DNA of 64,000 nucleotides from Chitinophagaceae bacterium (lineage in GTDB: Bacteria > Bacteroidota > Bacteroidia > Chitinophagales > Chitinophagaceae): the NCBI GenBank assembly GCA_019752045.1, contig JAIEMP010000005.1, positions 186,001 to 250,000 on the forward strand, read 5' to 3'. The notes below the pieces were generated by a model, which saw nothing but the letters and a program-made list of their open reading frames with translations, had not been told where the DNA came from and made no database searches. This document shows, one piece after another, positions 1 through 64,000 of this stretch. Numbering within the stretch: the stretch's first letter is position 1; each line of letters begins with the position of its first letter. The translations under genes and the position numbers were made by a program.

Positions 1-750
1 CATACCTACAATGGATACCCCATGGTAAAACAGGCAAAACAATTTTTAAAAAGCGGTGCATTGGGTAAGATCCGTAAAGTGTATGTAGAGTATCCGCAAG
101 GATGGTTGAGTACGTTCTTAGAAAAAACCGGACAGGCACAAGCAAGCTGGCGTACCGATCCAAAGAAAAGTGGTAAAGCAGGAAGCATGGGCGATATAGG
201 AACACATGCGTTCAACTTAGCCGAATATGTAACGGGTTTACAGGTTACACATCTTTGCGCAGATATTAATATTGTTGTAGAAGGAAGAATGCTGGATGAT
301 GATGGAGCTGCATTTTTAAAATTCAACAATGGAGCAACAGGTGTGCTCATGGCAACACAAATTGCAGCGGGTGAAGAAAACAATGTAAAGATTCGGGTGT
401 ATGGAGAAAAAGGTGGTATTGAATGGAAGCATGAAGATGCAAATACATTGCTTGTAAAATGGCTCGATAAGCCTACTGAAATTTACAGAACAGGTGGAGG
501 TTACAACAGTTCGTTTGCAGCTCATAACACAAGAACACCTGCAGGTCATCCCGAAGGATTTTTAGAAGCGTTTGCCAATCTCTATCGCAATTTTGTATTA
601 ACCGTTCGTGCAAAAATAGATGGGGAACAACCCAAAGAAGAATGGCTCGATTTCCCGGGAGTAAACGAAGGAGTACGTGGAATGGCGTTTGTAAATAATG
701 TGATTGAGAGTGGAGAGAGTGAAGTGAAGTGGAAAGAGTTTACGGTGTAG
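1..750 (+). CDS. Gfo/Idh/MocA-family oxidoreductase, 5' end cut by window
   Basis: This is the C-terminal two thirds of an NAD(P)-dependent sugar oxidoreductase. The frame is open from base 1, reading HTYNGYP before the first ATG at 22, and this matches the interior of the family, so the ATG at 22 is not the start. The substrate-domain segment MGDIGTHAFNLAEY carries the expected H. The protein ends at 750 with TAG. It is followed by a TIM-barrel isomerase gene, with a GxxExxY cassette wedged between them. That pairing is common in Bacteroidota sugar or 3-keto-glycoside catabolic clusters (family knowledge). The substrate is not readable from the sequence. Confidence 0.85.
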   Translation, partial: HTYNGYPMVKQAKQFLKSGALGKIRKVYVEYPQGWLSTFLEKTGQAQASWRTDPKKSGKAGSMGDIGTHAFNLAEYVTGLQVTHLCADINIVVEGRMLDDDGAAFLKFNNGATGVLMATQIAAGEENNVKIRVYGEKGGIEWKHEDANTLLVKWLDKPTEIYRTGGGYNSSFAAHNTRTPAGHPEGFLEAFANLYRNFVLTVRAKIDGEQPKEEWLDFPGVNEGVRGMAFVNNVIESGESEVKWKEFTV

Positions 751-754
751 AGGT

Positions 755-787
755 TTGGCACACAGAGGCACAGAGGGCACAGAGAAG
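755..787 (+). repeat. left inverted repeat of the GxxExxY cassette
   Basis: Positions 758-775 read GCACACAGAGGCACAGAG, and the exact reverse complement lies at 1261-1278. The arm is built of 9-nt units GGCACAGAG (767-775 and 776-784), with a related unit before them that carries an extra CA. It starts five bases after the oxidoreductase stop. Confidence 0.9.
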
Positions 788-877
788 AAAGAAAATGAAG
801 TGTGAACTTTTCTATTGTAATAAGAATAGTTGATCAACGTATCCATGAGTGTTCTGTATAAACAAATACAAATGACG

Positions 878-1249
878 ATGGGGCTTAATGAAATCACCGG
901 GATTATTATAGAAGAGTCCATTTCTATACACAGGGAACTTGGGCCAGGTTTAATGGAATCAGTATATGAAGAAGCATTGTATGTTTGTTTAATAGAAAGA
1001 GGTCTAAATGTTGAACGACAGGTTGCAATTCCGGTTTATCTTAAAGGAAAAAAACTGGAAGTTGGTTTCAGAGCAGATTTGATTGTTGAAGGGTTGGTTA
1101 TTATTGAATTGAAATCTACAGAAGTTGTTGCCCCTGTTCATTATAAAAAATTATTAACCTATTTGAAATTATCATCTTTGCCGGTTGGATTAGTGATAAA
1201 TTTTTATGTCGATCTTTTAAAAAATGGAATTAAACGAATTGCCAATTAA
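878..1249 (+). CDS. GxxExxY family protein, PD-(D/E)XK nuclease-like
   Basis: A small protein of about 123 residues. It has the family signature GLMESVYEEAL (the GxxExxY motif) after a HRELGPG segment, then a D-x(n)-ExK nuclease-like core in FRADLIVEGLVIIELKS. The family begins near NEITG, so I prefer the ATG at 878 (MGLNEITG). ATGs at 872, 845 and 830 are in frame. The gene lies inside inverted repeats (758-775 and 1261-1278) between two genes that otherwise look like one operon. The fold assignment rests on the motif and on family knowledge. The biological role of these proteins is not established. Confidence 0.85.
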   Translation: MGLNEITGIIIEESISIHRELGPGLMESVYEEALYVCLIERGLNVERQVAIPVYLKGKKLEVGFRADLIVEGLVIIELKSTEVVAPVHYKKLLTYLKLSSLPVGLVINFYVDLLKNGIKRIAN

Positions 1250-1250
1250 A

Positions 1251-1281
1251 ACTCAGTGAGCTCTGTGCCTCTGTGTGCAAA
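1251..1281 (-). repeat. right inverted repeat of the GxxExxY cassette
   Basis: Positions 1261-1278 are the exact reverse complement of 758-775. Outside that 18-bp core the third 9-nt unit is degenerate (1251-1260). The next gene's ATG is 13 bases further on. Confidence 0.9.
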
Positions 1282-1291
1282 TACATTTTAA

Positions 1292-2347
1292 ATGAAAACA
1301 ATTAAAGGACCAGCTATCTTCTTAGCACAATTCATGGGCGATGCAGCACCCTTCAACAGTCTTGACAGCATCTGCCAATGGGCTGCATCACTTGGTTTTA
1401 CTGCCATACAGATTCCTACATGGGAAAAACGATTGATTGATTTAAAACTCGCAGCAGAAAGTAAAACCTATGCAGATGAGTTAAAAGGAAAGATCAACAG
1501 TTACGGATTGCACATTTCTGAACTGAGTACACACCTGCAGGGACAGCTTGTTGCGGTACATCCGGCATACGATACCATGTTCGATAATTTTGCAGCAGAG
1601 GAAGTAAAGAACAATCCTAAAGCACGTCAGCAATGGGCGGTACAGCAGGTGATGTATGGCGCAAAGGCATCGCAGAATTTAGGATTAACAGCACATGCTA
1701 CTTTCAGCGGTTCGTTATTGTGGCATACATTTCATCCATGGCCGCAACGGCCCGATGGGTTGGTAGACGAAGGTTTTAAAGAACTCGCAAAACGTTGGTT
1801 GCCTATTCTCAATTACTTTGACGAATGTGGTGTGGATGTTTGTTACGAAATACATCCCGGCGAAGATTTGTTTGATGGAATTACGTATGAAATGTTTTTA
1901 GAAAAAGTAAACAACCATCCTCGTGCATGTTTGCTTTACGATCCATCGCATTTTGTGTTGCAGCAGCTTGATTATTTGCAGTACATTGATTTTTATCACG
2001 AACGCATCAAAGCATTTCATGTAAAAGATTCTGAGTTTAATGCAACAGGAAAACAAGGAACATTTGGTGGTTATCAAAGTTGGATTAACAGAGCCGGCCG
2101 TTACCGCAGTCCGGGAGACGGGCAGGTAGATTTTAAAACCATTTTCAGTAAGCTCACCCAATATGGTTATGATGGCTGGGCAGTAATGGAATGGGAGTGT
2201 TGCATCAAGCATCCTGAAGATGGCGCAAGAGAAGGAGCGGAGTTTATTAAAAACCACATCATTCGTGTAACAGATAAAACATTCGATGATTTTGCAGGAG
2301 GAGCCACTGATACAATAACCAACAGAAAAATTTTAGGACTCGATTAA
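1292..2347 (+). CDS. sugar phosphate isomerase/epimerase (xylose isomerase-like TIM barrel)
   Basis: A 351-residue AP-endonuclease-2/xylose-isomerase-like TIM barrel. Metal-site signatures are visible: VCYEIHPGED (Glu/His), LLYDPSHFVLQ (Asp-x-x-His), KAFHVKDSEF (His-x-x-Asp) and WAVMEWEC (Glu). There is no signal peptide, so it should be cytosolic. It probably isomerises or epimerises a sugar or keto-sugar together with the upstream oxidoreductase. The original gap between the two genes would be only about a dozen bases without the intervening GxxExxY cassette. The substrate is unknown. Confidence 0.88.
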   Translation: MKTIKGPAIFLAQFMGDAAPFNSLDSICQWAASLGFTAIQIPTWEKRLIDLKLAAESKTYADELKGKINSYGLHISELSTHLQGQLVAVHPAYDTMFDNFAAEEVKNNPKARQQWAVQQVMYGAKASQNLGLTAHATFSGSLLWHTFHPWPQRPDGLVDEGFKELAKRWLPILNYFDECGVDVCYEIHPGEDLFDGITYEMFLEKVNNHPRACLLYDPSHFVLQQLDYLQYIDFYHERIKAFHVKDSEFNATGKQGTFGGYQSWINRAGRYRSPGDGQVDFKTIFSKLTQYGYDGWAVMEWECCIKHPEDGAREGAEFIKNHIIRVTDKTFDDFAGGATDTITNRKILGLD

Positions 2348-2351
2348 ATAC

Positions 2352-2384
2352 AGGTATGTTTTTCGTACAAACTATGGCATACCT
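2352..2384. repeat. dyad AGGTATG...TATGGCATACCT
   Basis: AGGTATG (2352-2358) pairs with CATACCT (2378-2384). The right arm TATGGCATACCT is the same word found in the 15-bp arms at 40986-41000 and 41035-41049. It sits just after the isomerase stop and could act as a small terminator-like hairpin or be a dispersed repeat. Confidence 0.55.
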
Positions 2385-2425
2385 TTCATGAAAAATTTAC
2401 TACTTCACAATACAATTCTATTTAC

Positions 2426-2830
2426 ATGAAACAGATTTTATTTACATCAGCTGTTGCCCTTGCATTAATCGCCTGTGGCGGATCGGGCACAGAAAACAAA
2501 GAGCAGGTAAAAGAAGAACCCAAACAGGAAACGGCTCCAGCGCCTGCAATGCCATCGGATAATCCTGATTATGAAAAAGGGCTGGCATTAATTGCCGCAA
2601 GCGATTGTTTAACCTGTCATAAAGTAGATGAAAAAATCAATGGCCCTTCTTACAGGGATGTTGCCAATAAATACGAAAACACAGAAGCCAATATTAAAAT
2701 GCTGTCCGAAAAAATTATCAAAGGCGGTAGCGGAGTTTGGGGCGAAATTGCAATGACTCCCCATCCTGCATTAGCACAGGCCGATGCAGAGCAAATGGTC
2801 AAATACATTCTTTTACTTAAAAATAAATAA
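2426..2830 (+). CDS. class I cytochrome c lipoprotein
   Basis: 134 residues. The N-terminus ends in a lipobox (LIAC, Cys17), predicting a lipid anchor in the periplasm. A Pro/Glu-rich linker follows, then a single haem site CLTCH (residues 61-65), and the segment MTPHP supplies a likely axial Met. It overlaps the next gene by one base (TAATG), so the two are probably translationally coupled. In this context it may accept electrons from a periplasmic sugar or keto-sugar oxidation step (inference). Confidence 0.88.
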   Translation: MKQILFTSAVALALIACGGSGTENKEQVKEEPKQETAPAPAMPSDNPDYEKGLALIAASDCLTCHKVDEKINGPSYRDVANKYENTEANIKMLSEKIIKGGSGVWGEIAMTPHPALAQADAEQMVKYILLLKNK

Positions 2831-3600
2831 TGATGGTACGTACAATTTTAATAATAGCAGCCGTTTCCTATTTTTCATCGTGTAACAACGAATCAGGAAA
2901 ATCAACTCAATCATCTGATACAACAACAAGCATGAGTACTGCCCCACTGTTAACACAGGAAGAAATAAACGATGGATGGGTTTCTTTGTTTGATGGCCAA
3001 AGTACAAAGGGTTGGCATAAGTATGGTGGTGCACCGGCAGGTACCGCATGGAAAGCCGAAGATGGAATATTGCATTTAGATGCCTCACAAAAAGACAACT
3101 GGCAGATTAAAGACGGTGGGGATATTGTGAGTGATGAAGAATTTGAAAATTTTCATTTTAAAATTGAATGGAAAATTGATACCTGTGGTAACAGCGGTGT
3201 TATTTTTTATGTAAATGAAGATACTGCTAAATACAAATATCCATGGATGACAGGTCCTGAAATGCAGGTGCTGGATAACAGTTGTCATCCAGATGCTAAA
3301 ATCAACAAACACCGTGCAGGCGATTTATATGATTTAATTTCTGCTGCTCCCGAAACAGTTAAGCCGGCATTGGAATGGAATCTTGCCGAAATTAAATCGC
3401 TTAACGGAACACTTGAATTTTATCTCAACGAAACCAAAGTGGTTACAACAACCATGTGGGATGAAGGCTGGAAGAAAATGATTGCCGGCAGTAAGTTTAA
3501 AGACATGAAAGATTTTGGTACGTATAAGAAAGGCCGCATTGGTTTGCAGGATCACGGTAATAATGTATGGTTCAGGAATATTAAGATTAAGAAACTATAA
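2830..3600 (+). CDS. DUF1080 protein (3-keto-disaccharide hydrolase type), lipoprotein
   Basis: 256 residues. It has a lipoprotein-type signal ending FSSC, then the DUF1080 concanavalin-like fold beginning GWVSLFDGQSTKGWHKYG. It includes the family segment HFKIEWKIDTCGNSGVIFY and ends IGLQDHGNNVWFRNIKIK. Members of this family have been described as 3-keto-glycoside or 3-keto-disaccharide hydrolases. The upstream oxidoreductase and isomerase fit that pathway. The start codon overlaps the cytochrome stop. Confidence 0.85.
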   Translation: MMVRTILIIAAVSYFSSCNNESGKSTQSSDTTTSMSTAPLLTQEEINDGWVSLFDGQSTKGWHKYGGAPAGTAWKAEDGILHLDASQKDNWQIKDGGDIVSDEEFENFHFKIEWKIDTCGNSGVIFYVNEDTAKYKYPWMTGPEMQVLDNSCHPDAKINKHRAGDLYDLISAAPETVKPALEWNLAEIKSLNGTLEFYLNETKVVTTTMWDEGWKKMIAGSKFKDMKDFGTYKKGRIGLQDHGNNVWFRNIKIKKL

Positions 3601-3618
3601 TCATTTTTTGAACGAAGA

Positions 3619-3654
3619 AAAAGAGGGCCGCCTTGATCTAGGCGGCCCTCTTTT
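3619..3654. terminator. bidirectional intrinsic terminator
   Basis: A perfect 14-bp stem (3619-3632 with 3641-3654) encloses an 8-nt loop. The arms begin with AAAA and end with TTTT, so it works on both strands between the convergent DUF1080 gene and htpG. Confidence 0.92.
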
Positions 3655-3656
3655 AG

Positions 3657-5531
3657 TTATAGCTCAGCAACAACAGCTTCGTTGTTCTGCATGAGTGTAA
3701 CACTGCGGTTAATAAATGCCGTGAGTTGATTCCCCTTTAACAATCCTTGTGAAAGAAAAGCAAGATCTGCAAGATTCTGCACCAGCAACTTTCCGCTTTC
3801 TTTATTGGCCAGTATTTTTTTGTATACAGGATGATTGCCGTTAACCGTCAATTCAATCTCATCGGGCATGGATGCATAAAAGCTGCCCATGGGTCCGCTC
3901 ATATGCGCCATCTCTTTCATACGCCGCATCATTTCAGGTCTTGTTGCAATAACAGGCGCTGCATCTGCAGCTAATCCTTTCACCGATACATTTACATGAA
4001 ACCCGCTGAGCTCAATATTAAAAAGTTCTTTTAATGAATTTTCTTCCTCTTCTGAGAGCGTTGATTTTAATTCGTTATTTTGATCAATAAGGTTCTCCGC
4101 AATATCTGCATCTACCCGTTTAAACTGCACATTCTCCCATTTCATTTCCATATGACTGATAAAGCCTGCATCAATCATGGTATCTAACAACACAACATGA
4201 TAGCCTTTATCTTGAGCTGCTTTAATAAATGTATGTTGTTCAACCGCATTGGTTGCATAAAGCAATACCAGCTTACCATCTTTATTTTTTTGCAGTACTT
4301 CTGCAACGGCTTTGTATTCATCCAGCGTGTAAAAAGTGGAGGCCGTTGTTGAATCTTCACCTTCTTTTATGACACCGGTTGCTGCCGATTTTAAAATGTG
4401 AAACTTGTTGGCACGGTCTAAAAATTTTTCATCCGTCATCATCCCGTACTTCACAAAAAGCCCGAGGCTTTCCCATTTTTCTTCAAACGATTTCCGGTCG
4501 TTCTTAAACATCTCTTCCAGTTTATCCGCTACCTTTTTGGTAATGTGTGAATTGATTTTTTTCACATTCGGATCGCCTTGTAAATAACTGCGGCTAACGT
4601 TGAGCGGAATATCCGGACTGTCAATAACCCCATGCAACAGCATCAAAAATTCAGGAACAATATCTTTCACTTCATCTGTTACAAATACCTGGTTGCAGTA
4701 CAACTGGATCTTATCTTTTTGCAGCTCATAACTCTGCTTAATTTTAGGGAAATATAAAATACCCGTAAGGTTGAACGGATAATCCACATTTAAATGAATC
4801 CAGAAAAGTGGTGGTTCGCTGAAAGGGTAGAGTTCTTTATAAAATTGCTGATAATCTTCTGCAGTAAGTTCAGCCGGTTTTTTTACCCAAAGCGGATGAG
4901 TATTGTTGATCTGTGTTTCTTCAAAGAAAACAGGAACGGGTAAAAATTTACAGAAACGGGTAAGTATCCCGTTTAAACGATCTTCTTCTAAAAACTCTTT
5001 GCTTTCATCATCTATATGCAGAATAATATCTGTACCACGCTCGGTTCGTTGCTGTGTTTCTTCTAATTGATAGGCAGGGCTGCCATCACATTCCCATCTC
5101 ACTGCAGCACCATCTTTAAAACTCTTCGTAATAATCTCCACTTTCTTACTCACCATAAAAGAGGAGTAAAAGCCCAAACCAAATTTACCGATGATGGCAT
5201 TTTCGTTTTGTCCTTTGTATTTCTGTACAAATTCTTCAGCACCGGAAAATGCAACCTGGTTAATGTATTTCTCCACTTCTTCAGCCGTCATACCAACACC
5301 GTTATCGGAAATAGTAATTGTGCCGGCTTCTTTGTTGAGTTTTACTGAAACGTTCAGTTCGCCCAGTTCACCTTTCGCTTCACCAATGGAAGAAAGTGTT
5401 TTCATTTTCTGGGTGGCATCTACGGCATTGCTCACCAGTTCACGCAGAAAAATTTCATGATCGCTGTAAAGAAATTTTTTAATGATGGGAAAAATGTTCT
5501 CCGTTTGTACACGTATACTGCCTGTTTGCAT
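3657..5531 (-). CDS. htpG: molecular chaperone HtpG (Hsp90)
   Basis: 624 residues, the normal length for bacterial Hsp90. The N-terminal GHKL ATPase motifs are all visible: FLRELVSNAVDAT (N box), ISDNGVGMT (G1) and GKFGLGFYSSFMV (G2). The middle domain carries the conserved SPDIPLNVSRSYLQ segment with the ATP-contacting Arg. A divergent C-terminal dimerisation domain follows. It is an ATP-dependent cytosolic folding chaperone. It is monocistronic and shares the terminator at 3619-3654 with the gene facing it. I could not assign a heat-shock promoter with confidence. Confidence 0.97.
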   Translation of the reverse strand: MQTGSIRVQTENIFPIIKKFLYSDHEIFLRELVSNAVDATQKMKTLSSIGEAKGELGELNVSVKLNKEAGTITISDNGVGMTAEEVEKYINQVAFSGAEEFVQKYKGQNENAIIGKFGLGFYSSFMVSKKVEIITKSFKDGAAVRWECDGSPAYQLEETQQRTERGTDIILHIDDESKEFLEEDRLNGILTRFCKFLPVPVFFEETQINNTHPLWVKKPAELTAEDYQQFYKELYPFSEPPLFWIHLNVDYPFNLTGILYFPKIKQSYELQKDKIQLYCNQVFVTDEVKDIVPEFLMLLHGVIDSPDIPLNVSRSYLQGDPNVKKINSHITKKVADKLEEMFKNDRKSFEEKWESLGLFVKYGMMTDEKFLDRANKFHILKSAATGVIKEGEDSTTASTFYTLDEYKAVAEVLQKNKDGKLVLLYATNAVEQHTFIKAAQDKGYHVVLLDTMIDAGFISHMEMKWENVQFKRVDADIAENLIDQNNELKSTLSEEEENSLKELFNIELSGFHVNVSVKGLAADAAPVIATRPEMMRRMKEMAHMSGPMGSFYASMPDEIELTVNGNHPVYKKILANKESGKLLVQNLADLAFLSQGLLKGNQLTAFINRSVTLMQNNEAVVAEL

Positions 5532-5663
5532 AAAATCTGTTTAGGCCGCAAGGAACAAAAAAAGTACCAGCCGAAGGGATTGTGACAGATTGACAAGTGT
5601 TGTTACATTTGATTCACTAAAAGATAACCGTTTAATCAAACCCTTTCCCTGCCTGATTTTTCA

Positions 5664-5671
5664 TACCTTCG
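5664..5671 (+). promoter_or_regulatory. -7-like element TACCTTCG before the ABC-F gene
   Basis: The hexamer-plus TACCTTCG resembles the Bacteroidota -7 box TAnnTTTG with one change. It would give a leader of about 60 nt to the ATG at 5739. No clear -33 TTG is seen. Confidence 0.3.
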
Positions 5672-5738
5672 CCGCCTCAAATTTCAGACGCTGGTGTAAA
5701 GACCTTGTAAAGGCCACACACCTAAAACGGCAACAATT

Positions 5739-7379
5739 ATGATTAGTGCAAGAAATATTACCCTCTCTTACGGTAAAAGGGTGTTGTTTGATGAAGTGAA
5801 TATCAACTTTACCAAAGGCAATTGTTATGGTGTAATTGGCGCCAACGGTGCCGGTAAGAGTACATTTTTAAAAATCCTGAGTGGTGAGATAGAACCGAAT
5901 AAAGGAACGGTTGAAATTACTCCCGGCGAACGGATGGCTGTTTTAAAACAAAACCACTTTGAATTTGATGACCAGACTGTTTTGAATACTGTCTTAATGG
6001 GTCATAAAAAAATGTGGGAAGTGATGCATAAAAAAGACGCCATCTATGCCGATCCCGAAGCTACCGAAGATGATTACATGAAAGCCGGTGAGCTGGAAGC
6101 GGAGTTTGGCGAAATGGGGGGCTATACTGCAGAGAGTGATGCGGCTACTTTCCTCAGCAGCCTTGGCATAAGGGATGAGTATCATCAAATGCTTATGAAG
6201 GATATTCCGTCAAACTTAAAGGTGCGGGTCTTATTGGCACAGGCGCTGTTTGGTAATCCGGATATTCTGTTGCTCGATGAGCCTACCAATGGATTGGATA
6301 TTGAAACCATTGGATGGCTGGAGAATTTTTTAGCCGATTATGAGAATATTGTTTTGGTAGTAAGCCATGACCGTCACTTTTTAGATTCAGTGTGTACGCA
6401 TGTGGCCGATGTGGATCGTCAAAAAATCAAAACCTTTACAGGTAACTATAGTTTCTGGTATGAGAGCAGCCAGTTAATGGCCAAACAGATGGGCGATAAG
6501 AATAAAAAGACCGAAGAAAAGCGCCAGGCTTTAATGGATTTTATTGCACGTTTCTCTGCCAACGCATCAAAAAGTAAGCAGGCTACTTCAAGAAAGAAAG
6601 CATTAGAGAAGTTAACCTTAGAAGAAATTGAACCCTCTAACAGAAAATATCCGGGTATCATTTTTCAACCATTACGTGAAGTGGGTAACCAGATCCTGCA
6701 TGTAGAAAAATTAAAGAAAACTGTTGATGGCCGTGTGTTATTTGATAAAGTAAACTTTACGGTAAATAAAAATGATAAGATTGCAATCATCAGTAAAGAT
6801 CCGTTGGCGGTAACACATTTCTTTGACATTATTAATGCAGAAGAGATACCCGATCATGGAAGTTATGAGTGGGGAACAACCATTACAAAAGCTTATTTGC
6901 CTGTGGAGCATAACAGCTTTTTTACCGAAGGATTAAATTTGATGGAATGGTTACGTCAGTTTGTACCAAGCCATGTAACAGATGCTGATGAACCCTTCCT
7001 CCGTGGATTTTTAGGAAAAATGTTGTTTAGTGGTGATGATATAATGAAGAAGACCAACGTATTGAGTGGTGGTGAGAAAGTGCGTTGCATGGTGAGCAAA
7101 ATGATGATGCAGAATCCGAATGTGATTATTCTCGATCAACCCACCAACCATCTTGATCTGGAAAGCATACAGGCTTTTAACGAACAGTGTATCGAATACA
7201 AAGGCATTGTGCTGATGACCTCACATGATCATACGTTTATGCATACAACAGCCAATCGCATAATTGAATTAACACCATCGGGTATCATTGATCGTTTAAC
7301 AACTTTTGATGAATATCTGGAAGATGCAAGAGTAAAGCAATTGCAAATGGAAATGTATGGTGAAGCGGTCATGCAGTAA
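5739..7379 (+). CDS. ABC-F family ATPase with one degenerate composite site
   Basis: 546 residues with two fused ABC domains and no membrane segments, of the YbiT/YkpA type. Domain 1 has Walker A GANGAGKS (34-41), a non-canonical signature region (IPSNLKVR) and Walker B LLLDEPTN. Domain 2 has no Walker A (the position reads ISKDPLAVT), a canonical LSGGEK signature, and Walker B ILDQPTNHLD with Gln in place of the catalytic Glu. One composite site (WA1, signature 2, DE of domain 1) is therefore intact and the other is lost. ABC-F proteins act on ribosomes; a specific role here is unknown. Confidence 0.9.
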   Translation: MISARNITLSYGKRVLFDEVNINFTKGNCYGVIGANGAGKSTFLKILSGEIEPNKGTVEITPGERMAVLKQNHFEFDDQTVLNTVLMGHKKMWEVMHKKDAIYADPEATEDDYMKAGELEAEFGEMGGYTAESDAATFLSSLGIRDEYHQMLMKDIPSNLKVRVLLAQALFGNPDILLLDEPTNGLDIETIGWLENFLADYENIVLVVSHDRHFLDSVCTHVADVDRQKIKTFTGNYSFWYESSQLMAKQMGDKNKKTEEKRQALMDFIARFSANASKSKQATSRKKALEKLTLEEIEPSNRKYPGIIFQPLREVGNQILHVEKLKKTVDGRVLFDKVNFTVNKNDKIAIISKDPLAVTHFFDIINAEEIPDHGSYEWGTTITKAYLPVEHNSFFTEGLNLMEWLRQFVPSHVTDADEPFLRGFLGKMLFSGDDIMKKTNVLSGGEKVRCMVSKMMMQNPNVIILDQPTNHLDLESIQAFNEQCIEYKGIVLMTSHDHTFMHTTANRIIELTPSGIIDRLTTFDEYLEDARVKQLQMEMYGEAVMQ

Positions 7380-7394
7380 AAAGACTCACACATA

Positions 7395-7430
7395 AAAAAA
7401 GGCGATACCAATAAGAGTATCGCCTTTTTT
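7395..7430. terminator. bidirectional intrinsic terminator
   Basis: The stem GGCGATAC (7401-7408) pairs with GTATCGCC (7417-7424). It is flanked by A7 on the left and T6 on the right, and lies between the convergent ABC-F and T9SS-protein genes. Confidence 0.93.
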
Positions 7431-7451
7431 GTATGAACCAAAAGACCCGGA

Positions 7452-8642
7452 TTATTTTACAAAGCGATGTACTTCGGCAGTAGCATCAGAATTTATGATT
7501 TGTAAGGTATAAATGCCGGCAGGTAATGAATTGATATCAATGATTTGCTGTGAAGAAGCTGTACTGATATGTTTCACTACAGTACCTGTTGCAGAAATGA
7601 TACGTAATTGACGATTTTCATTTGTAAAGAACTGAACGAGGATGTTATTGCCGCCAAGACCACCCACCAGCGTTTGTTTGCCTCCATTGCCTTGCTTTAC
7701 TACAGCAGAAAAATTCATTTTTGCATCCAGATCAACCTGCTGTAAACGGTAGTAATAAACTGCTCCTGTAGCCTGCTTATCTTCAAAACGGTATTCAGTT
7801 ACATTAGCGGTTGTTCCCTGTGCCTGTACACGGCCAATTGTTTCAAAACGAACACCATCAACAGAACGTTGAACATTGTAGTGTGATGCATTATTTTCCT
7901 GCAACGTCTTCCACTCCAGTGCTGTTGTGCTACTGTTGATGCGTTTGCTGTTAAAGCCACCCCAAACAACAGGAAGCGGAGCTGCAGAAGCTGAAGCATT
8001 TGAAAATATAAACTGAACACGTTGTCCTTCTGCATTGCTTGTAAAGTTGCCGGACAAATTCACTGTACCAGTAACAATAAAGCCATTGTTCAGTGTATTT
8101 GTTTGTAAATACCAGTTCGACTGACCGTTGTTGTTACTGCGGCTGTAAGTTCCTGAAACAGGCATGCCATCAATGGTAAGATTGGTTACGCTGATAGTAG
8201 AAGAACTGTTTTGAGTGTTGATTGATAAAGACAACAGATTAATTGTTGTAGCTGCTGCAGTTTTTCCATCACCGGTTAAACGGCCCGATACATTAGTTAA
8301 GGTATTAGTGTAAGTAATACCGGCAATTGTAGTTGCAGAAGTAAATGTATTTGTAACTGAATTATAAGTTAATGTAAACGTATATGTTCCTGAAGTGCCA
8401 TAGTTCAGGGTTTGATCGTTTCTAGAACCGCTGCGGTTGCTGCCTAAATCGGGAATGCCGGTAAAATTTGCCGGCGTTTGAATTGCATTTACATTACGCA
8501 CATTTCTGTAACGCACACTGAGCAAAGTTTCAGAGCTCGACGGAAAAGTTCCGGACAATAAGGCTTGTGCAGTGGCTTGATTGAACTGGAGAAAAAGTGC
8601 AATTATAAGAGCACAGATCGAGGGGTAAAAATTTATTTTCAC
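7452..8642 (-). CDS. secreted protein with T9SS type A sorting domain
   Basis: 396 residues. The N-terminal signal peptide ends near QATAQA. A Thr/Asn/Ser-rich beta region of unknown function makes up roughly residues 25-210. A segment starting near WGGFNSKRINSSTTALEWKT looks like a fibronectin/Ig-type module. The last 70 residues (ILVQFFTNENRQLRIISA to LPAGIYTLQI) match a Por-secretion C-terminal sorting domain. It should be exported across the outer membrane by the type IX system. The cargo function is not recognisable. Confidence 0.8.
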   Translation of the reverse strand: MKINFYPSICALIIALFLQFNQATAQALLSGTFPSSSETLLSVRYRNVRNVNAIQTPANFTGIPDLGSNRSGSRNDQTLNYGTSGTYTFTLTYNSVTNTFTSATTIAGITYTNTLTNVSGRLTGDGKTAAATTINLLSLSINTQNSSSTISVTNLTIDGMPVSGTYSRSNNNGQSNWYLQTNTLNNGFIVTGTVNLSGNFTSNAEGQRVQFIFSNASASAAPLPVVWGGFNSKRINSSTTALEWKTLQENNASHYNVQRSVDGVRFETIGRVQAQGTTANVTEYRFEDKQATGAVYYYRLQQVDLDAKMNFSAVVKQGNGGKQTLVGGLGGNNILVQFFTNENRQLRIISATGTVVKHISTASSQQIIDINSLPAGIYTLQIINSDATAEVHRFVK

Positions 8643-8804
8643 GGTACGGATATTTAGTTTTCAAGTAGTTACCCCAAGAAGTTGATCGTAAAAAAACAGA
8701 TTTATATAAACTGTTTAGAAAGTATGTATCGTTCTCTAAGGGTAAATCTGTAGCAAAAATACAGATAGTTTAATATATGTGCTAATATTTTTCGGTATTT
8801 TTTT

Positions 8805-8846
8805 ACTGAAACACGTGTATTTACTAATCTTAACACGTATTTCAGT
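8805..8846. repeat. 14-bp imperfect inverted repeat
   Basis: ACTGAAACACGTGT (8805-8818) and ACACGTATTTCAGT (8833-8846) are reverse complements at 13 of 14 positions with a 14-nt spacer. It could be an operator or a hairpin. No poly-T follows, so a terminator is unlikely. Confidence 0.6.
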
Positions 8847-8966
8847 CATAAATGAACTGAAAATGAACTACTTGAATTCACGATTTTCCATTCTGAATTT
8901 TTGGTCTACAAGCCTCATATTTTAAACTTTTATAAAATAAAAAGCAAACTTCCCGCCAGATAGGCC

Positions 8967-8974
8967 TATATTTG
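8967..8974 (+). promoter_or_regulatory. -7 element TATATTTG for the RRM gene
   Basis: It matches the Bacteroidota TAnnTTTG box exactly. Transcription from here would give a leader of about 125-130 nt before the ATG at 9108. A -33 TTG is not obvious. Confidence 0.5.
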
Positions 8975-9107
8975 CACCGTCATTTTGAGTTATACAGTGT
9001 TATGTAAGTGAATCGTATTATCTGCTACGCACATCCTGCTAATAGTTAGTCATCTTTTACGCCTCGTATTTTCTCAGATTTTTAATCAATGTTTAATATT
9101 AACAAAC

Positions 9108-9416
9108 ATGAACATTTATGTTTCTAACTTGAGCTTCAACGTAAACGATGATGACTTAAGAGGTTTTTTTGAAAGCTATGGTGAAGTAACCAGCGCAAAA
9201 GTAATTAACGATAAATTCACCGGTAAGAGCCGTGGTTTTGGATTTGTTGAAATGAGTGATGATGCTGCTGCTAAAACAGCGATCGGCGAACTCGATGGTG
9301 GTATGGTTGAAGGCCGTGCTATTAAAGTAACCGAAGCAAAGCCACGTGAAGAACGCAGCGGTGGAGACCGTCGCCCTTCATTTGGTAACAAAAGTTTCAG
9401 CAACAACCGTTACTAA
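9108..9416 (+). CDS. RRM-domain RNA-binding protein
   Basis: 102 residues. One RNA recognition motif occupies residues 1-80, with RNP2 IYVSNL at the start and RNP1 KSRGFGFVEM near the middle. The Gly/Arg/Ser-rich tail is GGDRRPSFGNKSFSNNRY. Such small single-RRM proteins are cold-shock or RNA-chaperone type factors in Bacteroidota and cyanobacteria. The long AT-rich leader and the strong terminator suggest an abundantly expressed, post-transcriptionally regulated single gene (inference). Confidence 0.93.
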   Translation: MNIYVSNLSFNVNDDDLRGFFESYGEVTSAKVINDKFTGKSRGFGFVEMSDDAAAKTAIGELDGGMVEGRAIKVTEAKPREERSGGDRRPSFGNKSFSNNRY

Positions 9417-9438
9417 TCTTTTTATTGCACCCTTATTG

Positions 9439-9470
9439 AAAGCCCTCCGATTTATCGGGGGGCTTTTTTA
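9439..9470 (+). terminator. intrinsic terminator after RRM gene
   Basis: AAAGCCCTCCGA (9439-9450) pairs with TCGGGGGGCTTT (9455-9466), with one G-T wobble and a 4-nt loop. A T-run follows. Confidence 0.9.
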
Positions 9471-9493
9471 TTCATTATAGGGGAGCCCTCATT

Positions 9494-9501
9494 TATCTTT
9501 G
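9494..9501 (+). promoter_or_regulatory. -7 element TATCTTTG for AhpD-like gene
   Basis: It matches TAnnTTTG exactly and ends 14 bases before the ATG at 9516, giving a very short leader. Confidence 0.5.
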
Positions 9502-9515
9502 TAAAAAAATAAGAT

Positions 9516-9863
9516 ATGAGCAATCTTGTACAAGAGTTTAATGAATACCGTACCCGGATGAACGACGTCATACTGAGCAAAGACAATCTCGTTATAAAAC
9601 GTTTATGGAATTTAGATACCAATACCTATGCAGAAGGTGCACTGGATATTAAAACAAAAGAAATGATGGGCTTAGTGGCCAGTATGGTGTTGCGTTGTGA
9701 TGATTGTATTAAATATCATCTGGGTAAATGTTATGAACTGGGAATAACCACCGCACAGATGTATGAAATTTTTGCTGTAGCAAATATTGTTGGCGGCACC
9801 ATCGTGATTCCCCACACAAGACGTGCTGCAGAGTATTGGGAAGAGCTGACAGCGGGTAAATAA
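9516..9863 (+). CDS. carboxymuconolactone decarboxylase/AhpD-like protein
   Basis: 115 residues. The AhpD-type redox motif is C61-DD-C64-IKY-H68, following the family helix KTKEMMGLVASMVLR. The CxxC-xxx-His arrangement is that of alkylhydroperoxidase-like proteins, not of true decarboxylases, so a thiol-peroxidase or disulfide relay role is more likely. It lies 71 bp upstream of the oxidoreductase beta subunit and may be co-transcribed with it. The physiological partner is unknown. Confidence 0.88.
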   Translation: MSNLVQEFNEYRTRMNDVILSKDNLVIKRLWNLDTNTYAEGALDIKTKEMMGLVASMVLRCDDCIKYHLGKCYELGITTAQMYEIFAVANIVGGTIVIPHTRRAAEYWEELTAGK

Positions 9864-9934
9864 TTTTCCCTTTAAATTGAGAATTATTCTGGAAATTTGG
9901 AATATCCATACAGCTTACAAAAAATAAAACGTTA

Positions 9935-10972
9935 ATGGCAAACGATACGCTTCAACCACAAGCTCCGCTTTCAGCAAAAGATTTTGCAACCGATCAGGAA
10001 GTAAGATGGTGTCCGGGTTGCGGAGATTATTCCATCCTTGCTCAGGTACAGAAAATTATGCCTGGTCTTGGCATACCAAGAGAAAATATTGTCATTATCA
10101 GTGGTATTGGATGCAGTAGCCGCTTTCCTTATTATATGAATACATATGGAATGCATTCGATCCATGGCCGTGCAACTGCAGTAGCCAGTGGTTTGAAAGC
10201 AGCACGTCCAGACTTAAGTGTTTGGATTGTTACAGGCGATGGTGATGGCTTAAGCATTGGCGGTAACCACACCATTCATTTATTACGCAGAAACTTTGAT
10301 GTAAATATTCTGCTCTTTAATAACCAGATTTACGGATTAACCAAAGGACAATATTCACCCACATCAGAAGAATATAAAATAACCAAGAGCACTCCGTTTG
10401 GAAGTATTGATCATCCATTTAATCCTTTAGCATTGGCAATGGGTGCAGATGCTACTTTTATTGCACGCAGCATGGACCGTGATCCTAAACATTTACAGGA
10501 GTCACTGCTCCGCAGTCAAAATCATAAGGGATCATCGTTCCTTGAAATCTATCAGAACTGTAATATTTTTAACGATGGTGCTTTTGAAATATTTACAGAA
10601 AAAGGGAGTAAGCCTGATGAAGCATTGTTTTTAACCCAGGGCGAACCGCTGGTATTTGGAGCTGCAAAAAACAAAGGAATTAAACTCGACGGATTTAAAC
10701 CCGTTGTTGTAAACCTGGAAGAAAATTACAGTAAAGATGATTTGTGGATACACGATGAAAATGATTTTTATAAAGCACAGATCCTTGTAAGAATGTTTGA
10801 TAATCCCCGGAATGATGGTCACCTCCCCAGACCATTTGGTGTGTTTTATGAAACAGAGCGTGCTTGTTACGAAGATGTCATGAAACTCCAGATAGAGGAA
10901 GTGATAGCGTCAAAAGGAGCAGGCAATCTTGACAAGTTGCTTAAAGGAAATGAAGTGTGGGAAATTATCTGA
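9935..10972 (+). CDS. korB: 2-oxoacid:ferredoxin oxidoreductase beta subunit (KorB-like)
   Basis: 345 residues. It is the thiamine-diphosphate subunit that, with an alpha subunit, oxidatively decarboxylates a 2-oxoacid (usually 2-oxoglutarate) to the acyl-CoA with ferredoxin as acceptor. RWCPGCGDYSIL at the N-terminus and IVTGDGDGLSIGGNH give the ThDP/Mg site. The segment GCSSRFPYYMNTYGMHSIHGR is the family substrate-site region. The alpha subunit normally adjoins it but is absent from this window. A terminator at 10994-11015 closes the unit. Confidence 0.9.
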   Translation: MANDTLQPQAPLSAKDFATDQEVRWCPGCGDYSILAQVQKIMPGLGIPRENIVIISGIGCSSRFPYYMNTYGMHSIHGRATAVASGLKAARPDLSVWIVTGDGDGLSIGGNHTIHLLRRNFDVNILLFNNQIYGLTKGQYSPTSEEYKITKSTPFGSIDHPFNPLALAMGADATFIARSMDRDPKHLQESLLRSQNHKGSSFLEIYQNCNIFNDGAFEIFTEKGSKPDEALFLTQGEPLVFGAAKNKGIKLDGFKPVVVNLEENYSKDDLWIHDENDFYKAQILVRMFDNPRNDGHLPRPFGVFYETERACYEDVMKLQIEEVIASKGAGNLDKLLKGNEVWEII

Positions 10973-10993
10973 TCTCATATGTTTAAATAATTG

Positions 10994-11015
10994 AAAGGGC
11001 TGCGGCCCTTTTTTT
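10994..11015 (+). terminator. intrinsic terminator after korB
   Basis: AAAGGGC (10994-11000) pairs with GCCCTTT (11005-11011) across a 4-nt loop and runs into a T-tract. Confidence 0.85.
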
Positions 11016-11133
11016 GTGTTTGATACAAACTGTAATTCTGCATCTGTAAATGGATGCTGTTTGCAATTGTTACTCTTGCAACAGTTTCATTTCATTACTA
11101 TTCGCTAACTTTCTTTTCCAAAATAACTGTATA

Positions 11134-12180
11134 ATGATCAGAAGTAAGATTGCAGGAATAGGCATGTATGTTCCCTCACAGGTTGTTACCAATAATGATC
11201 TCTCCAAATACATGGAAACAAGTGACGAATGGGTGCAGGAACGCACAGGTATCAAAGAGCGGAGATATGCTCATCGTACAGAAGAAACCACCACCACAAT
11301 GGGAGTAGAGGCAGCCAAAATTGCCATTGAGCGTGCAGGAATAACAGCAGCAGATATTGATTTTATTGTATTTGCAACTTTAAGTCCCGATTATTATTTC
11401 CCAGGTTGCGGTGTATTGTTACAGAGAGCCATGCAGATGAAACAAGTTGGTGCATTGGATGTACGGAATCAATGCAGCGGGTTTGTGTATGCTGTTTCTG
11501 TAGCTGATCAGTTTATTAAAAGCGGCATGTATAAAAATGTGCTGGTGGTTGGTGCAGAAAAACATTCATTTGGTTTAGATTTTTCAACAAGGGGCAGAAA
11601 CATCAGTGTGATTTTTGGCGATGGCGCAGGTGCAGTTGTGATGCAGCCAACCACCGATGAAAACAGAGGTGTGTTAAGTACACATTTGCACAGCGATGGA
11701 ACCGAAGCTGAAATTCTTGCCATGTTCAATCCAGGTACACATGCCAATCACTGGAAAAAAGATGCTGCCAGTTTTAATGAAGGAGAGATTGCTGATATGT
11801 TTATGAGTCATGAAATGATTGACAACGCAGAAAATTTTCCAACCATGGATGGACCTGCAGTGTTTAAAACAGCTGTGGTTAAATTTCCTGAAGTGATTAT
11901 GGAAGCGCTCACTGCAAATCAATTTACAGCAGCAGATCTTACATTACTCATTCCACATCAGGCAAATTTGCGCATTGCACAATTTGTACAGCAAAAATTA
12001 AAACTGAGAGACGATCAGGTGTATAACAATATTCAGAAATACGGTAACACAACGGCTGCCTCTGTTCCTATTGCTTTATGCGAGGCATGGGAGCAGGGAA
12101 AAATTAAAGAAGGTGATCTGGTTTGTCTTGCTGCATTTGGAAGCGGCTTTACATGGGCAAGTGCTTTACTGAAATGGTAA
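11134..12180 (+). CDS. fabH: 3-oxoacyl-ACP synthase III family (FabH-like)
   Basis: 348 residues from the ATG at 11134 (MIRSKIAGIGMYVPSQ), which matches the family N-terminus. The in-frame ATG at 11050 would add a Cys/Phe-rich stretch with no family match. The catalytic triad is visible: Cys114 in NQCSGFVYA, His in LIPHQANLRI and Asn in KYGNTTAAS. It condenses an acyl-CoA with malonyl-ACP to start fatty-acid synthesis, or acts in a related lipid or secondary pathway. Its stop overlaps the start of the next gene (ATGGTAA). Confidence 0.9.
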   Translation: MIRSKIAGIGMYVPSQVVTNNDLSKYMETSDEWVQERTGIKERRYAHRTEETTTTMGVEAAKIAIERAGITAADIDFIVFATLSPDYYFPGCGVLLQRAMQMKQVGALDVRNQCSGFVYAVSVADQFIKSGMYKNVLVVGAEKHSFGLDFSTRGRNISVIFGDGAGAVVMQPTTDENRGVLSTHLHSDGTEAEILAMFNPGTHANHWKKDAASFNEGEIADMFMSHEMIDNAENFPTMDGPAVFKTAVVKFPEVIMEALTANQFTAADLTLLIPHQANLRIAQFVQQKLKLRDDQVYNNIQKYGNTTAASVPIALCEAWEQGKIKEGDLVCLAAFGSGFTWASALLKW

Positions 12181-13037
12181 CAGAATACACTACAGTGAAT
12201 ACAACTGAAACGAACATCATTCATACGGCGCATTTATTTCCATTGCTGGATCAACAGCTGATTGCATTATTAAAATCATTATCAGCTGCAGAATGGAACC
12301 AGCGAACCATTGCAAAACTGTGGACGGTTAAAGATATTGCTGCTCATTTATTAGATACCAACTTGCGGACGCTCTCTCTGGCCCGTGATCAGCATACACT
12401 TTCACCTGAAACAGACATCAACAATTACAATGATCTTGTAACATATCTCAATCAACTCAATGCAGATTGGGTAAAAGCAGCTAAGAGAATAAGTCCTCAA
12501 CTGATTATTGATTTACTGGAATACAGCGGCAACCAATGTTCAGCATACTGGCAGCAGCTTGATTTATATGCGGATGCTGTTTTCTCTGTAGCATGGGCAG
12601 GTGAACAGCAATCAAAAAACTGGTTTCACATAGCAAGAGAGTACACAGAAAAATTTATACATCAGCAGCAGATACGTGATGCAGTAAATAAACAGGGTAT
12701 TGTAACAAAAGAGTTGTTCTATCCGTTTATACAAACGTTTATGCAGGCATTGCCTTATACCTACAGAAATGTAGAAGCTCCAGAAGGTACTGTTGTGAAA
12801 GTAACCATCAGTACCGATATTGGCGGCAGTTGGTTCATTGTTAAAACAACGAATAACTGGGAGTTTACAACGAAGACCAATGATTCAATTGCTGCACACA
12901 TCAGCATTGATCCGCAAACGGCATGGAAGTTATTTTCAAAAGGACTATCTGCTTCTCAAGCACGGCCGTTGGTTGTTATTGAGGGAGATGAAGCGTTAGG
13001 TGCAATAGCATTAACAATGATTTCAGTAATGGCTTAA
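12174..13037 (+). CDS. DinB / maleylpyruvate-isomerase-N domain protein
   Basis: 287 residues from the ATG at 12174, which overlaps the FabH-like stop (ATGGTAA). The N-terminal four-helix bundle carries the family segment LWTVKDIAAHLLDTNLR with a likely metal-ligand His, and a second His in WFHIAREYTEKFIHQQQ. The C-terminal 100 residues resemble the SCP2-like tail of mycothiol-dependent maleylpyruvate isomerase relatives. It is probably a thiol- or metal-dependent transferase. The substrate is unknown. The upstream in-frame ATG at 12123 lies inside fabH and is not favoured. Confidence 0.75.
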   Translation: MVTEYTTVNTTETNIIHTAHLFPLLDQQLIALLKSLSAAEWNQRTIAKLWTVKDIAAHLLDTNLRTLSLARDQHTLSPETDINNYNDLVTYLNQLNADWVKAAKRISPQLIIDLLEYSGNQCSAYWQQLDLYADAVFSVAWAGEQQSKNWFHIAREYTEKFIHQQQIRDAVNKQGIVTKELFYPFIQTFMQALPYTYRNVEAPEGTVVKVTISTDIGGSWFIVKTTNNWEFTTKTNDSIAAHISIDPQTAWKLFSKGLSASQARPLVVIEGDEALGAIALTMISVMA

Positions 13038-13078
13038 TAAAAAATAATATCTTGCTCTTAATGACTAAACAACCCAAC

Positions 13079-13507
13079 ATGAAATATATTTTCTGTGTAC
13101 TTTCTCTTCTGGTTTCTATTGCAGCAACCGCTCAGTTAAATATGGATTCCCTGCGCAGGCAATACAATCAAAAAACCCTGAAACTTGATAACGGTATTAC
13201 CATGAACGGATTTATGCTGGGTAAAACAGAAGTGCAGAATCTGATGCTGATCTCCCCTGAAGCAACGCAATCATACAAATTGTATTTAAAGAATAAAAAA
13301 ACAGGAACAATACTTCCGTTTATTGGACTTGCTGCAGTTGTAGGAGGCATTATAATTTCAAAAGATAACCGCACACCGGGTTTTATCATGATCCTCGGCG
13401 GTAATACCATTAATATTGTTGCATCTGTTTTCAGGCGTATTGCAGGGAATCATCTGCATCATGCAATCTGGACTTATAACAGAGACATCCTCTTTCAGGT
13501 AAAATAA
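13079..13507 (+). CDS. small secreted/membrane hypothetical protein
   Basis: 142 residues from the ATG at 13079, chosen because it begins a clear signal peptide (MKYIFCVLSLLVSIAATAQ). Upstream in-frame ATGs would bury it. The mature part has a charged N-terminal half. Two hydrophobic stretches follow (ILPFIGLAAVVGGIIIS and GFIMILGGNTINIVASVF) and probably form a membrane hairpin. No family is recognised. It sits between the DinB-like gene and the lipid kinase on the same strand. Confidence 0.65.
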   Translation: MKYIFCVLSLLVSIAATAQLNMDSLRRQYNQKTLKLDNGITMNGFMLGKTEVQNLMLISPEATQSYKLYLKNKKTGTILPFIGLAAVVGGIIISKDNRTPGFIMILGGNTINIVASVFRRIAGNHLHHAIWTYNRDILFQVK

Positions 13508-13532
13508 TTTCACCTGTTACATGAATCGCATT

Positions 13533-13540
13533 TAGTTTTG
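13533..13540 (+). promoter_or_regulatory. -7 element TAGTTTTG before lipid kinase
   Basis: It matches TAnnTTTG and ends only 7 bases before the ATG at 13548, so the transcript would be leaderless or nearly so. Confidence 0.4.
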
Positions 13541-13547
13541 CGACGTT

Positions 13548-14438
13548 ATGCAGCGCCGCTTTTTATTTTTACTTAATCCGAGAGCAGGTACTCACAAAGG
13601 CCCGCATCTTCCTGCACTTATTCAGCAGCGTTGCAATGAAGCGCAGGTTGAATATACCATTGATCATAGCAGAGCTGATGCAGATTACAACTGGCTCAGA
13701 ACAAAAATTACACATGAATTTATAACCGATGTAGTTGTTGCAGGTGGTGATGGAACCATCAGTACCGTTGTTGCTGCTATACGAGACCTGCCGGTGAGCA
13801 TCGGCATCATTCCAAGAGGTTCAGGTAATGGATTGGCTTTTGCAGCAGGTATTTCAAAAGATGCAACAAAAGCGCTTGACATTATTTTTAAGGGAAAGCC
13901 CCAACAGGTTGATGCGTTTATGATTAATGAACATTTTTCCTGTATGCTCAGTGGTCTTGGTTTTGATGCACAGATTGCTCATGAGTTTGACCGTCAGCAG
14001 AAACGTGGTTTCTGGAAATATACACAGCTCACCTTAAGAAATCTTACCGGTATCAAACCATTTTTGTTTCATGTTCAGTCAAAGGATCTGAACTTATCAT
14101 TGCATGCATTTTTTATCAGCATCGCCAACAGCAATCAGTTTGGAAATCATGTAACCATTGCACCAAAAGCAAGTCTGCAGGATGGATTGCTGGATATTGT
14201 AGCTGTAGAAAAAACAAATCTTTTTAATCTGCTGGTAAGAGTACTCTGGCATATCCGTTTTGGAACCTTTACATCTGATTATGCAAAGCGGAAAGGCATT
14301 ACTTATTTTCAGACAGATGAACTGGTGATTGAAAATCCCGGGCTTGCTCCTTTTCATATTGATGGTGATGGAAAACAGACAGCTGAAAAATTTACAGTTA
14401 AAATAATTCCCGGCGCTTACTCCTTATTAATGCCCTGA
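13548..14438 (+). CDS. diacylglycerol/lipid kinase, YegS/DagK family
   Basis: 296 residues with the family landmarks NPRAGTHKG at the N-terminus, the nucleotide-binding GGDGT (66-70) and PRGSGNGLA (89-97). It transfers phosphate from ATP to a lipid hydroxyl such as diacylglycerol. It is cytosolic or peripheral, with no membrane segment. The 3' end overlaps the convergent patatin-like gene by 22 bp. The neighbouring FabH-like and patatin genes suggest a lipid-metabolism neighbourhood. Confidence 0.92.
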   Translation: MQRRFLFLLNPRAGTHKGPHLPALIQQRCNEAQVEYTIDHSRADADYNWLRTKITHEFITDVVVAGGDGTISTVVAAIRDLPVSIGIIPRGSGNGLAFAAGISKDATKALDIIFKGKPQQVDAFMINEHFSCMLSGLGFDAQIAHEFDRQQKRGFWKYTQLTLRNLTGIKPFLFHVQSKDLNLSLHAFFISIANSNQFGNHVTIAPKASLQDGLLDIVAVEKTNLFNLLVRVLWHIRFGTFTSDYAKRKGITYFQTDELVIENPGLAPFHIDGDGKQTAEKFTVKIIPGAYSLLMP

Positions 14439-16675
14439 GCAAGATGTCCGTTTTCAGCCAGCTGCTGTAATGTAAGCAGTTGACGGAATACCTTTTCATT
14501 GTCTTTACTGAACACGGCTGCTGCGATATCTTTTTTTTCTGTTGCAGTTAAGTGAAAGCTGAGTGCAGCACCCTTTTTATTTTCTTTTGGCTGATAGATA
14601 AATGTAAAACGATGCAATGGAACACTGGCCAAAGAATAACTCACCATCGTTTCCTGCATATAATCCTGCACCTTGTAAAAATTATATTGCAGCGTGGTAA
14701 CGGGTTTATACAAAATGTCTCCAATGCTTGGTTCTTTTAAATCTTCATTCCACTCACCTTTTTTGCGGTCTCTGATCTGTATAAACACCACTCCCGATGT
14801 GTTTGCTTTAATCCAGTTGGCAAATACATGCAAATAGCGGAGCGTAATTTCCTGTCCGTAATTATCACGCAGTCCTGCATCCATCACATCAACAATTGGT
14901 TTTGTGGGTAGCCATACATTGGGCAGTACATAAGGAAAAGTTGCGTTCATCCGCAAAGCAGATAGTAATCGGATATTATAGGGATTCAGGTCTTTAAAGA
15001 AAGCAGTATAATCAATTGCATCCGGTTCGGCTGTAATGCCTCTTGCACTATCGTGTTGCGGGCGCATTAAAAAACTGATGGGTTGAGAACAGATCATCAG
15101 CTTTCTGCCATCTTGCGAAACGGTAGAGCTAAACAACCCTAACGGTATTTTAGCAAGGATCTCTTCTTCTTTGTAATCCATTAAACGGTCGCCTAAAATA
15201 TTGCCGGTGTTATAACTCAATTGCTGTTCAAAAGAATAACCTCTGTCTTTAACATAGCGGTAGGGCCCAACCGAAAACTTCTGCGCCGGTGTTAACAGAT
15301 CTCTTGTTACATAAGCAGAGAAAATCGGGTTGAGCAAATCTTTTGAAATATTTGCAGTAGTGCTGGCTGCAGAAAAATCGACCGCCTCTCCTTTTTGTTT
15401 TTTCCGGTACAGTTCACGATAATAAGCTGCACCCAGCATACCACCCGACGCTCCCGAAAACAAAACTGTTTTTTTCATCAAAGCTCCATTCAATAAACTA
15501 TCCAGTTTGCTGAGGATGTTAACTGTAAATGTGGCTGAACGGTTACCACCACCACTTACATTAATCACATACAGTAATGGTTTTTCCTCAGACTGATTAC
15601 GTTTCCAGTTCTCCAGCAGTTGCACCATGTTTAAACTGTCTTTGCTCATTTGTGCAGGGGTGCATAGCTGCATCATACTTGCAAGTGAATAGGCAGGTCG
15701 CTTGTTGCGGTCTTCGTAATTTAATCCAAATGCTTTGTTGCGGATATCAATATACTCATACCGAAACAGGAAATTAAATGCAAACAACAACAGTAATGCA
15801 ACAGGAATGCTCCATGTATCGAGCCAGTAAGCAAGAGCACCGGAAGCTGCAATTAAAATTGCAAAGAAAATAAAAATGCTCGCTGCAGCAGGTACTTGTA
15901 AATATGGGTTATCCAGAAAAAGACCATATACTACCAACAATAAAAAAGCAAACAGAATGCCTACAACTGCAGCAAAGTGATGGCGTTTAAAAATCATGTC
16001 TAAAAAAACATGGCTGTAATGCGATACGTTTCTCGTTTGCCTGAAACTGAAAAAACCCGTTAAAAACGAGTCAACTTTTATAACAGGATCATGATGCAGA
16101 GTAACCGGTACCGGCTTGTATTTTTGCATAAACTGGAGCGGATCGCTTAACATGGGCTGCATGTTTCGCAGAATGGCTTTTTCTGAACCAAAGAAATACA
16201 GAAATGACAGGCCGATGAAAATAAAAATTCCTGCAATCAGTCCAAAAGCAATTAACAGAATATCAATGTTATTCATCAGTTCATTCAGTTTATTAAACCG
16301 GATGAGCTGTATAAAATAAATAAGCACAAACACCAGTGGTATACTTCCGTTGTTAATACAGTATTTTAAAAATGGTCTTGATGAAGTTGCCAGAAATTTA
16401 CAATAACTGCTGAACAGGATAAAAGTAGTAATGTTCCAGCTGGTCATAAACCCACCAAAAGCGGCACCAACAATAAAGGCGCTGAAAAAATTTACATGGC
16501 CCAGATATTCGGGAGAGAGGAACAACGAATCGGCACCAAAATGATTCATAAACCCACCACATACTGCACTGGCAAGTAAAAACCAGAACAGTAACAGCAA
16601 CTGGTATTTTCTGAAATGCAGAAAAATCAGCTGTACAGGAAACGAATACCACAGAATGCGCAGGTATTTCTTCAT
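14417..16675 (-). CDS. membrane-anchored patatin-like phospholipase
   Basis: 752 residues. The first ~310 hold about seven hydrophobic segments. The rest is a patatin-type catalytic domain, with oxyanion loop SGGGNR (374-379), nucleophile elbow G408-A-S410-G-G412 and the Asp of the dyad in VDVMDAGLRDNYG. The Asp motif reads D-A-G rather than the usual D-G. It is probably an acyl-lipid hydrolase facing the membrane. It runs convergent to the lipid kinase and overlaps it by 22 bp, so each gene's 3' end is coding on both strands. Confidence 0.82.
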   Translation of the reverse strand: MKKYLRILWYSFPVQLIFLHFRKYQLLLLFWFLLASAVCGGFMNHFGADSLFLSPEYLGHVNFFSAFIVGAAFGGFMTSWNITTFILFSSYCKFLATSSRPFLKYCINNGSIPLVFVLIYFIQLIRFNKLNELMNNIDILLIAFGLIAGIFIFIGLSFLYFFGSEKAILRNMQPMLSDPLQFMQKYKPVPVTLHHDPVIKVDSFLTGFFSFRQTRNVSHYSHVFLDMIFKRHHFAAVVGILFAFLLLVVYGLFLDNPYLQVPAAASIFIFFAILIAASGALAYWLDTWSIPVALLLLFAFNFLFRYEYIDIRNKAFGLNYEDRNKRPAYSLASMMQLCTPAQMSKDSLNMVQLLENWKRNQSEEKPLLYVINVSGGGNRSATFTVNILSKLDSLLNGALMKKTVLFSGASGGMLGAAYYRELYRKKQKGEAVDFSAASTTANISKDLLNPIFSAYVTRDLLTPAQKFSVGPYRYVKDRGYSFEQQLSYNTGNILGDRLMDYKEEEILAKIPLGLFSSTVSQDGRKLMICSQPISFLMRPQHDSARGITAEPDAIDYTAFFKDLNPYNIRLLSALRMNATFPYVLPNVWLPTKPIVDVMDAGLRDNYGQEITLRYLHVFANWIKANTSGVVFIQIRDRKKGEWNEDLKEPSIGDILYKPVTTLQYNFYKVQDYMQETMVSYSLASVPLHRFTFIYQPKENKKGAALSFHLTATEKKDIAAAVFSKDNEKVFRQLLTLQQLAENGHLAQGINKE

Positions 16676-16728
16676 ACGGCAGAAGTTACGTAAAAGAAAG
16701 CGATTTCAGTAAGAACGCTGCGTCACTT

Positions 16729-17799
16729 TTAGCGGACTGCTGTATTTGTTTTTCTTACCAGATATAAAATCCAGATTAAACTCAGTAATAAAAACATACC
16801 GGTTAACTGATGAAGCTGGGCCATCCACTCAAACAATCCCCATTGGTTAGGAACAATTTTTACTGCAGTAAGAACCGATGCAATACCTAATACAACCTGC
16901 ACCAGTACAAGCGAAACAGGAATAAAACGGGTAACACGAAACAGCCTGCCTTCTTTTATTTTACTTGCCCGGTAATACCAGACTACAAATAATATGGTTA
17001 ACAGGTAAGCAAGACCACGATGTATAAAATGAACGGTGATTTTGTTTTCAATAAAATTAATGAGCCATGGTGAATCTCTGAATAAGATGGAAGGGACCCA
17101 TTGGTTGTTGATCATGGGCCATGTTGGTGCAGCCAAAGCGGCCTTATGCCCGGCCATTAATGCACCAAATAAAAGTTGTACAACCAGCAATACTAATAAC
17201 ACAACCGTAAACCGGTTGAGTGATGGATGTTGAATAATTTCTTCTCTTTTTACTTTTAACTGTAAGGCAAACCAGAACGTATAACAGAGCAGCCCCATTG
17301 CAAGTATAAAATGCAATGCCAGCCTGGTTGGTTTTACATACACCGCATCGCCCACCAAACCACTTGCCACCATAATCCATCCAACAGCTCCCTGCAATGC
17401 ACCAAGTAAAAATAAAATGAGCAATGGCTTAATCATTTCCTGTTTAAACCTGCGACGCACTAAGAAGTAAATAAAACCTGTTGCAAAAACCATCCCCATT
17501 AAACGTGCCCATAAACGATGAAACCATTCCCAGAAGAAAATGAATTTAAAATCGCTGAGCGTAAAATCGGTATTGAGTAATTGAAATTGCGGCGTTGTTT
17601 TATACTTTGCAAACTCGTTCAACCAACCTGTTTCATTTAACGGCGGCAGTGTGCCTGTTACTACTTCCCATTCAGTAATACTTAAACCACTGCCGGTTAA
17701 ACGTGTAATGCCACCCAGTAATATCTGGATGATTAACATAAACACGCCAAATAGTAACCAGTTGGCAACAGCTTTATTTGTATTGTTTGCCTGCATCAT
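16729..17799 (-). CDS. ctaA: heme A synthase (COX15/CtaA family)
   Basis: 356 residues with about eight membrane helices. The family motifs are visible: GGITRLTGSGLSITEWEVVTG near the N-terminus and paired His in helices (FFWEWFHRLWARLMG, LALHFILAMG, HFIHRGLAYLL, MAQLHQLTGMFLL). It oxidises the C8 methyl of heme O to make heme A for aa3-type cytochrome oxidase. No other oxidase assembly gene is adjacent, so it stands alone here. It implies aerobic respiration. Confidence 0.94.
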   Translation of the reverse strand: MMQANNTNKAVANWLLFGVFMLIIQILLGGITRLTGSGLSITEWEVVTGTLPPLNETGWLNEFAKYKTTPQFQLLNTDFTLSDFKFIFFWEWFHRLWARLMGMVFATGFIYFLVRRRFKQEMIKPLLILFLLGALQGAVGWIMVASGLVGDAVYVKPTRLALHFILAMGLLCYTFWFALQLKVKREEIIQHPSLNRFTVVLLVLLVVQLLFGALMAGHKAALAAPTWPMINNQWVPSILFRDSPWLINFIENKITVHFIHRGLAYLLTILFVVWYYRASKIKEGRLFRVTRFIPVSLVLVQVVLGIASVLTAVKIVPNQWGLFEWMAQLHQLTGMFLLLSLIWILYLVRKTNTAVR

Positions 17800-17905
17800 A
17801 ACGGGAGCAAAGGTAGGAGTGGAACGATTTGTTCTTTCTCACTTGTATCAGAAATCTACAAAATCCTTTGTTGAATTTATTCCTGTTTAACAAAACCCGG
17901 CGGTA

Positions 17906-19099
17906 TTACATTTTTCCTTTGAGAATTTTGTGCCAGTACAGCCACGGAAGAACATAACGTTTCAGCATGTACATGCTCCAACGTGGTTTGCTCTGATCAA
18001 ACGGAAAAGTTTCCATCACTTTATTGTCGTAGCCAAATTCTGCCAGTATCAGTTTGCCGTATCCGACCACCAAAGGGCAACTGCCGTAACCGTTATATCC
18101 GCCTTCGGCTGGTTGTTTGTTGAGATATGCCAGCACATTTTTTACAACTACAGGTGCCTGCTTACGCACTGCTGCTCCGGTTTTTGCATTGGGTGTATTG
18201 GTTGCATCGCCTATGCCAAAAATATTGGGATAGCGCATATGCTGTAAGCTGAATTTATTTACATCAACCCACCCATTTGTATCTGCAAGCGGACTGTTTT
18301 TTATAAAATCAGGTGCACTTTGCGGAGGCACTACATGAATCATATCAAATGATTTTTCTATAATGGATTTACTTCCATCAGCAGCAGTTACTTCATAAAC
18401 AGCTTTTTTAGACTGACCGTTAACCTCAATTAAACTATGTTTAAAATGCAGTTGAATGTTATATCTGTTTACCATTTTCATTAATTCATCAGCATATTTT
18501 TTTATGCCAAACAGAACGCCGCCTCCCGATGTAAATTCAATTTTTGCATGCAGTTTTTTTCGTTGCACATAATCGCCAGCGAGATACATGATTTTTTGTG
18601 GTGCTCCTCCGCACTTTACAGGAGTTGAAGGGGCAGTGAACAATGCTGTTTCTCCTTCTTTTAATTGCTGAAGACATTGGAAAGTATAAGGTGCACAATC
18701 AACGGAATAATTACTGGTTACGCCGTTTTTGCCCAGTGTTTCTTTTAAGCCTTTTATTAAATGCCAGTTGAGCTGAATGCCGGGTGCAACAATTAATACA
18801 TCATACGTGTAAGCATGACCGTTTGATGTTGAAACCTGATTCTGTTCCGGTTGAAATGAAATGACAGCATCTTTAATCCATGTTGTACCTGCAGGTATCA
18901 CCTCTTTTTCTTTTCTGATGGTATCTTCTGCATTAAACACTCCTGCACCAACAAGCGTCCATGCAGGTTGATAATAATGGTGCCCGGACGGTTCAATAAT
19001 ACCGATGTCGAGTGCTTTGTTTTTTCGCAGTAATTGTGCCGCAGTTGAAATGCCTGCATTGCCGCCACCAATGATGAGTATCTGGTAATGTTGTTTCAT
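17906..19099 (-). CDS. sqr: sulfide:quinone oxidoreductase, SQOR-like
   Basis: 397 residues, FAD-dependent. The dinucleotide fold is ILIIGGGNAGISTAAQ at residues 7-22. The redox Cys163 lies in VKCGGAPQKIMYL and a second Cys in YGSCPLVVGYGKLILAEF, both matching the mitochondrial-type SQOR signature. It oxidises sulfide to persulfide on a thiol acceptor and reduces the quinone pool. It has its own promoter: a -7 TACATTTG at 19116-19123 and a Crp-like dyad at 19146-19159. It sits downstream of the SoxB/TsdA operon on the same strand. Confidence 0.93.
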   Translation of the reverse strand: MKQHYQILIIGGGNAGISTAAQLLRKNKALDIGIIEPSGHHYYQPAWTLVGAGVFNAEDTIRKEKEVIPAGTTWIKDAVISFQPEQNQVSTSNGHAYTYDVLIVAPGIQLNWHLIKGLKETLGKNGVTSNYSVDCAPYTFQCLQQLKEGETALFTAPSTPVKCGGAPQKIMYLAGDYVQRKKLHAKIEFTSGGGVLFGIKKYADELMKMVNRYNIQLHFKHSLIEVNGQSKKAVYEVTAADGSKSIIEKSFDMIHVVPPQSAPDFIKNSPLADTNGWVDVNKFSLQHMRYPNIFGIGDATNTPNAKTGAAVRKQAPVVVKNVLAYLNKQPAEGGYNGYGSCPLVVGYGKLILAEFGYDNKVMETFPFDQSKPRWSMYMLKRYVLPWLYWHKILKGKM

Positions 19100-19115
19100 A
19101 ATCCTTTTATTGCAT

Positions 19116-19159
19116 CAAATGTAGAATGCAGCAAAAGGTAATCATGTGATGAAAATCAC
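19116..19159 (-). promoter_or_regulatory. sqr promoter with Crp-like operator
   Basis: On the minus strand the -7 box TACATTTG spans 19123-19116. The dyad GTGAT-GAAA-ATCAC is at 19146-19159, centre 19152.5, 29.5 bp upstream of the first T. That puts the operator near -42, the class II activator position. There is no -33 box. Confidence 0.75.
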
Positions 19160-19216
19160 CAACTGACAGGAATCATGATTGCGGCTGATTTGATACCGCA
19201 TTGAAGAAAGCAGCGA

Positions 19217-19621
19217 TCAGTTGGCTTTAATATAACTCCAGCCCTCTTCCTGTTTTTTAACCAATTCCAGAATGGCAACAGGTACAATGATTGCTTCAGG
19301 AATTACACGTTCGGGTTTAATATTCCTGTTCTTCAATGCATTGTTACAAACCGCCATGATTACTCCCTTTTTGTGAAAACCAAGTATCTGTTCTTTAAAA
19401 TAACCGGTGTCTTTGAGCAAACCATAAATGGCAGGACCGTGAAATACAATTTCAATTTTTGTATCGGGTGCTGCTGCAAGTACATTGCCTACCTGTTTAA
19501 ACAGAATGCGTTGATGGGCTGTATCGCCCGATGTCATTTCCCACACAATTTTTGATTGTGCTTTTAAAATAGAAGAACAGATGAGTAATACTGAAACGAG
19601 CAAGAGTTTTATGGAATGCAT
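19217..19621 (-). CDS. exported DsrE-family protein
   Basis: 134 residues from the ATG at 19621, chosen because it starts a signal peptide (MHSIKLLLVSVLLICSSILKAQ) just 13 bp after the SoxB-like stop. The upstream frame overlaps that gene. The mature part has the DsrE/DsrF-like alpha/beta pattern, with IVFHGPAIYGLL and a Cys in VIMAVCNNAL at the position where the family often has a sulfur-carrying Cys. It probably binds or relays sulfane sulfur in the periplasm. It is the last gene of the operon 23584-19217. Confidence 0.8.
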   Translation of the reverse strand: MHSIKLLLVSVLLICSSILKAQSKIVWEMTSGDTAHQRILFKQVGNVLAAAPDTKIEIVFHGPAIYGLLKDTGYFKEQILGFHKKGVIMAVCNNALKNRNIKPERVIPEAIIVPVAILELVKKQEEGWSYIKAN

Positions 19622-19634
19622 ATGAGTTATTTTA

Positions 19635-21422
19635 TCAGATAAATGTATAATTATATCCTTCCAGTTGCGATAATAATGTTGAAGGCGCATCGGTTGCAGT
19701 TGCCCGGCCTTCAATTGCAGGCACTACCATTGGATGTGCAGCCAGATATTCTCGCATAATGCCATGCAAGGTATAGCCGGGTTTTCGTGGGTTCTTTACT
19801 TTTTCCAGACGGCATAAGGTATCATCCGGATCACCATCACGTTCGCAGGCAAGCATGGTATATTCTTTGTTTTTATCCAGAGCTTGCCCGTTGATGATGA
19901 TGCGGTTGACCCGTTTGCCCAAATCATTATTCATGGTAAAGTTCATTTCCATTCCTTTAAAACGAACAACCCAGCCGCCAAAGCGTTTAGCAGGATCTTT
20001 GGCAAACACATTGTGTAATTCTTTTTCCATCCATTCAAGCAACTGTGCACCGCTCACTTCGCCCATTTTTACTTCGCTTTCTACCGGCAACATGCTCCAT
20101 AAAAAATCATTGGTGATTTCTGCATATCCTTTTTTAGGATCTACAGCCAGTGGTGGACAAAAACGAAAACCATTGCTCACTACAAGATCTACATTTAAAT
20201 TTTTGCATTTCCACATCATGGCATCGGTGATCAGATTATCCATCGGGTTTTCAATTACATAATAGCGAACCAATGTTGTTTTAGTTGTACCAATTACTTT
20301 GCTGAGTTCTTTTTTATGTGGAGCGCTTACTTTTTCAACCAGCTTTACCATGGCCGGATCCGGTTTGTACTTCACCGGGTCAACATCGAGCAACTGATAG
20401 TTCTCATCTTTTATTTGTCCGTTTTCAATTACAATATCAAGTTTGGCAACAAAAGAACCGAATGCTCCGGGCTCTGTAACCTTTGCATACCTGCCTTGTA
20501 TAGGCTCACGCACTCGTTCATGTGTATCGGCACCAAGGATGTAATCAATTCCTTTCAACTGAGGTTGATTGGAAAGATCAACCTGTTGTGCCAAACCCAT
20601 ATGTGTTACCAAGAAGACCATTGCACAATTCTCATACTCTTTCAGAATTTTAATATACTTCGCCACATTTGTTTCAGGTTTTGTAAACACAATACCTTTG
20701 CTGTAAGCAGGAGATTGACGTTTGGGTGTAAGCGGATCGTTATACCCAATAAAACCAATCTTTACACCACCCAGCATTTTTGTCCAGTAAGGAGGAAAAA
20801 TAAGTTCATTCTTATATTCATCTGCATTATCATGAAACATATTGGCGCAGATCTTTGCACTGTTGTAACCACCCAGATCTTTCAGCATCGCATCTTTCCC
20901 ATACACTACTTCCCAGTTGCCGGGTAAAATTAAATCGTATCCAATGTTGTTGATCAACGGCACAATCCCTTTGCCTTCTGTTAATGCAGCAACGCCACCT
21001 CCCTGGAAACAATCACCCCCATCAATAATAATGGTGTTGGCGGGGTTTTGTGCTTTGAGTGTATGCAGCATTGTTTTTAACACAGCAAAGCCACCCCTTT
21101 TTTTATAAACGGGTTTGTTGTTTTCAAAAAAGAATTCATCGTGTGTGTAAAGCTGTGCATGTATATCGGATGTATGTAAAATGGTAAATACGTTTGCTTT
21201 GCCATCTTTTACTGCTTTGTTGGCAAACAATTCGTTTGCATGATACGCATCGCCGCTAACTGCATTCACAATGGATGCAGGCAGTACTGCACCTGCAGCA
21301 ATTGCAGATGCTGATTTAAAAAAGTCTCTTCTTGAATTTTGAGAGATGGGTGCGGTTTGTAGACCATCTTCACAACTGTTGCATGAACAATTGCTCAGGT
21401 GAGTAATGTTTGTGTGTGGCAT
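19635..21422 (-). CDS. soxB: SoxB-like metallophosphoesterase/5'-nucleotidase-fold thiol hydrolase
   Basis: 595 residues. A Tat motif SRRDFFKS follows an unusual Cys-rich start (CSCNSC). The calcineurin-like metal ligands are visible: LHTSDIHAQ, IDGGDCFQGG, NWE, THMGL and GADTHERV. The segment LPGNWEVVYG resembles SoxB's GHWEFTYG more than the GNHEFD of 5'-nucleotidases. SoxB releases sulfate from SoxYZ-bound sulfur with dimanganese, but no SoxYZ, XA or CD is in the window. The C-terminal 5'-nucleotidase domain is present. The function may therefore differ from classical Sox. Confidence 0.78.
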   Translation of the reverse strand: MPHTNITHLSNCSCNSCEDGLQTAPISQNSRRDFFKSASAIAAGAVLPASIVNAVSGDAYHANELFANKAVKDGKANVFTILHTSDIHAQLYTHDEFFFENNKPVYKKRGGFAVLKTMLHTLKAQNPANTIIIDGGDCFQGGGVAALTEGKGIVPLINNIGYDLILPGNWEVVYGKDAMLKDLGGYNSAKICANMFHDNADEYKNELIFPPYWTKMLGGVKIGFIGYNDPLTPKRQSPAYSKGIVFTKPETNVAKYIKILKEYENCAMVFLVTHMGLAQQVDLSNQPQLKGIDYILGADTHERVREPIQGRYAKVTEPGAFGSFVAKLDIVIENGQIKDENYQLLDVDPVKYKPDPAMVKLVEKVSAPHKKELSKVIGTTKTTLVRYYVIENPMDNLITDAMMWKCKNLNVDLVVSNGFRFCPPLAVDPKKGYAEITNDFLWSMLPVESEVKMGEVSGAQLLEWMEKELHNVFAKDPAKRFGGWVVRFKGMEMNFTMNNDLGKRVNRIIINGQALDKNKEYTMLACERDGDPDDTLCRLEKVKNPRKPGYTLHGIMREYLAAHPMVVPAIEGRATATDAPSTLLSQLEGYNYTFI

Positions 21423-21431
21423 TGCAATCGT

Positions 21432-22439
21432 TTACTTTGTTTTGTTCGGGACGGATTTTTTTTGCTGCTCCTTATATTCTTTAATGGGACCATAAGGACC
21501 ATATTTATGTTGCTGTTCAGAAAATGAATCAGCATACGGGCCAAACGGATGATCAAAGGGCTTCTTTGAAATATCGGGCCAGTCGCTGCTCAGGTTTTTT
21601 GCTGGACGTGGTTGTGAATTTACAAATGCTGCTACATCCCAGGCTTCTTCATCACTCAATTGTGGTGCATGATAATCGGTTCCCTGCGGCATATTGTTTT
21701 TTACATAACCTGCAAAACGGGATAATCGAAATAAACCTGCACCAACATTATAACTGTTGTTTCCCCAAAGTGGCGGATACGAATAAGTAATGCCATCTAT
21801 GTTTAACTGCCCTTCACCATTTGCAGCATGACAGGTTTGGCACTTTTGTTCATATACAAATTTCCCTTTCTCAGGATCTGCAGCACGGTTAAGAAACGGA
21901 AGTTCAATAATCCCGGAACCTTTTGGTTTATTTCCTTTTTGTATATCTTCTCCCACCCATTTAATATATGTATACATGGCCTGCATCTCTTTTGAAGTTG
22001 TATCAAGTGCCGTTCCGTTTAAACTCCGTTCCATACAATCATTGATGCGTTTGTAAATAGTTTCAATACCGCCGGAACGATCTCTGAATTTTGGATAGGT
22101 TGAATATACAGCCCCATAGTTGTTACCCCATGGTTTTGTACCGGCATCTAAGTGACAGTTTTGGCAGTTCATTCCATTTGTTATCTGCAATACAGAACCT
22201 CTTGGCCCGAGATACTTTGCTGTGTTAGAGATCAGTTGATGGCCATACCAAATAAGCTTTCCATTTTCTTTTGTATAATACGGAATCTGACTGGCGGGTG
22301 GTCCCATCCAGACAGATTGCTGAATACTTGAGTCAACTGCAGTTGACTCTGCTTTACCTGAATCATTACAACCAAATTGTGTGGCGGTAATCAATAACAG
22401 CAGAATGATAAAAAGCAATATGGTTCTCCGTGTATTCAC
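21432..22439 (-). CDS. dihaem cytochrome c, TsdA/thiosulfate dehydrogenase-like
   Basis: 335 residues. The N-terminus looks like a lipoprotein signal (FGC, Cys24). The haem sites are CQNCH (92-96) and CQTCH (200-204). Between them, YPKFRDRSGGIETIYKRIND leads into C135-MERS. TsdA proteins carry a haem-ligating catalytic Cys about 40 residues after haem 1, and C135 lies 39 after His96. TsdA couples two thiosulfates to tetrathionate (or the reverse). The tail after residue 280 is extra and charged. It is 9 bp from the SoxB-like gene in the same operon. Confidence 0.78.
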   Translation of the reverse strand: MNTRRTILLFIILLLLITATQFGCNDSGKAESTAVDSSIQQSVWMGPPASQIPYYTKENGKLIWYGHQLISNTAKYLGPRGSVLQITNGMNCQNCHLDAGTKPWGNNYGAVYSTYPKFRDRSGGIETIYKRINDCMERSLNGTALDTTSKEMQAMYTYIKWVGEDIQKGNKPKGSGIIELPFLNRAADPEKGKFVYEQKCQTCHAANGEGQLNIDGITYSYPPLWGNNSYNVGAGLFRLSRFAGYVKNNMPQGTDYHAPQLSDEEAWDVAAFVNSQPRPAKNLSSDWPDISKKPFDHPFGPYADSFSEQQHKYGPYGPIKEYKEQQKKSVPNKTK

Positions 22440-22456
22440 ATTGAATGCTGAAAAAT

Positions 22457-23008
22457 TTAATGCGGAAGATATTCTCTGAACTTACCATACACCCATGTGC
22501 CGGTAATTGCACTGAGCAGTGTTACTGCAATCACAGTAGCCCCACTCCCTATCTGTGCAAATAACGGTCCGGGACAAGCGCCTGTAACAGCCCAACCTAA
22601 ACCAAACAGAAGACCACCATAGATCTGCCCCTTATTGAATTTCTTATCAACAAACTCAATCGGTTCACCATAAATGGTTTTGATCTTAAATTTTTTGATG
22701 AGCCATACACTGATGATACCAACTGCCACTGCAGAACCAATGATACCGTACATATGAAAGCTTTGCAGACGAAACATTTCCTGAATACGAAACCAGGAAA
22801 CTACCTCTGCTTTTACGAAGAGGATACCAAACAGAAGCCCTACAAAAGCATATTTTAAATTATGCCACCATGGATGTTTAAGTTCTGATTCGTTGAAGCA
22901 GGTAGCGTCTAACGACCGCATTTCAAAATCTGTATTCTCTGTAAGGAATTCATGGTGTTTTTGCTCCACCACTATTTCCATTTCAGCTATATTTTTATGT
23001 TGTTCCAT
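22457..23008 (-). CDS. YeeE/YedE-family sulfur transporter half (DUF6691 type)
   Basis: 183 residues. An N-terminal soluble stretch of about 50 precedes four or so membrane helices with the conserved GWAVTGACPGPLFAQIG. In YeeE/TsuA-type thiosulfate channels such Cys residues line the path. It pairs with the upstream half (23015-23584) from which it is separated by 6 bp, so together they make a full transporter. The context suggests thiosulfate or a related sulfur species as cargo. Confidence 0.88.
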   Translation of the reverse strand: MEQHKNIAEMEIVVEQKHHEFLTENTDFEMRSLDATCFNESELKHPWWHNLKYAFVGLLFGILFVKAEVVSWFRIQEMFRLQSFHMYGIIGSAVAVGIISVWLIKKFKIKTIYGEPIEFVDKKFNKGQIYGGLLFGLGWAVTGACPGPLFAQIGSGATVIAVTLLSAITGTWVYGKFREYLPH

Positions 23009-23014
23009 GAATTG

Positions 23015-23584
23015 TTAGAGTTTAAGAATGAAAGGGAGCAAAAGATTGGCCATAATAAAACCGCCCACCATAAAACTGATGGTTGCTACTAACGAAGGCC
23101 ATTGCAATGCAGAAAGACCCATAATGGCATGGCCGCTTGTACAACCACCTGCATAACGTGTTCCAAAACCTACAAGGAAGCCACCTGCCACCATCATGAT
23201 GAAACCACGCAGCGTAAACAGGCTGCCCCAGTTAAACACTTCGGTTGGCACAAGTGAGTTGTAATTGGTAATTCCGTAAGTTGCCAACTCGGCACTCAGG
23301 TTTGGATTTACGATCATTGGATCCGGATTTTGCAGTAACAGAAAAGCGATGAAGCCCCCAACTAAAATACCGGCTACAAAAAATAAGTTCCATACTTCTT
23401 TTTTCCAGTCATAATTGAAGAACGGAATTTTCGCCGGCAAACATGCAGCGCAGATATGCCTCAGCGAAGAAGAGATACCAAAGGTTTTGTTACCGATGAT
23501 TAATAGTGTGGGCACTGTTAACCCAATTAATGGACCGGCTACATACCAAGGCCAGAGTTGTTTAATAAATTCAATTAAACTCAT
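23015..23584 (-). CDS. YeeE/YedE-family sulfur transporter half
   Basis: 189 residues with about five membrane helices. It has the family motif [18 protein letters not shown] with its conserved Cys, and a second Cys pair in [14 protein letters not shown]. It is the first gene of the operon leading through the second half-transporter, the TsdA-like cytochrome, the SoxB-like protein and the DsrE-like protein. A Crp-like dyad lies 53 bp upstream of its ATG. Probable role: uptake of thiosulfate. Confidence 0.9.
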
Positions 23585-23606
23585 GAATTGTTACGTTTAA
23601 GTTCTT

Positions 23607-23650
23607 GCAAGTTAACGTTCCGCCAGCCGGAATTATGTGATAAATATTAC
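23607..23650 (-). promoter_or_regulatory. promoter with Crp-like operator for the YeeE-TsdA-SoxB operon
   Basis: The dyad GTGAT-AAAT-ATTAC is at 23637-23650, centre 23643.5. The minus-strand -7 candidate TAACTTGC runs 23614-23607. The centre-to-T spacing is 29.5 bp, the same as at the sqr promoter. Confidence 0.65.
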
Positions 23651-23752
23651 ATTGGGAAATAGTGTTTCCGTAAGGTACAGAAGAATGAAACGGATACTGC
23701 CAATTGTTGTTCGAAAGCTTGCCGGAATTGTATGATGTCAAAAGACACAAGC

Positions 23753-23799
23753 TGCATAGGAGCGATATATTTTACATACCGCTCCTACGGAGCTATGCA
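23753..23799. repeat. palindromic dispersed-repeat-like element
   Basis: GGAGCG (23759-23764) pairs with CGCTCC (23780-23785). GCTCC-TAC-GGAGC (23781-23793) makes an alternative hairpin, and outer GCATA/TATGC arms close it. This form, GGAGCGATATAT...CGCTCCTACGGAGC, looks like the small mobile palindromes scattered in Bacteroidota genomes. It lies between the two sulfur operons. Confidence 0.6.
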
Positions 23800-23860
23800 T
23801 TTTCTATTTGTGCTTATCTACTACTATTATTACGCTCTTAATGGGCTTGGCCACATGATA

Positions 23861-24067
23861 TTATCCATCTTGTTCTTTTGTTTGTTTGGGTTGAAACATC
23901 TTGTTGACAAGCACTCCCATCACCCCAAAATAAATCATGCTTCTAACAGGACTTGACGTGATTAAACAAGTGCCATCGCAACCATAAAATTTCCAGTAAA
24001 AGAAGCCGGCAATTGCACCGGCAATTAAACCGGGTAAAATCCATTTCAGATTCAAGCGTTTCAGCAT
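23861..24067 (-). CDS. DUF6132 small membrane protein
   Basis: 68 residues. Two hydrophobic helices flank the Cys-bearing loop FYGCDGTCLITSSPV, the hallmark of this family. Its ATG overlaps the rhodanese stop by one base (TGATG), indicating translational coupling. It is found with rhodanese and YeeE genes in sulfur clusters (family knowledge). The CxxxC loop suggests handling of a sulfane-sulfur or metal species, but the function is unknown. Confidence 0.8.
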   Translation of the reverse strand: MLKRLNLKWILPGLIAGAIAGFFYWKFYGCDGTCLITSSPVRSMIYFGVMGVLVNKMFQPKQTKEQDG

Positions 24068-24375
24068 CAGTTGAGTTTATTGTTTAATGATACCCACGAA
24101 CCACCATTATACACTTCAATGCCGGCTTGCTTAAGAACAGATGTAGCAGAGCCACTGCGCATGCCACTTGCGCAACAGGTGATTACAGGCTTTCCTTTTT
24201 TCTTAATGTCGTTGATACTTGAACTGATACGGTCAACTGGAATATTAATCGCTCCGTTAATATGGCCGCTATTAAATTCACCAGCAGTACGTACATCAAG
24301 AATAACAGCACCTTGTTGTTGTAATGCTTTAAAATCTGTACCCGGACCAAACAGGTTTTTTATAATATTGAGCAT
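24067..24375 (-). CDS. single-domain rhodanese
   Basis: 102 residues, one rhodanese fold. VILDVRTAGEFNSGHINGAI is followed by the active-site loop C67-C68-ASGMRS, with Cys68 as the persulfide-carrying residue. It transfers sulfane sulfur from thiosulfate or glutathione-type persulfide to an acceptor. It is 18 bp downstream of the persulfide dioxygenase fusion and coupled to the DUF6132 gene. There is no signal peptide, so it should be cytosolic. Confidence 0.92.
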   Translation of the reverse strand: MLNIIKNLFGPGTDFKALQQQGAVILDVRTAGEFNSGHINGAINIPVDRISSSINDIKKKGKPVITCCASGMRSGSATSVLKQAGIEVYNGGSWVSLNNKLN

Positions 24376-24393
24376 TGGGATAACTTTTTTAAT

Positions 24394-25815
24394 TTATAAA
24401 AGTGTTGATGGGCAAACGTAATCGGTTAAGTTAAACTTGCCACTTTCCTTGAGTGCTTTAAAACCACCACGCACATCAATCAGGTTATCATAACCACGGG
24501 CTCTGAGTGTTGACGTGAAGATCATGGAACGGTAACCACCTGCGCAATGCACATAGTACGTTTTGTTTTTATCAACCTTTAACATACTGTCATTGATAAA
24601 ATCAAGCGGTGCGTTTTCTACATTAAGTAAATGCTCACTTTTATATTCGCTTTCTTTACGTACATCGAGTATAGCTGCATCTTTATCTTTTGAAATAATC
24701 TCTGCTAACTCTTCTGCAGATACCCTTTTAATCTCATCTGTTTCTTTACCTGCCTTTTTCCATGCATTAAAACCACCTTTCAGATAACCCAATGAGTAAT
24801 CGTACCCTACACGGGCCAAACGGGTAACCACTTCTTCTTCACGTCCCTCATCAGTCACTAATAAAATTTCCTGTTTTACATCAGGAATCATACTGCCAAC
24901 CCATGGAGCAAAGCTGCCATCAATACCAATATTAATTGAGTTAGGTACAAAGCCTTTTGCAAAAACCTCTGCATCTCTTGTATCAAGGATGAGCGCATTG
25001 GTTTCGTTTGCTGCTGTTTCAAATGCTTCCGGACTCAAAGCCTGCGTACCACGTTTCAATACCTCTTCAATACTGTCGTAACCGTGAATATTCATCATTA
25101 CATTTAATGGAAAATATTGAGGAGGTGCAGTTAAACCTGTAGTTACTTCTTTGATGAATTCTTCTTTGGTCATATTGGCACGCAACGCATAGTTGGTTGC
25201 TTTCTGATGACCTAACGTATCATAGGTTTCTTTACTCATGTTTTTGCCACATGCACTGCCAGCTCCATGCGCCGGATAAACAATGAGCTCATCTGACAAT
25301 GGCATGATCTTATTCCGCAATGAATCGTACAAATAACCTGCAAGCATTTCCTGTGTAAGATCGGTTGCAATTTTTTGCGCAAGATCAGGGCGGCCCACAT
25401 CACCAATAAACAATGTATCGCCGGTGAAAATGGCAACATCTTTTCCCTGTTCATCTTTCAACAGGTAACAGGTACTTTCCATGGTGTGGCCGGGCGTGTG
25501 CAGTACTTTGAATGTAAGCTTACCCACTTTCAACTCTTCGCCATCTTTAGCTGAATGAAAATCAAAATCGGGATGTGCATTTGGACCGTATACGATTTTT
25601 GCACCCGCATCTTTTGCGAGATCAATATGTCCGCTTACAAAATCGGCATGGAAATGTGTTTCAAATACATACTTGATTTTTGCATTGTTGCGCTTTGCTT
25701 TTTCCAGATATGGCTTTACTTCACGCAGCGGATCAATCACTACAGCTTCGCCATCACTTTCAATATAGTATGCACCTTGTGCAAGGCATCCGGTATAAAT
25801 CTGTTCAATGTTCAT
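24394..25815 (-). CDS. persulfide dioxygenase (MBL fold) fused to two rhodanese domains
   Basis: 473 residues. The ETHE1-like metallo-beta-lactamase domain covers 1-230, with ligands in H54-F-H56-A-D58, HTPGH (106-110), D133 and H183. Rhodanese domain 1 (about 270-355) lacks the active Cys: its loop reads VTDEGREEE. Rhodanese domain 2 (about 365-460) is intact with C424 in HCAGGYRS. The layout is like CstB of the staphylococcal cst operon. It oxidises persulfide to sulfite and can form thiosulfate. It follows thioredoxin by 23 bp. Confidence 0.93.
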   Translation of the reverse strand: MNIEQIYTGCLAQGAYYIESDGEAVVIDPLREVKPYLEKAKRNNAKIKYVFETHFHADFVSGHIDLAKDAGAKIVYGPNAHPDFDFHSAKDGEELKVGKLTFKVLHTPGHTMESTCYLLKDEQGKDVAIFTGDTLFIGDVGRPDLAQKIATDLTQEMLAGYLYDSLRNKIMPLSDELIVYPAHGAGSACGKNMSKETYDTLGHQKATNYALRANMTKEEFIKEVTTGLTAPPQYFPLNVMMNIHGYDSIEEVLKRGTQALSPEAFETAANETNALILDTRDAEVFAKGFVPNSINIGIDGSFAPWVGSMIPDVKQEILLVTDEGREEEVVTRLARVGYDYSLGYLKGGFNAWKKAGKETDEIKRVSAEELAEIISKDKDAAILDVRKESEYKSEHLLNVENAPLDFINDSMLKVDKNKTYYVHCAGGYRSMIFTSTLRARGYDNLIDVRGGFKALKESGKFNLTDYVCPSTLL

Positions 25816-25838
25816 AAGAAAATTTTTATTTTTTTGAA

Positions 25839-26144
25839 TTACTGTTCAATTATTTTTTCAAGTTGATGTACTAACTGATGAGCAGGCACTACACCTGCCT
25901 GTCTCCAGATCATGTTTCCGTTTTTAAATATCAGTAAGGCCGGTATACCTGTTACATGATAAGCCTGAGCAGTTGCAGGGTTAGTATCAACATTGATTTT
26001 TATGATTCTTGCTTTATCTCCAACTTTCTGTTTTACTTCATCCAGTATGGGCTTCATTGTGCGACAGGGCCCGCACCAGTCAGCATAAAAATCAACTAAA
26101 ACAGGTTTATTGCTGTTAATGATATCTGTAAATGTTTGATTCAA
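25839..26144 (-). CDS. thioredoxin
   Basis: 101 residues with the canonical active site ADWCGPCR (Cys24, Cys27) and the cis-Pro loop TGIPALLIF. The start codon is TTG at 26144. No in-frame ATG lies nearby upstream, and the predicted transcription start about 10 nt before it supports this choice. It heads the operon thioredoxin, persulfide dioxygenase, rhodanese, DUF6132, and is probably dedicated to reducing persulfide or disulfide intermediates. Confidence 0.92.
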   Translation of the reverse strand: MNQTFTDIINSNKPVLVDFYADWCGPCRTMKPILDEVKQKVGDKARIIKINVDTNPATAQAYHVTGIPALLIFKNGNMIWRQAGVVPAHQLVHQLEKIIEQ

Positions 26145-26160
26145 GGTTTCTGATTTTTTG

Positions 26161-26204
26161 TAAAGCTCCCATCATTTGATGGAGTAAACTATGACTTTAG
26201 TCAC
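26161..26204 (-). promoter_or_regulatory. promoter with Crp-like operator for the thioredoxin-dioxygenase operon
   Basis: The dyad ATGAC-TTTA-GTCAC is at 26191-26204, centre 26197.5. At the spacing used by sqr (29.5 bp) lies the weak minus-strand -7 GAGCTTTA (26168-26161). The weak -7 suits an activator-dependent promoter. Confidence 0.5.
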
Positions 26205-26212
26205 ATAACCTC

Positions 26213-26244
26213 ACCCTCGTTCCCTCTCCTTCAGAGAGGGAGGC
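26213..26244. repeat. dispersed palindrome, CCCTCTCC/GAGAGGG type
   Basis: TCCCTCTC (26221-26228) pairs with GAGAGGGA (26234-26241) after a CCTCACCC lead-in. It is related to the elements at 27858-27911 and 49573-49604. Confidence 0.5.
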
Positions 26245-26319
26245 CAAGCAATTGAATAAATAGGTTCTAATTGCTTACACTTTAACAACATCACAAGAAA
26301 CTAACTTTGGTAATTTCCA

Positions 26320-27117
26320 TTAACGAATAAACAATTCTTTCACAATTATATAAATCCCCATTACCAATACAAACCATCCAAAACCTCTCTTGAGTTTATC
26401 GCCGGAGATTTTTTTGCTGAGTGCGTTGCCAATAAATATGCCTGCAATGGCTAATAGTGTGATGATGATGAGTAATTTCCAATCGATCACTTGATGACCC
26501 ACATCGCCCAAAAAACCAATCAGTGATTTAGCTGCTATAATTAATAATGAAGTGCCAACTGCCTGTTTCATGGGTAATTTGCTGAGCAATACCAATGCAG
26601 GAATGATGAGGAAACCACCACCGGCACCAACCAATCCTGTTAAGATGCCAACAACAGCTCCTTCAACCAAAATCAAGGGATAATTAAATTGCTGTTCGCC
26701 ATTGTTGCTATTTTCATCTTCGTTCTTTCCTTTGATCATGGAGTACGATGCAAAAACCATCAGCACAGCAAACAGCAGCATCATTAAAATGGGTTTGGTT
26801 ACTGTGAAACCTGCAAGGGTGAATACTTCATCAGGAATAGCCGGTACAATCCATTTTCTTGTAGCATATACAGCGGCAATGGCGGGTGTTCCAAAGATCA
26901 CTGCTGTTTTTATATTCACCAGTCCCTGTTTGTATTTTGGAATAACGCCTGCAAGAGAAGTTGCACCCACAATAAATAATGAATACGCTGTTGCCAATAC
27001 CGGATTTACGCCAAACAGATATACCAAAACAGGTACGGTTAAAATGGAACCGCCACCACCAATAAGCCCGAGCGAAATACCAATAACAACAGATGCGATA
27101 TAGCCGATTATTTCCAT
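26320..27117 (-). CDS. TauE/SafE-family sulfite/anion exporter
   Basis: 265 residues with about eight membrane helices. Two related halves each start with the family Gly-rich segment: SLGLIGGGGSILTVPVLVYL near the N-terminus and GLVGAGGGFLIIPALVLL in the second half. Members export sulfite or sulfoacetate. Next to a persulfide dioxygenase, sulfite efflux is the natural reading. It is monocistronic, with the Crp-like operator at 27152-27165 and an additional dyad next to the start. Confidence 0.9.
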   Translation of the reverse strand: MEIIGYIASVVIGISLGLIGGGGSILTVPVLVYLFGVNPVLATAYSLFIVGATSLAGVIPKYKQGLVNIKTAVIFGTPAIAAVYATRKWIVPAIPDEVFTLAGFTVTKPILMMLLFAVLMVFASYSMIKGKNEDENSNNGEQQFNYPLILVEGAVVGILTGLVGAGGGFLIIPALVLLSKLPMKQAVGTSLLIIAAKSLIGFLGDVGHQVIDWKLLIIITLLAIAGIFIGNALSKKISGDKLKRGFGWFVLVMGIYIIVKELFIR

Positions 27118-27121
27118 GCTG

Positions 27122-27165
27122 CAAATGTGAAAGCAATTTCACAGGCGGAAGGTGATACAAATCAC
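27122..27165 (-). promoter_or_regulatory. TauE promoter with two dyads
   Basis: The dyad GTGAT-ACAA-ATCAC (27152-27165) is centred 29.5 bp from the minus-strand -7 CACATTTG (27129-27122). A second perfect palindrome, TGTGAAAGCAATTTCACA (27126-27143), overlaps the -7 and has GTGA-N8-TCAC spacing. It could bind a repressor or the same factor in another register. Confidence 0.7.
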
Positions 27166-27177
27166 ACAGACGGGTAA

Positions 27178-27825
27178 TTATAAATTTTTCAGTTCAATGG
27201 CATTGCGGTGAAGCTCTACTCTTCCTTTCTGTTCCATTTTTTTCAGCAGCCTGGAAACTACTTCTCTTGAAGTGTTAAGTTCCTGTGCAATTTCCTGGTG
27301 ACTGATATTGAGCAATGTGGTTTGCTGAGCATCTCTTGCCCGCCTGAGATAAAATTCCAATCTTTCATCCATACTTCTGAATGCAACATTATCAAGTGTA
27401 ATCAGTAATTCATCAAAACGGTTACGATACGTTTCAATTACAAACTGATACCAGCTTTTAAATTTACCCATCCATTCGCTCATGGTATCTACAGGCACCA
27501 TCATTACCTCTGTTTCAATAACCGTTTTTGCCATAATGGGGCTTGCTTCATGTTTGGCCGCACAAACAAGAGATAAGGCACAGGCTTCGCCCGGTTTTAA
27601 ATAATACATAAGGAACTCATTACCATCATCATCTTCACGATAAACCTTTATGAGCCCGTTCAGTACCAGCATAGTACTGCGGATAAACTGTCCCTTTCGC
27701 ATGAGTATTTCATCTGCAGGAAAAGTTCTGAACTCCCCTTGTTCTTCAATTTCATGTACGAGCTGATCTTCGAATAACGGATAATTCTTTCGAAACAGAT
27801 CGTCCTGTGCTTGTTGCGTAGCCAT
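27178..27825 (-). CDS. Crp/Fnr-family transcriptional regulator of the sulfur island
   Basis: 215 residues from the ATG at 27825 (MATQQAQDDLF). The longer frame to 27888 runs into a dispersed repeat and is rejected. A cNMP-type beta-roll is followed by a C-terminal HTH (ISHQEIAQELNTSREVVSR). The recognition helix has R-E-x-x-x-R, as in CRP, which reads GTGA, the half-site seen at all four island promoters. Cys82 and Cys88 in GEACALSLVCAAK could sense sulfane sulfur (inference). There is no FNR-like Cys cluster. It lies directly upstream of the exporter gene. Confidence 0.88.
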   Translation of the reverse strand: MATQQAQDDLFRKNYPLFEDQLVHEIEEQGEFRTFPADEILMRKGQFIRSTMLVLNGLIKVYREDDDGNEFLMYYLKPGEACALSLVCAAKHEASPIMAKTVIETEVMMVPVDTMSEWMGKFKSWYQFVIETYRNRFDELLITLDNVAFRSMDERLEFYLRRARDAQQTTLLNISHQEIAQELNTSREVVSRLLKKMEQKGRVELHRNAIELKNL

Positions 27826-27857
27826 ATACAAATGTTGAACTTTATTTTGGATTTGAG

Positions 27858-27911
27858 AAGTCCCCTCTCCGGAGAGCTTGTCCCGCATTGGCGGGAGGAT
27901 TTAGGGGTGGG
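27858..27911. repeat. composite dispersed palindrome in the crp/rnhB gap
   Basis: AAGTCCCCTCTCCGGAG (27858-27874) and GGATTTAGGGGTGGG (27897-27911) bracket an inserted TCCCGC-N4-GCGGGA hairpin (27881-27896). CTCTCCGGAGAG (27865-27876) is a perfect palindrome. The outer parts match the polA element at 49573-49604. Confidence 0.65.
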
Positions 27912-27926
27912 TAATGAAGATGATCT

Positions 27927-27934
27927 TATTTTTG
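27927..27934 (+). promoter_or_regulatory. -7 element TATTTTTG before rnhB
   Basis: It matches TAnnTTTG and ends 5 bases before the ATG at 27940, so the mRNA would be leaderless. Confidence 0.4.
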
Positions 27935-27939
27935 ATGTA

Positions 27940-28542
27940 ATGTCACTTTTATCTTTTTACCAGGATGAACTGCCCGAAGCCGGTTGTGATGAAGCAGGGC
28001 GTGGTTGCTATGCAGGTCCTGTGTTTGCAGCAGCAGTGATGTTACCTAAAGATTTTTATCATCCGCTTCTCAACGACAGTAAGCAGGTAAACGAAAGCAA
28101 CAGGAATATACTTCGCTTAATTATTCAAGAACAGGCAAGCGCTTATGCAGTAGCAAAAGTTGAAGTGGAAGAGATTGATGAAATGAATATTCTAAAAGCC
28201 TCGTTTAAAGCCATGCATCTGGCCATAGATCAGCTCAAACAAAAACCACAGCTGTTGTTGATTGACGGGAATCGGTTTATCAGATACAAACGCATTCCAC
28301 ACAAAACATTTGTAAAAGGCGATGGACGGTTTGCTTCCATTGCTGCCGCAAGTATTTTAGCCAAGACCTACCGTGATGAATACATGTTGAACCTGCATCA
28401 ACAGTTTCCGCAGTACAACTGGAAGAAGAACAAAGGTTATGGTACAGCTGAACACCGCAAGGCGATTGAAGTGCATGGGTTATGTGCACATCACCGTAAG
28501 TCGTTTAATATTGATCCGGTGCGGTTGAAGGAATTATTTTAG
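27940..28542 (+). CDS. rnhB: ribonuclease HII
   Basis: 200 residues from the ATG at 27940 (MSLLSFYQDELPEAG). The longer frame from 27811 is made of dispersed-repeat sequence. The catalytic motifs are present: GCDEAGRGCYAGPV (Asp-Glu), LLIDGN (Asp), KGDGRFASIAAASILAK and the C-terminal GYGTAEHR. It cuts RNA at ribonucleotides in DNA-RNA hybrids. Its 3' end overlaps the convergent membrane-protein gene by 38 bp. Confidence 0.95.
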   Translation: MSLLSFYQDELPEAGCDEAGRGCYAGPVFAAAVMLPKDFYHPLLNDSKQVNESNRNILRLIIQEQASAYAVAKVEVEEIDEMNILKASFKAMHLAIDQLKQKPQLLLIDGNRFIRYKRIPHKTFVKGDGRFASIAAASILAKTYRDEYMLNLHQQFPQYNWKKNKGYGTAEHRKAIEVHGLCAHHRKSFNIDPVRLKELF

Positions 28543-29128
28543 CATCTTCTGATATAACTGCATTTGATCTGTTCTTTAATTCTGACAGGAATATCATTAA
28601 ATCTTCTTCTGCATAAAGCCCCTTTCGTATTTCCAGCCGGTTATCATCTTTAAACAGGAGTATATACACATCTGTAAATTTGTCGAAATTGATTTTTCTT
28701 AAGTGATCAAGAGAATATTTTTTCAGAAACAGATCGTTAAATGCCAGCTCCTGTTGGTTAATTGTAAAGTCAGGATAGCTTTTGCTTTTTATTATTAAAT
28801 ATTGAATGAGATAAGAAACCAACTGTATTACCACCGCCCAAAGAAAAACTAAGAAAAACATCTCCATATACAACTTAAAAAGTGCAAGTATTATGGTAAT
28901 TATCAGAACTGAAATGATCCATTGTTTTTTAGTGGGCTCGCTGTTTAATCTCACTAATGAAATTTCGTAATTTATTTTTCTGTTTGCAATAACATAATCC
29001 GAAATAATTTGAATTAAGTTGTTTACTGCAAATACAAGAATAAAGTAGTTGTAAAAGCGATTTATATCAAGAAATATAATAATAATCAGTGCTGAAAAAT
29101 AAATGGTTGTTGTTATTTTCTTCGTCAT
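28505..29128 (-). CDS. hypothetical membrane protein, PH-like C-terminus
   Basis: 207 residues. Hydrophobic helices lie at about residues 8-45 (two) and 70-115 (two). A soluble C-terminal region of about 85 residues alternates hydrophobic strands (DVYILLFKDDNRLEIRKG), as in PH-like membrane domains. No named family is recognised. The start at 29128 is the only good one, with the helix immediately following. It overlaps rnhB's 3' end by 38 bp on the opposite strand. Confidence 0.65.
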   Translation of the reverse strand: MTKKITTTIYFSALIIIIFLDINRFYNYFILVFAVNNLIQIISDYVIANRKINYEISLVRLNSEPTKKQWIISVLIITIILALFKLYMEMFFLVFLWAVVIQLVSYLIQYLIIKSKSYPDFTINQQELAFNDLFLKKYSLDHLRKINFDKFTDVYILLFKDDNRLEIRKGLYAEEDLMIFLSELKNRSNAVISEDAKIIPSTAPDQY

Positions 29129-29230
29129 AACTGAATTATTAAAGGTTTAGCTAAGATTTCTTTATTATCTGACAGCTATCTGATCTTTATCCCTGCTCAC
29201 TTTGCCAATTACCTATTGTCAATTTATTAT

Positions 29231-29839
29231 TCATCCAACCCATTCACCTAAACCTTCTCTAATAACGATAGGCTCATCATCTGTACAATCAACAATCGTT
29301 GATGGAACCATACCGCCAATACCCCCATCAATTACAAGATCTACCTGCTTTCTGAATTTTTCATAGATCGCTTCAGGGTCGGTGTATTCCTCCACCATTT
29401 CGCCGGGCAAGGAAGCACTGAGGATGGGACGATTGAGTTCTTCTATAATCGTTCTTGCAATAGTGTTATCCGGTACACGCAAACCAATGGTATCTTTTTT
29501 ACTCTTTAATATTTTCGGCACTTCTTTACTGGCAGGAAGTATAAATGTAAAAGCACCGGGTAAATATTGTTTCAGCAAGCGGTACAGCGGTGTGGAAATA
29601 CTTTTGGTATAAGTGCTCAGATCACTGAGATCATGACAGATAAAAGAGAGTTGTGCTTTTTGCGGATCAACATGTTTGATGCGGCAGATCCGTTCAACTG
29701 CTTTGTGTTGAAAAATATCGCAACCCAAACCATAAATGGTATCGGTTGGATAAATGATCACACCTCCGCTCAGCAGACAATCAATGATTGTTTTGATTTG
29801 CCTCGGCTGAGGATTATCCGGATGTACATGCAATAGCAT
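29231..29839 (-). CDS. L-threonylcarbamoyladenylate synthase-type protein (Sua5/YciO/YrdC)
   Basis: 202 residues. The YrdC-fold motifs are visible: GGVIIYPTDTIYGLGCD near the N-terminus, KAQLSFICHDLSDLSTY, PGAFTFILPAS and DTIGLRVPDN. The family makes threonylcarbamoyl-AMP from threonine, bicarbonate and ATP for t6A37 tRNA modification. Lacking a C-terminal Sua5 domain, it is TsaC- or YciO-like. The two are hard to separate without alignment. Confidence 0.88.
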   Translation of the reverse strand: MLLHVHPDNPQPRQIKTIIDCLLSGGVIIYPTDTIYGLGCDIFQHKAVERICRIKHVDPQKAQLSFICHDLSDLSTYTKSISTPLYRLLKQYLPGAFTFILPASKEVPKILKSKKDTIGLRVPDNTIARTIIEELNRPILSASLPGEMVEEYTDPEAIYEKFRKQVDLVIDGGIGGMVPSTIVDCTDDEPIVIREGLGEWVG

Positions 29840-29940
29840 ACGGCTAAATTAAGCAATCGGTTGGTTGAATTTTATGATATGCAGAACTCTTTATCTCAGT
29901 CAGTTCAATTATATTTGGTTACTTATCAACAGATCTTGTT

Positions 29941-30819
29941 ATGCAGTTAAAACCGCTTGATACATTTGAGCATTTAAGCGCTGAACAATTTCGCCGGGAG
30001 TATTACCTTCCGGGTAAACCTGTGATCATTAAATCAATTTCAAAAGACTGGCCGGCTTACCATAAATGGAACTGGGATTTTTTAAAACAGGTGGCGGGTC
30101 AACAGCGGGTAGGTATTTACAATAATATCAAGAGCGATGCTTACACGCCCATTAATACAGCCGATGACTATAAAACCTTTGGTGAGTACATTGATATGAT
30201 TTCGCAGGGGCCTGCCGGCTGGCGCATTTTTCTTTTTAATATTTTTGATCACTGTCAGGAATTAACGAAGGATTTTTCCTGGCCCGAGGAGTATATGAAG
30301 GGGTTTGTAAAAAAGTACCCCATGTTATTTGTTGGCGGCGCCACTTCCATTACCCACATGCATTTCGATATTGATTTATCACATATCCTGCATACCCAGT
30401 TTGTTGGTCGCAAACGGGTACTGCTCTTTCCGTACGAAGAGCAGTATAAATTATACCGAAAACCGTATGAAGTATTAAGCCTTGCCGACTTTAGCCATTA
30501 TTACCGACAGAACGGCAACCCGGATTATGCCCGCTTCCCTGCTATAAAACACGCAAATGGCTACGAAGCCGTACTGGAACATGGTGATACACTGTTTATG
30601 CCTGCCGGATGCTGGCACCATATGGAGTATATTGAAAGCGGCTTTGCCATGAGCCTGCGTGCATTGCAACCCGGAATTTTACCTAAACTTAAAGGTGTTT
30701 GGAATTTATTCGGGATGCGGAGTATTGATACTGTACTTAAGAAAACTGCCCCCCATTGGTGGTATGATTTTAAAAAGCAAAAGGCATTTGCTGCAGCCCA
30801 AAAAGAACTTTCTTCCTGA
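29941..30819 (+). CDS. cupin-like (JmjC/cupin_8) protein
   Basis: 292 residues. The iron-site pattern is H-x-D in THMHFDIDLSHILHTQFVG and a distal His in FMPAGCWHHMEYI, typical of 2-oxoglutarate/Fe(II) oxygenases of the JmjC/FIH-like cupin group. The N-terminus REYYLPGKPVIIKSISKDWP is the family opening. It probably hydroxylates a protein or small molecule in the cytosol. The substrate is unknown. The transcript ends at the hairpin at 31050-31074. Confidence 0.85.
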   Translation: MQLKPLDTFEHLSAEQFRREYYLPGKPVIIKSISKDWPAYHKWNWDFLKQVAGQQRVGIYNNIKSDAYTPINTADDYKTFGEYIDMISQGPAGWRIFLFNIFDHCQELTKDFSWPEEYMKGFVKKYPMLFVGGATSITHMHFDIDLSHILHTQFVGRKRVLLFPYEEQYKLYRKPYEVLSLADFSHYYRQNGNPDYARFPAIKHANGYEAVLEHGDTLFMPAGCWHHMEYIESGFAMSLRALQPGILPKLKGVWNLFGMRSIDTVLKKTAPHWWYDFKKQKAFAAAQKELSS

Positions 30820-31049
30820 AAGTGCTTGCAAATATGAGTTGGTCTTTCTATATTTATCCCATCACTTCTGGTTTTTTTCTGTCCCAATTCCAATTTCCGT
30901 TGCAGAGCTTACTTTGTTGCACCATATCCCGCTGATGAACTTGTTGTTCCACCCCTTTGTTAAAAATTTTCCAAGTGAAGATGGTTTATTCCATATAAAT
31001 ATCTGGACATAAAAAATCTATTTTTTTGTGGTTTCAGAGGTAAGCAAAA

Positions 31050-31084
31050 GGGCCCAGGATTTCTATCCGGGCCCAACTTGTTTT
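31050..31084. terminator. bidirectional terminator between convergent genes
   Basis: GGGCCC-A-GGAT (31050-31060) pairs with ATCCGGGCCC (31065-31074), with a single bulged A. An A-run stands to the left, and T-rich sequence (31081-31084) follows an AACTTG spacer on the right. Confidence 0.8.
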
Positions 31085-31105
31085 ACTGCCGATGAAGTTG
31101 AAGAT

Positions 31106-32476
31106 TTACAGTTTTATCTCCACCACCTTATTTTCTTTCCGGCTTTGTTCCGCTGCAAAACCCATTAAATGACTTTCAATAGATGCATCAATGGTTGAAG
31201 TAAGTAAGGATGCATCATTTTTTGCCACGGCTTCAATCCAGTTGGCCACTAATCGCCAATCGCCTCCGCCATGCATATCGGTGGTTGATTTCCATTCAGT
31301 TTTTTTGCCCGTTAAGAAATCAGAGTGTACCATCGAGGTCATGTCGCCCACAATATCGCCAAGGCTTCCCATCACTCTTGTTCTACGGCCTTCGTACGAT
31401 GTAAACGCTTCCATACTAAAACTTACACTGATATCATCTTCAAACAAAATATTTGTTGTGTAATGATCGGGCTGATCATTTTCCATTTTATACACACAGC
31501 GACCGTAGTTGGTTGTTTTTAACTGTTCTAGTACATAAGCTGCCTGTTTTTCTTTTTCTTCAGGAAGATCAAATACATAATTGCGTTTACGATCCCTGTA
31601 ATAAATTTTTAACGCAGAGTAGGGGCAGGTGTTTTCTACCTTACAACCATCTGCACAACGGGCAGTACTTCCTTCGGGTGCATTGCTTTTATTGAACCAG
31701 CTTACATCGCCCAACGCATGAATAGTTTTACTTTTCTTATTGAGCATCCATCGGAGAATATCCAGATCATGACAACTCTTTGCCAAAATGATAGGCGTTG
31801 TTTGTTTGCTGTTATGCCAGTTGCCACGCACATACGAATGACTCATGTGAATGTGTTCAATCGGTTCGAGATGTTGCACACTCACTACTTTACCCAATAC
31901 GCCACTTTGAATGATGTTGCGTAACTCAACAAAGTAAGGAGCATAACGCAACACATGACATACGGCAACAATCTTTCCTGTTTTTTTCGTCATGGCCAAG
32001 ATATCCCTGCATTCTTTTTCACTGGGTGAAATTGGTTTTTCCAACAAAATATTGTACCCCATTTCAAGCGCTTTCATGCATGGGCCATAATGCAGATTAT
32101 CGGGAGTTGTAATAATAATTGCATCTGCAAACTTTGGACGTTTAAACACATCTTCCCATGTTGCAAAACGATTTTCAGTTTTGACGTTGTGTTTTTTTGC
32201 ATATCGTTCGTTGCGGAGGTTGATGGGTTCAGCAACCCCAACAATATCCAACTGATCAGGATACTGTGCTGCATAATTGCCATACACATTACCACGGTTA
32301 CCTGCACCACATGTGATGGCAGTAATGGGTTTATCCAATGTTGGTAAATTGAAATGATCGGGCAGCAAAATGGGTTGACCCCTTTCATCATTGGTCCAGC
32401 CGGTAAATGGCAGTAAGGATGCTCCGGCTGTAATACCTAACGCTTTCAATGCGTCTCTGCGTGATAATTGACTCAT
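31106..32476 (-). CDS. Gfo/Idh/MocA-family oxidoreductase with Tat signal
   Basis: About 456 residues from the ATG at 32476 (MSQLSRRDALKALGITAGA). An in-frame ATG at 32491 adds five residues. The Tat motif SRRDALK predicts periplasmic export folded with its nucleotide. The Rossmann start is ITCGAGNRGNVYG, and the catalytic-domain landmark EKPISPSEKEC includes the EKP motif. There is a Cys-rich insert (CADGCKVENTCPYSALK). The substrate is unknown, likely a glycoside. It follows the alpha/beta-hydrolase gene closely. Confidence 0.88.
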   Translation of the reverse strand: MSQLSRRDALKALGITAGASLLPFTGWTNDERGQPILLPDHFNLPTLDKPITAITCGAGNRGNVYGNYAAQYPDQLDIVGVAEPINLRNERYAKKHNVKTENRFATWEDVFKRPKFADAIIITTPDNLHYGPCMKALEMGYNILLEKPISPSEKECRDILAMTKKTGKIVAVCHVLRYAPYFVELRNIIQSGVLGKVVSVQHLEPIEHIHMSHSYVRGNWHNSKQTTPIILAKSCHDLDILRWMLNKKSKTIHALGDVSWFNKSNAPEGSTARCADGCKVENTCPYSALKIYYRDRKRNYVFDLPEEKEKQAAYVLEQLKTTNYGRCVYKMENDQPDHYTTNILFEDDISVSFSMEAFTSYEGRRTRVMGSLGDIVGDMTSMVHSDFLTGKKTEWKSTTDMHGGGDWRLVANWIEAVAKNDASLLTSTIDASIESHLMGFAAEQSRKENKVVEIKL

Positions 32477-32500
32477 ACCTTTATGATTCAATATGAAAAA

Positions 32501-33511
32501 TTATGGTTGCATCTGCATCTTCAATACTTCTGTCATAAATTTTGTGATCTCTGCTTCTATACCTTGGTAATCATTCGACTTAATATAGCTTCCCATCACA
32601 TGATCACCCGTATTAGGCATGGCTGTTTTTCTTTTTTGACTGGCGGCCGTTCCAAGTTCATCAAACATTCTGAGCATTGCACTTACTTTCACCACACTAT
32701 CCTGATGTACTTCATCTTTATAATAGTAGAGCAGATGCACGGGTTGCTTTATGTTTTGAAATGTTTCCCTGGTCATTGTTGTTTCTAAATATTCCTGCAG
32801 CGCCACTATACTTTCTAACCTGTATTTTGAATACCAGTGTTTTTTATAAATCTCCCGTTGATCTTTGGTGATATTATAGTTTGAACCTTTTACCAGTCTT
32901 GCAATCTGTAAACCCCACGGATTATTTGCGAGCCATGCATTGGGGTCGTTGATTTCAATGTTGGGTGATAACAGAATGATGGATGCAATCTCCGGATAGT
33001 TGGCGGCCAGTTGCAAGGCATTGCTTCCTCCTGTAGAAGTACCCATAAAAATAACTTTATTACCGAGTTGTTTGCCGATGGCATAAGCCTGCTTTACACT
33101 CTCCCAATAATTTTCTGCAGTAAGATTGGCCATCGCATCAGAAGTATCAATGCCATGATCCGACAAACGTGCTAAGAATAAATTGCAACCAAACTTTTTG
33201 GCGATGGCTGTATGTACGGGATCACCTTCTTCCTGCGACGCAGAAAAACCATGCAGGTAAACGATGGCGAATGCTGTTTTTTGTTTGGTTGAATCATTCG
33301 CCCAGATAATCCTTGCTTCATTCTCCGGTTTTACTTTATGCTGTGCTTCCTGTTGTGCAATGTATGTTTCTAATGCAGCAGCATCAGCAGGTACAACAGG
33401 TAATGTGTTTGTATAAGTTGGTGTGGATGGATTGGGGCCGAGAAAATAAATCACCGTGAGAACGAGAAGAACAATCAGCATCCATTTAAGTAATCGTTTG
33501 AAGAAGTTCAT
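32501..33511 (-). CDS. membrane-anchored alpha/beta hydrolase
   Basis: 336 residues. One N-terminal membrane helix (LLKWMLIVLLVLTVIYFL) leads to an alpha/beta-hydrolase core, with oxyanion region VYLHGFSASQEE, nucleophile motif G-T-S-T-G-G and a terminal His in MPNTGDHVMGSYI. It is an esterase or lipase of unknown substrate facing the periplasm. It is 24 bp upstream of the Tat-exported oxidoreductase (ATG at 32476) and probably co-transcribed with it. Confidence 0.82.
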   Translation of the reverse strand: MNFFKRLLKWMLIVLLVLTVIYFLGPNPSTPTYTNTLPVVPADAAALETYIAQQEAQHKVKPENEARIIWANDSTKQKTAFAIVYLHGFSASQEEGDPVHTAIAKKFGCNLFLARLSDHGIDTSDAMANLTAENYWESVKQAYAIGKQLGNKVIFMGTSTGGSNALQLAANYPEIASIILLSPNIEINDPNAWLANNPWGLQIARLVKGSNYNITKDQREIYKKHWYSKYRLESIVALQEYLETTMTRETFQNIKQPVHLLYYYKDEVHQDSVVKVSAMLRMFDELGTAASQKRKTAMPNTGDHVMGSYIKSNDYQGIEAEITKFMTEVLKMQMQP

Positions 33512-33591
33512 GAGCGGTTGATTTGTTGTTAATGTCTAAAGTTATATGATTGTATTCTTTCTGCCACAACATAAAGTAGTGAAAAAAATTA

Positions 33592-33921
33592 TCACCAACG
33601 TTCTGTATCATCATCCTCTGTTGCAGCGGAGCTGTGCTCTGCTCTTGATTTGACTTTTTGTAATTGCCGTTCAATTATCAGTTGAGCAATTAACTGTGCA
33701 GCATGTTCCCCGCCCTGTTGCTGCAGCACTTGTTTCATTTTGGTTTCGTTTACATCAATCCGGTAGAGATAATAAACTAACTTTTCAAAATCTGTATTAA
33801 TGAGATGATTGATATGATTGCTGAGCTGTTGTTTCAGTTCATCCATTGCCAGTTTTTCCGAAAGTTCAAGCGACAGTTCTTTGTTAAGCAGCGGGATGAT
33901 ATGATGATGAGCATCACTCAT
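33592..33921 (-). CDS. hypothetical helical protein
   Basis: 109 residues, predicted all-helical and His-rich at the start (MSDAHHHIIPLL), with an acidic end (EDDDTERW). It has no recognised domain. Its start overlaps the stop of the upstream 69-residue membrane gene by 8 bp, so the two are probably coupled. It is the last gene of the run that begins with the toxin-antitoxin pair. Confidence 0.65.
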   Translation of the reverse strand: MSDAHHHIIPLLNKELSLELSEKLAMDELKQQLSNHINHLINTDFEKLVYYLYRIDVNETKMKQVLQQQGGEHAAQLIAQLIIERQLQKVKSRAEHSSAATEDDDTERW

Positions 33922-34123
33922 TTGTATTGTCTTTTCGCTTATTGTAAAACGTAAACAGGATTGTTAGCACAATGGAAATGATTGCACTCTTTACCAATAC
34001 CGAACTGATCGTTGTATCCGGTTTATTAGCGACCCATACCAGAAACGCATAGTTAATTAATGTAACGATGACGAAGTTTACAACAAGTAAAATAAAAAAC
34101 TGGATCAGCTTTACGGGGTTCAT
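33914..34123 (-). CDS. small two-helix membrane protein
   Basis: 69 residues with two hydrophobic helices (LIQFFILLVVNFVIVTLINY and VLVKSAIISIVLTILFTFY) and a charged tail. No family is recognised. It lies 12 bp after the DUF2400 stop and overlaps the following gene, consistent with one operon. Confidence 0.65.
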   Translation of the reverse strand: MNPVKLIQFFILLVVNFVIVTLINYAFLVWVANKPDTTISSVLVKSAIISIVLTILFTFYNKRKDNTNE

Positions 34124-34135
34124 TTGAAAGACATT

Positions 34136-34897
34136 CTAAAGTTTATTTTCCATAACGCCGGTGCCAAACAATGCAAAGTCATATTTCACCGGATCCTGTT
34201 GATCTAAGTTACGCAGATTGTCAGTGAGTTCCAATGCGGCTTCCCAATCGTCCTGCTTGCGGTGAAGCAAACCATACTGACGGGCAATTCTTGATACATG
34301 CACATCCAGCGGACAAATGAGATCAGCCGGTGAAATGTTTTTCCAAATGCCAAAGTCAACACCCTTGTTGTCATCTCTCACCATCCAACGTAAATACATG
34401 TTCAAGCGCTTGCAGGTTGATTTCTGCATGGGTGCTGAAACGTGCTTTTCTGTTCGCTTTAAATGTTCAAAGGAGAAGAAATAGTTTTTGAAATGATTTA
34501 AGCCTTGTTCAACCGTCAGTCCTTTTGTTGGGAAGAAGGCTGTTTCCAGTGATTCATGTTTGTTGTAATGCTGATGAAAAAATTCAATGAAATAATATAA
34601 GTCATCAGCATTAAACGTTCTGTGTTTAAATCCCGATAATCTTTTTAATCTGCCCCAATCATGGTTCAGACAAAAGTGATGCGGCTGCATATCCATCAAC
34701 TGCATCAACTCTCTTGCTTTGTTGATGATAGTGGTGCGGTTTCCCCAGGCAAAGATGGCTGCAAAAAAACCTGCAATCTCAATATCCTGTTGTTGGGTAA
34801 ACAGATGCGGAATGCAAATGGGGTCGTCTTTAATGAACGAAGGTTGATTGTAAAAATCAACCTTGTCATTGAGGAACTTTTTTAAATCTTTATTCAT
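34136..34897 (-). CDS. DUF2400 / TIGR02757 family protein
   Basis: 253 residues. The Bacteroidota-conserved family starts LNDKVDFYNQPSFIKDDPI and includes IAGFFAAIFAWGNRTTII and ICPLDVHVSRIARQYGL. The fold appears helical and may be related to HhH-GPD DNA glycosylases, but no catalytic assignment is safe. The ATG shares a base with the stop of the RelE/ParE-like toxin (TAATG), so translation is coupled. Confidence 0.85.
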   Translation of the reverse strand: MNKDLKKFLNDKVDFYNQPSFIKDDPICIPHLFTQQQDIEIAGFFAAIFAWGNRTTIINKARELMQLMDMQPHHFCLNHDWGRLKRLSGFKHRTFNADDLYYFIEFFHQHYNKHESLETAFFPTKGLTVEQGLNHFKNYFFSFEHLKRTEKHVSAPMQKSTCKRLNMYLRWMVRDDNKGVDFGIWKNISPADLICPLDVHVSRIARQYGLLHRKQDDWEAALELTDNLRNLDQQDPVKYDFALFGTGVMENKL

Positions 34898-35205
34898 TAA
34901 TACCTTTTCTTTAATCTTCTCTTGATGAAGCGTTTACTCCTTTTGGTACTTACAACAGCTAATACATGAACTTCTTTTTCTTCAATGAAATATAAAATAA
35001 CAAATGGAAATTTTCTCAAACCTGCTCGTCGAATATTGGTATCAAGAAGAGAAAAAGTAAAAGGATTATTATTGATGATATTAATAGTTGCTGCTAAATC
35101 TAAAAGAAATCTTTTTCCTAATCCAGGCATTTCATGATTATACCATTCGGCGGTTTCGTCTGTATCAATTAATGCTAAAGGGGTATAAATAATTTTATAA
35201 ACCAT
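34897..35205 (-). CDS. RelE/ParE-family toxin
   Basis: 102 residues from the ATG at 35205 (MVYKIIYTPLALIDTDETAEWY), the family-like start. An in-frame ATG at 35232 lies within the antitoxin gene. The fold markers are the N-terminal strand-helix pattern, the core RRAGLRKFPFVILYFIEEKEVHVLAV and a Lys/Arg-rich tail (STKRSKRFIKRRLKKRY). It is probably an mRNA interferase or gyrase poison. It overlaps the antitoxin by 11 bp and is coupled downstream to DUF2400. Confidence 0.88.
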   Translation of the reverse strand: MVYKIIYTPLALIDTDETAEWYNHEMPGLGKRFLLDLAATINIINNNPFTFSLLDTNIRRAGLRKFPFVILYFIEEKEVHVLAVVSTKRSKRFIKRRLKKRY

Positions 35206-35413
35206 ATTTACTCCATAACATCTTCTTTGCATCTTCCCAACTTACACCTGCCCCTGGATTTTTCAGATACTGTTCATATCGTTCTTTTGCAATTGATAAT
35301 AATTCCTCTTCATCATCCTCTTCTTCTTCATTTACGCTTGCAATAAGATCTTCTATCAATTGAAGTTTTTCCTCAACTGAGAGCTTCAACAACTCTTCTT
35401 TATTGTAAGGCAT
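35195..35413 (-). CDS. addiction-module antitoxin
   Basis: 72 residues, acidic, matching the short addiction-module component family that pairs with RelE/ParE toxins. The N-terminal helix is KLSVEEKLQLIEDLIASV, an EEEEDDEEE stretch follows, and it ends with GAGVSWEDAKKMLWSKYG, the toxin-wrapping segment. It comes first in the operon, overlapping the toxin start, as type II antitoxins usually do. Confidence 0.88.
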   Translation of the reverse strand: MPYNKEELLKLSVEEKLQLIEDLIASVNEEEEDDEEELLSIAKERYEQYLKNPGAGVSWEDAKKMLWSKYGL

Positions 35414-35461
35414 AACTAAATGTTTGTTACAAGTTACAAAAATTCTTCTGCAGTTTGTTCG

Positions 35462-35518
35462 TATCTCGACTGCGCTCGATCCTTCACAGAAACGCCCTTC
35501 GACTGACGCTCAGGGCTA
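35462..35518. repeat. dispersed palindromic repeats overlapping the trans-sulfuration gene's stop
   Basis: TCGACTGCGCTCGA (35465-35478) and CCCTTCGACTGACGCTCAGG (35495-35514) are two related palindromic words. The second overlaps the TAG stop of the minus-strand gene (35516-35518). Confidence 0.65.
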
Positions 35519-36655
35519 CCCAATCGCCTTCGCCAGATCTTCAATTAAATCATCGGCATCTTCAATGCCAACGCTTAAACGTATAAGTGAATCTCTCAAA
35601 CCATTTTTTATACGCTCTTCTTTTGGAATACTTGCATGTGTCATGCTTGCAGGATGATTGATTAAACTTTCAACACCACCTAAGCTTTCAGCTAATGAAA
35701 AAAGGTGTGTAGATGACAACACTCTTCTTGCTTCTTCAATACTGTCGTCTTTTAATTCAAAGCTGATCATACCACCAAAGCCACGCATCTGCTCTTTGGC
35801 AATGGCGTAACCCGGATGATCTGTAAACCCCGGCCAGTATACTTTTGCCACTTTGGGATTGACTTTTAACCAATGTGCAATTTTTTCGCCGTTTTCACAA
35901 TGCGCTTTCATCCGCACAGCTAATGTTTTAATACCACGGAGTACCAAAAAACAATCCATTGGCCCGGGAACTGCGCCGCAACTTTTCTGTATGAAATATA
36001 ATTTATCACGAAGGTCTTTATCATTCATCACTAAACATCCCTGTATCACATCACTATGTCCGCCCAGATATTTTGTTGCAGAGTGCATTACAATATCAGC
36101 ACCAAGATCCAACGGGTTTTGTAAATATGGAGAAGCAAATGTATTATCAACACAAAGCAAAGCACCCGCTTGTTTTGAGATAGCAGCAATCGCTTTGATA
36201 TCGGTGATATTCATTAATGGATTGGTGGGAGTTTCCAACCAGATGAGTTTTGTATTAGCAGTAACTGCTGCTTTTACATTTGCAGGATTCGTAGTATCAA
36301 CATAAATAAATTTCAATCCAAATTTTTCAAACACTTTCATGAACAGACGATACGTACCACCATACATATCATTGGCTGCAATCACTTCATCACCGGGTGC
36401 CAATAATTTCACTACGGCGTCTGTTGCCGCCACACCACTGCCAAACACCAAACCAAATTTTCCATTTTCAATGATGGCTACTGCTTCTTCCAATGCAAAA
36501 CGGGTGGGGTTCTGACTGCGAGCATATTCAAATCCTTTGTTTACACCCGGTGCTTCCTGTACATAAGTACTTGTTTGATAAATCGGGGTCATGATAGCAC
36601 CTGTTGAAGGATCGGGATGTGCACCTGCGTGAATGACTTTTGTATTGAGGTTCAT
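35516..36655 (-). CDS. cystathionine gamma-synthase / gamma-lyase-type PLP enzyme
   Basis: 379 residues, fold-type I Cys/Met-metabolism PLP enzyme. The Schiff-base Lys lies in MHSATKYLGGHSDVIQG. Other landmarks are YARSQNPTRFALEEAVAIIE, ANDMYGGTYRLF, LIWLETPTNPLMNITD and the C-terminal SLAESLGGVESLINHPASMTH. It makes or cleaves cystathionine, or acts as a methionine gamma-lyase. The reaction cannot be fixed from motifs. Upstream lies a nested palindrome cluster (36671-36768). Confidence 0.9.
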   Translation of the reverse strand: MNLNTKVIHAGAHPDPSTGAIMTPIYQTSTYVQEAPGVNKGFEYARSQNPTRFALEEAVAIIENGKFGLVFGSGVAATDAVVKLLAPGDEVIAANDMYGGTYRLFMKVFEKFGLKFIYVDTTNPANVKAAVTANTKLIWLETPTNPLMNITDIKAIAAISKQAGALLCVDNTFASPYLQNPLDLGADIVMHSATKYLGGHSDVIQGCLVMNDKDLRDKLYFIQKSCGAVPGPMDCFLVLRGIKTLAVRMKAHCENGEKIAHWLKVNPKVAKVYWPGFTDHPGYAIAKEQMRGFGGMISFELKDDSIEEARRVLSSTHLFSLAESLGGVESLINHPASMTHASIPKEERIKNGLRDSLIRLSVGIEDADDLIEDLAKAIG

Positions 36656-36670
36656 TGTATTTATTTTATT

Positions 36671-36768
36671 CGTCAGACGCCCTCGCCGGACGAATTTGTT
36701 GAAGTGTATGTTTTAATAATACTGTGAACATACAGTAAGTGTCCCGTCCGACGAGGGCGTCTGACGGG
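36671..36768. repeat. nested inverted repeats upstream of the trans-sulfuration gene
   Basis: The outer arms 36671-36692 and 36745-36766 match at 21 of 22 positions in inverted orientation. Inside them GTATGTT/AACATAC (36706-36712, 36727-36733) and TACTGT-N6-ACAGTA (36720-36737) can form alternative hairpins. The right arm sits in a CCCGTC...GACGGG element also found at 38731-38757. Confidence 0.7.
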
Positions 36769-36785
36769 AGTGCAAAGATGAGGAA

Positions 36786-38621
36786 TTACAACAGATGCGC
36801 CGCATTGAAATAGCGCCATTCGTAATTATTAACAGCATGTGCGGCTTTTGCAGCAATGGGTTGTTGCAACACATCTGCACGAAGCATCTTTTCTGTAACC
36901 AGCTTTTGGCGGCTTTCGTTCAACAGAGCTGTAAAAGCCGGTGTTTGCATCCACTGTTGCTGTGGTGGTTCGTAACCAATTTTATCGGTTCGGTATACAA
37001 TAGAAGAAGGCAAAAAGTTTTTCATGCTTTCACGCAGAATGTGTTTGGTAAAACCGTTCTGCATTTTAAAATGCGAGGGCAGTGAAAAAATAAACTGCAC
37101 CAGCTCATGATTGAGAAAAGGCAAACGTACTTCAACACCATGCGCCATGCTGTTACGATCTGCATAGCGGAGCAATTCTTCTAAACCAAACTGCATGGTA
37201 TTGTAATACAGCAGATCATTTAGTTTTCGTACGATGGGTTTAAACAGTGTTTGTTTGTTAATATGTGTTTTAAAATAATCAGGTTGAAAGCCGGCGTTGA
37301 ATTTAATTTCTTTATACGCTTTACTTTCTAATTGTACAGCGGTAATTTCAGGAAACTTTGCAGCAAGTATATTTCTCCAACTCCAGTCAACAGAAATATT
37401 ATTTCGGGCAAATGCCGCTGCTTCCTCCTTATGCCCTCCACCTTTTAGCTTCTCTTGCAGAAACCAATGAATGTATTTGTGATAACCGGCTAATGTTTCA
37501 TCAGCACCCTGCCCGTCGAGAATTACTTTGATGCCTTTCTGTTTCGCTAACTCATACACTTTATATTGAGCATAAATACTTGAAGATTGAAAAGGTTCTT
37601 CCTGATGATGAAGTAACTGTTGCCAATCGTTCAATAACGATTCTGCAGTGGGTGTAACAAAATGATGTTGAAATTGAAATTGATCTGCAACTTGTTTTGC
37701 ATAAGCTGTTTCATCTTTTTCAAAAGCAGGAAAGGAAGCAGTGAAGGCTTGGAATTTGGAATTTGGGATTTGGGATTTGGTTATTGCGGCGATACTTGAA
37801 CTGTCCAATCCGCCGCTCAATGATGTGCCTATTTCTACATCACTTCGTAATCTTCTTTTTACAGAGGTAGTGAAGAGTTGCTGAAACTGTTCAATAGCTT
37901 CTGTTTCGCTGATGTTTGCAACGGTTTCTTTATCCAGATCCCAGTACTGTACAATTTCATTACTGCCGGTTTGCAAGTTTAATTTCAGATAATGCGACTG
38001 TGGTAATGCAATGATGTTTTGGTAAAATGTCTGCGACAAATCAACCGGATTTTTTACCCAGCCCAACCCAATATAGTTGAGCAACATAGTATGGTTGATG
38101 CTTTTTTCTACATCTGCTGCCCACAAGGCTTTCATTTCGCTGGCAAATAAAAACTGTTCGCCATCAAAAAAATAATAGAAAGGGTTTTCTCCAAAGCGAT
38201 CACGGGCAACAAACAGATTTTGCTCCTGCTCATCCCAGATGGCAAACGCAAACATGCCGTCAAACTGCTGCACACATTCTTCTTTCCAGTAATCATAAGC
38301 GGCAAGAATAACTTCGGTATCAGATTGCGTTTGAAACTGATAGCCATTTTTCAACAGCTCTTCTTTGAGCTCTACATAATTATAAATTTCGCCATTGTAT
38401 GTAATGGTGTATCTGCTGCGGAGATGCATAGGTTGTTTACCTCCATCCGTTAAATCGATAATGGCTAATCTACGGTGACCAAAACCAACCGTATTGTTTG
38501 TGTTGATCCAGAAGCCTTCGCCATCAGGTCCACGATGAGCAAGTGCATCGGTCATACGTTTCAACCGTACGGTTGAAATATATTGGGGATTCATTGAAAT
38601 AATTCCTGCAATACCACACAT
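36786..38621 (-). CDS. asnB: glutamine-hydrolysing asparagine synthetase
   Basis: 611 residues. Class II glutaminase domain with N-terminal nucleophile Cys2 (MCGIAGI) and YNGEIYNYVELKEEL. The synthetase domain has the PPi-loop SLSGGLDSSSIAA and GQGADETLAGYHKY. It uses glutamine, aspartate and ATP to make asparagine, or acts in a related amidotransfer step. It is cytosolic. The neighbouring genes give no biosynthetic context beyond amino-acid metabolism. Confidence 0.94.
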   Translation of the reverse strand: MCGIAGIISMNPQYISTVRLKRMTDALAHRGPDGEGFWINTNNTVGFGHRRLAIIDLTDGGKQPMHLRSRYTITYNGEIYNYVELKEELLKNGYQFQTQSDTEVILAAYDYWKEECVQQFDGMFAFAIWDEQEQNLFVARDRFGENPFYYFFDGEQFLFASEMKALWAADVEKSINHTMLLNYIGLGWVKNPVDLSQTFYQNIIALPQSHYLKLNLQTGSNEIVQYWDLDKETVANISETEAIEQFQQLFTTSVKRRLRSDVEIGTSLSGGLDSSSIAAITKSQIPNSKFQAFTASFPAFEKDETAYAKQVADQFQFQHHFVTPTAESLLNDWQQLLHHQEEPFQSSSIYAQYKVYELAKQKGIKVILDGQGADETLAGYHKYIHWFLQEKLKGGGHKEEAAAFARNNISVDWSWRNILAAKFPEITAVQLESKAYKEIKFNAGFQPDYFKTHINKQTLFKPIVRKLNDLLYYNTMQFGLEELLRYADRNSMAHGVEVRLPFLNHELVQFIFSLPSHFKMQNGFTKHILRESMKNFLPSSIVYRTDKIGYEPPQQQWMQTPAFTALLNESRQKLVTEKMLRADVLQQPIAAKAAHAVNNYEWRYFNAAHLL

Positions 38622-38676
38622 GCTGTAAAAATCGAACTTTCAATGCAGATAAACCAAAAAGAAAAACGCTGTTTGT

Positions 38677-38705
38677 TGTCTGATCACCCGAAGGGTGACT
38701 GTACA
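38677..38705 (+). repeat. 29-nt palindromic repeat, copy 1 (TCACCC-N3-GGGTGA)
   Basis: The hairpin TCACCC-GAA-GGGTGA is flanked by TGTCTG and ACTGTACA. It matches the element at 40949-40977 at 25 of 29 positions. Confidence 0.75.
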
Positions 38706-38730
38706 ACGTTGTTTCTTATCGGTTATAAAA

Positions 38731-38757
38731 CCCGTCAGATGAGGGCGTCGGACGGGG
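38731..38757. repeat. CCCGTC...GACGGG element
   Basis: CCCGTC and GACGGG bracket a core containing GAGGGCGTC, as in the copy at 36743-36768. It lies upstream of asnB. Confidence 0.65.
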
Positions 38758-38770
38758 GGCGTAAAAAATT

Positions 38771-38797
38771 AAAAAGCTCTGCAATTCTGCAGAGCCT
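38771..38797 (-). terminator. terminator of the DUF2911 gene
   Basis: GCTCTGCA (38776-38783) pairs with TGCAGAGC (38788-38795) across a 4-nt loop. On the minus strand the stem is followed by TTTTT. Confidence 0.88.
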
Positions 38798-38859
38798 GAT
38801 AATTTATCAGAGTGTATAAAATTTCAGTTACATCGTACTTCTGCCCTCGTACATTTCGC

Positions 38860-39432
38860 TTACCAACTAAACGGCATCTTCACCATCACATCATCCCAAT
38901 CCATAATCAACACTGCACTTTTCTCACTTGCTTTTTCAAAGAGCATGGTAAAAGATTCTGTAAAATCGGGAGTTTTTATAACAGGACAATCAATACGCAC
39001 TACATCTTTACTGGCATCATACTTAAAGGCACCCCAGATATCTGTTTCTTTATTAATGATGATGGTCCACTTTAACGGGTTTTCAAATGCATACATGGTA
39101 TAACGACCTTTCTTTACCAGTTTGCCACCCACTTTTACATCACGGTAAAATTCAATCTCTGTTGCTTCGTTTGCACCCAGTCGCCATACTTTTCCATCTT
39201 CCACCAGTTCGCCAAATACTTTACGTCCGCTTTTAGAAGGGCGACTGTAAATCACTCTGGCGATCAAAGGCTCCGTTACTTTATTGGGTTGTATACGAAG
39301 GATGGGATAATTAACCGGATAATACGCCATATCCATGGGCGACTTATCCAGTGGTGGTAATTTACTTCCGTTTTGAGCTGTTGCTGTAAACCCGGCTGCA
39401 ACAAGTACAAGAATCATAGTTACTAATTTCAT
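38860..39432 (-). CDS. DUF2911 exported protein
   Basis: 190 residues. The signal peptide ends at TATAQ. The DUF2911 landmarks are ARVIYSRPSKSGRKVFGELV, WRLGANEATEIEFYRDVKVGGK, YTMYAFENPLKWTIIINK and a C-terminal strand MLIMDWDDVMVKMPF-like. It is common in Bacteroidota. Its function is unknown and presumably periplasmic. It is a single gene closed by the terminator at 38771-38797. Confidence 0.9.
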   Translation of the reverse strand: MKLVTMILVLVAAGFTATAQNGSKLPPLDKSPMDMAYYPVNYPILRIQPNKVTEPLIARVIYSRPSKSGRKVFGELVEDGKVWRLGANEATEIEFYRDVKVGGKLVKKGRYTMYAFENPLKWTIIINKETDIWGAFKYDASKDVVRIDCPVIKTPDFTESFTMLFEKASEKSAVLIMDWDDVMVKMPFSW

Positions 39433-39611
39433 GGTTCTGTTTTTTCTGTGTTATTCTAATAAGGCAATCAAAAAAAGGGATTATCCTTTATTTAAATTCA
39501 GCAAATCATTTTATAGACTTGTTTTATTCTTTGAAAGTTGTTTTTTCAAAACGCAAATTTATACGAAACATTGCTGCCTAAAATCACCATTTATCCTGTT
39601 TATGAGCAGAT

Positions 39612-39639
39612 TTGTGCAGGTAATTGTAATTTAATATTG
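39612..39639 (+). promoter_or_regulatory. possible promoter of the CoA-transferase gene
   Basis: TTG (39612-39614) and TAATATTG (39632-39639) are separated by 17 bp. The -7 differs from TAnnTTTG at one position. The leader to the ATG at 39656 would be about 10 nt. Confidence 0.35.
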
Positions 39640-39655
39640 CATTTTAGCGAACACT

Positions 39656-40948
39656 ATGTATCAACAAATCAAGTATCAATCGGCAGCAGAAGCATTGTCT
39701 GTTATCCAAAGCTCACAACGTGTTTTTGTACAGGGCAGCGCTCAAACACCCTTGTTTCTGTTGAGGGAATTAGCCAAGCAATCGCACCGTTTAAACAATG
39801 TGGAACTGGTTTTTATTACCGTGCAGGGCGATATTACAGTAGATAAACCGGAGTACGAAGGTATCTTCAACATTAACTGCATGTTTGTAAGTAACAGTAT
39901 CCGCAAGGCAGTGAATGAAGGCAGGGCCGATTTTATTCCTGTGTTCTTAAGTGATATTCCCGATCTGTTCAAAAAAGGGTACCTGCCTATTGATGTGGCA
40001 TTGGTGCAGGTATCGCCACCCGATGCACATGGGTATTGTTCGTTGGGTGTAAGTGTAGATATTGCACGCAGTGCCGTGAACACAGCGAAACATATTATTG
40101 CACAGGTAAACCCCAATGTACCCCGCACACACGGCGACAGTCTGATACATACAGAGCGATTCACTTCATTGGTATATGCAGATGAACCTTTGCCTGAAGT
40201 GGATTATGGTATTAAAGTGGGCGAAGATGAATTGAAGATTGGTAAATACATTGCAGAAATGATTGATGACGGAAGTACGCTGCAGATGGGCATTGGTACC
40301 ATTCCTGATGCTGTTTTGAAATCACTCCGCAATCATAAAAACCTTGGCGTGCATACTGAAATGTGCAGCGATGGTATTATTGATTTAGTGGAAATGGATG
40401 TGATCAACAATATCAAAAAAAGAATTCATCCCAATAAAACGGTAACCGGTTTTGCAATTGGTACAAAACGATTGTACAATTATGTAAACGATAATCCTGC
40501 ATTTGTTTTCCTTGATATTGATTATGTAAATGATCCGCATGTGATCAGAAGAAATCCAAAAGTGATTGCCATTAACAGCGCTATTGAAGTAGATATTACC
40601 GGACAGGTTTGTGCCGATAGTATTGGGACTACGCAATACAGTGGTATTGGCGGACAAATGGATTTTATGCGTGGTGCTGCTTTGAGCGAAGGTGGTAAAC
40701 CTATTATTGCATTAACATCACGTACAGCAAAAGGCGTCAACAGGATCGTTCCTTTTTTAAAACAGGGCGCCGGTGTTGTAACTACACGTGGGCATATTCA
40801 TTATGTTGTAACGGAGTATGGTGTTGCACAATTGTATGGAAAAAATTTACGACAGCGGGCAAAGGCTTTGATTGAAATTGCACACCCCGACGACCGTGAA
40901 TTGCTGGAACGTGCCTGTGTGGAACGGTTTAAACATTTCCAGGTTTGA
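39656..40948 (+). CDS. acetyl-CoA hydrolase/CoA-transferase family protein
   Basis: 430 residues, the length of 4-hydroxybutyrate/butyryl-CoA:acetate CoA-transferases. Landmarks are GIGTIPDAVLKSL, GVHTEMCSDGIIDLVE (probably with the thioester-forming Glu), TGQVCADSIGTTQYSGIGGQ and the C-terminal ARVRH-like VTEYGVAQLYGKNLRQRA. It moves CoA between a short acyl-CoA and acetate or succinate. The exact acyl group cannot be told from motifs. Confidence 0.9.
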   Translation: MYQQIKYQSAAEALSVIQSSQRVFVQGSAQTPLFLLRELAKQSHRLNNVELVFITVQGDITVDKPEYEGIFNINCMFVSNSIRKAVNEGRADFIPVFLSDIPDLFKKGYLPIDVALVQVSPPDAHGYCSLGVSVDIARSAVNTAKHIIAQVNPNVPRTHGDSLIHTERFTSLVYADEPLPEVDYGIKVGEDELKIGKYIAEMIDDGSTLQMGIGTIPDAVLKSLRNHKNLGVHTEMCSDGIIDLVEMDVINNIKKRIHPNKTVTGFAIGTKRLYNYVNDNPAFVFLDIDYVNDPHVIRRNPKVIAINSAIEVDITGQVCADSIGTTQYSGIGGQMDFMRGAALSEGGKPIIALTSRTAKGVNRIVPFLKQGAGVVTTRGHIHYVVTEYGVAQLYGKNLRQRAKALIEIAHPDDRELLERACVERFKHFQV

Positions 40949-40977
40949 TGTCTGCTCACCCAACGGGTGACTGAACA
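40949..40977 (+). repeat. 29-nt palindromic repeat, copy 2
   Basis: The hairpin TCACCC-AAC-GGGTGA begins directly after the CoA-transferase stop. It matches the element at 38677-38705 at 25 of 29 positions. Confidence 0.75.
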
Positions 40978-40985
40978 TCAGAAGA

Positions 40986-41049
40986 AGGTATGCCATACCT
41001 TAAATTATTCTGAAATATCTTTAGCAGCTATCTTAGGTATGGCATACCT
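40986..41049. repeat. 15-bp perfect inverted repeat (AGGTATGCCATACCT)
   Basis: The arms 40986-41000 and 41035-41049 are exact reverse complements, and each arm is itself nearly palindromic. It lies between convergent genes and may end transcription on both strands. A related word occurs at 2373-2384. Confidence 0.75.
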
Positions 41050-41058
41050 GTAACAGCA

Positions 41059-41640
41059 TTATTCTTTCAACTTATTTTTTACAAATACCAGCAGCTCAGG
41101 AAAAAAATCATCATAGCAGTTTTGCAGCTCATCATAATATTCTTCAAACAAAGAAAAGGCTGTTGCACTTTCTGTTAAGTAAGCTGCACGACGGACAACA
41201 CCATGTAAACTTTTTTCTATTCCCCATCGCTCACGGTAATTGTATAACCAGTTTTGTGTTTTCATGTAGGGGAACATCATGGCAAAGCGTTCAGGAAATA
41301 CGGCACTATAAGGTTCTAATGTTTGATAAGTTTCTTTTGCAAACTCCTGTAACGATTCATTGCTGAAGATGCTGTTATCAGTCGCCAGGTAATGATCATA
41401 AACCACATCAACAAACGCACCGGCATATAAACGATAGTGCGGACGAAAGATCTCTTTTGCTTTTTTGTTTACAGCATGTTCATCGGTGAATGTATCAATG
41501 GCCCGGTGCAGGTCCATTCCCTGTTGAATGCCGGGCGAATAATCAAACTTCTTTTTTCCTTTTACATAATCGCTGATCATATTCCCGACTAAGATCTCAG
41601 GATGATGAAAAGAAAGATAGGCGTGTGCCAGATAGTTCAT
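41059..41640 (-). CDS. acpH: acyl-carrier-protein phosphodiesterase (AcpH-like)
   Basis: 193 residues from the ATG at 41640 (MNYLAHAYLSFHHPEILVGN), which matches the family start. The longer frame from 41670 adds ten residues without support. HD-like metal ligands are visible in NYLAHAYLS, GNMISDYVKG, GMDLHRAIDTFTDEH and DVVYDHYLA. It removes phosphopantetheine from holo-ACP. Upstream of it lies the decayed uvrB copy. Confidence 0.9.
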   Translation of the reverse strand: MNYLAHAYLSFHHPEILVGNMISDYVKGKKKFDYSPGIQQGMDLHRAIDTFTDEHAVNKKAKEIFRPHYRLYAGAFVDVVYDHYLATDNSIFSNESLQEFAKETYQTLEPYSAVFPERFAMMFPYMKTQNWLYNYRERWGIEKSLHGVVRRAAYLTESATAFSLFEEYYDELQNCYDDFFPELLVFVKNKLKE

Positions 41641-41694
41641 TCGCACAAGTTCGTGAAAGTTAAGATTCAAAACATAAGGTTCAATTTTTTTGAA

Positions 41695-41830
41695 CCCAAC
41701 AGTTCCTAACTTTACCCATGCCTTTTAAACTTCAATCACCTTATACTCCCTCACGAAATAAGCCGCAAGCCAATCAATAAATCTTAGAAAAATTCCATGA
41801 ACCGGACTAGTAAGTGGAAAATAACAAAAA
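41695..41830 (+). pseudogene. decayed copy of the uvrB promoter and 5' end
   Basis: From TTCCTAACTTTACCC through the ATG at 41718 it matches the intact uvrB start at 44283-44380. Its 20 codons (MPFKLQSPYTP then SRNKPQANQ) end at the TAA at 41778-41780, where uvrB reads on. Weaker similarity, with a gap of about 12 bp, continues to about 41830. It is a truncated, non-functional duplicate. Confidence 0.8.
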
Positions 41831-41836
41831 GGTTTT

Positions 41837-42892
41837 TCACTTGTTAAAGAGTTTATCCAATTCGTATAACAGTTCTTCCCCTTTTAAATTAATTGCTATT
41901 ACTTTTCTGTTCTCATCTAATAATACAGAAAATGGCACAAAGCTGAGTTTGGTTTTTTGTGCAACAATACCATCGTACCCTTGCAGATCTGAAACATTTA
42001 TCCACGGCATTCCGTCTTTTTGAATTGCTTTTAACCATTCTTCTTTTTCTGTATCGAGTGATAAACTGATGATGGCAAGTCCCTTGTCCTTATACCGTAC
42101 GAATGCCTCTTTTATGGTGGGATGATTTACCCTGCAGGGACCACACCAACTGGCCCAAAAATCAATCAGTATGTACTTGGATTGAATAGTGTATAAATCA
42201 ATTGTTTTCCCTTTTGAATCAGGCATCGAAAAATTCTCAAATAACGTGCCTGGCTGTAAGGTAAAATCCTGCATCAACCTTTCTCCTAAAGATTGTCCGT
42301 CTATTGAAACTTGTTGTTCTGGTGATAGCCTGTAATAATATTCCTGAGCCAATACCGGCCCCAGTCTACTTTTATAAAAGGAAATTAAATGAGGTAACAC
42401 ATTCGAGGTTGGTCTTGTCAGAAATATACTATCAATCAAAGCACTCGAATATTTTTTAACAATAGAGTCAAATTGCTCCCGTGTTGTATTCCGATTGGAT
42501 AGATTATTAATTGCTATTGAAACAACTTGCCTGTAATAATACAGATAGCTGTCTTCTGATCCTGTTAAATCTTTTATAAACAATTGCAAATACTTACCTC
42601 GTTTTTCTTCAGCCATTTTTACCGTCGTTACTCCTTTATCCAGCCATATAAATGCTGAATAGGAAGAATCTGTTTTTATCTGTACTTCTTTGGGCTTGTC
42701 TGTTTTACCTTTTAACAGAAAGCTTCCATCTTTTTGAATAATCGCTGTTTTTTTCTGACCCTCAATTTCCAAAGTGATTTTTTTCGATTTCGTTAACCGA
42801 TCAACTGTTCCGTTTATTTCATACTGAATATGTTGGCTGTATAAAGCAGAAAAATGAAGAAGATTTACAACGAAGAAGATTAGCTTAAGCAT
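41837..42892 (-). CDS. TlpA-like thiol-disulfide oxidoreductase with DUF4369 domain
   Basis: 351 residues. Signal peptide (MLKLIFFVVNLLHFSALYSQ), DUF4369 N-terminal domain (about 25-130, YEINGTVDRLTKSKKITLE), linker, then a TlpA/AhpC thioredoxin fold with active site FWASWCGPCRVNHP. It is an extracytoplasmic disulfide reductase typical of Bacteroidota. It lies between the decayed uvrB copy and the intact uvrB, so it may have arrived with the rearrangement. Confidence 0.9.
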   Translation of the reverse strand: MLKLIFFVVNLLHFSALYSQHIQYEINGTVDRLTKSKKITLEIEGQKKTAIIQKDGSFLLKGKTDKPKEVQIKTDSSYSAFIWLDKGVTTVKMAEEKRGKYLQLFIKDLTGSEDSYLYYYRQVVSIAINNLSNRNTTREQFDSIVKKYSSALIDSIFLTRPTSNVLPHLISFYKSRLGPVLAQEYYYRLSPEQQVSIDGQSLGERLMQDFTLQPGTLFENFSMPDSKGKTIDLYTIQSKYILIDFWASWCGPCRVNHPTIKEAFVRYKDKGLAIISLSLDTEKEEWLKAIQKDGMPWINVSDLQGYDGIVAQKTKLSFVPFSVLLDENRKVIAINLKGEELLYELDKLFNK

Positions 42893-43052
42893 AGTGAGTT
42901 ATTTAAAGAAGCATCATATCAAACTTACCGATTATTTAGAATTACTGAAAGACAAACAGGATACTTTTAACAGATACACCCTTACGCCGTTGTTGGTTGC
43001 TGACCAATAAATTTGTAATCTGCTTTTTAGAATCATGCTCTCCCGGAGATAG

Positions 43053-43208
43053 TTCGTACTTCGACATGATGGGTTTATCTTTCGTACACAAAAGGAATCT
43101 GTATTTACTGCAGATCAAAAAGAAAAGATGAAGAAATTCCGTGGGCAACACCCTCATAAAAAAGGGATGAAGCATAAGCGTAAAAAGAGTCAATCGAAAA
43201 TGATATAA
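43053..43208 (+). pseudogene. remnant of a small basic protein
   Basis: The open frame after a TAG reads FTADQKEKMKKFRGQHPHKK and ends at TAA 43206-43208. The pattern TADQKEKMKK resembles LTxxQ (Spy/CpxP-like) proteins, but only the tail remains and no start is present. A clear terminator follows directly, which suggests that a plus-strand gene once ended here. Confidence 0.35.
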
Positions 43209-43213
43209 AAGAG

Positions 43214-43237
43214 AAACCGGCTGAGGCCGGTTTTTTT
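43214..43237 (+). terminator. intrinsic terminator
   Basis: AAACCGGC (43214-43221) pairs with GCCGGTTT (43226-43233) across TGAG, followed by Ts. It lies six bases after the remnant frame's stop. Confidence 0.88.
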
Positions 43238-43319
43238 ATGGATTATTAAGAAAGTAGTAAACTGTACCTAACTTTACATGTGCTCTTAAACGTTGGAAGC
43301 AATATCTGGGCGACAGGAA

Positions 43320-44147
43320 TTAACTCCTTCGTTTGTTTAGCTTAGTTAAGCGTTTATTAGTACTTGTTAAAATATAACTGATTCTAATACCTAAATAAGA
43401 CTGGTCAACAGAGTAATTTCCATTTGACAATGGTTGATTTGGAACCTCAATAGCATAGCCGCCCTTAACTACCTTTTTGGAAGAGTAATTGAAAAGCAAA
43501 TTAGCCCTAAGAATATTATTATTTTTGAGTAACCAATTGTAACCTCCGCCAAGATTGTAATTTATCCACGGCCTTGAATTATTCCCGACCTCTAACTCCA
43601 TTTGAAGAATTTTTACGAGTTGATTATTACTGTCCTCTATGTATGAAGTGGTTGTTTCAGAATAATTGCTTATCGAATATCTAATATTAAGACCGATTAA
43701 ACCATTCCAAAAATTTTTAGAATGGTTTATCAGACGCATTTCTAAAAGAATCGGAGCGCTGAAGTAAAAATCAAATTCTCTTGAAATTGCCCCATTATCA
43801 ATGTAATCGTATTGTCGTGGTGGATTAAAATCTTCTTTTGGGATAGTTATTAAGTAATTACGCCCACTTGTTCCCAAATGAAGTCCGGAAATAATTGCAA
43901 AATTGTTATTTAGGTTTGAATGAAAGTTAGCTCCAAATTCCAAACCTCCAACCGATGAGGATTTCATACGATATGGACCAAAAGAATTGTTTATTCCAGC
44001 CTTATTTGCCAAATGGGGAGTCAATGATAAACTATAATGATTTCCTGAAAACAAAACATCGTTAAGATATTCTGGTTTGAAAGCATCTTGTGAGTAGCAA
44101 AGTCGGACAAAGAATAATAGTAATAAGAAGATTATAGGGGTCCTCAT
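43320..44147 (-). CDS. outer-membrane beta-barrel protein
   Basis: 275 residues. The signal peptide ends at LCYSQ. The mature part is a run of alternating strands with aromatic ends (LEFGANFHSNLNNNFAIISG, FWNGLIGLNIRYSISNYS, LGIRISYIL), the pattern of a PorT-like outer-membrane barrel. No specific family name or ligand is recognised. It is single, opposite in strand to uvrB and next to it. Confidence 0.7.
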   Translation of the reverse strand: MRTPIIFLLLLFFVRLCYSQDAFKPEYLNDVLFSGNHYSLSLTPHLANKAGINNSFGPYRMKSSSVGGLEFGANFHSNLNNNFAIISGLHLGTSGRNYLITIPKEDFNPPRQYDYIDNGAISREFDFYFSAPILLEMRLINHSKNFWNGLIGLNIRYSISNYSETTTSYIEDSNNQLVKILQMELEVGNNSRPWINYNLGGGYNWLLKNNNILRANLLFNYSSKKVVKGGYAIEVPNQPLSNGNYSVDQSYLGIRISYILTSTNKRLTKLNKRRS

Positions 44148-44288
44148 AATAGCGAAATGAAAGTGATTGTCGTGAGAATAAATTTATGATATTTCTATTA
44201 TCCGGTTGGCATCTTAAGTTATTATTTAACTTAACTAATACTATTATTTTCCGACAGACCAATTAAAGAGGCGAATGCAAACACTTCC

Positions 44289-44296
44289 TAACTTTA
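44289..44296 (+). promoter_or_regulatory. -7-like TAACTTTA of uvrB
   Basis: The box ends four bases before the ATG at 44301, so the mRNA would be leaderless. The same CCTAACTTTAC word occurs at 41705-41715 and 43267-43277 before abortive ATGs. Confidence 0.45.
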
Positions 44297-44300
44297 CCCC

Positions 44301-46337
44301 ATGCCTTTCAAACTTCAATCACCTTATACTCCCGCAGGCGATCAGCCGCAAGCCATTCAGCAACTTACAGAAGGAATTCTGAGCGGAGAAAAATATCAAA
44401 CACTTTTAGGAGTTACGGGCAGCGGTAAAACATTTACCATGGCCAATGTGATCCAGAATGTGCAACGCCCAACGCTGGTGCTTACACATAATAAAACACT
44501 GGTGGCGCAGTTGTATGGAGAGTTCAAACATTTTTTTCCGGATAATGCTGTAGGCTATTTTGTCAGCTATTACGATTACTATCAACCCGAAGCATATATG
44601 CCCGTGAGCGGCACGTATATTGAAAAAGACCTCAGCATCAATGAAGAACTGGATAAACTTCGTTTACACGCTACCAGTGAGTTGTTAAGCGGACGAAGAG
44701 ATATTATTGTTGTAGCGAGTGTGAGTTGTATTTATGGTATGGGTAACCCTGTTGACTTTGAAAATGGTATCATCCGAATTCAGAAAAGTCAAACCATTTC
44801 TCGTCAGGGATTTTTGCATTCGTTGGTAAACAGTTTGTACAGTCGTTCACAAGGTGATTTTTCAAGAGGAACTTTTCGTGTAAAAGGTGATACGGTTGAT
44901 ATCAATCTGCCGTATGTTGATTTTGGTTACCGCATTACTTTTTTTGGTGATGATATTGAAGACATTGAAACCATCGAAATAAAAACAGGCAAGCGCATCA
45001 GCAAAGTGGAAAATGCCGCCATCTTTCCTGCCAACTTATACATTGCACCAAAAGATCAGATGCAGCAGATTATTTATGAAATACAGGACGAAGCTGCTGC
45101 ACAGGAAGCCTATTTTAAAAGTGTAGGAAAATATATAGAAGCACAACGGATCAAAGAACGCACTGAATATGACCTGGAGATGATCCGTGAGTTAGGCTAT
45201 TGCAATGGTATTGAAAACTACTCCCGTTTTTTCGACAGACGAATGCCCGGTACAAGACCTTTCTGTTTGCTGGATTATTTTCCCAAAGATTATTTGATGA
45301 TGATTGATGAAAGCCATCAAACCATTCCACAGGTGAGTGGAATGTATGGCGGCGACAGAAGCAGAAAGCTGGTATTGGTTGATTATGGTTTCCGTTTGCC
45401 GAGTGCAATGGATAACCGTCCGCAGAATTTTCATGAGTTTGAAAGTTTACTCAACCAAGTAGTGTTTGTAAGTGCCACACCGGATGATTATGAACTGGAA
45501 AAAACCGGAGGTGTGGTGGTGGAGCAGGTTGTACGGCCAACAGGTTTATTGGATCCACCAATTGAAATTCGCCCAAGTGTAAATCAAATTGATGATCTGT
45601 TAGATGAAATTGACCGGCGAGTAACAAAAGGTGATCGTGTATTGGTAACAACGTTGACTAAACGGATGGCAGAAGAGATGGACAAATACCTGAAGCGCAT
45701 CAACATCAAATCAAAATATATTCATAGTGAAGTAGACACGTTGGAGCGGATTGAAATATTGCGTGATCTTCGTCTTGGAGTAATTGATGTATTGGTTGGT
45801 GTGAATTTATTACGGGAAGGATTGGATTTGCCTGAAGTAAGTTTAGTGGCTATTCTCGATGCAGATAAAGAAGGCTTTTTACGGAACGAAAAAAGTTTAA
45901 CACAAACCGCAGGTCGTGCTGCAAGGAATGTGGATGGCCTGGTGATCTTTTATGCAGATAAGATGACGGAAAGTATGCGTCGCACCATTGAAGAAACCGG
46001 CAGAAGAAGAGACAAACAAATTCAATATAATATTGAACATGGCATCACCCCCCAAACCATTAAGAAAAGTATTGAACAGGTGATGGGACAAACTTCTGTG
46101 TTAGATATTAAAGGATATGATCTTTCGAAACCTTATGCCATGTCGCCCGATGGTGAATTGGTGGAGGCTGCAGAAGACCAGGAAACATACCAAAGCATTC
46201 CGCAAATGGAACGGGCCATTGCACAAACCAAAAAGCAAATGGAAAAAGCAGCCCGTGATCTTGATTTTATGGAAGCGGCAAGGTTACGGGATGAGATGTT
46301 CCGGATGCAGAAGGAGCTGGATGGGATGAAGAAATAA
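44301..46337 (+). CDS. uvrB: excinuclease ABC subunit B
   Basis: 678 residues, normal length. Walker A GVTGSGKT is at 37-44, the beta-hairpin region at YYDYYQPEAYMP, helicase motif II at LMMIDESHQ, motif VI at QTAGRAARN, and the C-terminal UVR/UvrC-binding domain at QMERAIAQTKKQMEKAA. It loads onto damaged DNA with UvrA and recruits UvrC. A broken copy of its start lies at 41695-41830. Confidence 0.97.
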   Translation: MPFKLQSPYTPAGDQPQAIQQLTEGILSGEKYQTLLGVTGSGKTFTMANVIQNVQRPTLVLTHNKTLVAQLYGEFKHFFPDNAVGYFVSYYDYYQPEAYMPVSGTYIEKDLSINEELDKLRLHATSELLSGRRDIIVVASVSCIYGMGNPVDFENGIIRIQKSQTISRQGFLHSLVNSLYSRSQGDFSRGTFRVKGDTVDINLPYVDFGYRITFFGDDIEDIETIEIKTGKRISKVENAAIFPANLYIAPKDQMQQIIYEIQDEAAAQEAYFKSVGKYIEAQRIKERTEYDLEMIRELGYCNGIENYSRFFDRRMPGTRPFCLLDYFPKDYLMMIDESHQTIPQVSGMYGGDRSRKLVLVDYGFRLPSAMDNRPQNFHEFESLLNQVVFVSATPDDYELEKTGGVVVEQVVRPTGLLDPPIEIRPSVNQIDDLLDEIDRRVTKGDRVLVTTLTKRMAEEMDKYLKRINIKSKYIHSEVDTLERIEILRDLRLGVIDVLVGVNLLREGLDLPEVSLVAILDADKEGFLRNEKSLTQTAGRAARNVDGLVIFYADKMTESMRRTIEETGRRRDKQIQYNIEHGITPQTIKKSIEQVMGQTSVLDIKGYDLSKPYAMSPDGELVEAAEDQETYQSIPQMERAIAQTKKQMEKAARDLDFMEAARLRDEMFRMQKELDGMKK

Positions 46338-46360
46338 ATTATCTTTAGAAAAACTACGGG

Positions 46361-46573
46361 ATGAAACCTCAATACAAACTTGACAGAACCGCTTTTGAGG
46401 TACTTACATTTGAAGAGGCAGACATAAAAATGAACAATCATCGTGATATGAGTTGGCAGGAACGTCTACAATTGCTTCGATATCTCAATAGTATCGCTTA
46501 CAAATATGTTAACTCAACGGAGCCGATATTAGATAAGACAATTTTTTCAGCCAGAAAACAAACGCATGGCTAA
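46361..46573 (+). CDS. small protein upstream of nucleotidyltransferase
   Basis: 70 residues, no recognised domain. It includes SWQERLQLLRYLNSIAYKY. It starts 24 bp after uvrB, after a TATCTTTA box. Its stop overlaps the start of the next gene by 8 bases (ATGGCTAA), so the two are coupled. The pairing resembles small-partner plus nucleotidyltransferase modules, but the role is unproven. Confidence 0.65.
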   Translation: MKPQYKLDRTAFEVLTFEEADIKMNNHRDMSWQERLQLLRYLNSIAYKYVNSTEPILDKTIFSARKQTHG

Positions 46574-47036
46574 TATTTTCTATCCCGATTTCCGGGATTT
46601 TATAGAAACGCTTAATCAAAACCAGGTTCATTATTTATTGGTTGGTGGTTATGCAGTGGTATTTCATGGCCATTCAAGAACAACGGGCGATATGGATATT
46701 TGGGTTGAATGTACAAGTGAGAATTATAAGAAACTTAGCAAAGCATTTCAAGATTTTAAAATGCCCATGTTTGATATGACGGAGGAAAAATTTCTGTCTC
46801 CTGAGAAGTATGATGTTTTTCGGTTTGGCCGGAAACCTGTTGCAATAGACATTATGACAAAAATGGCGGATTTTAATTTTGAGGAATGCTATCGTCTGGC
46901 AGTAAATTTTAAGGATGAAAACCTAATCGTACCAGTTGTTCACCTTAACACACTTATTGCTGCTAAAAAAAAAGCGGGCCGTCAAAAAGATATAAATGAT
47001 ATAAGTAATTTAACAAGCGAAAATCCTGAGGAATAA
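46566..47036 (+). CDS. nucleotidyltransferase-fold protein (DUF6036-like)
   Basis: 156 residues. The minimal nucleotidyltransferase signature is LLVGGYAVVFHGHSRTTGDMDIWV (Gly-Gly and Asp-x-Asp), with a third acid in VAIDIMT. Such proteins occur as toxin-like or defence-type partners, or as orphan enzymes. It is coupled to the preceding 70-residue gene. The target is unknown and no HEPN gene is adjacent. Confidence 0.82.
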   Translation: MANIFYPDFRDFIETLNQNQVHYLLVGGYAVVFHGHSRTTGDMDIWVECTSENYKKLSKAFQDFKMPMFDMTEEKFLSPEKYDVFRFGRKPVAIDIMTKMADFNFEECYRLAVNFKDENLIVPVVHLNTLIAAKKKAGRQKDINDISNLTSENPEE

Positions 47037-47184
47037 CCTTCTTAAAGCTGAGTTTTTCTCTAAAATTTAGTAAAGCAGGAGATCAGGGCACTTGGTGAGT
47101 CATACAAACAACTTTTTGCCATAGGGTTTGTGAAAATCTCCTTGTCTTTCCTTATCTTGAAGTTCCTTCAAAAAAAAATCAGCC

Positions 47185-47925
47185 ATGTTCACATTCGCAT
47201 TGTTTAACCTCAAAGGAGGTGTTGGTAAAACGGCCAGTTGTGTCAACTTCGCTTATCTCGCTGCAAAAGACGGCTACAAAACCCTTTTATGGGATATTGA
47301 TCCGCAGGGAGCTACTTCGTTTTATTACAAAGTAAAACCCAAGCAAAAAGTAATGATGGTTGATCTGGTGGGTAAAGATGCAGCACTGGTTGAAAATATC
47401 ATGGCAACTGAATATGAAAACCTGGATATTATTCCCGCTGATGTTACGGCCAAAGCACATGATATCATGATTGGTGAAATGCAGGGATCAAAAAAACGAT
47501 TGGCAACAATCTTAAAACAACTGAAGAGTGAGTACGATTTTATTTTTATTGATTGTCCTCCCGGATTAAGTTCTCTGGCAGAAAATATTTTTAATGCTGC
47601 AGATATTGTGTTGATGCCGATTATACCAACAACACTTTCTGTGCGCACTTATCACATGGTGAAAGATTTTTTTAAAGAGAAGAGTATTGATCAGAAAAAG
47701 ATGACTTGTTTTTTTACGATGACTGATTTGCGCCGCAACATGCACAATGAAGTAATGGAAGAATTATACAAAGACAAACGTTTCTTCGAAAATTATATTC
47801 CCTATTTAAGTGATGTAGAAAAAATGGGCGTGCATAAAGCTCCTTTAGAAGAATTTGCCCGCAGCAGTTATGCCGCACAATGCTATCGTGAACTGTGGGA
47901 AGAGATTAAGGAAGGTGTGCTGTAA
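47185..47925 (+). CDS. ParA-family ATPase, orphan
   Basis: 246 residues. The deviant Walker A is FNLKGGVGKTASCVNF near residue 5, the A' motif is LLWDIDPQGATSFYY, and Walker B is FIFIDCPPGLSS. It belongs to the Soj/ParA/MinD-like partition ATPases. No ParB, and no centromere-like repeat, is next to it. It may position a protein complex rather than DNA. Its own promoter region is at about 47127-47160. Confidence 0.9.
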   Translation: MFTFALFNLKGGVGKTASCVNFAYLAAKDGYKTLLWDIDPQGATSFYYKVKPKQKVMMVDLVGKDAALVENIMATEYENLDIIPADVTAKAHDIMIGEMQGSKKRLATILKQLKSEYDFIFIDCPPGLSSLAENIFNAADIVLMPIIPTTLSVRTYHMVKDFFKEKSIDQKKMTCFFTMTDLRRNMHNEVMEELYKDKRFFENYIPYLSDVEKMGVHKAPLEEFARSSYAAQCYRELWEEIKEGVL

Positions 47926-48016
47926 TCCAGTGCTGTAGCGGCTTTCGGCCAACCGTAAAATTACTAACGTTGCTTTAAGTACTAACCCTGAATTTTACAA
48001 ATTAGACTAATTATTG

Positions 48017-48047
48017 TTGTGTATTTCAAAAACTGTTTCTACATTTG
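48017..48047 (+). promoter_or_regulatory. promoter of the 64-residue gene
   Basis: TTG at 48017-48019 and TACATTTG at 48040-48047 with a 20-bp spacer give a good Bacteroidota -33/-7 match. The leader would be about 40 nt. Confidence 0.6.
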
Positions 48048-48092
48048 ATCTGTCCTAGCTATTAAGAAAACCAATAATAAAATCCAATTATC

Positions 48093-48287
48093 ATGAAAAA
48101 ACCATTGCGTTTCTTCTCGTTCGTATTTTTCCTTTTCGCTATTTATTTAAACGTGTTCTACAAAGAAGATTCATTTCTTGCACGTGTAGTTGCGGGTAAA
48201 TCTGAAGTTGCAAAACAACAGACTGCTCAGCAAACAAAAGAGGCGAAGCCATTAGAAAATGAAATGGCAGAAAATACAGGAAAATAA
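48093..48287 (+). CDS. small single-helix membrane protein
   Basis: 64 residues. It has an N-terminal hydrophobic helix (FFSFVFFLFAIYLNVFY) and a charged Gln/Glu/Lys-rich tail. No family is recognised. It has its own promoter and is followed at 48406-48427 by a strong terminator, so it is a self-contained transcription unit. It is too small and featureless for a function call. Confidence 0.6.
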   Translation: MKKPLRFFSFVFFLFAIYLNVFYKEDSFLARVVAGKSEVAKQQTAQQTKEAKPLENEMAENTGK

Positions 48288-48405
48288 TTCTGATTTTTTC
48301 TAAGTTATTAAGCAATCAATCGTTTAGCAGGTCAACGATCCGGCAATCCGTACCCTATACTTTTTATGCTGCCGGTGTTGAATTTTCTCATAATGTAAGT
48401 TTTGC

Positions 48406-48440
48406 GGAGGTGGTTTCCACCACCTCCTGTTTTTTCTTTT
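48406..48440 (+). terminator. strong intrinsic terminator upstream of polA
   Basis: GGAGGTGGT (48406-48414) pairs with ACCACCTCC (48419-48427) across a 4-nt loop, then TGTTTTTTCTTTT. It argues that polA begins downstream, at 48531 rather than 48402. Confidence 0.9.
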
Positions 48441-48530
48441 GCTTACATTTTTCGCCACGTTAAAAACGGGGCTTTTCTTGTTTTAAAAATTTCTCTTTTG
48501 TGCTTTGATGCAGGTGTTTACCTTAGCAGC

Positions 48531-51455
48531 ATGGCCGACGATAAAAAAGTATTCCTCCTCGATGCGCTTGCACTCATCTTTCGTGCATATTATGCGCTCA
48601 TCCGCAACCCACGCAATACATCCAAAGGCAAAAACACCAATGCACAGTTTGGGTTTACCAACGCTTTGGTTGAGCTGATCAATAACCGAAAACCATCTCA
48701 CATGGCGGTTTGTTTCGATACCCAGGCCCCAACAGAAAGGCATACCGATTTTGCAGAGTATAAAGCCAACCGGCAGGAAGCGCCTGAAGACCTGCTGTTA
48801 GCTATCCCCGATATTAAGCGGATAATAAAAGGCTTCAATATTCCCGTTATTGAAAAAGACGGATTTGAAGCAGATGATATTATTGGTACGCTCAGCAAAC
48901 AGGCCGAAGCTGCAGGATATGAAGTTTTTATGGTTACACCCGATAAAGATTACGGACAGCTTGTAACTGAGAAGGTAAAAATTTATAAACCGGCATACCA
49001 GGGTGGTGATGTAGAAATTATGGGTCCTGCAGAAGTGTTTGCAAAATGGGGCATCAACGAAGTAAGTCAGGTCATTGATATACTCGGTATGATGGGTGAT
49101 GCGGTTGATAATATTCCGGGCATCCCGGGTGTTGGAGAAAAAACAGCAGCCAAACTGCTGGCAGAGTATGGAACACTTGAAAATGTATTAGCCAATGCAG
49201 CCAATGTAAAAGGAAAAATGGGCGAAAAAATTGCTGCAGGAAAAGATCTCGCCATCATGAGTAAAAAACTGGCAACTATTATAACCGATGTACCGGTTGA
49301 ATTTCATGAAGAAGATTTCAGATTAAAAGAATGGAATAGAGATGTGTTGAAAGATGTGTTTGCAGAACTTGAATTTAAAACACTGAGCAAACGCATACTC
49401 GGAGAAGATGTTACGCCAACTCCATCTGCACCGGTAGGTGTACAAACAGATTTGTTTGGCAATGTGATTGACACTACTATGGGTGAAGTAAGAAAAGCGG
49501 ATAAAAATAAATCAGTTGATCAGGAAATAAACTTGAATGAGGGTGATGTTACAGAAGAAAGTAGAGGGCTGCAAGTCCCCTCTTCCGGAGGGGATTTAGG
49601 GGAGGCCGTAACTGCTACTAAAAACATCAATAATACGCCGCATGAATACATTGCTGTAACAACAGATGCAGAAATAAAAAAACTGGTGGCTCAATTGAGT
49701 CAGCAAAAAGAAGTTTGTTTTGACAGTGAAACAACGGGGTTAGATGCAAATGACTGCGAACTGGTTGGCTTAAGTTTTTCATACGAGCCACACAAAGCAT
49801 GGTATGTTCCATGCCCTGCTGATCAGGCTGAAACCAAAAATATATTGGCGTTGTTTAAACCATTGTTTGATGATGCATCAAAAATATGGATCGGTCAGAA
49901 TATAAAATATGATCTGCTGGTGTTAAAGTGGTATGATGTGGAGTTGAAAGGAAGTTTGTTTGATACCATGCTGGCACATTATGTAATTGAGCCCGAAGGC
50001 AAACGCAGTATGGATCAGCTCAGTGATCAGTTTCTCGGGTACGAACCAGTGCACATTGAAGAGCTGATTGGAAAAAAAGTTCCAAAGAATTCTGCTTCCA
50101 AACAACAGGGTACTATGCGTGATGTGGAGCTGGAAAAAATTAAAGAATATGCTGCAGAAGATGCAGACATTACATTACAGCTAAAACATGCACTGTTTCC
50201 AAAGCTCAAAGAAAAAGAAGTGGAACGTGTGTTTTATGAAGTGGAAAATCCGTTGGTGAAAGTATTAACCAATATGGAGTTTGAAGGGATACGTGTAGAT
50301 GTGGATTTTCTAAATGATTATTCCAGACAATTAGAAAAAGACGCAAAGGAAGCAGAAGAAAAAGTATATGCATCAGCCGGATTAAAATTTAATCTTGCTT
50401 CACCAAAGCAATTAGGCGAAGTACTCTTCGATCATCTCAAACTTGATCCCAAAGCGAAAAAAACAAAAACCGGACAATATGCAACCGGTGAAGATGTGTT
50501 GCTGAAACTGGCGCATACAAGTTCTATTGTAGAAGATATTTTAACCTTCCGTGAATTAACGAAGTTAAAGTCAACCTATGTTGATGCGTTACCGTTACTC
50601 ATCAACAGAAAAACAGGAAGGGTGCATACCACCTACGGACAGGCGGTTGCTGTTACAGGTCGTTTAGCAAGTAACAATCCAAATCTCCAGAATATTCCTG
50701 TACGTACAGAAAGAGGAAGAGAAATTCGCAAAGCATTTATTCCGAGAGACAACAATCATGTACTGGTAAGTGCAGATTATTCGCAGATTGAATTACGCAT
50801 TGTTGCTGCCATCAGCGGCGACCCTGCAATGTGCGAAGCATTTATTAAAGGCAAAGACATTCATACTGCTACTGCAGCAAAAGTGTATAAGATTGATGAG
50901 AAAGATGTAACTAAAGAAATGCGTTACAAAGCCAAGAGTGTAAACTTTGGTATTATATACGGACAAGGAGCATTTGGCCTTGCAGATAACTTAGGTATCA
51001 GCAGAACAGAAGCAAAAGAAATTATAGATAACTACAAGCGGGAGTTTGCAGGCATTCAAAAATACATGGATGATACGGTAAACTTTGCAAGAGAACATGG
51101 CTATGTACAAACGTTGATGGGGCGTAAGCGTTGGTTAAGAGATATTAACTCGGGAAATTTTACTGTGCGTGGATTTGCAGAACGAAATGCCATTAACTCT
51201 CCCATACAGGGAACAGCGGCCGATATGATTAAACTTGCCATGATTAAAACTCATGCAGCATTACAAAACAGTAAACTGAAGAGTAAAATGATTTTGCAGG
51301 TGCATGATGAATTGGTGTTTGATGTAGTAAAAGAAGAAGCAGATGAAATGAAAGCTCTGATCATTGATTGTATGCAAACCGCTATGCCGTTAACAAACAA
51401 TGTACCTGTAATTGCAGAAGCAGGAACAGGAACAAACTGGCTTGAAGCACATTAA
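48531..51455 (+). CDS. polA: DNA polymerase I
   Basis: 974 residues from the ATG at 48531 (MADDKKVFLLDALALIFRAY). The in-frame ATG at 48402 would read through a terminator. The 5' nuclease covers about 1-290. The 3'-5' exonuclease has D-x-E at about 397 (FDSETTG). The polymerase has motif A LVSADYSQIELR (about 745), motif B KAKSVNFGIIYGQGA and motif C VHDELVFD (about 923), all intact. In the linker at about 348-358 a dispersed palindromic repeat is translated in frame (GLQVPSSGGDLGEA). Confidence 0.96.
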   Translation: MADDKKVFLLDALALIFRAYYALIRNPRNTSKGKNTNAQFGFTNALVELINNRKPSHMAVCFDTQAPTERHTDFAEYKANRQEAPEDLLLAIPDIKRIIKGFNIPVIEKDGFEADDIIGTLSKQAEAAGYEVFMVTPDKDYGQLVTEKVKIYKPAYQGGDVEIMGPAEVFAKWGINEVSQVIDILGMMGDAVDNIPGIPGVGEKTAAKLLAEYGTLENVLANAANVKGKMGEKIAAGKDLAIMSKKLATIITDVPVEFHEEDFRLKEWNRDVLKDVFAELEFKTLSKRILGEDVTPTPSAPVGVQTDLFGNVIDTTMGEVRKADKNKSVDQEINLNEGDVTEESRGLQVPSSGGDLGEAVTATKNINNTPHEYIAVTTDAEIKKLVAQLSQQKEVCFDSETTGLDANDCELVGLSFSYEPHKAWYVPCPADQAETKNILALFKPLFDDASKIWIGQNIKYDLLVLKWYDVELKGSLFDTMLAHYVIEPEGKRSMDQLSDQFLGYEPVHIEELIGKKVPKNSASKQQGTMRDVELEKIKEYAAEDADITLQLKHALFPKLKEKEVERVFYEVENPLVKVLTNMEFEGIRVDVDFLNDYSRQLEKDAKEAEEKVYASAGLKFNLASPKQLGEVLFDHLKLDPKAKKTKTGQYATGEDVLLKLAHTSSIVEDILTFRELTKLKSTYVDALPLLINRKTGRVHTTYGQAVAVTGRLASNNPNLQNIPVRTERGREIRKAFIPRDNNHVLVSADYSQIELRIVAAISGDPAMCEAFIKGKDIHTATAAKVYKIDEKDVTKEMRYKAKSVNFGIIYGQGAFGLADNLGISRTEAKEIIDNYKREFAGIQKYMDDTVNFAREHGYVQTLMGRKRWLRDINSGNFTVRGFAERNAINSPIQGTAADMIKLAMIKTHAALQNSKLKSKMILQVHDELVFDVVKEEADEMKALIIDCMQTAMPLTNNVPVIAEAGTGTNWLEAH
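49573..49604 (+). repeat. dispersed palindrome inserted in frame in polA
   Basis: TCCCCTC (49576-49582) pairs with GAGGGGA (49588-49594). The flanks AAGTCCCCTC and GGATTTAGGGG match the element at 27858-27911. Translation continues through it without a stop. Confidence 0.7.
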
Positions 51456-51458
51456 ACA

Positions 51459-52724
51459 ATGCTGTACCGTATTTACCTTTTATTATTGTTCATGTTTGTG
51501 CAGTTTATTTCAACTGCACAAACAAAAAACATTCATTTTATTAACGGGCAATGGTTTAATGGTAAAGATTTTACTGTGGGTGATTTTTACAGTGTAAAGG
51601 GTCTCTTAACAAAACAAAAGCCGGAAAGGGTTGATACAACTATCAATCTTACAAATCAATACATCATCCCGCCTTTTGGTGAAGCACACAATCATTCGCC
51701 TGATACAGATCAGGAGCTGGAAGCATATATTGAACGCTATCTGGCTGATGGTATCTTTTATATCAAGAACCCCAACAGCATTCCCTTTACAACCAATAAA
51801 ATAAAAAACCGCATCAATCATCCGGCATCAGTAGATGTTGTTTATGCTAACGGAGGTCTTACCGGAACCGGAGGGCACCCTACTGTGTTATATAATTATA
51901 TGCTCAACACCACATACAAAAAATCTTTACCCGGCTGGACTTCCAAAAGTTTTGAAGGTGAGGCGTATTATATTATCAATTCAAAAGAAGAGCTCGATAA
52001 AAAGTGGCCGTTTATCCTTTCACAAAAACCCGGGTTTATAAAATTTTACCTCATTTTTTCGGAAGAGTATAAAGAGCGTAAAGATGATACGCTTTTCAAT
52101 GGCAAAAAAGGAATTGACCCTAAATTGGCAAAGCTCATTGTTAAGAAGGCGCATGCAGCGGGGCTGCAGGTAAGTGCACATGCTGAAACCCCTTTCGATT
52201 TAAACATTGCACTGGCTGCAGGTGTTGATGAAATAAATCATTTGCCGGGTTACCAGGTTCGTTGGAACGACGGCTATACTGCAGACTACTATCGCCTTTC
52301 AACAGCAGTTGTAAGAAAAATGAAGCGAAAAAGAGTGCATGCAGATGCCACCTATTCACTGGCAGAAACAGAATTAAAACAACATACTCCGGAGCAGAAG
52401 CTGGCGCAGAGAGCCATTCAAAAAGAAAACCTGCAATTACTGCGGCGTTATAAAATTCCGGTTACCATTGCCTGCGACAGTTATAACCTGACTGCAAAAA
52501 CTGAAATGCAATACCTGCAGAAATTGAATATTTACACAAATCTTGAGCTATTGAAAATGTGGTGCGAAATAACTCCGCAGGCAATTTTCCCTAAACGCAA
52601 AATCGGTTTTTTGATGGATGGTTACGAAGCCAGTTTTCTTGTATTGCCGAACAATCCGCTTGAAACAATTGTTCACCTGTATACTCTGCAACTGCGTGTA
52701 AAACAAGGAGTATTGCTTTGGTAA
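51459..52724 (+). CDS. exported amidohydrolase-family protein
   Basis: 421 residues, ATG three bases after the polA stop. The signal peptide runs to FISTAQ. The amidohydrolase metal motifs are visible: IIPPFGEAHNHSPDT (His-x-His), VSAHAETPFDLNIAL and VHADATYS. It is possibly a periplasmic imidazolonepropionase/prolidase-like hydrolase. The substrate is unknown. It may be transcribed with polA. Confidence 0.8.
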   Translation: MLYRIYLLLLFMFVQFISTAQTKNIHFINGQWFNGKDFTVGDFYSVKGLLTKQKPERVDTTINLTNQYIIPPFGEAHNHSPDTDQELEAYIERYLADGIFYIKNPNSIPFTTNKIKNRINHPASVDVVYANGGLTGTGGHPTVLYNYMLNTTYKKSLPGWTSKSFEGEAYYIINSKEELDKKWPFILSQKPGFIKFYLIFSEEYKERKDDTLFNGKKGIDPKLAKLIVKKAHAAGLQVSAHAETPFDLNIALAAGVDEINHLPGYQVRWNDGYTADYYRLSTAVVRKMKRKRVHADATYSLAETELKQHTPEQKLAQRAIQKENLQLLRRYKIPVTIACDSYNLTAKTEMQYLQKLNIYTNLELLKMWCEITPQAIFPKRKIGFLMDGYEASFLVLPNNPLETIVHLYTLQLRVKQGVLLW

Positions 52725-52784
52725 TGTACTGAATTTGCGTGCCGGTTAGATTGACCAAAAAGAAATCATTTCTTTAACTTAAAT

Positions 52785-55415
52785 TTGAATGAATTATTTT
52801 TTCCCGCTCTGCTATTCAATTATTCTTATTTCATGCAACAGCAAAATATGAAAACAGTTTGGGGGCAAGGCCTGCAACACTCAGGATTGCTGTTATATGC
52901 CGTTACCGATTCATCTTTACAATTAATAGAAGCAAATGATTTATTTCTCAAAGAATTTGCCAGGTATGAAACACAATATTTTACAGAGAGAAATGCTCTG
53001 ACACTTACTGCTCATCAATGTTTACTGCAACCGGGAAAAACAATGGAGGTAGAAGAGTATGTGTTGCCATTTAAAGAAATGCCGGAGCAATGGTTTTTGT
53101 GGGAAGTAACAGCCATTTATAATCCTGTTCAATTACAAACAGAACTTGTTTTTCTTGGTAAAGAAATTACAAAACAAAAAAACCAGGAAGTAGATTTATT
53201 TTATCAGACCAATTTGCTGGAACATATCTCTGATGCGGTAATTTCAACTGATCCGTCTTTTATTATCAAATCATGGAATAAAGGAGCAGAGCATATTTAT
53301 CATTATAAAAGTGAAGAACAGGTAGGCAGGTCGGCAATAAACGTTTTTAACTATCAATATATCAACAGCAATACTGAAGAAGCTGCAAAAATATTGATGG
53401 AAGAAGACAGCTGGCAAGGGGAGGTTTGTTTTACACGTCACGACGACGGTAGGGTGATTTACCTGCAGTCTACTGTAAAAGCATTAAGGAGTCAGGAGAA
53501 ACAACTACTGGGTTATGTTGCAGTAAACAGGGATATAACGGCTGTCCGTAAATCGAAAGAAGAATTGATGTATACCATTCAGCAACAACAGCAATACCTC
53601 GAAGCGTTTGCTAAGGGAGTGGTTATACAAAATCAGAAAGGCGAAATTGTTTTATGTAATAAAGCGGCAGAACAAATGCTGGGGTTAACCTTGGAACAAA
53701 TGCAGGGTATTACTTCTGTTGATCCTTCCTGGGAGTGTATAAAGGCTGATGAGTCTCCATTCCCTGGTGAAGAGCACCCGGCCATGATTGCACTGCAAAC
53801 AGGAAAACCGGTAGAAGATGTTGTAATGGGGGTAAAGAAAACGAATGGTGAGTTTTCCTGGATCAACATCAATTCGAACCCGATCATTAAAGAAGGAGCA
53901 ACTCATCCGGATTCTGTTGTTTCCATCTTTTCAGATATTACAAAGGAACGTATAGTACACACACAACTGCAGGAGTCGGAACAAAAGATGCAGGCGTTTA
54001 TGGATGCAAGTAATGAAGGCTTTCATATGATTGATCCGTTGTACCGGATTGTGCTGGCCAACAGGGCCTCCCGGACTATTATGGGAAAAGCAATTGGGTA
54101 TGAACTAATGGAAGGGATGAATTTACTGGAACATTTACCCGCAGAGCGGCTTGACGTTGTTCGCCTTCAACTGGAAAAAGTGTTCAAAGGGGGAAGTATT
54201 GAATACGAAGTGTTATATGATGCTGTTCCGGAGCAACCGCCCGTATGGCTTTCAATCAGTGGTAATCCGGTGTACAATAAACAGCAGGAAGTTTCTTTTG
54301 CCTGTATAATTTTTCATGATATTACCGCTAAGAAAAAAGCAGATCAGCTGCTGATAATTAATGAAGAGAGGCTGCGTCTTGCACTTGAAAAAACAGGTGA
54401 TAATGCATGGGAGCATAATTTCGAAAACGGAGTTACCTGGTTTTCTTTAACCAATAATCATTTTCTGGGTTATACACCGGAGGAGCTGAATGAAGGGCAT
54501 AACGAAAATCTCTGGTGGAAGAATACCCATCCGGATGACCGGGAGATTCTTCAGCAGAATGACCGGGAGTATAAGGAAGGTACAAGACAAAGCCATACCA
54601 ACGAGTATCGTATCAGGCATAAAGACGGCAGTATTAAATGGGTACTCGACAGAGGGGTGGTTATTGAAAGAACCCATGAAGGGAAGCCGTTACGCATTGT
54701 AGGCACACATACAGATATCACCAATGAAAAAATTCAGCAACAACATCTGATTGGAGAGGAACAGCAAAAAACAAAAGAAGTGTTGGAAGCAGCCATTCAG
54801 GCGCAGGAAAAAGAACGGGATGAAATTTCTTATGAACTGCACGAAGAAGTGAGCCAGGCTTTATCTTCCGTTAAAATGCTGCTTGAAATGGCATTGAAAA
54901 CGCCGGGTAATAAAAGTAATTATATACAACTGGCCGAAGAAGCGATAGGTAAAGCTGTGTCTGATTTGCGGGAAATCAGTCAGGGGATTAATACATCAAC
55001 CCTTAAGATGGTGGGCTTAACTTCAGCAATGGATGATTTAATTAATGTCAAACAACATGAAACTGCCATTCGATTTACTTTTGACTCAAGTAACTTTAAT
55101 CCAAACATTATTATAGATTTTCCCATTCAACTTACTTTATACCGCATTTTTCAGGAAGCTTTACGTAATATCATCTTACACTCACAGGCAACAGAAGCAA
55201 GATTTGAATTACTGAGTTCTAAAAGTTTTGTGCAATTATTTATCAGAGATAACGGGAGGGGATTTGAAAAAAGTGAACCAACCTACGGGCTGGGGGTTAA
55301 GAATATTATTCATCGTGCAGAACAATATAACGGTAATGTTGAAATTGCATCTGCACCGGGCAAAGGCTGTCTCTTACAAATAATTTTTCCGGTGTTACTT
55401 CAGGAAAAAAAATAA
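52785..55415 (+). CDS. multi-PAS sensor histidine kinase (HisKA_3 type)
   Basis: 876 residues, no membrane segment. Four or so PAS/PAC modules are seen (about 15-120, 135-260, 270-390, 400-520 and 530-650; MDIIP-like linkers such as ITKERIVHTQ). The dimerisation/phosphoacceptor motif is RDEISYELHEEVSQ. The HATPase_c domain has NIIL-HSQ and DNGRGF, with GLGVKNI. It belongs to the NarX/DegS-like class. No response regulator adjoins it. The signal is unknown, with PAS pockets possibly binding small ligands. Confidence 0.88.
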   Translation: MNELFFPALLFNYSYFMQQQNMKTVWGQGLQHSGLLLYAVTDSSLQLIEANDLFLKEFARYETQYFTERNALTLTAHQCLLQPGKTMEVEEYVLPFKEMPEQWFLWEVTAIYNPVQLQTELVFLGKEITKQKNQEVDLFYQTNLLEHISDAVISTDPSFIIKSWNKGAEHIYHYKSEEQVGRSAINVFNYQYINSNTEEAAKILMEEDSWQGEVCFTRHDDGRVIYLQSTVKALRSQEKQLLGYVAVNRDITAVRKSKEELMYTIQQQQQYLEAFAKGVVIQNQKGEIVLCNKAAEQMLGLTLEQMQGITSVDPSWECIKADESPFPGEEHPAMIALQTGKPVEDVVMGVKKTNGEFSWININSNPIIKEGATHPDSVVSIFSDITKERIVHTQLQESEQKMQAFMDASNEGFHMIDPLYRIVLANRASRTIMGKAIGYELMEGMNLLEHLPAERLDVVRLQLEKVFKGGSIEYEVLYDAVPEQPPVWLSISGNPVYNKQQEVSFACIIFHDITAKKKADQLLIINEERLRLALEKTGDNAWEHNFENGVTWFSLTNNHFLGYTPEELNEGHNENLWWKNTHPDDREILQQNDREYKEGTRQSHTNEYRIRHKDGSIKWVLDRGVVIERTHEGKPLRIVGTHTDITNEKIQQQHLIGEEQQKTKEVLEAAIQAQEKERDEISYELHEEVSQALSSVKMLLEMALKTPGNKSNYIQLAEEAIGKAVSDLREISQGINTSTLKMVGLTSAMDDLINVKQHETAIRFTFDSSNFNPNIIIDFPIQLTLYRIFQEALRNIILHSQATEARFELLSSKSFVQLFIRDNGRGFEKSEPTYGLGVKNIIHRAEQYNGNVEIASAPGKGCLLQIIFPVLLQEKK

Positions 55416-55441
55416 AAGCTGCAGATAGTTACATTTGCAAT

Positions 55442-56104
55442 ATGCAACCCATTCTCATTTATTGTTATGATGCTTATTGTGGCTGGTGCTACGGTTTTAG
55501 CCCTGTAATAAAGCAAATTGCAGAGCAATATAAAAGCAAATTTCATACAGAAGTATTAAGTGGCGGTATGGTACTACCTGCACAACCCGTGCACATTAGT
55601 GTAACAGCAGCTTATATTCAGGATGCTTATAAAATTGTAGAATCGCATACAGGCATACGCTTTGGGGTAGACTACTTATGGCATATCAACAATGCAGACA
55701 AAAGCGATTGGTTCCCCTCTTCTGAAAAACCAGCTATTGCTCTATGCATTTTAAAAGAGTTATATCCTGAGCAACAGGTGCAGTTTGCCGCTGATCTGCA
55801 ATATGCACTGCATTACGAAGGAAGAGACTTAACAGACAATGAAGCTTACCGGCACCTGCTGGAAAAATACAATATAGATGTTGTTGATTTTTATACAAAA
55901 CTCCGTGCTGATGAATACAAAGAGAAAGCGTATTACGAGTTTCAATTGTGCAAACAGCTGCAGGTAACCGGCTTTCCGCAGGTGTTACTGCAGATCACTG
56001 AATCAAAATTTCATTTGCTGGCACGTGGGTTTACCGACTATGAAACATTGGCCAAGCGTATTGATCTGGTATTGGCCGAAGTAGATAATCATACATTTAA
56101 TTAA
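55442..56104 (+). CDS. DsbA-family thioredoxin-like protein (FrnE-type)
   Basis: 220 residues, no signal peptide. The active site is C13-GWC16 in CYDAYCGWCYGFSPV. A long helical insert and the cis-Pro loop VTGFPQVLL follow. It is a cytosolic oxidoreductase/isomerase-like member of the FrnE group. It is 9 bp before the PfkB gene and probably co-transcribed with it. Confidence 0.88.
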   Translation: MQPILIYCYDAYCGWCYGFSPVIKQIAEQYKSKFHTEVLSGGMVLPAQPVHISVTAAYIQDAYKIVESHTGIRFGVDYLWHINNADKSDWFPSSEKPAIALCILKELYPEQQVQFAADLQYALHYEGRDLTDNEAYRHLLEKYNIDVVDFYTKLRADEYKEKAYYEFQLCKQLQVTGFPQVLLQITESKFHLLARGFTDYETLAKRIDLVLAEVDNHTFN

Positions 56105-56113
56105 TGAACGTAC

Positions 56114-57025
56114 ATGATACTCACCGTTACACTTAACCCCTGCATTGATAAAAGTTCTGCTGTTCATCTATTTAAACCGGAAAGCAAACTGCGTTGCAGG
56201 GAAGTGCTGAACGAACCCGGTGGCGGAGGCATTAATGTAAGCAAAGCTTTGAAAAAACTTTCTACAGCATCGGTTGCATTATTTCCTGCCGGAGGGCATA
56301 ACGGAAATATGTTATGCTCGTTATTAAAAGAAGAGGCCATTGCATTTCATGCAGTAGATACAGCCGTTGAAACAAGAGAAAACTGGATTGTGCTGGAGCA
56401 GTCAACGAATCATCAATACAGGTTTACATTCCCGGGCAGAGAAGTACAGGAAGCAACGGTTAAAACACTGGTAGATCAAATTCGAAATTTTTCTCCGTCT
56501 TATGTTATTGCAAGCGGAAGTTTGCCTCCCGGACTACCCGATTATTTTTATGGATTGATCGTAAAAAATGCAAAAGCAGTTGGCGCCCGTTGTATTGTAG
56601 ATACAAGCGGCCCCGCTTTGCAGGCATTGCAGGGAAAGGGAGCTTATTTAATTAAACCAAATATTGGTGAGCTGTGTAAAATGCTGAATATTGAATTCCT
56701 GGAAAAGGAAGAGGTACCCGATGCAGCACAACAGGCCATTCGTGATGGGTATGCAGAACTCATTGCAGTAAGTATGGGGGCCGAGGGGGCATGGCTCATC
56801 AGCAGCGATGAAAAGTATTATGCAGCAGCACCAAATGTTGAAAAGAAAAGTACGGTTGGTGCAGGCGACAGTATGGTGGCAGGTATCACGTATATGCTGA
56901 AACAAAATAAATCATTAAAAGAAGTGATTCATTTTGCTGTTGCCTGCGGAAGTGCTGCTACTATGAATGAAGGCACACAATTATTTAACTATACCGATGT
57001 GTTACGGCTTTATGCAAATGCATAG
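56114..57025 (+). CDS. 1-phosphofructokinase-family hexose kinase (PfkB)
   Basis: 303 residues. The N-terminal TLNPCIDKS, the middle GGGGINVSKAL and the C-terminal VGAGDSMVAGITYML (PfkB signature 2) are intact. It phosphorylates fructose-1-phosphate, tagatose-6-phosphate or a related sugar. The usual Ala/Pro in NPA(I)D is Cys here. The 3' end converges on the response-regulator gene. Confidence 0.9.
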   Translation: MILTVTLNPCIDKSSAVHLFKPESKLRCREVLNEPGGGGINVSKALKKLSTASVALFPAGGHNGNMLCSLLKEEAIAFHAVDTAVETRENWIVLEQSTNHQYRFTFPGREVQEATVKTLVDQIRNFSPSYVIASGSLPPGLPDYFYGLIVKNAKAVGARCIVDTSGPALQALQGKGAYLIKPNIGELCKMLNIEFLEKEEVPDAAQQAIRDGYAELIAVSMGAEGAWLISSDEKYYAAAPNVEKKSTVGAGDSMVAGITYMLKQNKSLKEVIHFAVACGSAATMNEGTQLFNYTDVLRLYANA

Positions 57026-57105
57026 CAGGTATAATACGAATTCATACATCTAACTACAATAATATTGGTTTGATAGATCCCTAAAAGCTTCTGGATTTCT
57101 TTTTA

Positions 57106-57501
57106 TTAAAGAGCAGCGCCGAGAATGTTACGTAAACCCTGTTCTGTTATCGGTTTAATGAGATAGCCACTCAGTTGTTCGTATTTTTTTGTACGAACGG
57201 TATCTTCGGGGTCTACAGATGAAGTTAATATATAAATGATTATATTTTTGGGAGTTTTCACCTTTGTAAACTCATCTAAAAAATCCCAGCCGTCCATTAC
57301 CGGCATATTTAAATCCAGAAATATAATTTCGGGTATAGTTGATTCTTGGGTAACCAGGAGTGACAACTGATCCAGTGCTTCTTTTCCATTTTTATAAATG
57401 AGCAGTTGTTCTGAAAAATTCACTTCTTCCATCAGTTCCTTGATCCAGAAAATACTGGCAGGATTATCTTCAATAATACAGGCGGTTTTAAATTTTTTCA
57501 T
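57106..57501 (-). CDS. single-domain response regulator
   Basis: 131 residues, receiver domain only. The acidic pocket is CIIEDN, the phosphoacceptor D63 lies in IIFLDLNMPVMDGW, and the conserved Lys in GYLIKPI. It has no output domain, so it acts by protein contact or phosphotransfer. Its start overlaps the stop of the PAS kinase by 14 bp, and the two form a cognate pair. Confidence 0.92.
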   Translation of the reverse strand: MKKFKTACIIEDNPASIFWIKELMEEVNFSEQLLIYKNGKEALDQLSLLVTQESTIPEIIFLDLNMPVMDGWDFLDEFTKVKTPKNIIIYILTSSVDPEDTVRTKKYEQLSGYLIKPITEQGLRNILGAAL

Positions 57502-60208
57502 GGTGGAAAAATAAATTAAAAGTGGTTCCTTTATTTACGGTGCTTTCTGCTTCAATTCGGTACCCCATGGCTTCCATTTGGTTTTTACTCATAAACAAAC
57601 CTAATCCCCTTGCATCCTGGTTGCCATGAAAGGTTTTATACATCCCAAATAGTTTAGCGCCATTCTTCTTCAGGTCTATACCCAGTCCATTATCTTCTAT
57701 AGATAAAATTAAACTGTTTTCTGCTTCTGCAACAGAAAACTGAACAAATGCTTTTCTTTCGTGTGACCTGTATTTAATGGCATTGGTAATAAAGTTTAAT
57801 AAAATACTGTCGATATATGCAGGAACAGCTTTGATGGTTATCCGCTCATCTACCTTATTTATTAAGTTTATTCCCGAATCTTCAATCAGTTGTGTTAAAG
57901 AATTGGCTGCTTTTTCAATTACGGCTCTTAGCGGGATGTTGATCAGTACCTGTGAGGTGGAATTGCTCATGAGTACAATTTCCGTCAGGTTGGTGATGGT
58001 TTCTTTTAATTGCGAAGAACCGGTTAATATGTGATGTACGATTTCTGAATGAACCAGCTCAGGTTTTTTCTTCATCAGCAATTGAAGCAACATCTCAAAG
58101 TTTGCAGAATGAGACCGCAGATTGTGTGATACGATTTGAGCAAAATTTTTCAACCTTGCATTTTGATCGGTTGACAAATCAAGCAGCTGTTTGAGCTCAT
58201 GTTCAGTATGTTTTATTTTTTCAAGGCTTTGCAGTACGCCGTATAGCTTTACTAACCGGTTGTTTACAAGTTCAGCCTGGCCTATCACTCTGGTAGGAAT
58301 GGATTTGCCTTTTAAAGTATTAACTTCAATTTCAATGTCAAAAGGAGCGCCGTTTTCCGTTGCAAGAGCCAGCACTTCCGTAATTCGATTTCGGTTCTCA
58401 CCCTCAGCATACATATTCACCGCCGATTCTAAATTTGGGGCATAATCAGCATCAGCCTCCAGAATATTCCTTAATACTTTACTCCAATGAACACTGCCGG
58501 TTTGCATATTTACTTCCCATGCACCAATTTGTGAAATAGTACTGGTTTTCTCAAGAATTGTTTCAAATCTTAATTTATCCAGTTCTTTTTCTTTTAATGC
58601 AGTAAGGTCGTTTGTTAACATGATGATGCCGCCAATGCTTTGATTGGCTGTATACCAGGGACGTATATCCCATGAAATCCATTGGCCTGTTCCGTTGGCA
58701 CGTTCAAAAAAAGCTTCGTCACATTTATTGATGGCTCCCTCTAAACAATCACGGTGTATTTTTTTCCAGTCCTCTCCAATTTCAGGAAACAACTCATAAT
58801 GTGATTTGCCGACTATCTCCTTTGCAGTTAATCCATAATCCGATATCCATTTGTTTGATGCGGAGATATACCTCATTTCCGTATCAAACATTGCTATGGC
58901 AGAGGGAGCTTCCCGGATGAAAACTGCATTCTGGTCATTGATGCTTTTTATCAGAACTTCTGTTGCTTTTCTTGAACTGATATCCCTCACAGAAGCCGAA
59001 ACAACCAGGCCATTTTCTGACATCACCGGATTGAGACTGATTTCAACCGGGATTTCTTTATTATGCTTTGTTACAGCAAACAGCTCCATACCCGACCCCA
59101 TTGCTCTTGTTTTCGGTTCTGTAAAAAACTTTTTGATATGAGACGCATGATGGGGAGTAAATCTGGATGGTATCAGCAACTCAACTGAGGCGCCAATTAA
59201 TTCTTCCTGCGTGTATCCAAAAACAACTTCGGTTTGTCTGTTGGCAAAAATGATTTGACCGTTTGTGTCTACAATCAGATGCGGATCGGGCGTTGAATTT
59301 AAAAAGGCTGAAACACGGGTAAGTGAATGTTCTGCAAGTTCTCTTTTTGTCTGACTGGCATTCAATTTTTTTGATATACGCCAGATAAAAAATAAAAGTG
59401 TAACAATAAAAGAGATGCCAAATAAAGCAATTCCAAAGTCAACACTTACAAGGTTATACCTGTTTGCAAGAATCCGTAAAAAAGCAAGTACAAATACAGT
59501 TACAACCATTCCGGGAAATAATTGCCTGGCCATGATATGACCTGTTTGATTACCGGTGAACAATCCGGTAATGCCTGTATACGGATTCAGTAAACTGCCT
59601 GCAACAGACAGAAGCAAAAAACTAACAGCAGCATGCGCAGCCATTGCTGTAAAAAGCGAAATCTTATAAAGCGGAGAAATATTAAACAAATAACCAGTTA
59701 ATGCCAGAAATGAAAAAAAAGTAACCAGATGAAAACAGGTTTGCGATACATAGATCCATATTTGTTTTTGATGCCGTATCAGCAAAAAACCAGTACCCAT
59801 TAAAATGAGACAGAATGCTGTAAGCGGTGCCATGCGGCCCGGATGTAAAACAAGATTTGCATCTGGAAGATTCTCAAATACAATCAGCTCATCAATTCCT
59901 AATGATTTATTAAGAATATACTCTGCACAGGTAATAATGCCAATCAGAAGAATCAACAGTGTGAGAATAATAGAGTAAAGCCGGTGTTTTTGATTTTTGT
60001 GGAAACTGAAATAGAACAGCAACACTGCACAAAGAAACAACCCTGCAGCAGCATTGAATTTCATATTCTGATAATCAGGGAAACCATACTCTTGTAAATT
60101 AATATTGGCCAGCCACCCTATGATAACCATCAAAGTAATAGCCAGCACGATATATGCAGTTAAGCGGATAGGTTTTCTGTATGTTAGCGAAGTATTAGTG
60201 TTGCTCAT
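57488..60208 (-). CDS. membrane PAS sensor histidine kinase
   Basis: 906 residues from the ATG at 60208 (MSNTNTSLTYRKP), supported by the minus-strand -7-like TACATTTT (60226-60219). The longer frame to 60304 has no support. The N-terminal ~290 residues hold about eight helices (MASE-like). Then three PAS domains and a HisKA segment with FAQIVSHNLRSH precede HATPase_c with NFITNAI, SIEDNGLGID and GLGLFMSKNQME. It signals to the overlapping receiver protein. Confidence 0.88.
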   Translation of the reverse strand: MSNTNTSLTYRKPIRLTAYIVLAITLMVIIGWLANINLQEYGFPDYQNMKFNAAAGLFLCAVLLFYFSFHKNQKHRLYSIILTLLILLIGIITCAEYILNKSLGIDELIVFENLPDANLVLHPGRMAPLTAFCLILMGTGFLLIRHQKQIWIYVSQTCFHLVTFFSFLALTGYLFNISPLYKISLFTAMAAHAAVSFLLLSVAGSLLNPYTGITGLFTGNQTGHIMARQLFPGMVVTVFVLAFLRILANRYNLVSVDFGIALFGISFIVTLLFFIWRISKKLNASQTKRELAEHSLTRVSAFLNSTPDPHLIVDTNGQIIFANRQTEVVFGYTQEELIGASVELLIPSRFTPHHASHIKKFFTEPKTRAMGSGMELFAVTKHNKEIPVEISLNPVMSENGLVVSASVRDISSRKATEVLIKSINDQNAVFIREAPSAIAMFDTEMRYISASNKWISDYGLTAKEIVGKSHYELFPEIGEDWKKIHRDCLEGAINKCDEAFFERANGTGQWISWDIRPWYTANQSIGGIIMLTNDLTALKEKELDKLRFETILEKTSTISQIGAWEVNMQTGSVHWSKVLRNILEADADYAPNLESAVNMYAEGENRNRITEVLALATENGAPFDIEIEVNTLKGKSIPTRVIGQAELVNNRLVKLYGVLQSLEKIKHTEHELKQLLDLSTDQNARLKNFAQIVSHNLRSHSANFEMLLQLLMKKKPELVHSEIVHHILTGSSQLKETITNLTEIVLMSNSTSQVLINIPLRAVIEKAANSLTQLIEDSGINLINKVDERITIKAVPAYIDSILLNFITNAIKYRSHERKAFVQFSVAEAENSLILSIEDNGLGIDLKKNGAKLFGMYKTFHGNQDARGLGLFMSKNQMEAMGYRIEAESTVNKGTTFNLFFHHEKI

Positions 60209-60542
60209 TACTGTTGGTAAAATGTAGAAAAGGATCAAAGGCGGCGAGACCAAATTTGCCCTCCATGAAAATAACCAATCAGCAGCAACTAAGAAAATAA
60301 ACAAGAAAAAAAATTCAACTATTTTTTAGTACTTATTTGTGCTCTATAACATTGTATCCTGTTGTTTATCGCAGCGATTGATGATGTAAGTTAAAACCTA
60401 TTATATATTAACCTGTATCATAAACCAATGACAACCATTGATGGCAATGATAAAATTGAATGAAGACTATACCTGAAAAAAAATGCCTGCACGTATTAAA
60501 CCGGTGAAAGGGATTTTAATGTGAGAAAACAATGGAGTCACA

Positions 60543-60576
60543 CCTGCCCGACGAAGTCATTCAGGCGGGGATGACA
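60543..60576. repeat. imperfect palindromic repeat
   Basis: CCTGCCCG (60543-60550) and GGCGGGG (60564-60570) bracket ACGAAGTCATTCA. It resembles small dispersed bacterial repeats. Confidence 0.45.
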
Positions 60577-60632
60577 AGGATTGGAAGTATTTACACGGAT
60601 GTTTAAGACAAACATTTTTAGTAATCCGAATA

Positions 60633-60668
60633 ACAGAACAGCCGCTTTATTTAAAGCGGCTGTTCTGT
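60633..60668. other. 17-bp perfect hairpin
   Basis: The arms 60633-60649 and 60652-60668 pair perfectly (ACAGAACAGCCGCTTTA and its complement) with a 2-nt loop. It lies downstream of the minus-strand BNR gene. No T-run follows, so it is a structured end or a processing site rather than a canonical terminator. Confidence 0.6.
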
Positions 60669-60724
60669 GTTTTAATCCGTTTTGATCCGGTCAAATCCGT
60701 GTCTTCAGTGACTCTATCACTCTA

Positions 60725-63700
60725 TCAATTACCTTTCCACTCAGGCATTCGTCCCGGTGTATAAGGCGCACCGCTTTTCTCTAACAGATCTTCAATTCGT
60801 TTTACTTCATCAGCTATTGCTTTGATTTCATTGTATACAGGAGTGAATTGTTTTGCCGCTATCTGGTAAGAGTTCATTTGTGTTTGCGTTGGTGCTGCAG
60901 TGGTATTCCATAACGAACCAATGACATACCCAATGCGTGCATTAATGGGAGGTGTTGTTTCAAATTCTCTTCTGGCTAAAGATGCATCACCATTCAGTTG
61001 ACGGTTCACAGCAAACAATCTTTTTTCTACCTGCATCATTGCTTTTGAAATATCCAATGATTGTTTAGGCGTTTCAATCACAGCCTGTTTTATGAACCGG
61101 AGTTTGTTTACCAGCTCTCCACGATACTGATCGCTTGCAGCAACAACCCTGCTTAACTCAGCAATTTTTTTACAGAATTCATCCAATGCTTTTTTATCTG
61201 TTGCAGGAAGGGTAGCTGTATTTAAAGTAGCTGCTTTGAATGGTTGCGGAGCAACCAGTTCGGTATATGCACCATCTTCAAATTTGCTGAGTGAAACTTT
61301 ATAGTTGCCGGGTAATGCAAAATATCCTTCGTCGGGAGAACTGAAAGCAAATGATTCATCAAAAGGAGTAAGGTCAATTGGTCCGAATGGAGAAGTGCGG
61401 AAATCCCACACAATACGTTTCAATCCTTTCTTTGCAGGTGCCTTTAATCTGCGAACAACATTACCGCTTTCATCCATTACTGTAAACAATACATGCGGAG
61501 CAACCTGTTCATCTTCCAAACGCAGTGAATCAGGCGATGGATAAGTAGGTGCTTCACCTTTTTTTATTTTTTCTGCTTCGGCTGCTCTGCGTTTTTCTTT
61601 AATTGTTTTGATATCATCTTTGATATAATACGTAAACACCGCACCAACTTTTGGATTAGGGGTGGTAAAAAAACTTTCTCCCTGGAAACCTTTGCCTCTT
61701 ACACCCAATGGTTTTGATTCAACAAACATCCAGGCATCTTTAATGGGGAAGATAACAGCCGGTTTATCGAGATCATCTCTTTTTAAATTGCGTAACGGTG
61801 TATAATCATCTAATACATAAAACCCACGACCAAAGGTTGCTAGTATCAAATCGTTTTCTCTTTTTTGAATCTCCAGGTCTTTTACTGCAATGGTTGGTAA
61901 GCCTGCTTTCATCTGCACCCATTTTGCACCGCCATCAATACTTACAAACAAACCAAACTCTGTACCCACAAACAACAAATCTTTGTTTACATGATCTTCT
62001 GCTATGGTATAAGACGTTCCTCTCTCAGGTAAATTATTGGTAATGGCTTTCCATGTTTTACCGCCATCACTTGTTTTATAAACGTAGGGATGAAAATCGC
62101 CGTAACGATGATGATTGAATGTAACATACGCCACATTCTTATCGTGCTGTGATGTGATGATGTGATTTACATACGTACGTTCCGGAACACCGGCTATATT
62201 ATCAATCTTCATCCAATTATTACCGCCATCAGTTGTTACCTGTATCAATCCATCATCTGTTCCAACATAAATGGTGTTCTCATCAAACTTTGATTCAGCA
62301 ATGGTTGTGATGTTGCCATAAATATCTGTTGAACTATTTTTTGCAACCGCATCCATGCTCCACACTTTTCCCATCACGGGTAATTTGTTGCGATCAATTT
62401 GTCTTGTAAGATCAGGACTGATCACTTTCCATGTGTTACCACGATCATCTGTTCTGAATACTTTATTTGCAGCATGATAAAGACGTTTGTTATCATACTT
62501 CGAAATTACCAATGGCGCATCCCAATTCCAGCGATAGGCTTCGCCTTCCGGTTCCTGTGGTTGAATAAATAAATATTCACCACTCTTTTTATCATAACGT
62601 GTTAATGCACCATACTGCGCTTGTGAGTAAACAATATCAGGATTGCTTTGATCAATTTGTGATTCATAACCATCACCAAGGCTTGTGAAATACCAATCAG
62701 AATTAAAAATTCCGTTTGCACTTAAAGTGCGTGATGGTCCGCCCAAACTAAAGTTATCCTGTGTGCCACCATGAATATGATAAAACGGAAATGCGTTATC
62801 TGTTGCTACTTTGTAAAATTGAGTTACGGGTAAGTTGGCTTTAAAGTTCCAATTAGCTCCTTCATCAAAACTTTCATACACTCCACCATCGCAACCAACT
62901 AAATAATGATCTGTGTTTTTAGGATTGATCCAGATCACATGATTATCGATATGTTTACTTTTTTCACCAAGAATGGAAAAGTTCTTTCCGCCATCTTTAC
63001 TTACGCCGAGATATACATTGATGATAAAAATTTTATTGACGTCTTTCGGATCGCAAAACAATTTCTGATAATAGTTGCCCGAAGTTGAATAACCGCTTTG
63101 TTTTTCCCAGCTTGCACCACGATCTTTACTTTTAAATACGCCGCCTTTGCCTTCGGTTGCTTCCACCACACAATACAGCACATCAGGATTTGCAGGTGAA
63201 TAGTTCAAACCTATTCTTCCAAGATCACCTGCAGGTAACCCGCTCATCATTTTGTTCCATGTTGCACCTCCGTCTGTACTTTTATACAAAGCTGATTCAG
63301 GTCCACCACCAATATAAGTAAACACTTTCCGCTGGCGTTGATGCGCTGCTGCATATACAATGTTTGGATGACGTGGATCAAGCATCACTTCATTAAAGCC
63401 GGTGTGCTCACTAACATTTAATACTTGTTTCCATGTTTTACCGCCATCGGTTGTTTTATAAATGCCACGTTCGCCACCACTATTCCAAACCGGGCCATAA
63501 GCTGCTACATAAACAATATCACCATTGGTTGGATCAATGGCAATACGACCAATATGTTCTGAATTTTTCAATCCAACATTCTTAAAACTCTTTCCTCCAT
63601 CTTCACTTTTGTACAAACCATCACCATAACCAACTACACGCTGATTATTATTTTCGCCACTCCCCACCCACACCACATTGGTATTAGTTGGATCAATAGC

Positions 63701-64000
63701 CAGACATCCAATGGCAAACGAACCTTCGCCATCAAAAATGGGTGTGTACGTAACACCTGCATTGGTTGTTTTCCAAACACCACCTGCAGCCGCAGCCACA
63801 TAATACTCACTGGTATTTTTTGGATTCACAGCAATATCTGCAATACGGCCCGATGTAATAGCAGGCCCCACACTTCTGAATTGCAAGCCACTCAGCAGCC
63901 CGCTGTTGAACACATCTTTCGGTTCTTCTTTAGCAGGAGCTGTTGTTTTCTTTTGTGCGTGTACTGTAAATGCAAAGACGAGCAGCAGCAATGTGCCGAA
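60725..64000 (-). CDS. BNR/Asp-box beta-propeller exoprotein (sortilin-like), 5' end cut by window
   Basis: About 1,090 residues are in the window. The frame stays open to the right edge. The track start at 63991 is a TTG codon inside the signal peptide, so the real start lies beyond the window. The signal peptide core is LLLVFAFTVHAQ. At least six Asp-box repeats are seen (YKSEDGGKSFKNVG, YKTTDGGKTWKQV, YKSTDGGATWNKM), forming a sortilin/VPS10-like propeller. The C-terminal ~350 residues are a helical and beta domain of unknown role. It is probably secreted or periplasmic. Confidence 0.88.
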   Translation of the reverse strand, partial: FGTLLLLVFAFTVHAQKKTTAPAKEEPKDVFNSGLLSGLQFRSVGPAITSGRIADIAVNPKNTSEYYVAAAAGGVWKTTNAGVTYTPIFDGEGSFAIGCLAIDPTNTNVVWVGSGENNNQRVVGYGDGLYKSEDGGKSFKNVGLKNSEHIGRIAIDPTNGDIVYVAAYGPVWNSGGERGIYKTTDGGKTWKQVLNVSEHTGFNEVMLDPRHPNIVYAAAHQRQRKVFTYIGGGPESALYKSTDGGATWNKMMSGLPAGDLGRIGLNYSPANPDVLYCVVEATEGKGGVFKSKDRGASWEKQSGYSTSGNYYQKLFCDPKDVNKIFIINVYLGVSKDGGKNFSILGEKSKHIDNHVIWINPKNTDHYLVGCDGGVYESFDEGANWNFKANLPVTQFYKVATDNAFPFYHIHGGTQDNFSLGGPSRTLSANGIFNSDWYFTSLGDGYESQIDQSNPDIVYSQAQYGALTRYDKKSGEYLFIQPQEPEGEAYRWNWDAPLVISKYDNKRLYHAANKVFRTDDRGNTWKVISPDLTRQIDRNKLPVMGKVWSMDAVAKNSSTDIYGNITTIAESKFDENTIYVGTDDGLIQVTTDGGNNWMKIDNIAGVPERTYVNHIITSQHDKNVAYVTFNHHRYGDFHPYVYKTSDGGKTWKAITNNLPERGTSYTIAEDHVNKDLLFVGTEFGLFVSIDGGAKWVQMKAGLPTIAVKDLEIQKRENDLILATFGRGFYVLDDYTPLRNLKRDDLDKPAVIFPIKDAWMFVESKPLGVRGKGFQGESFFTTPNPKVGAVFTYYIKDDIKTIKEKRRAAEAEKIKKGEAPTYPSPDSLRLEDEQVAPHVLFTVMDESGNVVRRLKAPAKKGLKRIVWDFRTSPFGPIDLTPFDESFAFSSPDEGYFALPGNYKVSLSKFEDGAYTELVAPQPFKAATLNTATLPATDKKALDEFCKKIAELSRVVAASDQYRGELVNKLRFIKQAVIETPKQSLDISKAMMQVEKRLFAVNRQLNGDASLARREFETTPPINARIGYVIGSLWNTTAAPTQTQMNSYQIAAKQFTPVYNEIKAIADEVKRIEDLLEKSGAPYTPGRMPEWKGN

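Follow-up and report, generated by a model that had tools for sequence, protein, structure and literature searches.

The question raised by this locus is whether a small nuclease-like gene, lodged between two metabolic-type genes and bounded by inverted repeats, is a mobile cassette. At the start of the window (the whole stretch of 64,000 nucleotides that was analysed) a run of genes lies on the same strand, in the order oxidoreductase, GxxExxY gene, xylose-isomerase-like gene, followed by more. The features of the locus are as follows.

22..750, plus strand: Gfo/Idh/MocA oxidoreductase, C-terminal part; upstream neighbour, the gene probably running past the window start
755..784, plus strand: left arm, TTGGCACACAGAGGCACAGAGGGCACAGAG, of tandem (G)GCACAGAG-type units, with a perfect core at 758-775
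830..1249, plus strand: GxxExxY protein gene (PF13366 PDDEXK_3 / TIGR04256), 139 aa from TTG 830, alternative start ATG 845
1076..1114, plus strand: catalytic-type core D-x9-E-x-K (D codon 1076-1078, E codon 1106-1108, K codon 1112-1114)
1252..1281, minus strand: right arm, inverted copy, 87% over 30 nt, with a perfect core at 1261-1278
1292..2347, plus strand: xylose-isomerase-like TIM barrel protein (AP_endonuc_2 family), downstream neighbour

A preliminary description of this DNA had proposed a minimal cassette with perfect 18-nt inverted arms, and a direct sequence check bore the arms out: GCACACAGAGGCACAGAG at 758-775 returns as its exact reverse complement at 1261-1278. This is the sole perfect 18-nt inverted repeat within 600 nt in the 64-kb window, and none was obtained in 100 first-order Markov random windows. 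With mismatches allowed, the arms extended to 755-784 and 1252-1281 (30 nt, 87% complementary) and topped the inverted-repeat list for the window. The 9-nt units claimed for the arms were found as well, GGCACAGAG being present at 767-775, at 776-784 and on the minus strand at 1261-1269 (3 matches, 0.21 expected). The perfect arms end 13 nt ahead of the next ATG (1292), as had been stated; their start, formerly placed five bases after the upstream stop (TAG, 748-750), is to be corrected to 7 nt for the perfect arm and 4 nt for the imperfect one. The PF13366 gene is the only content of the cassette, and the absence of a transposase between the arms was confirmed.

The enclosed gene had been called GxxExxY with a D-x(n)-ExK core, and both points hold. 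The protein matched the TIGR04256 GxxExxY profile (E 6.2e-38, 129.7 bits, cut-off 35) and the PF13366 PDDEXK_3 profile (E 1.5e-36, 125.7 bits, cut-off 22), the latter being its sole Pfam match at E ≤ 0.001. The core G-x-G-x2-E-x2-Y, D63 and E73-x-K75, numbered from nt 890, was invariant in 14 divergent members and in the 60 sequences of a structure alignment that took in 59 of 80 cross-phyla loci. Among relatives, E-x-K was retained in 132 of 136 copies; its absence from L305 is accounted for by the choice of region, which removed 113 nt of the match. An AlphaFold2 model was obtained with a mean pLDDT of 94.6 and a pTM of 0.87. Its best structural match in the PDB was 4ic1 SSO0001 (Z 9.4, rmsd 3.9, 99 aligned), which we take to be a Cas4-family protein, followed by the restriction-endonuclease-like 3ijm (Z 8.3, rmsd 3.1, 97 aligned). 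BamHI (Z 7.6) and the archaeal Hjc resolvase (6.8) were weaker matches, in the range under about 8 where the score may reflect merely a common arrangement. Foldseek gave no match below E 0.001 (best 1.5e-3), and phmmer detected no sequence relative in the PDB at E ≤ 10. The window protein is predicted to adopt a PD-(D/E)XK fold with the D...E-x-K core in place.

Familiar roles and carriers were considered for this family and rejected. The PADLOC models assigned the protein to no anti-phage defence family at E ≤ 1, so it was not taken as a known defence gene. A phage origin was discarded, as the gene was found in no phage record, was confirmed in no viral contig and had a best PHROG match of E 0.1, and plasmid carriage was discarded with 5 occurrences in 72,556 plasmid records, all five annotated as non-mobilizable. 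The GxxExxY/PDDEXK_3 name appears in a virus gene table in PMC12085832 and beside a reverse transcriptase in PMC8934634, and one of the family names is contained in PMC9756366. The literature search covered open-access full text; among the papers listed there, it returned no function for GxxExxY and no description of arms or mobility.

In order to compare the flanks of other copies, an arm score was obtained by local alignment of the 250 nt before each gene with the reverse complement of the 250 nt after it. The threshold, a score of at least 28, was set after inspecting the control distribution, and a few scores at 28-31 look AT-rich and chance-like (L020/L230). The source genome (4.16 Mb) carries nine GxxExxY genes, six of which reached the threshold; by eye, most of the nine have inverted arms of their own, made of short purine-rich units that vary between copies. 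A PF13366 search of 59 relatives' genomes gave 144 matches in 43 genomes. Eight short or split pieces were left out (one in G053, two in G040:C172, one in G005:C54, and second pieces in G004, in G032 and twice in G008), leaving 136 loci, of which 134 were usable; L304 and L305 represent one cassette, found on two contigs in a genome flagged as 9% contaminated, and are counted twice in the 134. Inverted arms were detected at 89 of these 134 loci, against 46 of 1340 cross-paired flanks and 3 of 129 far flanks taken 500-750 nt out at the same loci. When one locus per flank cluster was counted, arms were present at 45 of 72. In the 89 armed loci both arms lie at most 250 nt from the nuclease domain, too close for a transposase gene to fit between them.

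The family is widespread: of 296 genomes sampled in the window's phylum, 151 carry GxxExxY genes, and the family extends to many other phyla. At the best-scoring 29 phylum-wide loci, which are not a random sample, arms were found at 19 (cross-paired control 88/812). At least L262 (= L087) and, judged by arms, L230 (= L020) belong both to the genome-contig set and to that of the relatives. A scan across phyla, limited to a single genome for each species, retained 80 loci; of the 76 that could be used, 59 had arms, with far flanks at 2/66 and cross-paired flanks at 70/754; outside Bacteroidota, 34 of 45 loci had arms. The set includes Bacteroidota, Verrucomicrobiota, Planctomycetes, Cyanobacteria, Acidobacteria, Cloacimonadota, Marinimicrobia, Proteobacteria and others, and two Marinimicrobia loci scored below the threshold. 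By eye, the commonest arms in this set consist of a tandem C-R-C-N-R-A-G-like unit with 1-2 spacer bases, such as TCACGCAGAGGCGCAGAGGC in Nostoc. On these sequence comparisons, inverted arms around GxxExxY genes are the rule and not a curiosity. Other members of the family, among relatives and across phyla alike, thus have inverted arms as proposed; the arm sequence is not common to all copies, each protein subfamily having its own units.

The window junction was compared in a same-genus set of 14 genomes, the genus being very probably Lacibacter. The isomerase is present in nine, and only G000 has the cassette, in line with the proposal of a discrete unit, which is missing from this junction in the other 8 of the 9. 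The junction is a short spacer, with no element or arm-like sequence by eye, in G007, G001 and G003. In G012, G013, G011, G010 and G004 a gene-less palindrome, ACCCTCTAAATCTCCCTAAAGGG...CCCCTTTAGGGGTTGGGGT or close to it, was found; this type resembles the arms around the genus's DUF559 genes. G009 gave no isomerase match, and behind the same oxidoreductase it carries a GxxExxY cassette, 57% identical, beside a CGCAGAG-type full palindrome. This cassette (L295) has the oxidoreductase and a cytochrome-c-like gene as its immediate neighbours and, with the full palindrome ahead of the nuclease gene, three arms. No target-site duplication was evident by eye in the empty-site comparisons, in which the flanks have diverged.

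Exchange of whole cassettes was observed at other junctions. The L003 junction was followed in eleven genomes: five (G000, G001, G002, G009 and G011, the G009 copy being stop-broken) carry the GCCGGGAAG cassette with GCCGGGAAGACGG arms, and two (G007 and G013) carry a TCTGAACC-armed cassette. The swapped proteins are 29% identical at lowest, and the nearest homologues of both are in other genera at 72-77%. At the same place G012 carries a palindrome without a gene, similar to the DUF559 type, and in G008 there is a spacer in which no arm was recognised. G003 and G010 lack a cassette, and their downstream gene starts with ATGGTTCAGAC, identical to the TCTGAACC arm end, as in G007 and G013. This suggests an arm remnant, or scar, in the cassette-less genomes, in which case the downstream gene would at one time have received a new start codon from the element. 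In L363, L367, L368 and L369 the TCTGAACC arm end (GGTTCAGAC) forms the start and first codons of the downstream gene (MVQTLGEL). The L004 cluster, compared by flanks and arms in seven genomes, holds three arm/protein types with a lowest identity of 37%. At the L005 junction, twelve genomes gave a long match: three have one GxxExxY type (one stop-broken), three another type, two carry 23S_rRNA_IVP within arms of the GTTATGA type, another has a lone palindrome, and one is empty; G003 has another ORF with no Pfam match and a single arm, and G005 was not interpretable. The two GxxExxY types at L005 are 53% identical at lowest and share the same nearest outside protein, so a swap is less certain here than at L003 and L004. 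The G003 ORF (L153, 155 aa, hydrophobic by eye) follows a single CGCTAAG arm and is possibly another cargo or a decayed cassette. Taken as genomic comparisons, these junctions demonstrate gene and arms present, absent or swapped as one unit at recurrent orthologous sites, and the cassette looks like an overlooked small mobile element that has no known transposase.

Palindromes of the same types also occur without a gene. With up to 2 mismatches tolerated, the 15-nt core of the window arm was located 25 times in the genome, counting the cassette itself, and the reversed pattern 4 times; several of the 25 form short gene-less stem-loops. In the 59 genomes, the TCTGAACC type (pattern GTCTGAACNNNGATT) gave 249 matches against 8 in the reversed-pattern control, and the GCCGGGAAG type (pattern GCCGGNAAGNCGGNAAG) gave 73 against 1. 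The earlier picture of a minimal lone cassette is therefore right as to the discrete unit and wrong as to its being alone, as the genome has nine such genes together with gene-less palindromes. Lone palindromes were found at unrelated sites. Four of them in G017, about 140 nt each, have arms and loop in common, and their homology stops at, or a few bases from, TGTCTGAACC...GGTTCAGACA. Three lone palindromes were predicted to form ssDNA hairpins much more stable than those of their shuffles, with z values of -5.1, -11.7 and -5.1. Gene-bearing copies, compared in 261 within-genome pairs, reached a top identity of 73% (L304/L305 ignored). It would appear from these sequences that gene-less palindromes multiply within genomes and that gene-bearing copies rarely duplicate there.

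Some lone copies deserve separate mention. The apparently identical lone palindromes L311 and L312 (G033) were rejected as evidence of transposition, as they belong to a segmental duplication of ~600 nt. Two TCTGAACC-type lone palindromes lie within ~7 nt of tRNA genes: L323 (about 300-385) near a tRNA-Lys (219-293, minus strand), and L324 (about 300-380) just past a tRNA-Gly (224-297). In the window itself, positions 36671-36766 contain a 22-nt, 95% inverted repeat, CGTCAGACGCCCTCGCCGGACG, whose right arm has two more copies in L060 on C11 (one exact, one near), which points to another dispersed repeat.

The reading that we favour, and consider probable, is that of a mobile palindrome cassette whose nuclease recognises the arms and spreads it. 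The mobility of gene and arms follows from the comparison of genomes; the role of the nuclease is inferred. The element would consist of two inverted arms of tandem 8-9-nt units and the single nuclease gene between them. The GxxExxY protein would bind the repeated units of its own arms, perhaps with one subunit or dimer per unit, and would cut the foot of the palindrome when this is extruded as an ssDNA hairpin or cruciform. The cut would set off copying of the palindrome, together with the gene or alone, into new positions near stop codons. Gene-bearing cassettes would then be the autonomous members and gene-less palindromes their dependants, as is the case of RAYT for REPINs, and the gene could be lost or exchanged when flanking palindrome copies recombine.

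Homing at fixed junctions is the main rival, and both mechanisms may operate; as the chief explanation we regard it as rather unlikely. The nuclease would here cut a palindrome or arm-like site at the junction, the cassette being copied in by repair from a donor chromosome. Spread would occur mainly between genomes, and the gene-less palindromes would be empty targets or recombination remnants. Such a process agrees with the reuse of few junctions (the 68 loci of the genus form 21 flank clusters, and the same junction may hold different cassettes) and with the lack of near-identical gene duplicates within genomes among the pairs compared. It also agrees with a second layout of the family. Direct-orientation flank scores of at least 28 were obtained at 26 of 134 loci (cross-paired control 24/1340), at 18 of them in addition to inverted arms and at 8 instead of them, with inverted arms only at 71 loci. 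At the six loci with the longest direct repeats, L102, L032, L072, L023, L274 and L101 (scores 148-244), the gene stands between two whole palindromes of about 100-160 nt each, in direct repeat. A gene in a single loop, as first described, is thus not the sole layout, and recombination between two direct palindrome copies would leave a lone palindrome. In G009 the full palindrome ahead of the gene looks as if the gene had entered a palindrome and duplicated it. Against homing, swapped cassettes bring different arms, so that the target need not share the donor's arm sequence; the lone palindromes at unrelated sites call for insertion at new places; and three orthologues of the window junction have no arm-like sequence by eye.

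It is less likely still, and in our view improbable, that the nuclease gene is a passenger or host gene. The palindromes would then be spread by other machinery, such as replication slippage or another nuclease, and the GxxExxY, four-helix-bundle and DUF559 genes would ride in them for host functions, for instance cruciform processing. Three unrelated families do share the architecture and some junctions. The source genome has 16 matches to the four-helix-bundle family 23S_rRNA_IVP (L124-L139, one under the Pfam cut-off), and inverted arms of 7-8-nt tandem units were found at 13 of the 16 with a score of at least 28 (cross-paired control 1/240). Arms were present at 20 of 29 DUF559 loci in the genus (cross-paired control 84/812); this control and that of the phylum-wide GxxExxY loci (88/812) are high because arms are alike between loci. 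The nuclease gene, described earlier as the only gene of the cassette, is thus not the only cargo of this architecture, in which these two small-gene families also occur. A DUF559 gene in ACCCCCTAAATCCCCCT-type inverted arms (L333, C4:183067-183381 of the source genome) lies about 2.6 kb left of the window. Four-helix-bundle genes are listed in a table of phage elements in PMC5524665.

A passenger role would also suit the copies that have no detectable arms, about a third of GxxExxY genes (45 of 134 in relatives were below the arm threshold within 250 nt of the gene), some of which are conserved at one locus. Relatives that keep the gene at the locus without arms had been named beforehand as an observation that would count against a cassette. 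At another locus, the L009 cluster, the gene is kept in six genomes with arms at threshold in one and none detectable in five, so the arms are not indispensable to every copy. No arms were detected at L002 and L026 either. Internal stops, found in 10 of 136 copies, fit a passenger as well.

The behaviour of the arms argues against a passenger, since it is the protein subfamily, and not the host genome, that the arm sequence follows when genomes are compared. The GNGFQEVIYQRAL protein subfamily has TCTGAACC..GATT-like arms and the EIVDCAYKVHKQLGPGLLEKIYEACF subfamily GCCGGGAAGACGG arms. Among 72 loci with arms at a score of at least 26, pairs sharing flanks being excluded, arm and protein similarity were correlated over 2479 non-orthologous pairs (Spearman/Mantel 0.41), a value reached in 0 of 2000 permutations. 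Arms were shared in none of 58 same-genome pairs with proteins less than 45% identical and in 14% of 307 different-genome pairs with proteins at least 50% identical. The other 86% of the 307 had no shared arms at the threshold, which makes the co-variation a trend and not a strict rule. As such a trend, the arm type follows the nuclease rather than the host genome, as far as the sequences compared indicate. Gene-less dependants are, moreover, commoner alongside the cognate gene: both arm patterns were enriched in genomes with the cognate subfamily (Mann-Whitney p 8e-4 for TCTGAACC and 5e-4 for GCCGGGAAG), in a test that counts related genomes as independent and whose subfamily regex also took in L085 and L076 of another subfamily; outside the genus the values were 3.5e-3 and 0.058. 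Individual genomes depart from this pattern: G018 has 17 TCTGAACC-type matches and no PF13366 gene, several Lacibacter genomes have arm-type matches and no cognate gene, and some genomes with the subfamily have no matches.

The position of the cassettes was examined with regard to transcription. Measured from the stop of the co-oriented upstream ORF, the left arm begins at a median distance of 4 nt (56 of 81 within -20..+30). A preference for operons was rejected, the flanks being on the same strand at 33 of 45 independent loci and at 1323 of 1779 random placements in the window. The sole orientation bias is the direction of the cassette gene within co-directional gene pairs: it points along the pair at 28 independent loci and the opposite way at 5. 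A terminator or promoter role of the arms was rejected as well, as nothing at 600-1400 rose above shuffles. Mismatches in the stems, read on the coding strand, showed no bias between G-U and A-C (176 vs 179 in relatives, 106 vs 123 across phyla). RNA-level pairing was for this reason rejected as the selected feature; the result speaks against selection on one RNA strand and for recognition at the DNA level. That the element acts in RNA like a 23S rRNA intervening sequence, its arms forming a transcript stem for processing or insulation in operons, is accordingly very improbable: the reading direction, the closeness to the upstream stop codon and the layout common to 23S_rRNA_IVP genes would suit it, and the even stem mismatches, the lack of an Rfam match in eight loci searched (with none at the gathering threshold in L006) and of any terminator-like site at 600-1400 oppose it.

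The nuclease-driven cassette can be placed in a wider proposal, which is put forward tentatively, as possible rather than probable. There would be a new class of transposase-free mobile DNA, in which palindromes composed of tandem recognition units are mobilised by the stand-alone PD-(D/E)XK nuclease that recognises those units, in about ten phyla as judged from the record titles of the armed loci, and 23S_rRNA_IVP and DUF559 would be two further independent drivers competing for the same stop-codon junctions. If the arms are the substrate of GxxExxY, many unexplained purine-rich palindromic repeats gain a driver. If the proposal is true, REP-type palindrome spreading has evolved more than once, with unrelated enzymes, and the paired nuclease and arm families constitute a natural enzyme series differing in DNA-unit specificity. 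The 23S_rRNA_IVP genes in the same layout are also relevant to the question of how 23S rRNA intervening sequences arose.

Several known systems resemble the cassette in part. Like MITEs and classical insertion sequences, GxxExxY cassettes have terminal inverted repeats and dispersed gene-less copies; unlike them, they hold no transposase gene, and the gene copies compared within single genomes included no near-identical ones. By eye, no target-site duplication was seen in the flanks, which are diverged. I-Ssp6803I is a PD-(D/E)XK homing endonuclease, and such enzymes share with the window protein the nuclease superfamily and a selfish-looking cassette. The GxxExxY gene, in contrast, is intergenic, with no Rfam intron family at the gathering threshold in L006, and its arms are inverted repeats.

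Intervening sequences of 23S rRNA have terminal inverted repeats that form a stem, and a single small ORF lies in its loop (PMC4990558). The inverted-repeat stem and single small ORF are alike, and the IVP genes of the source genome share the palindrome layout. The window element, however, lies between oxidoreductase and isomerase genes and not within a 23S rRNA gene, and its ORF is of a nuclease family (PF13366) instead of the S23/IVP four-helix bundle.

REP-RAYT systems also resemble the cassette in layout, as described in PMC3733652: a RAYT gene flanked by palindromic repeats or other terminal inverted repeats, with gene-less palindromes dispersed near gene 3' ends (REP). GxxExxY cassettes have both the flanked gene and the dispersed gene-less repeats. 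REPtrons do not self-propagate according to the same source, and the non-multiplying gene copies beside multiplying gene-less ones recall REPtrons and REPs. TnpA-REP enzyme and repeat are stated to co-evolve in PMC8266576. RAYT, however, is a HUH-superfamily tyrosine transposase, whereas the window protein is of the predicted PD-(D/E)XK type, with PF13366 alone in Pfam. The window-type arms are tandem 8-9-nt units that vary by subfamily, and the inspected arm ends (TTTGGCACACAGAG, TGTCTGAACC, GCCGGGAAG) bear no GTAG/CGTC tag. By the features tested, the cassette is not a REP-RAYT system, an intervening sequence or an insertion sequence; we group it with the systems of a palindrome plus a dedicated enzyme, the putative enzyme here being an unrelated one.
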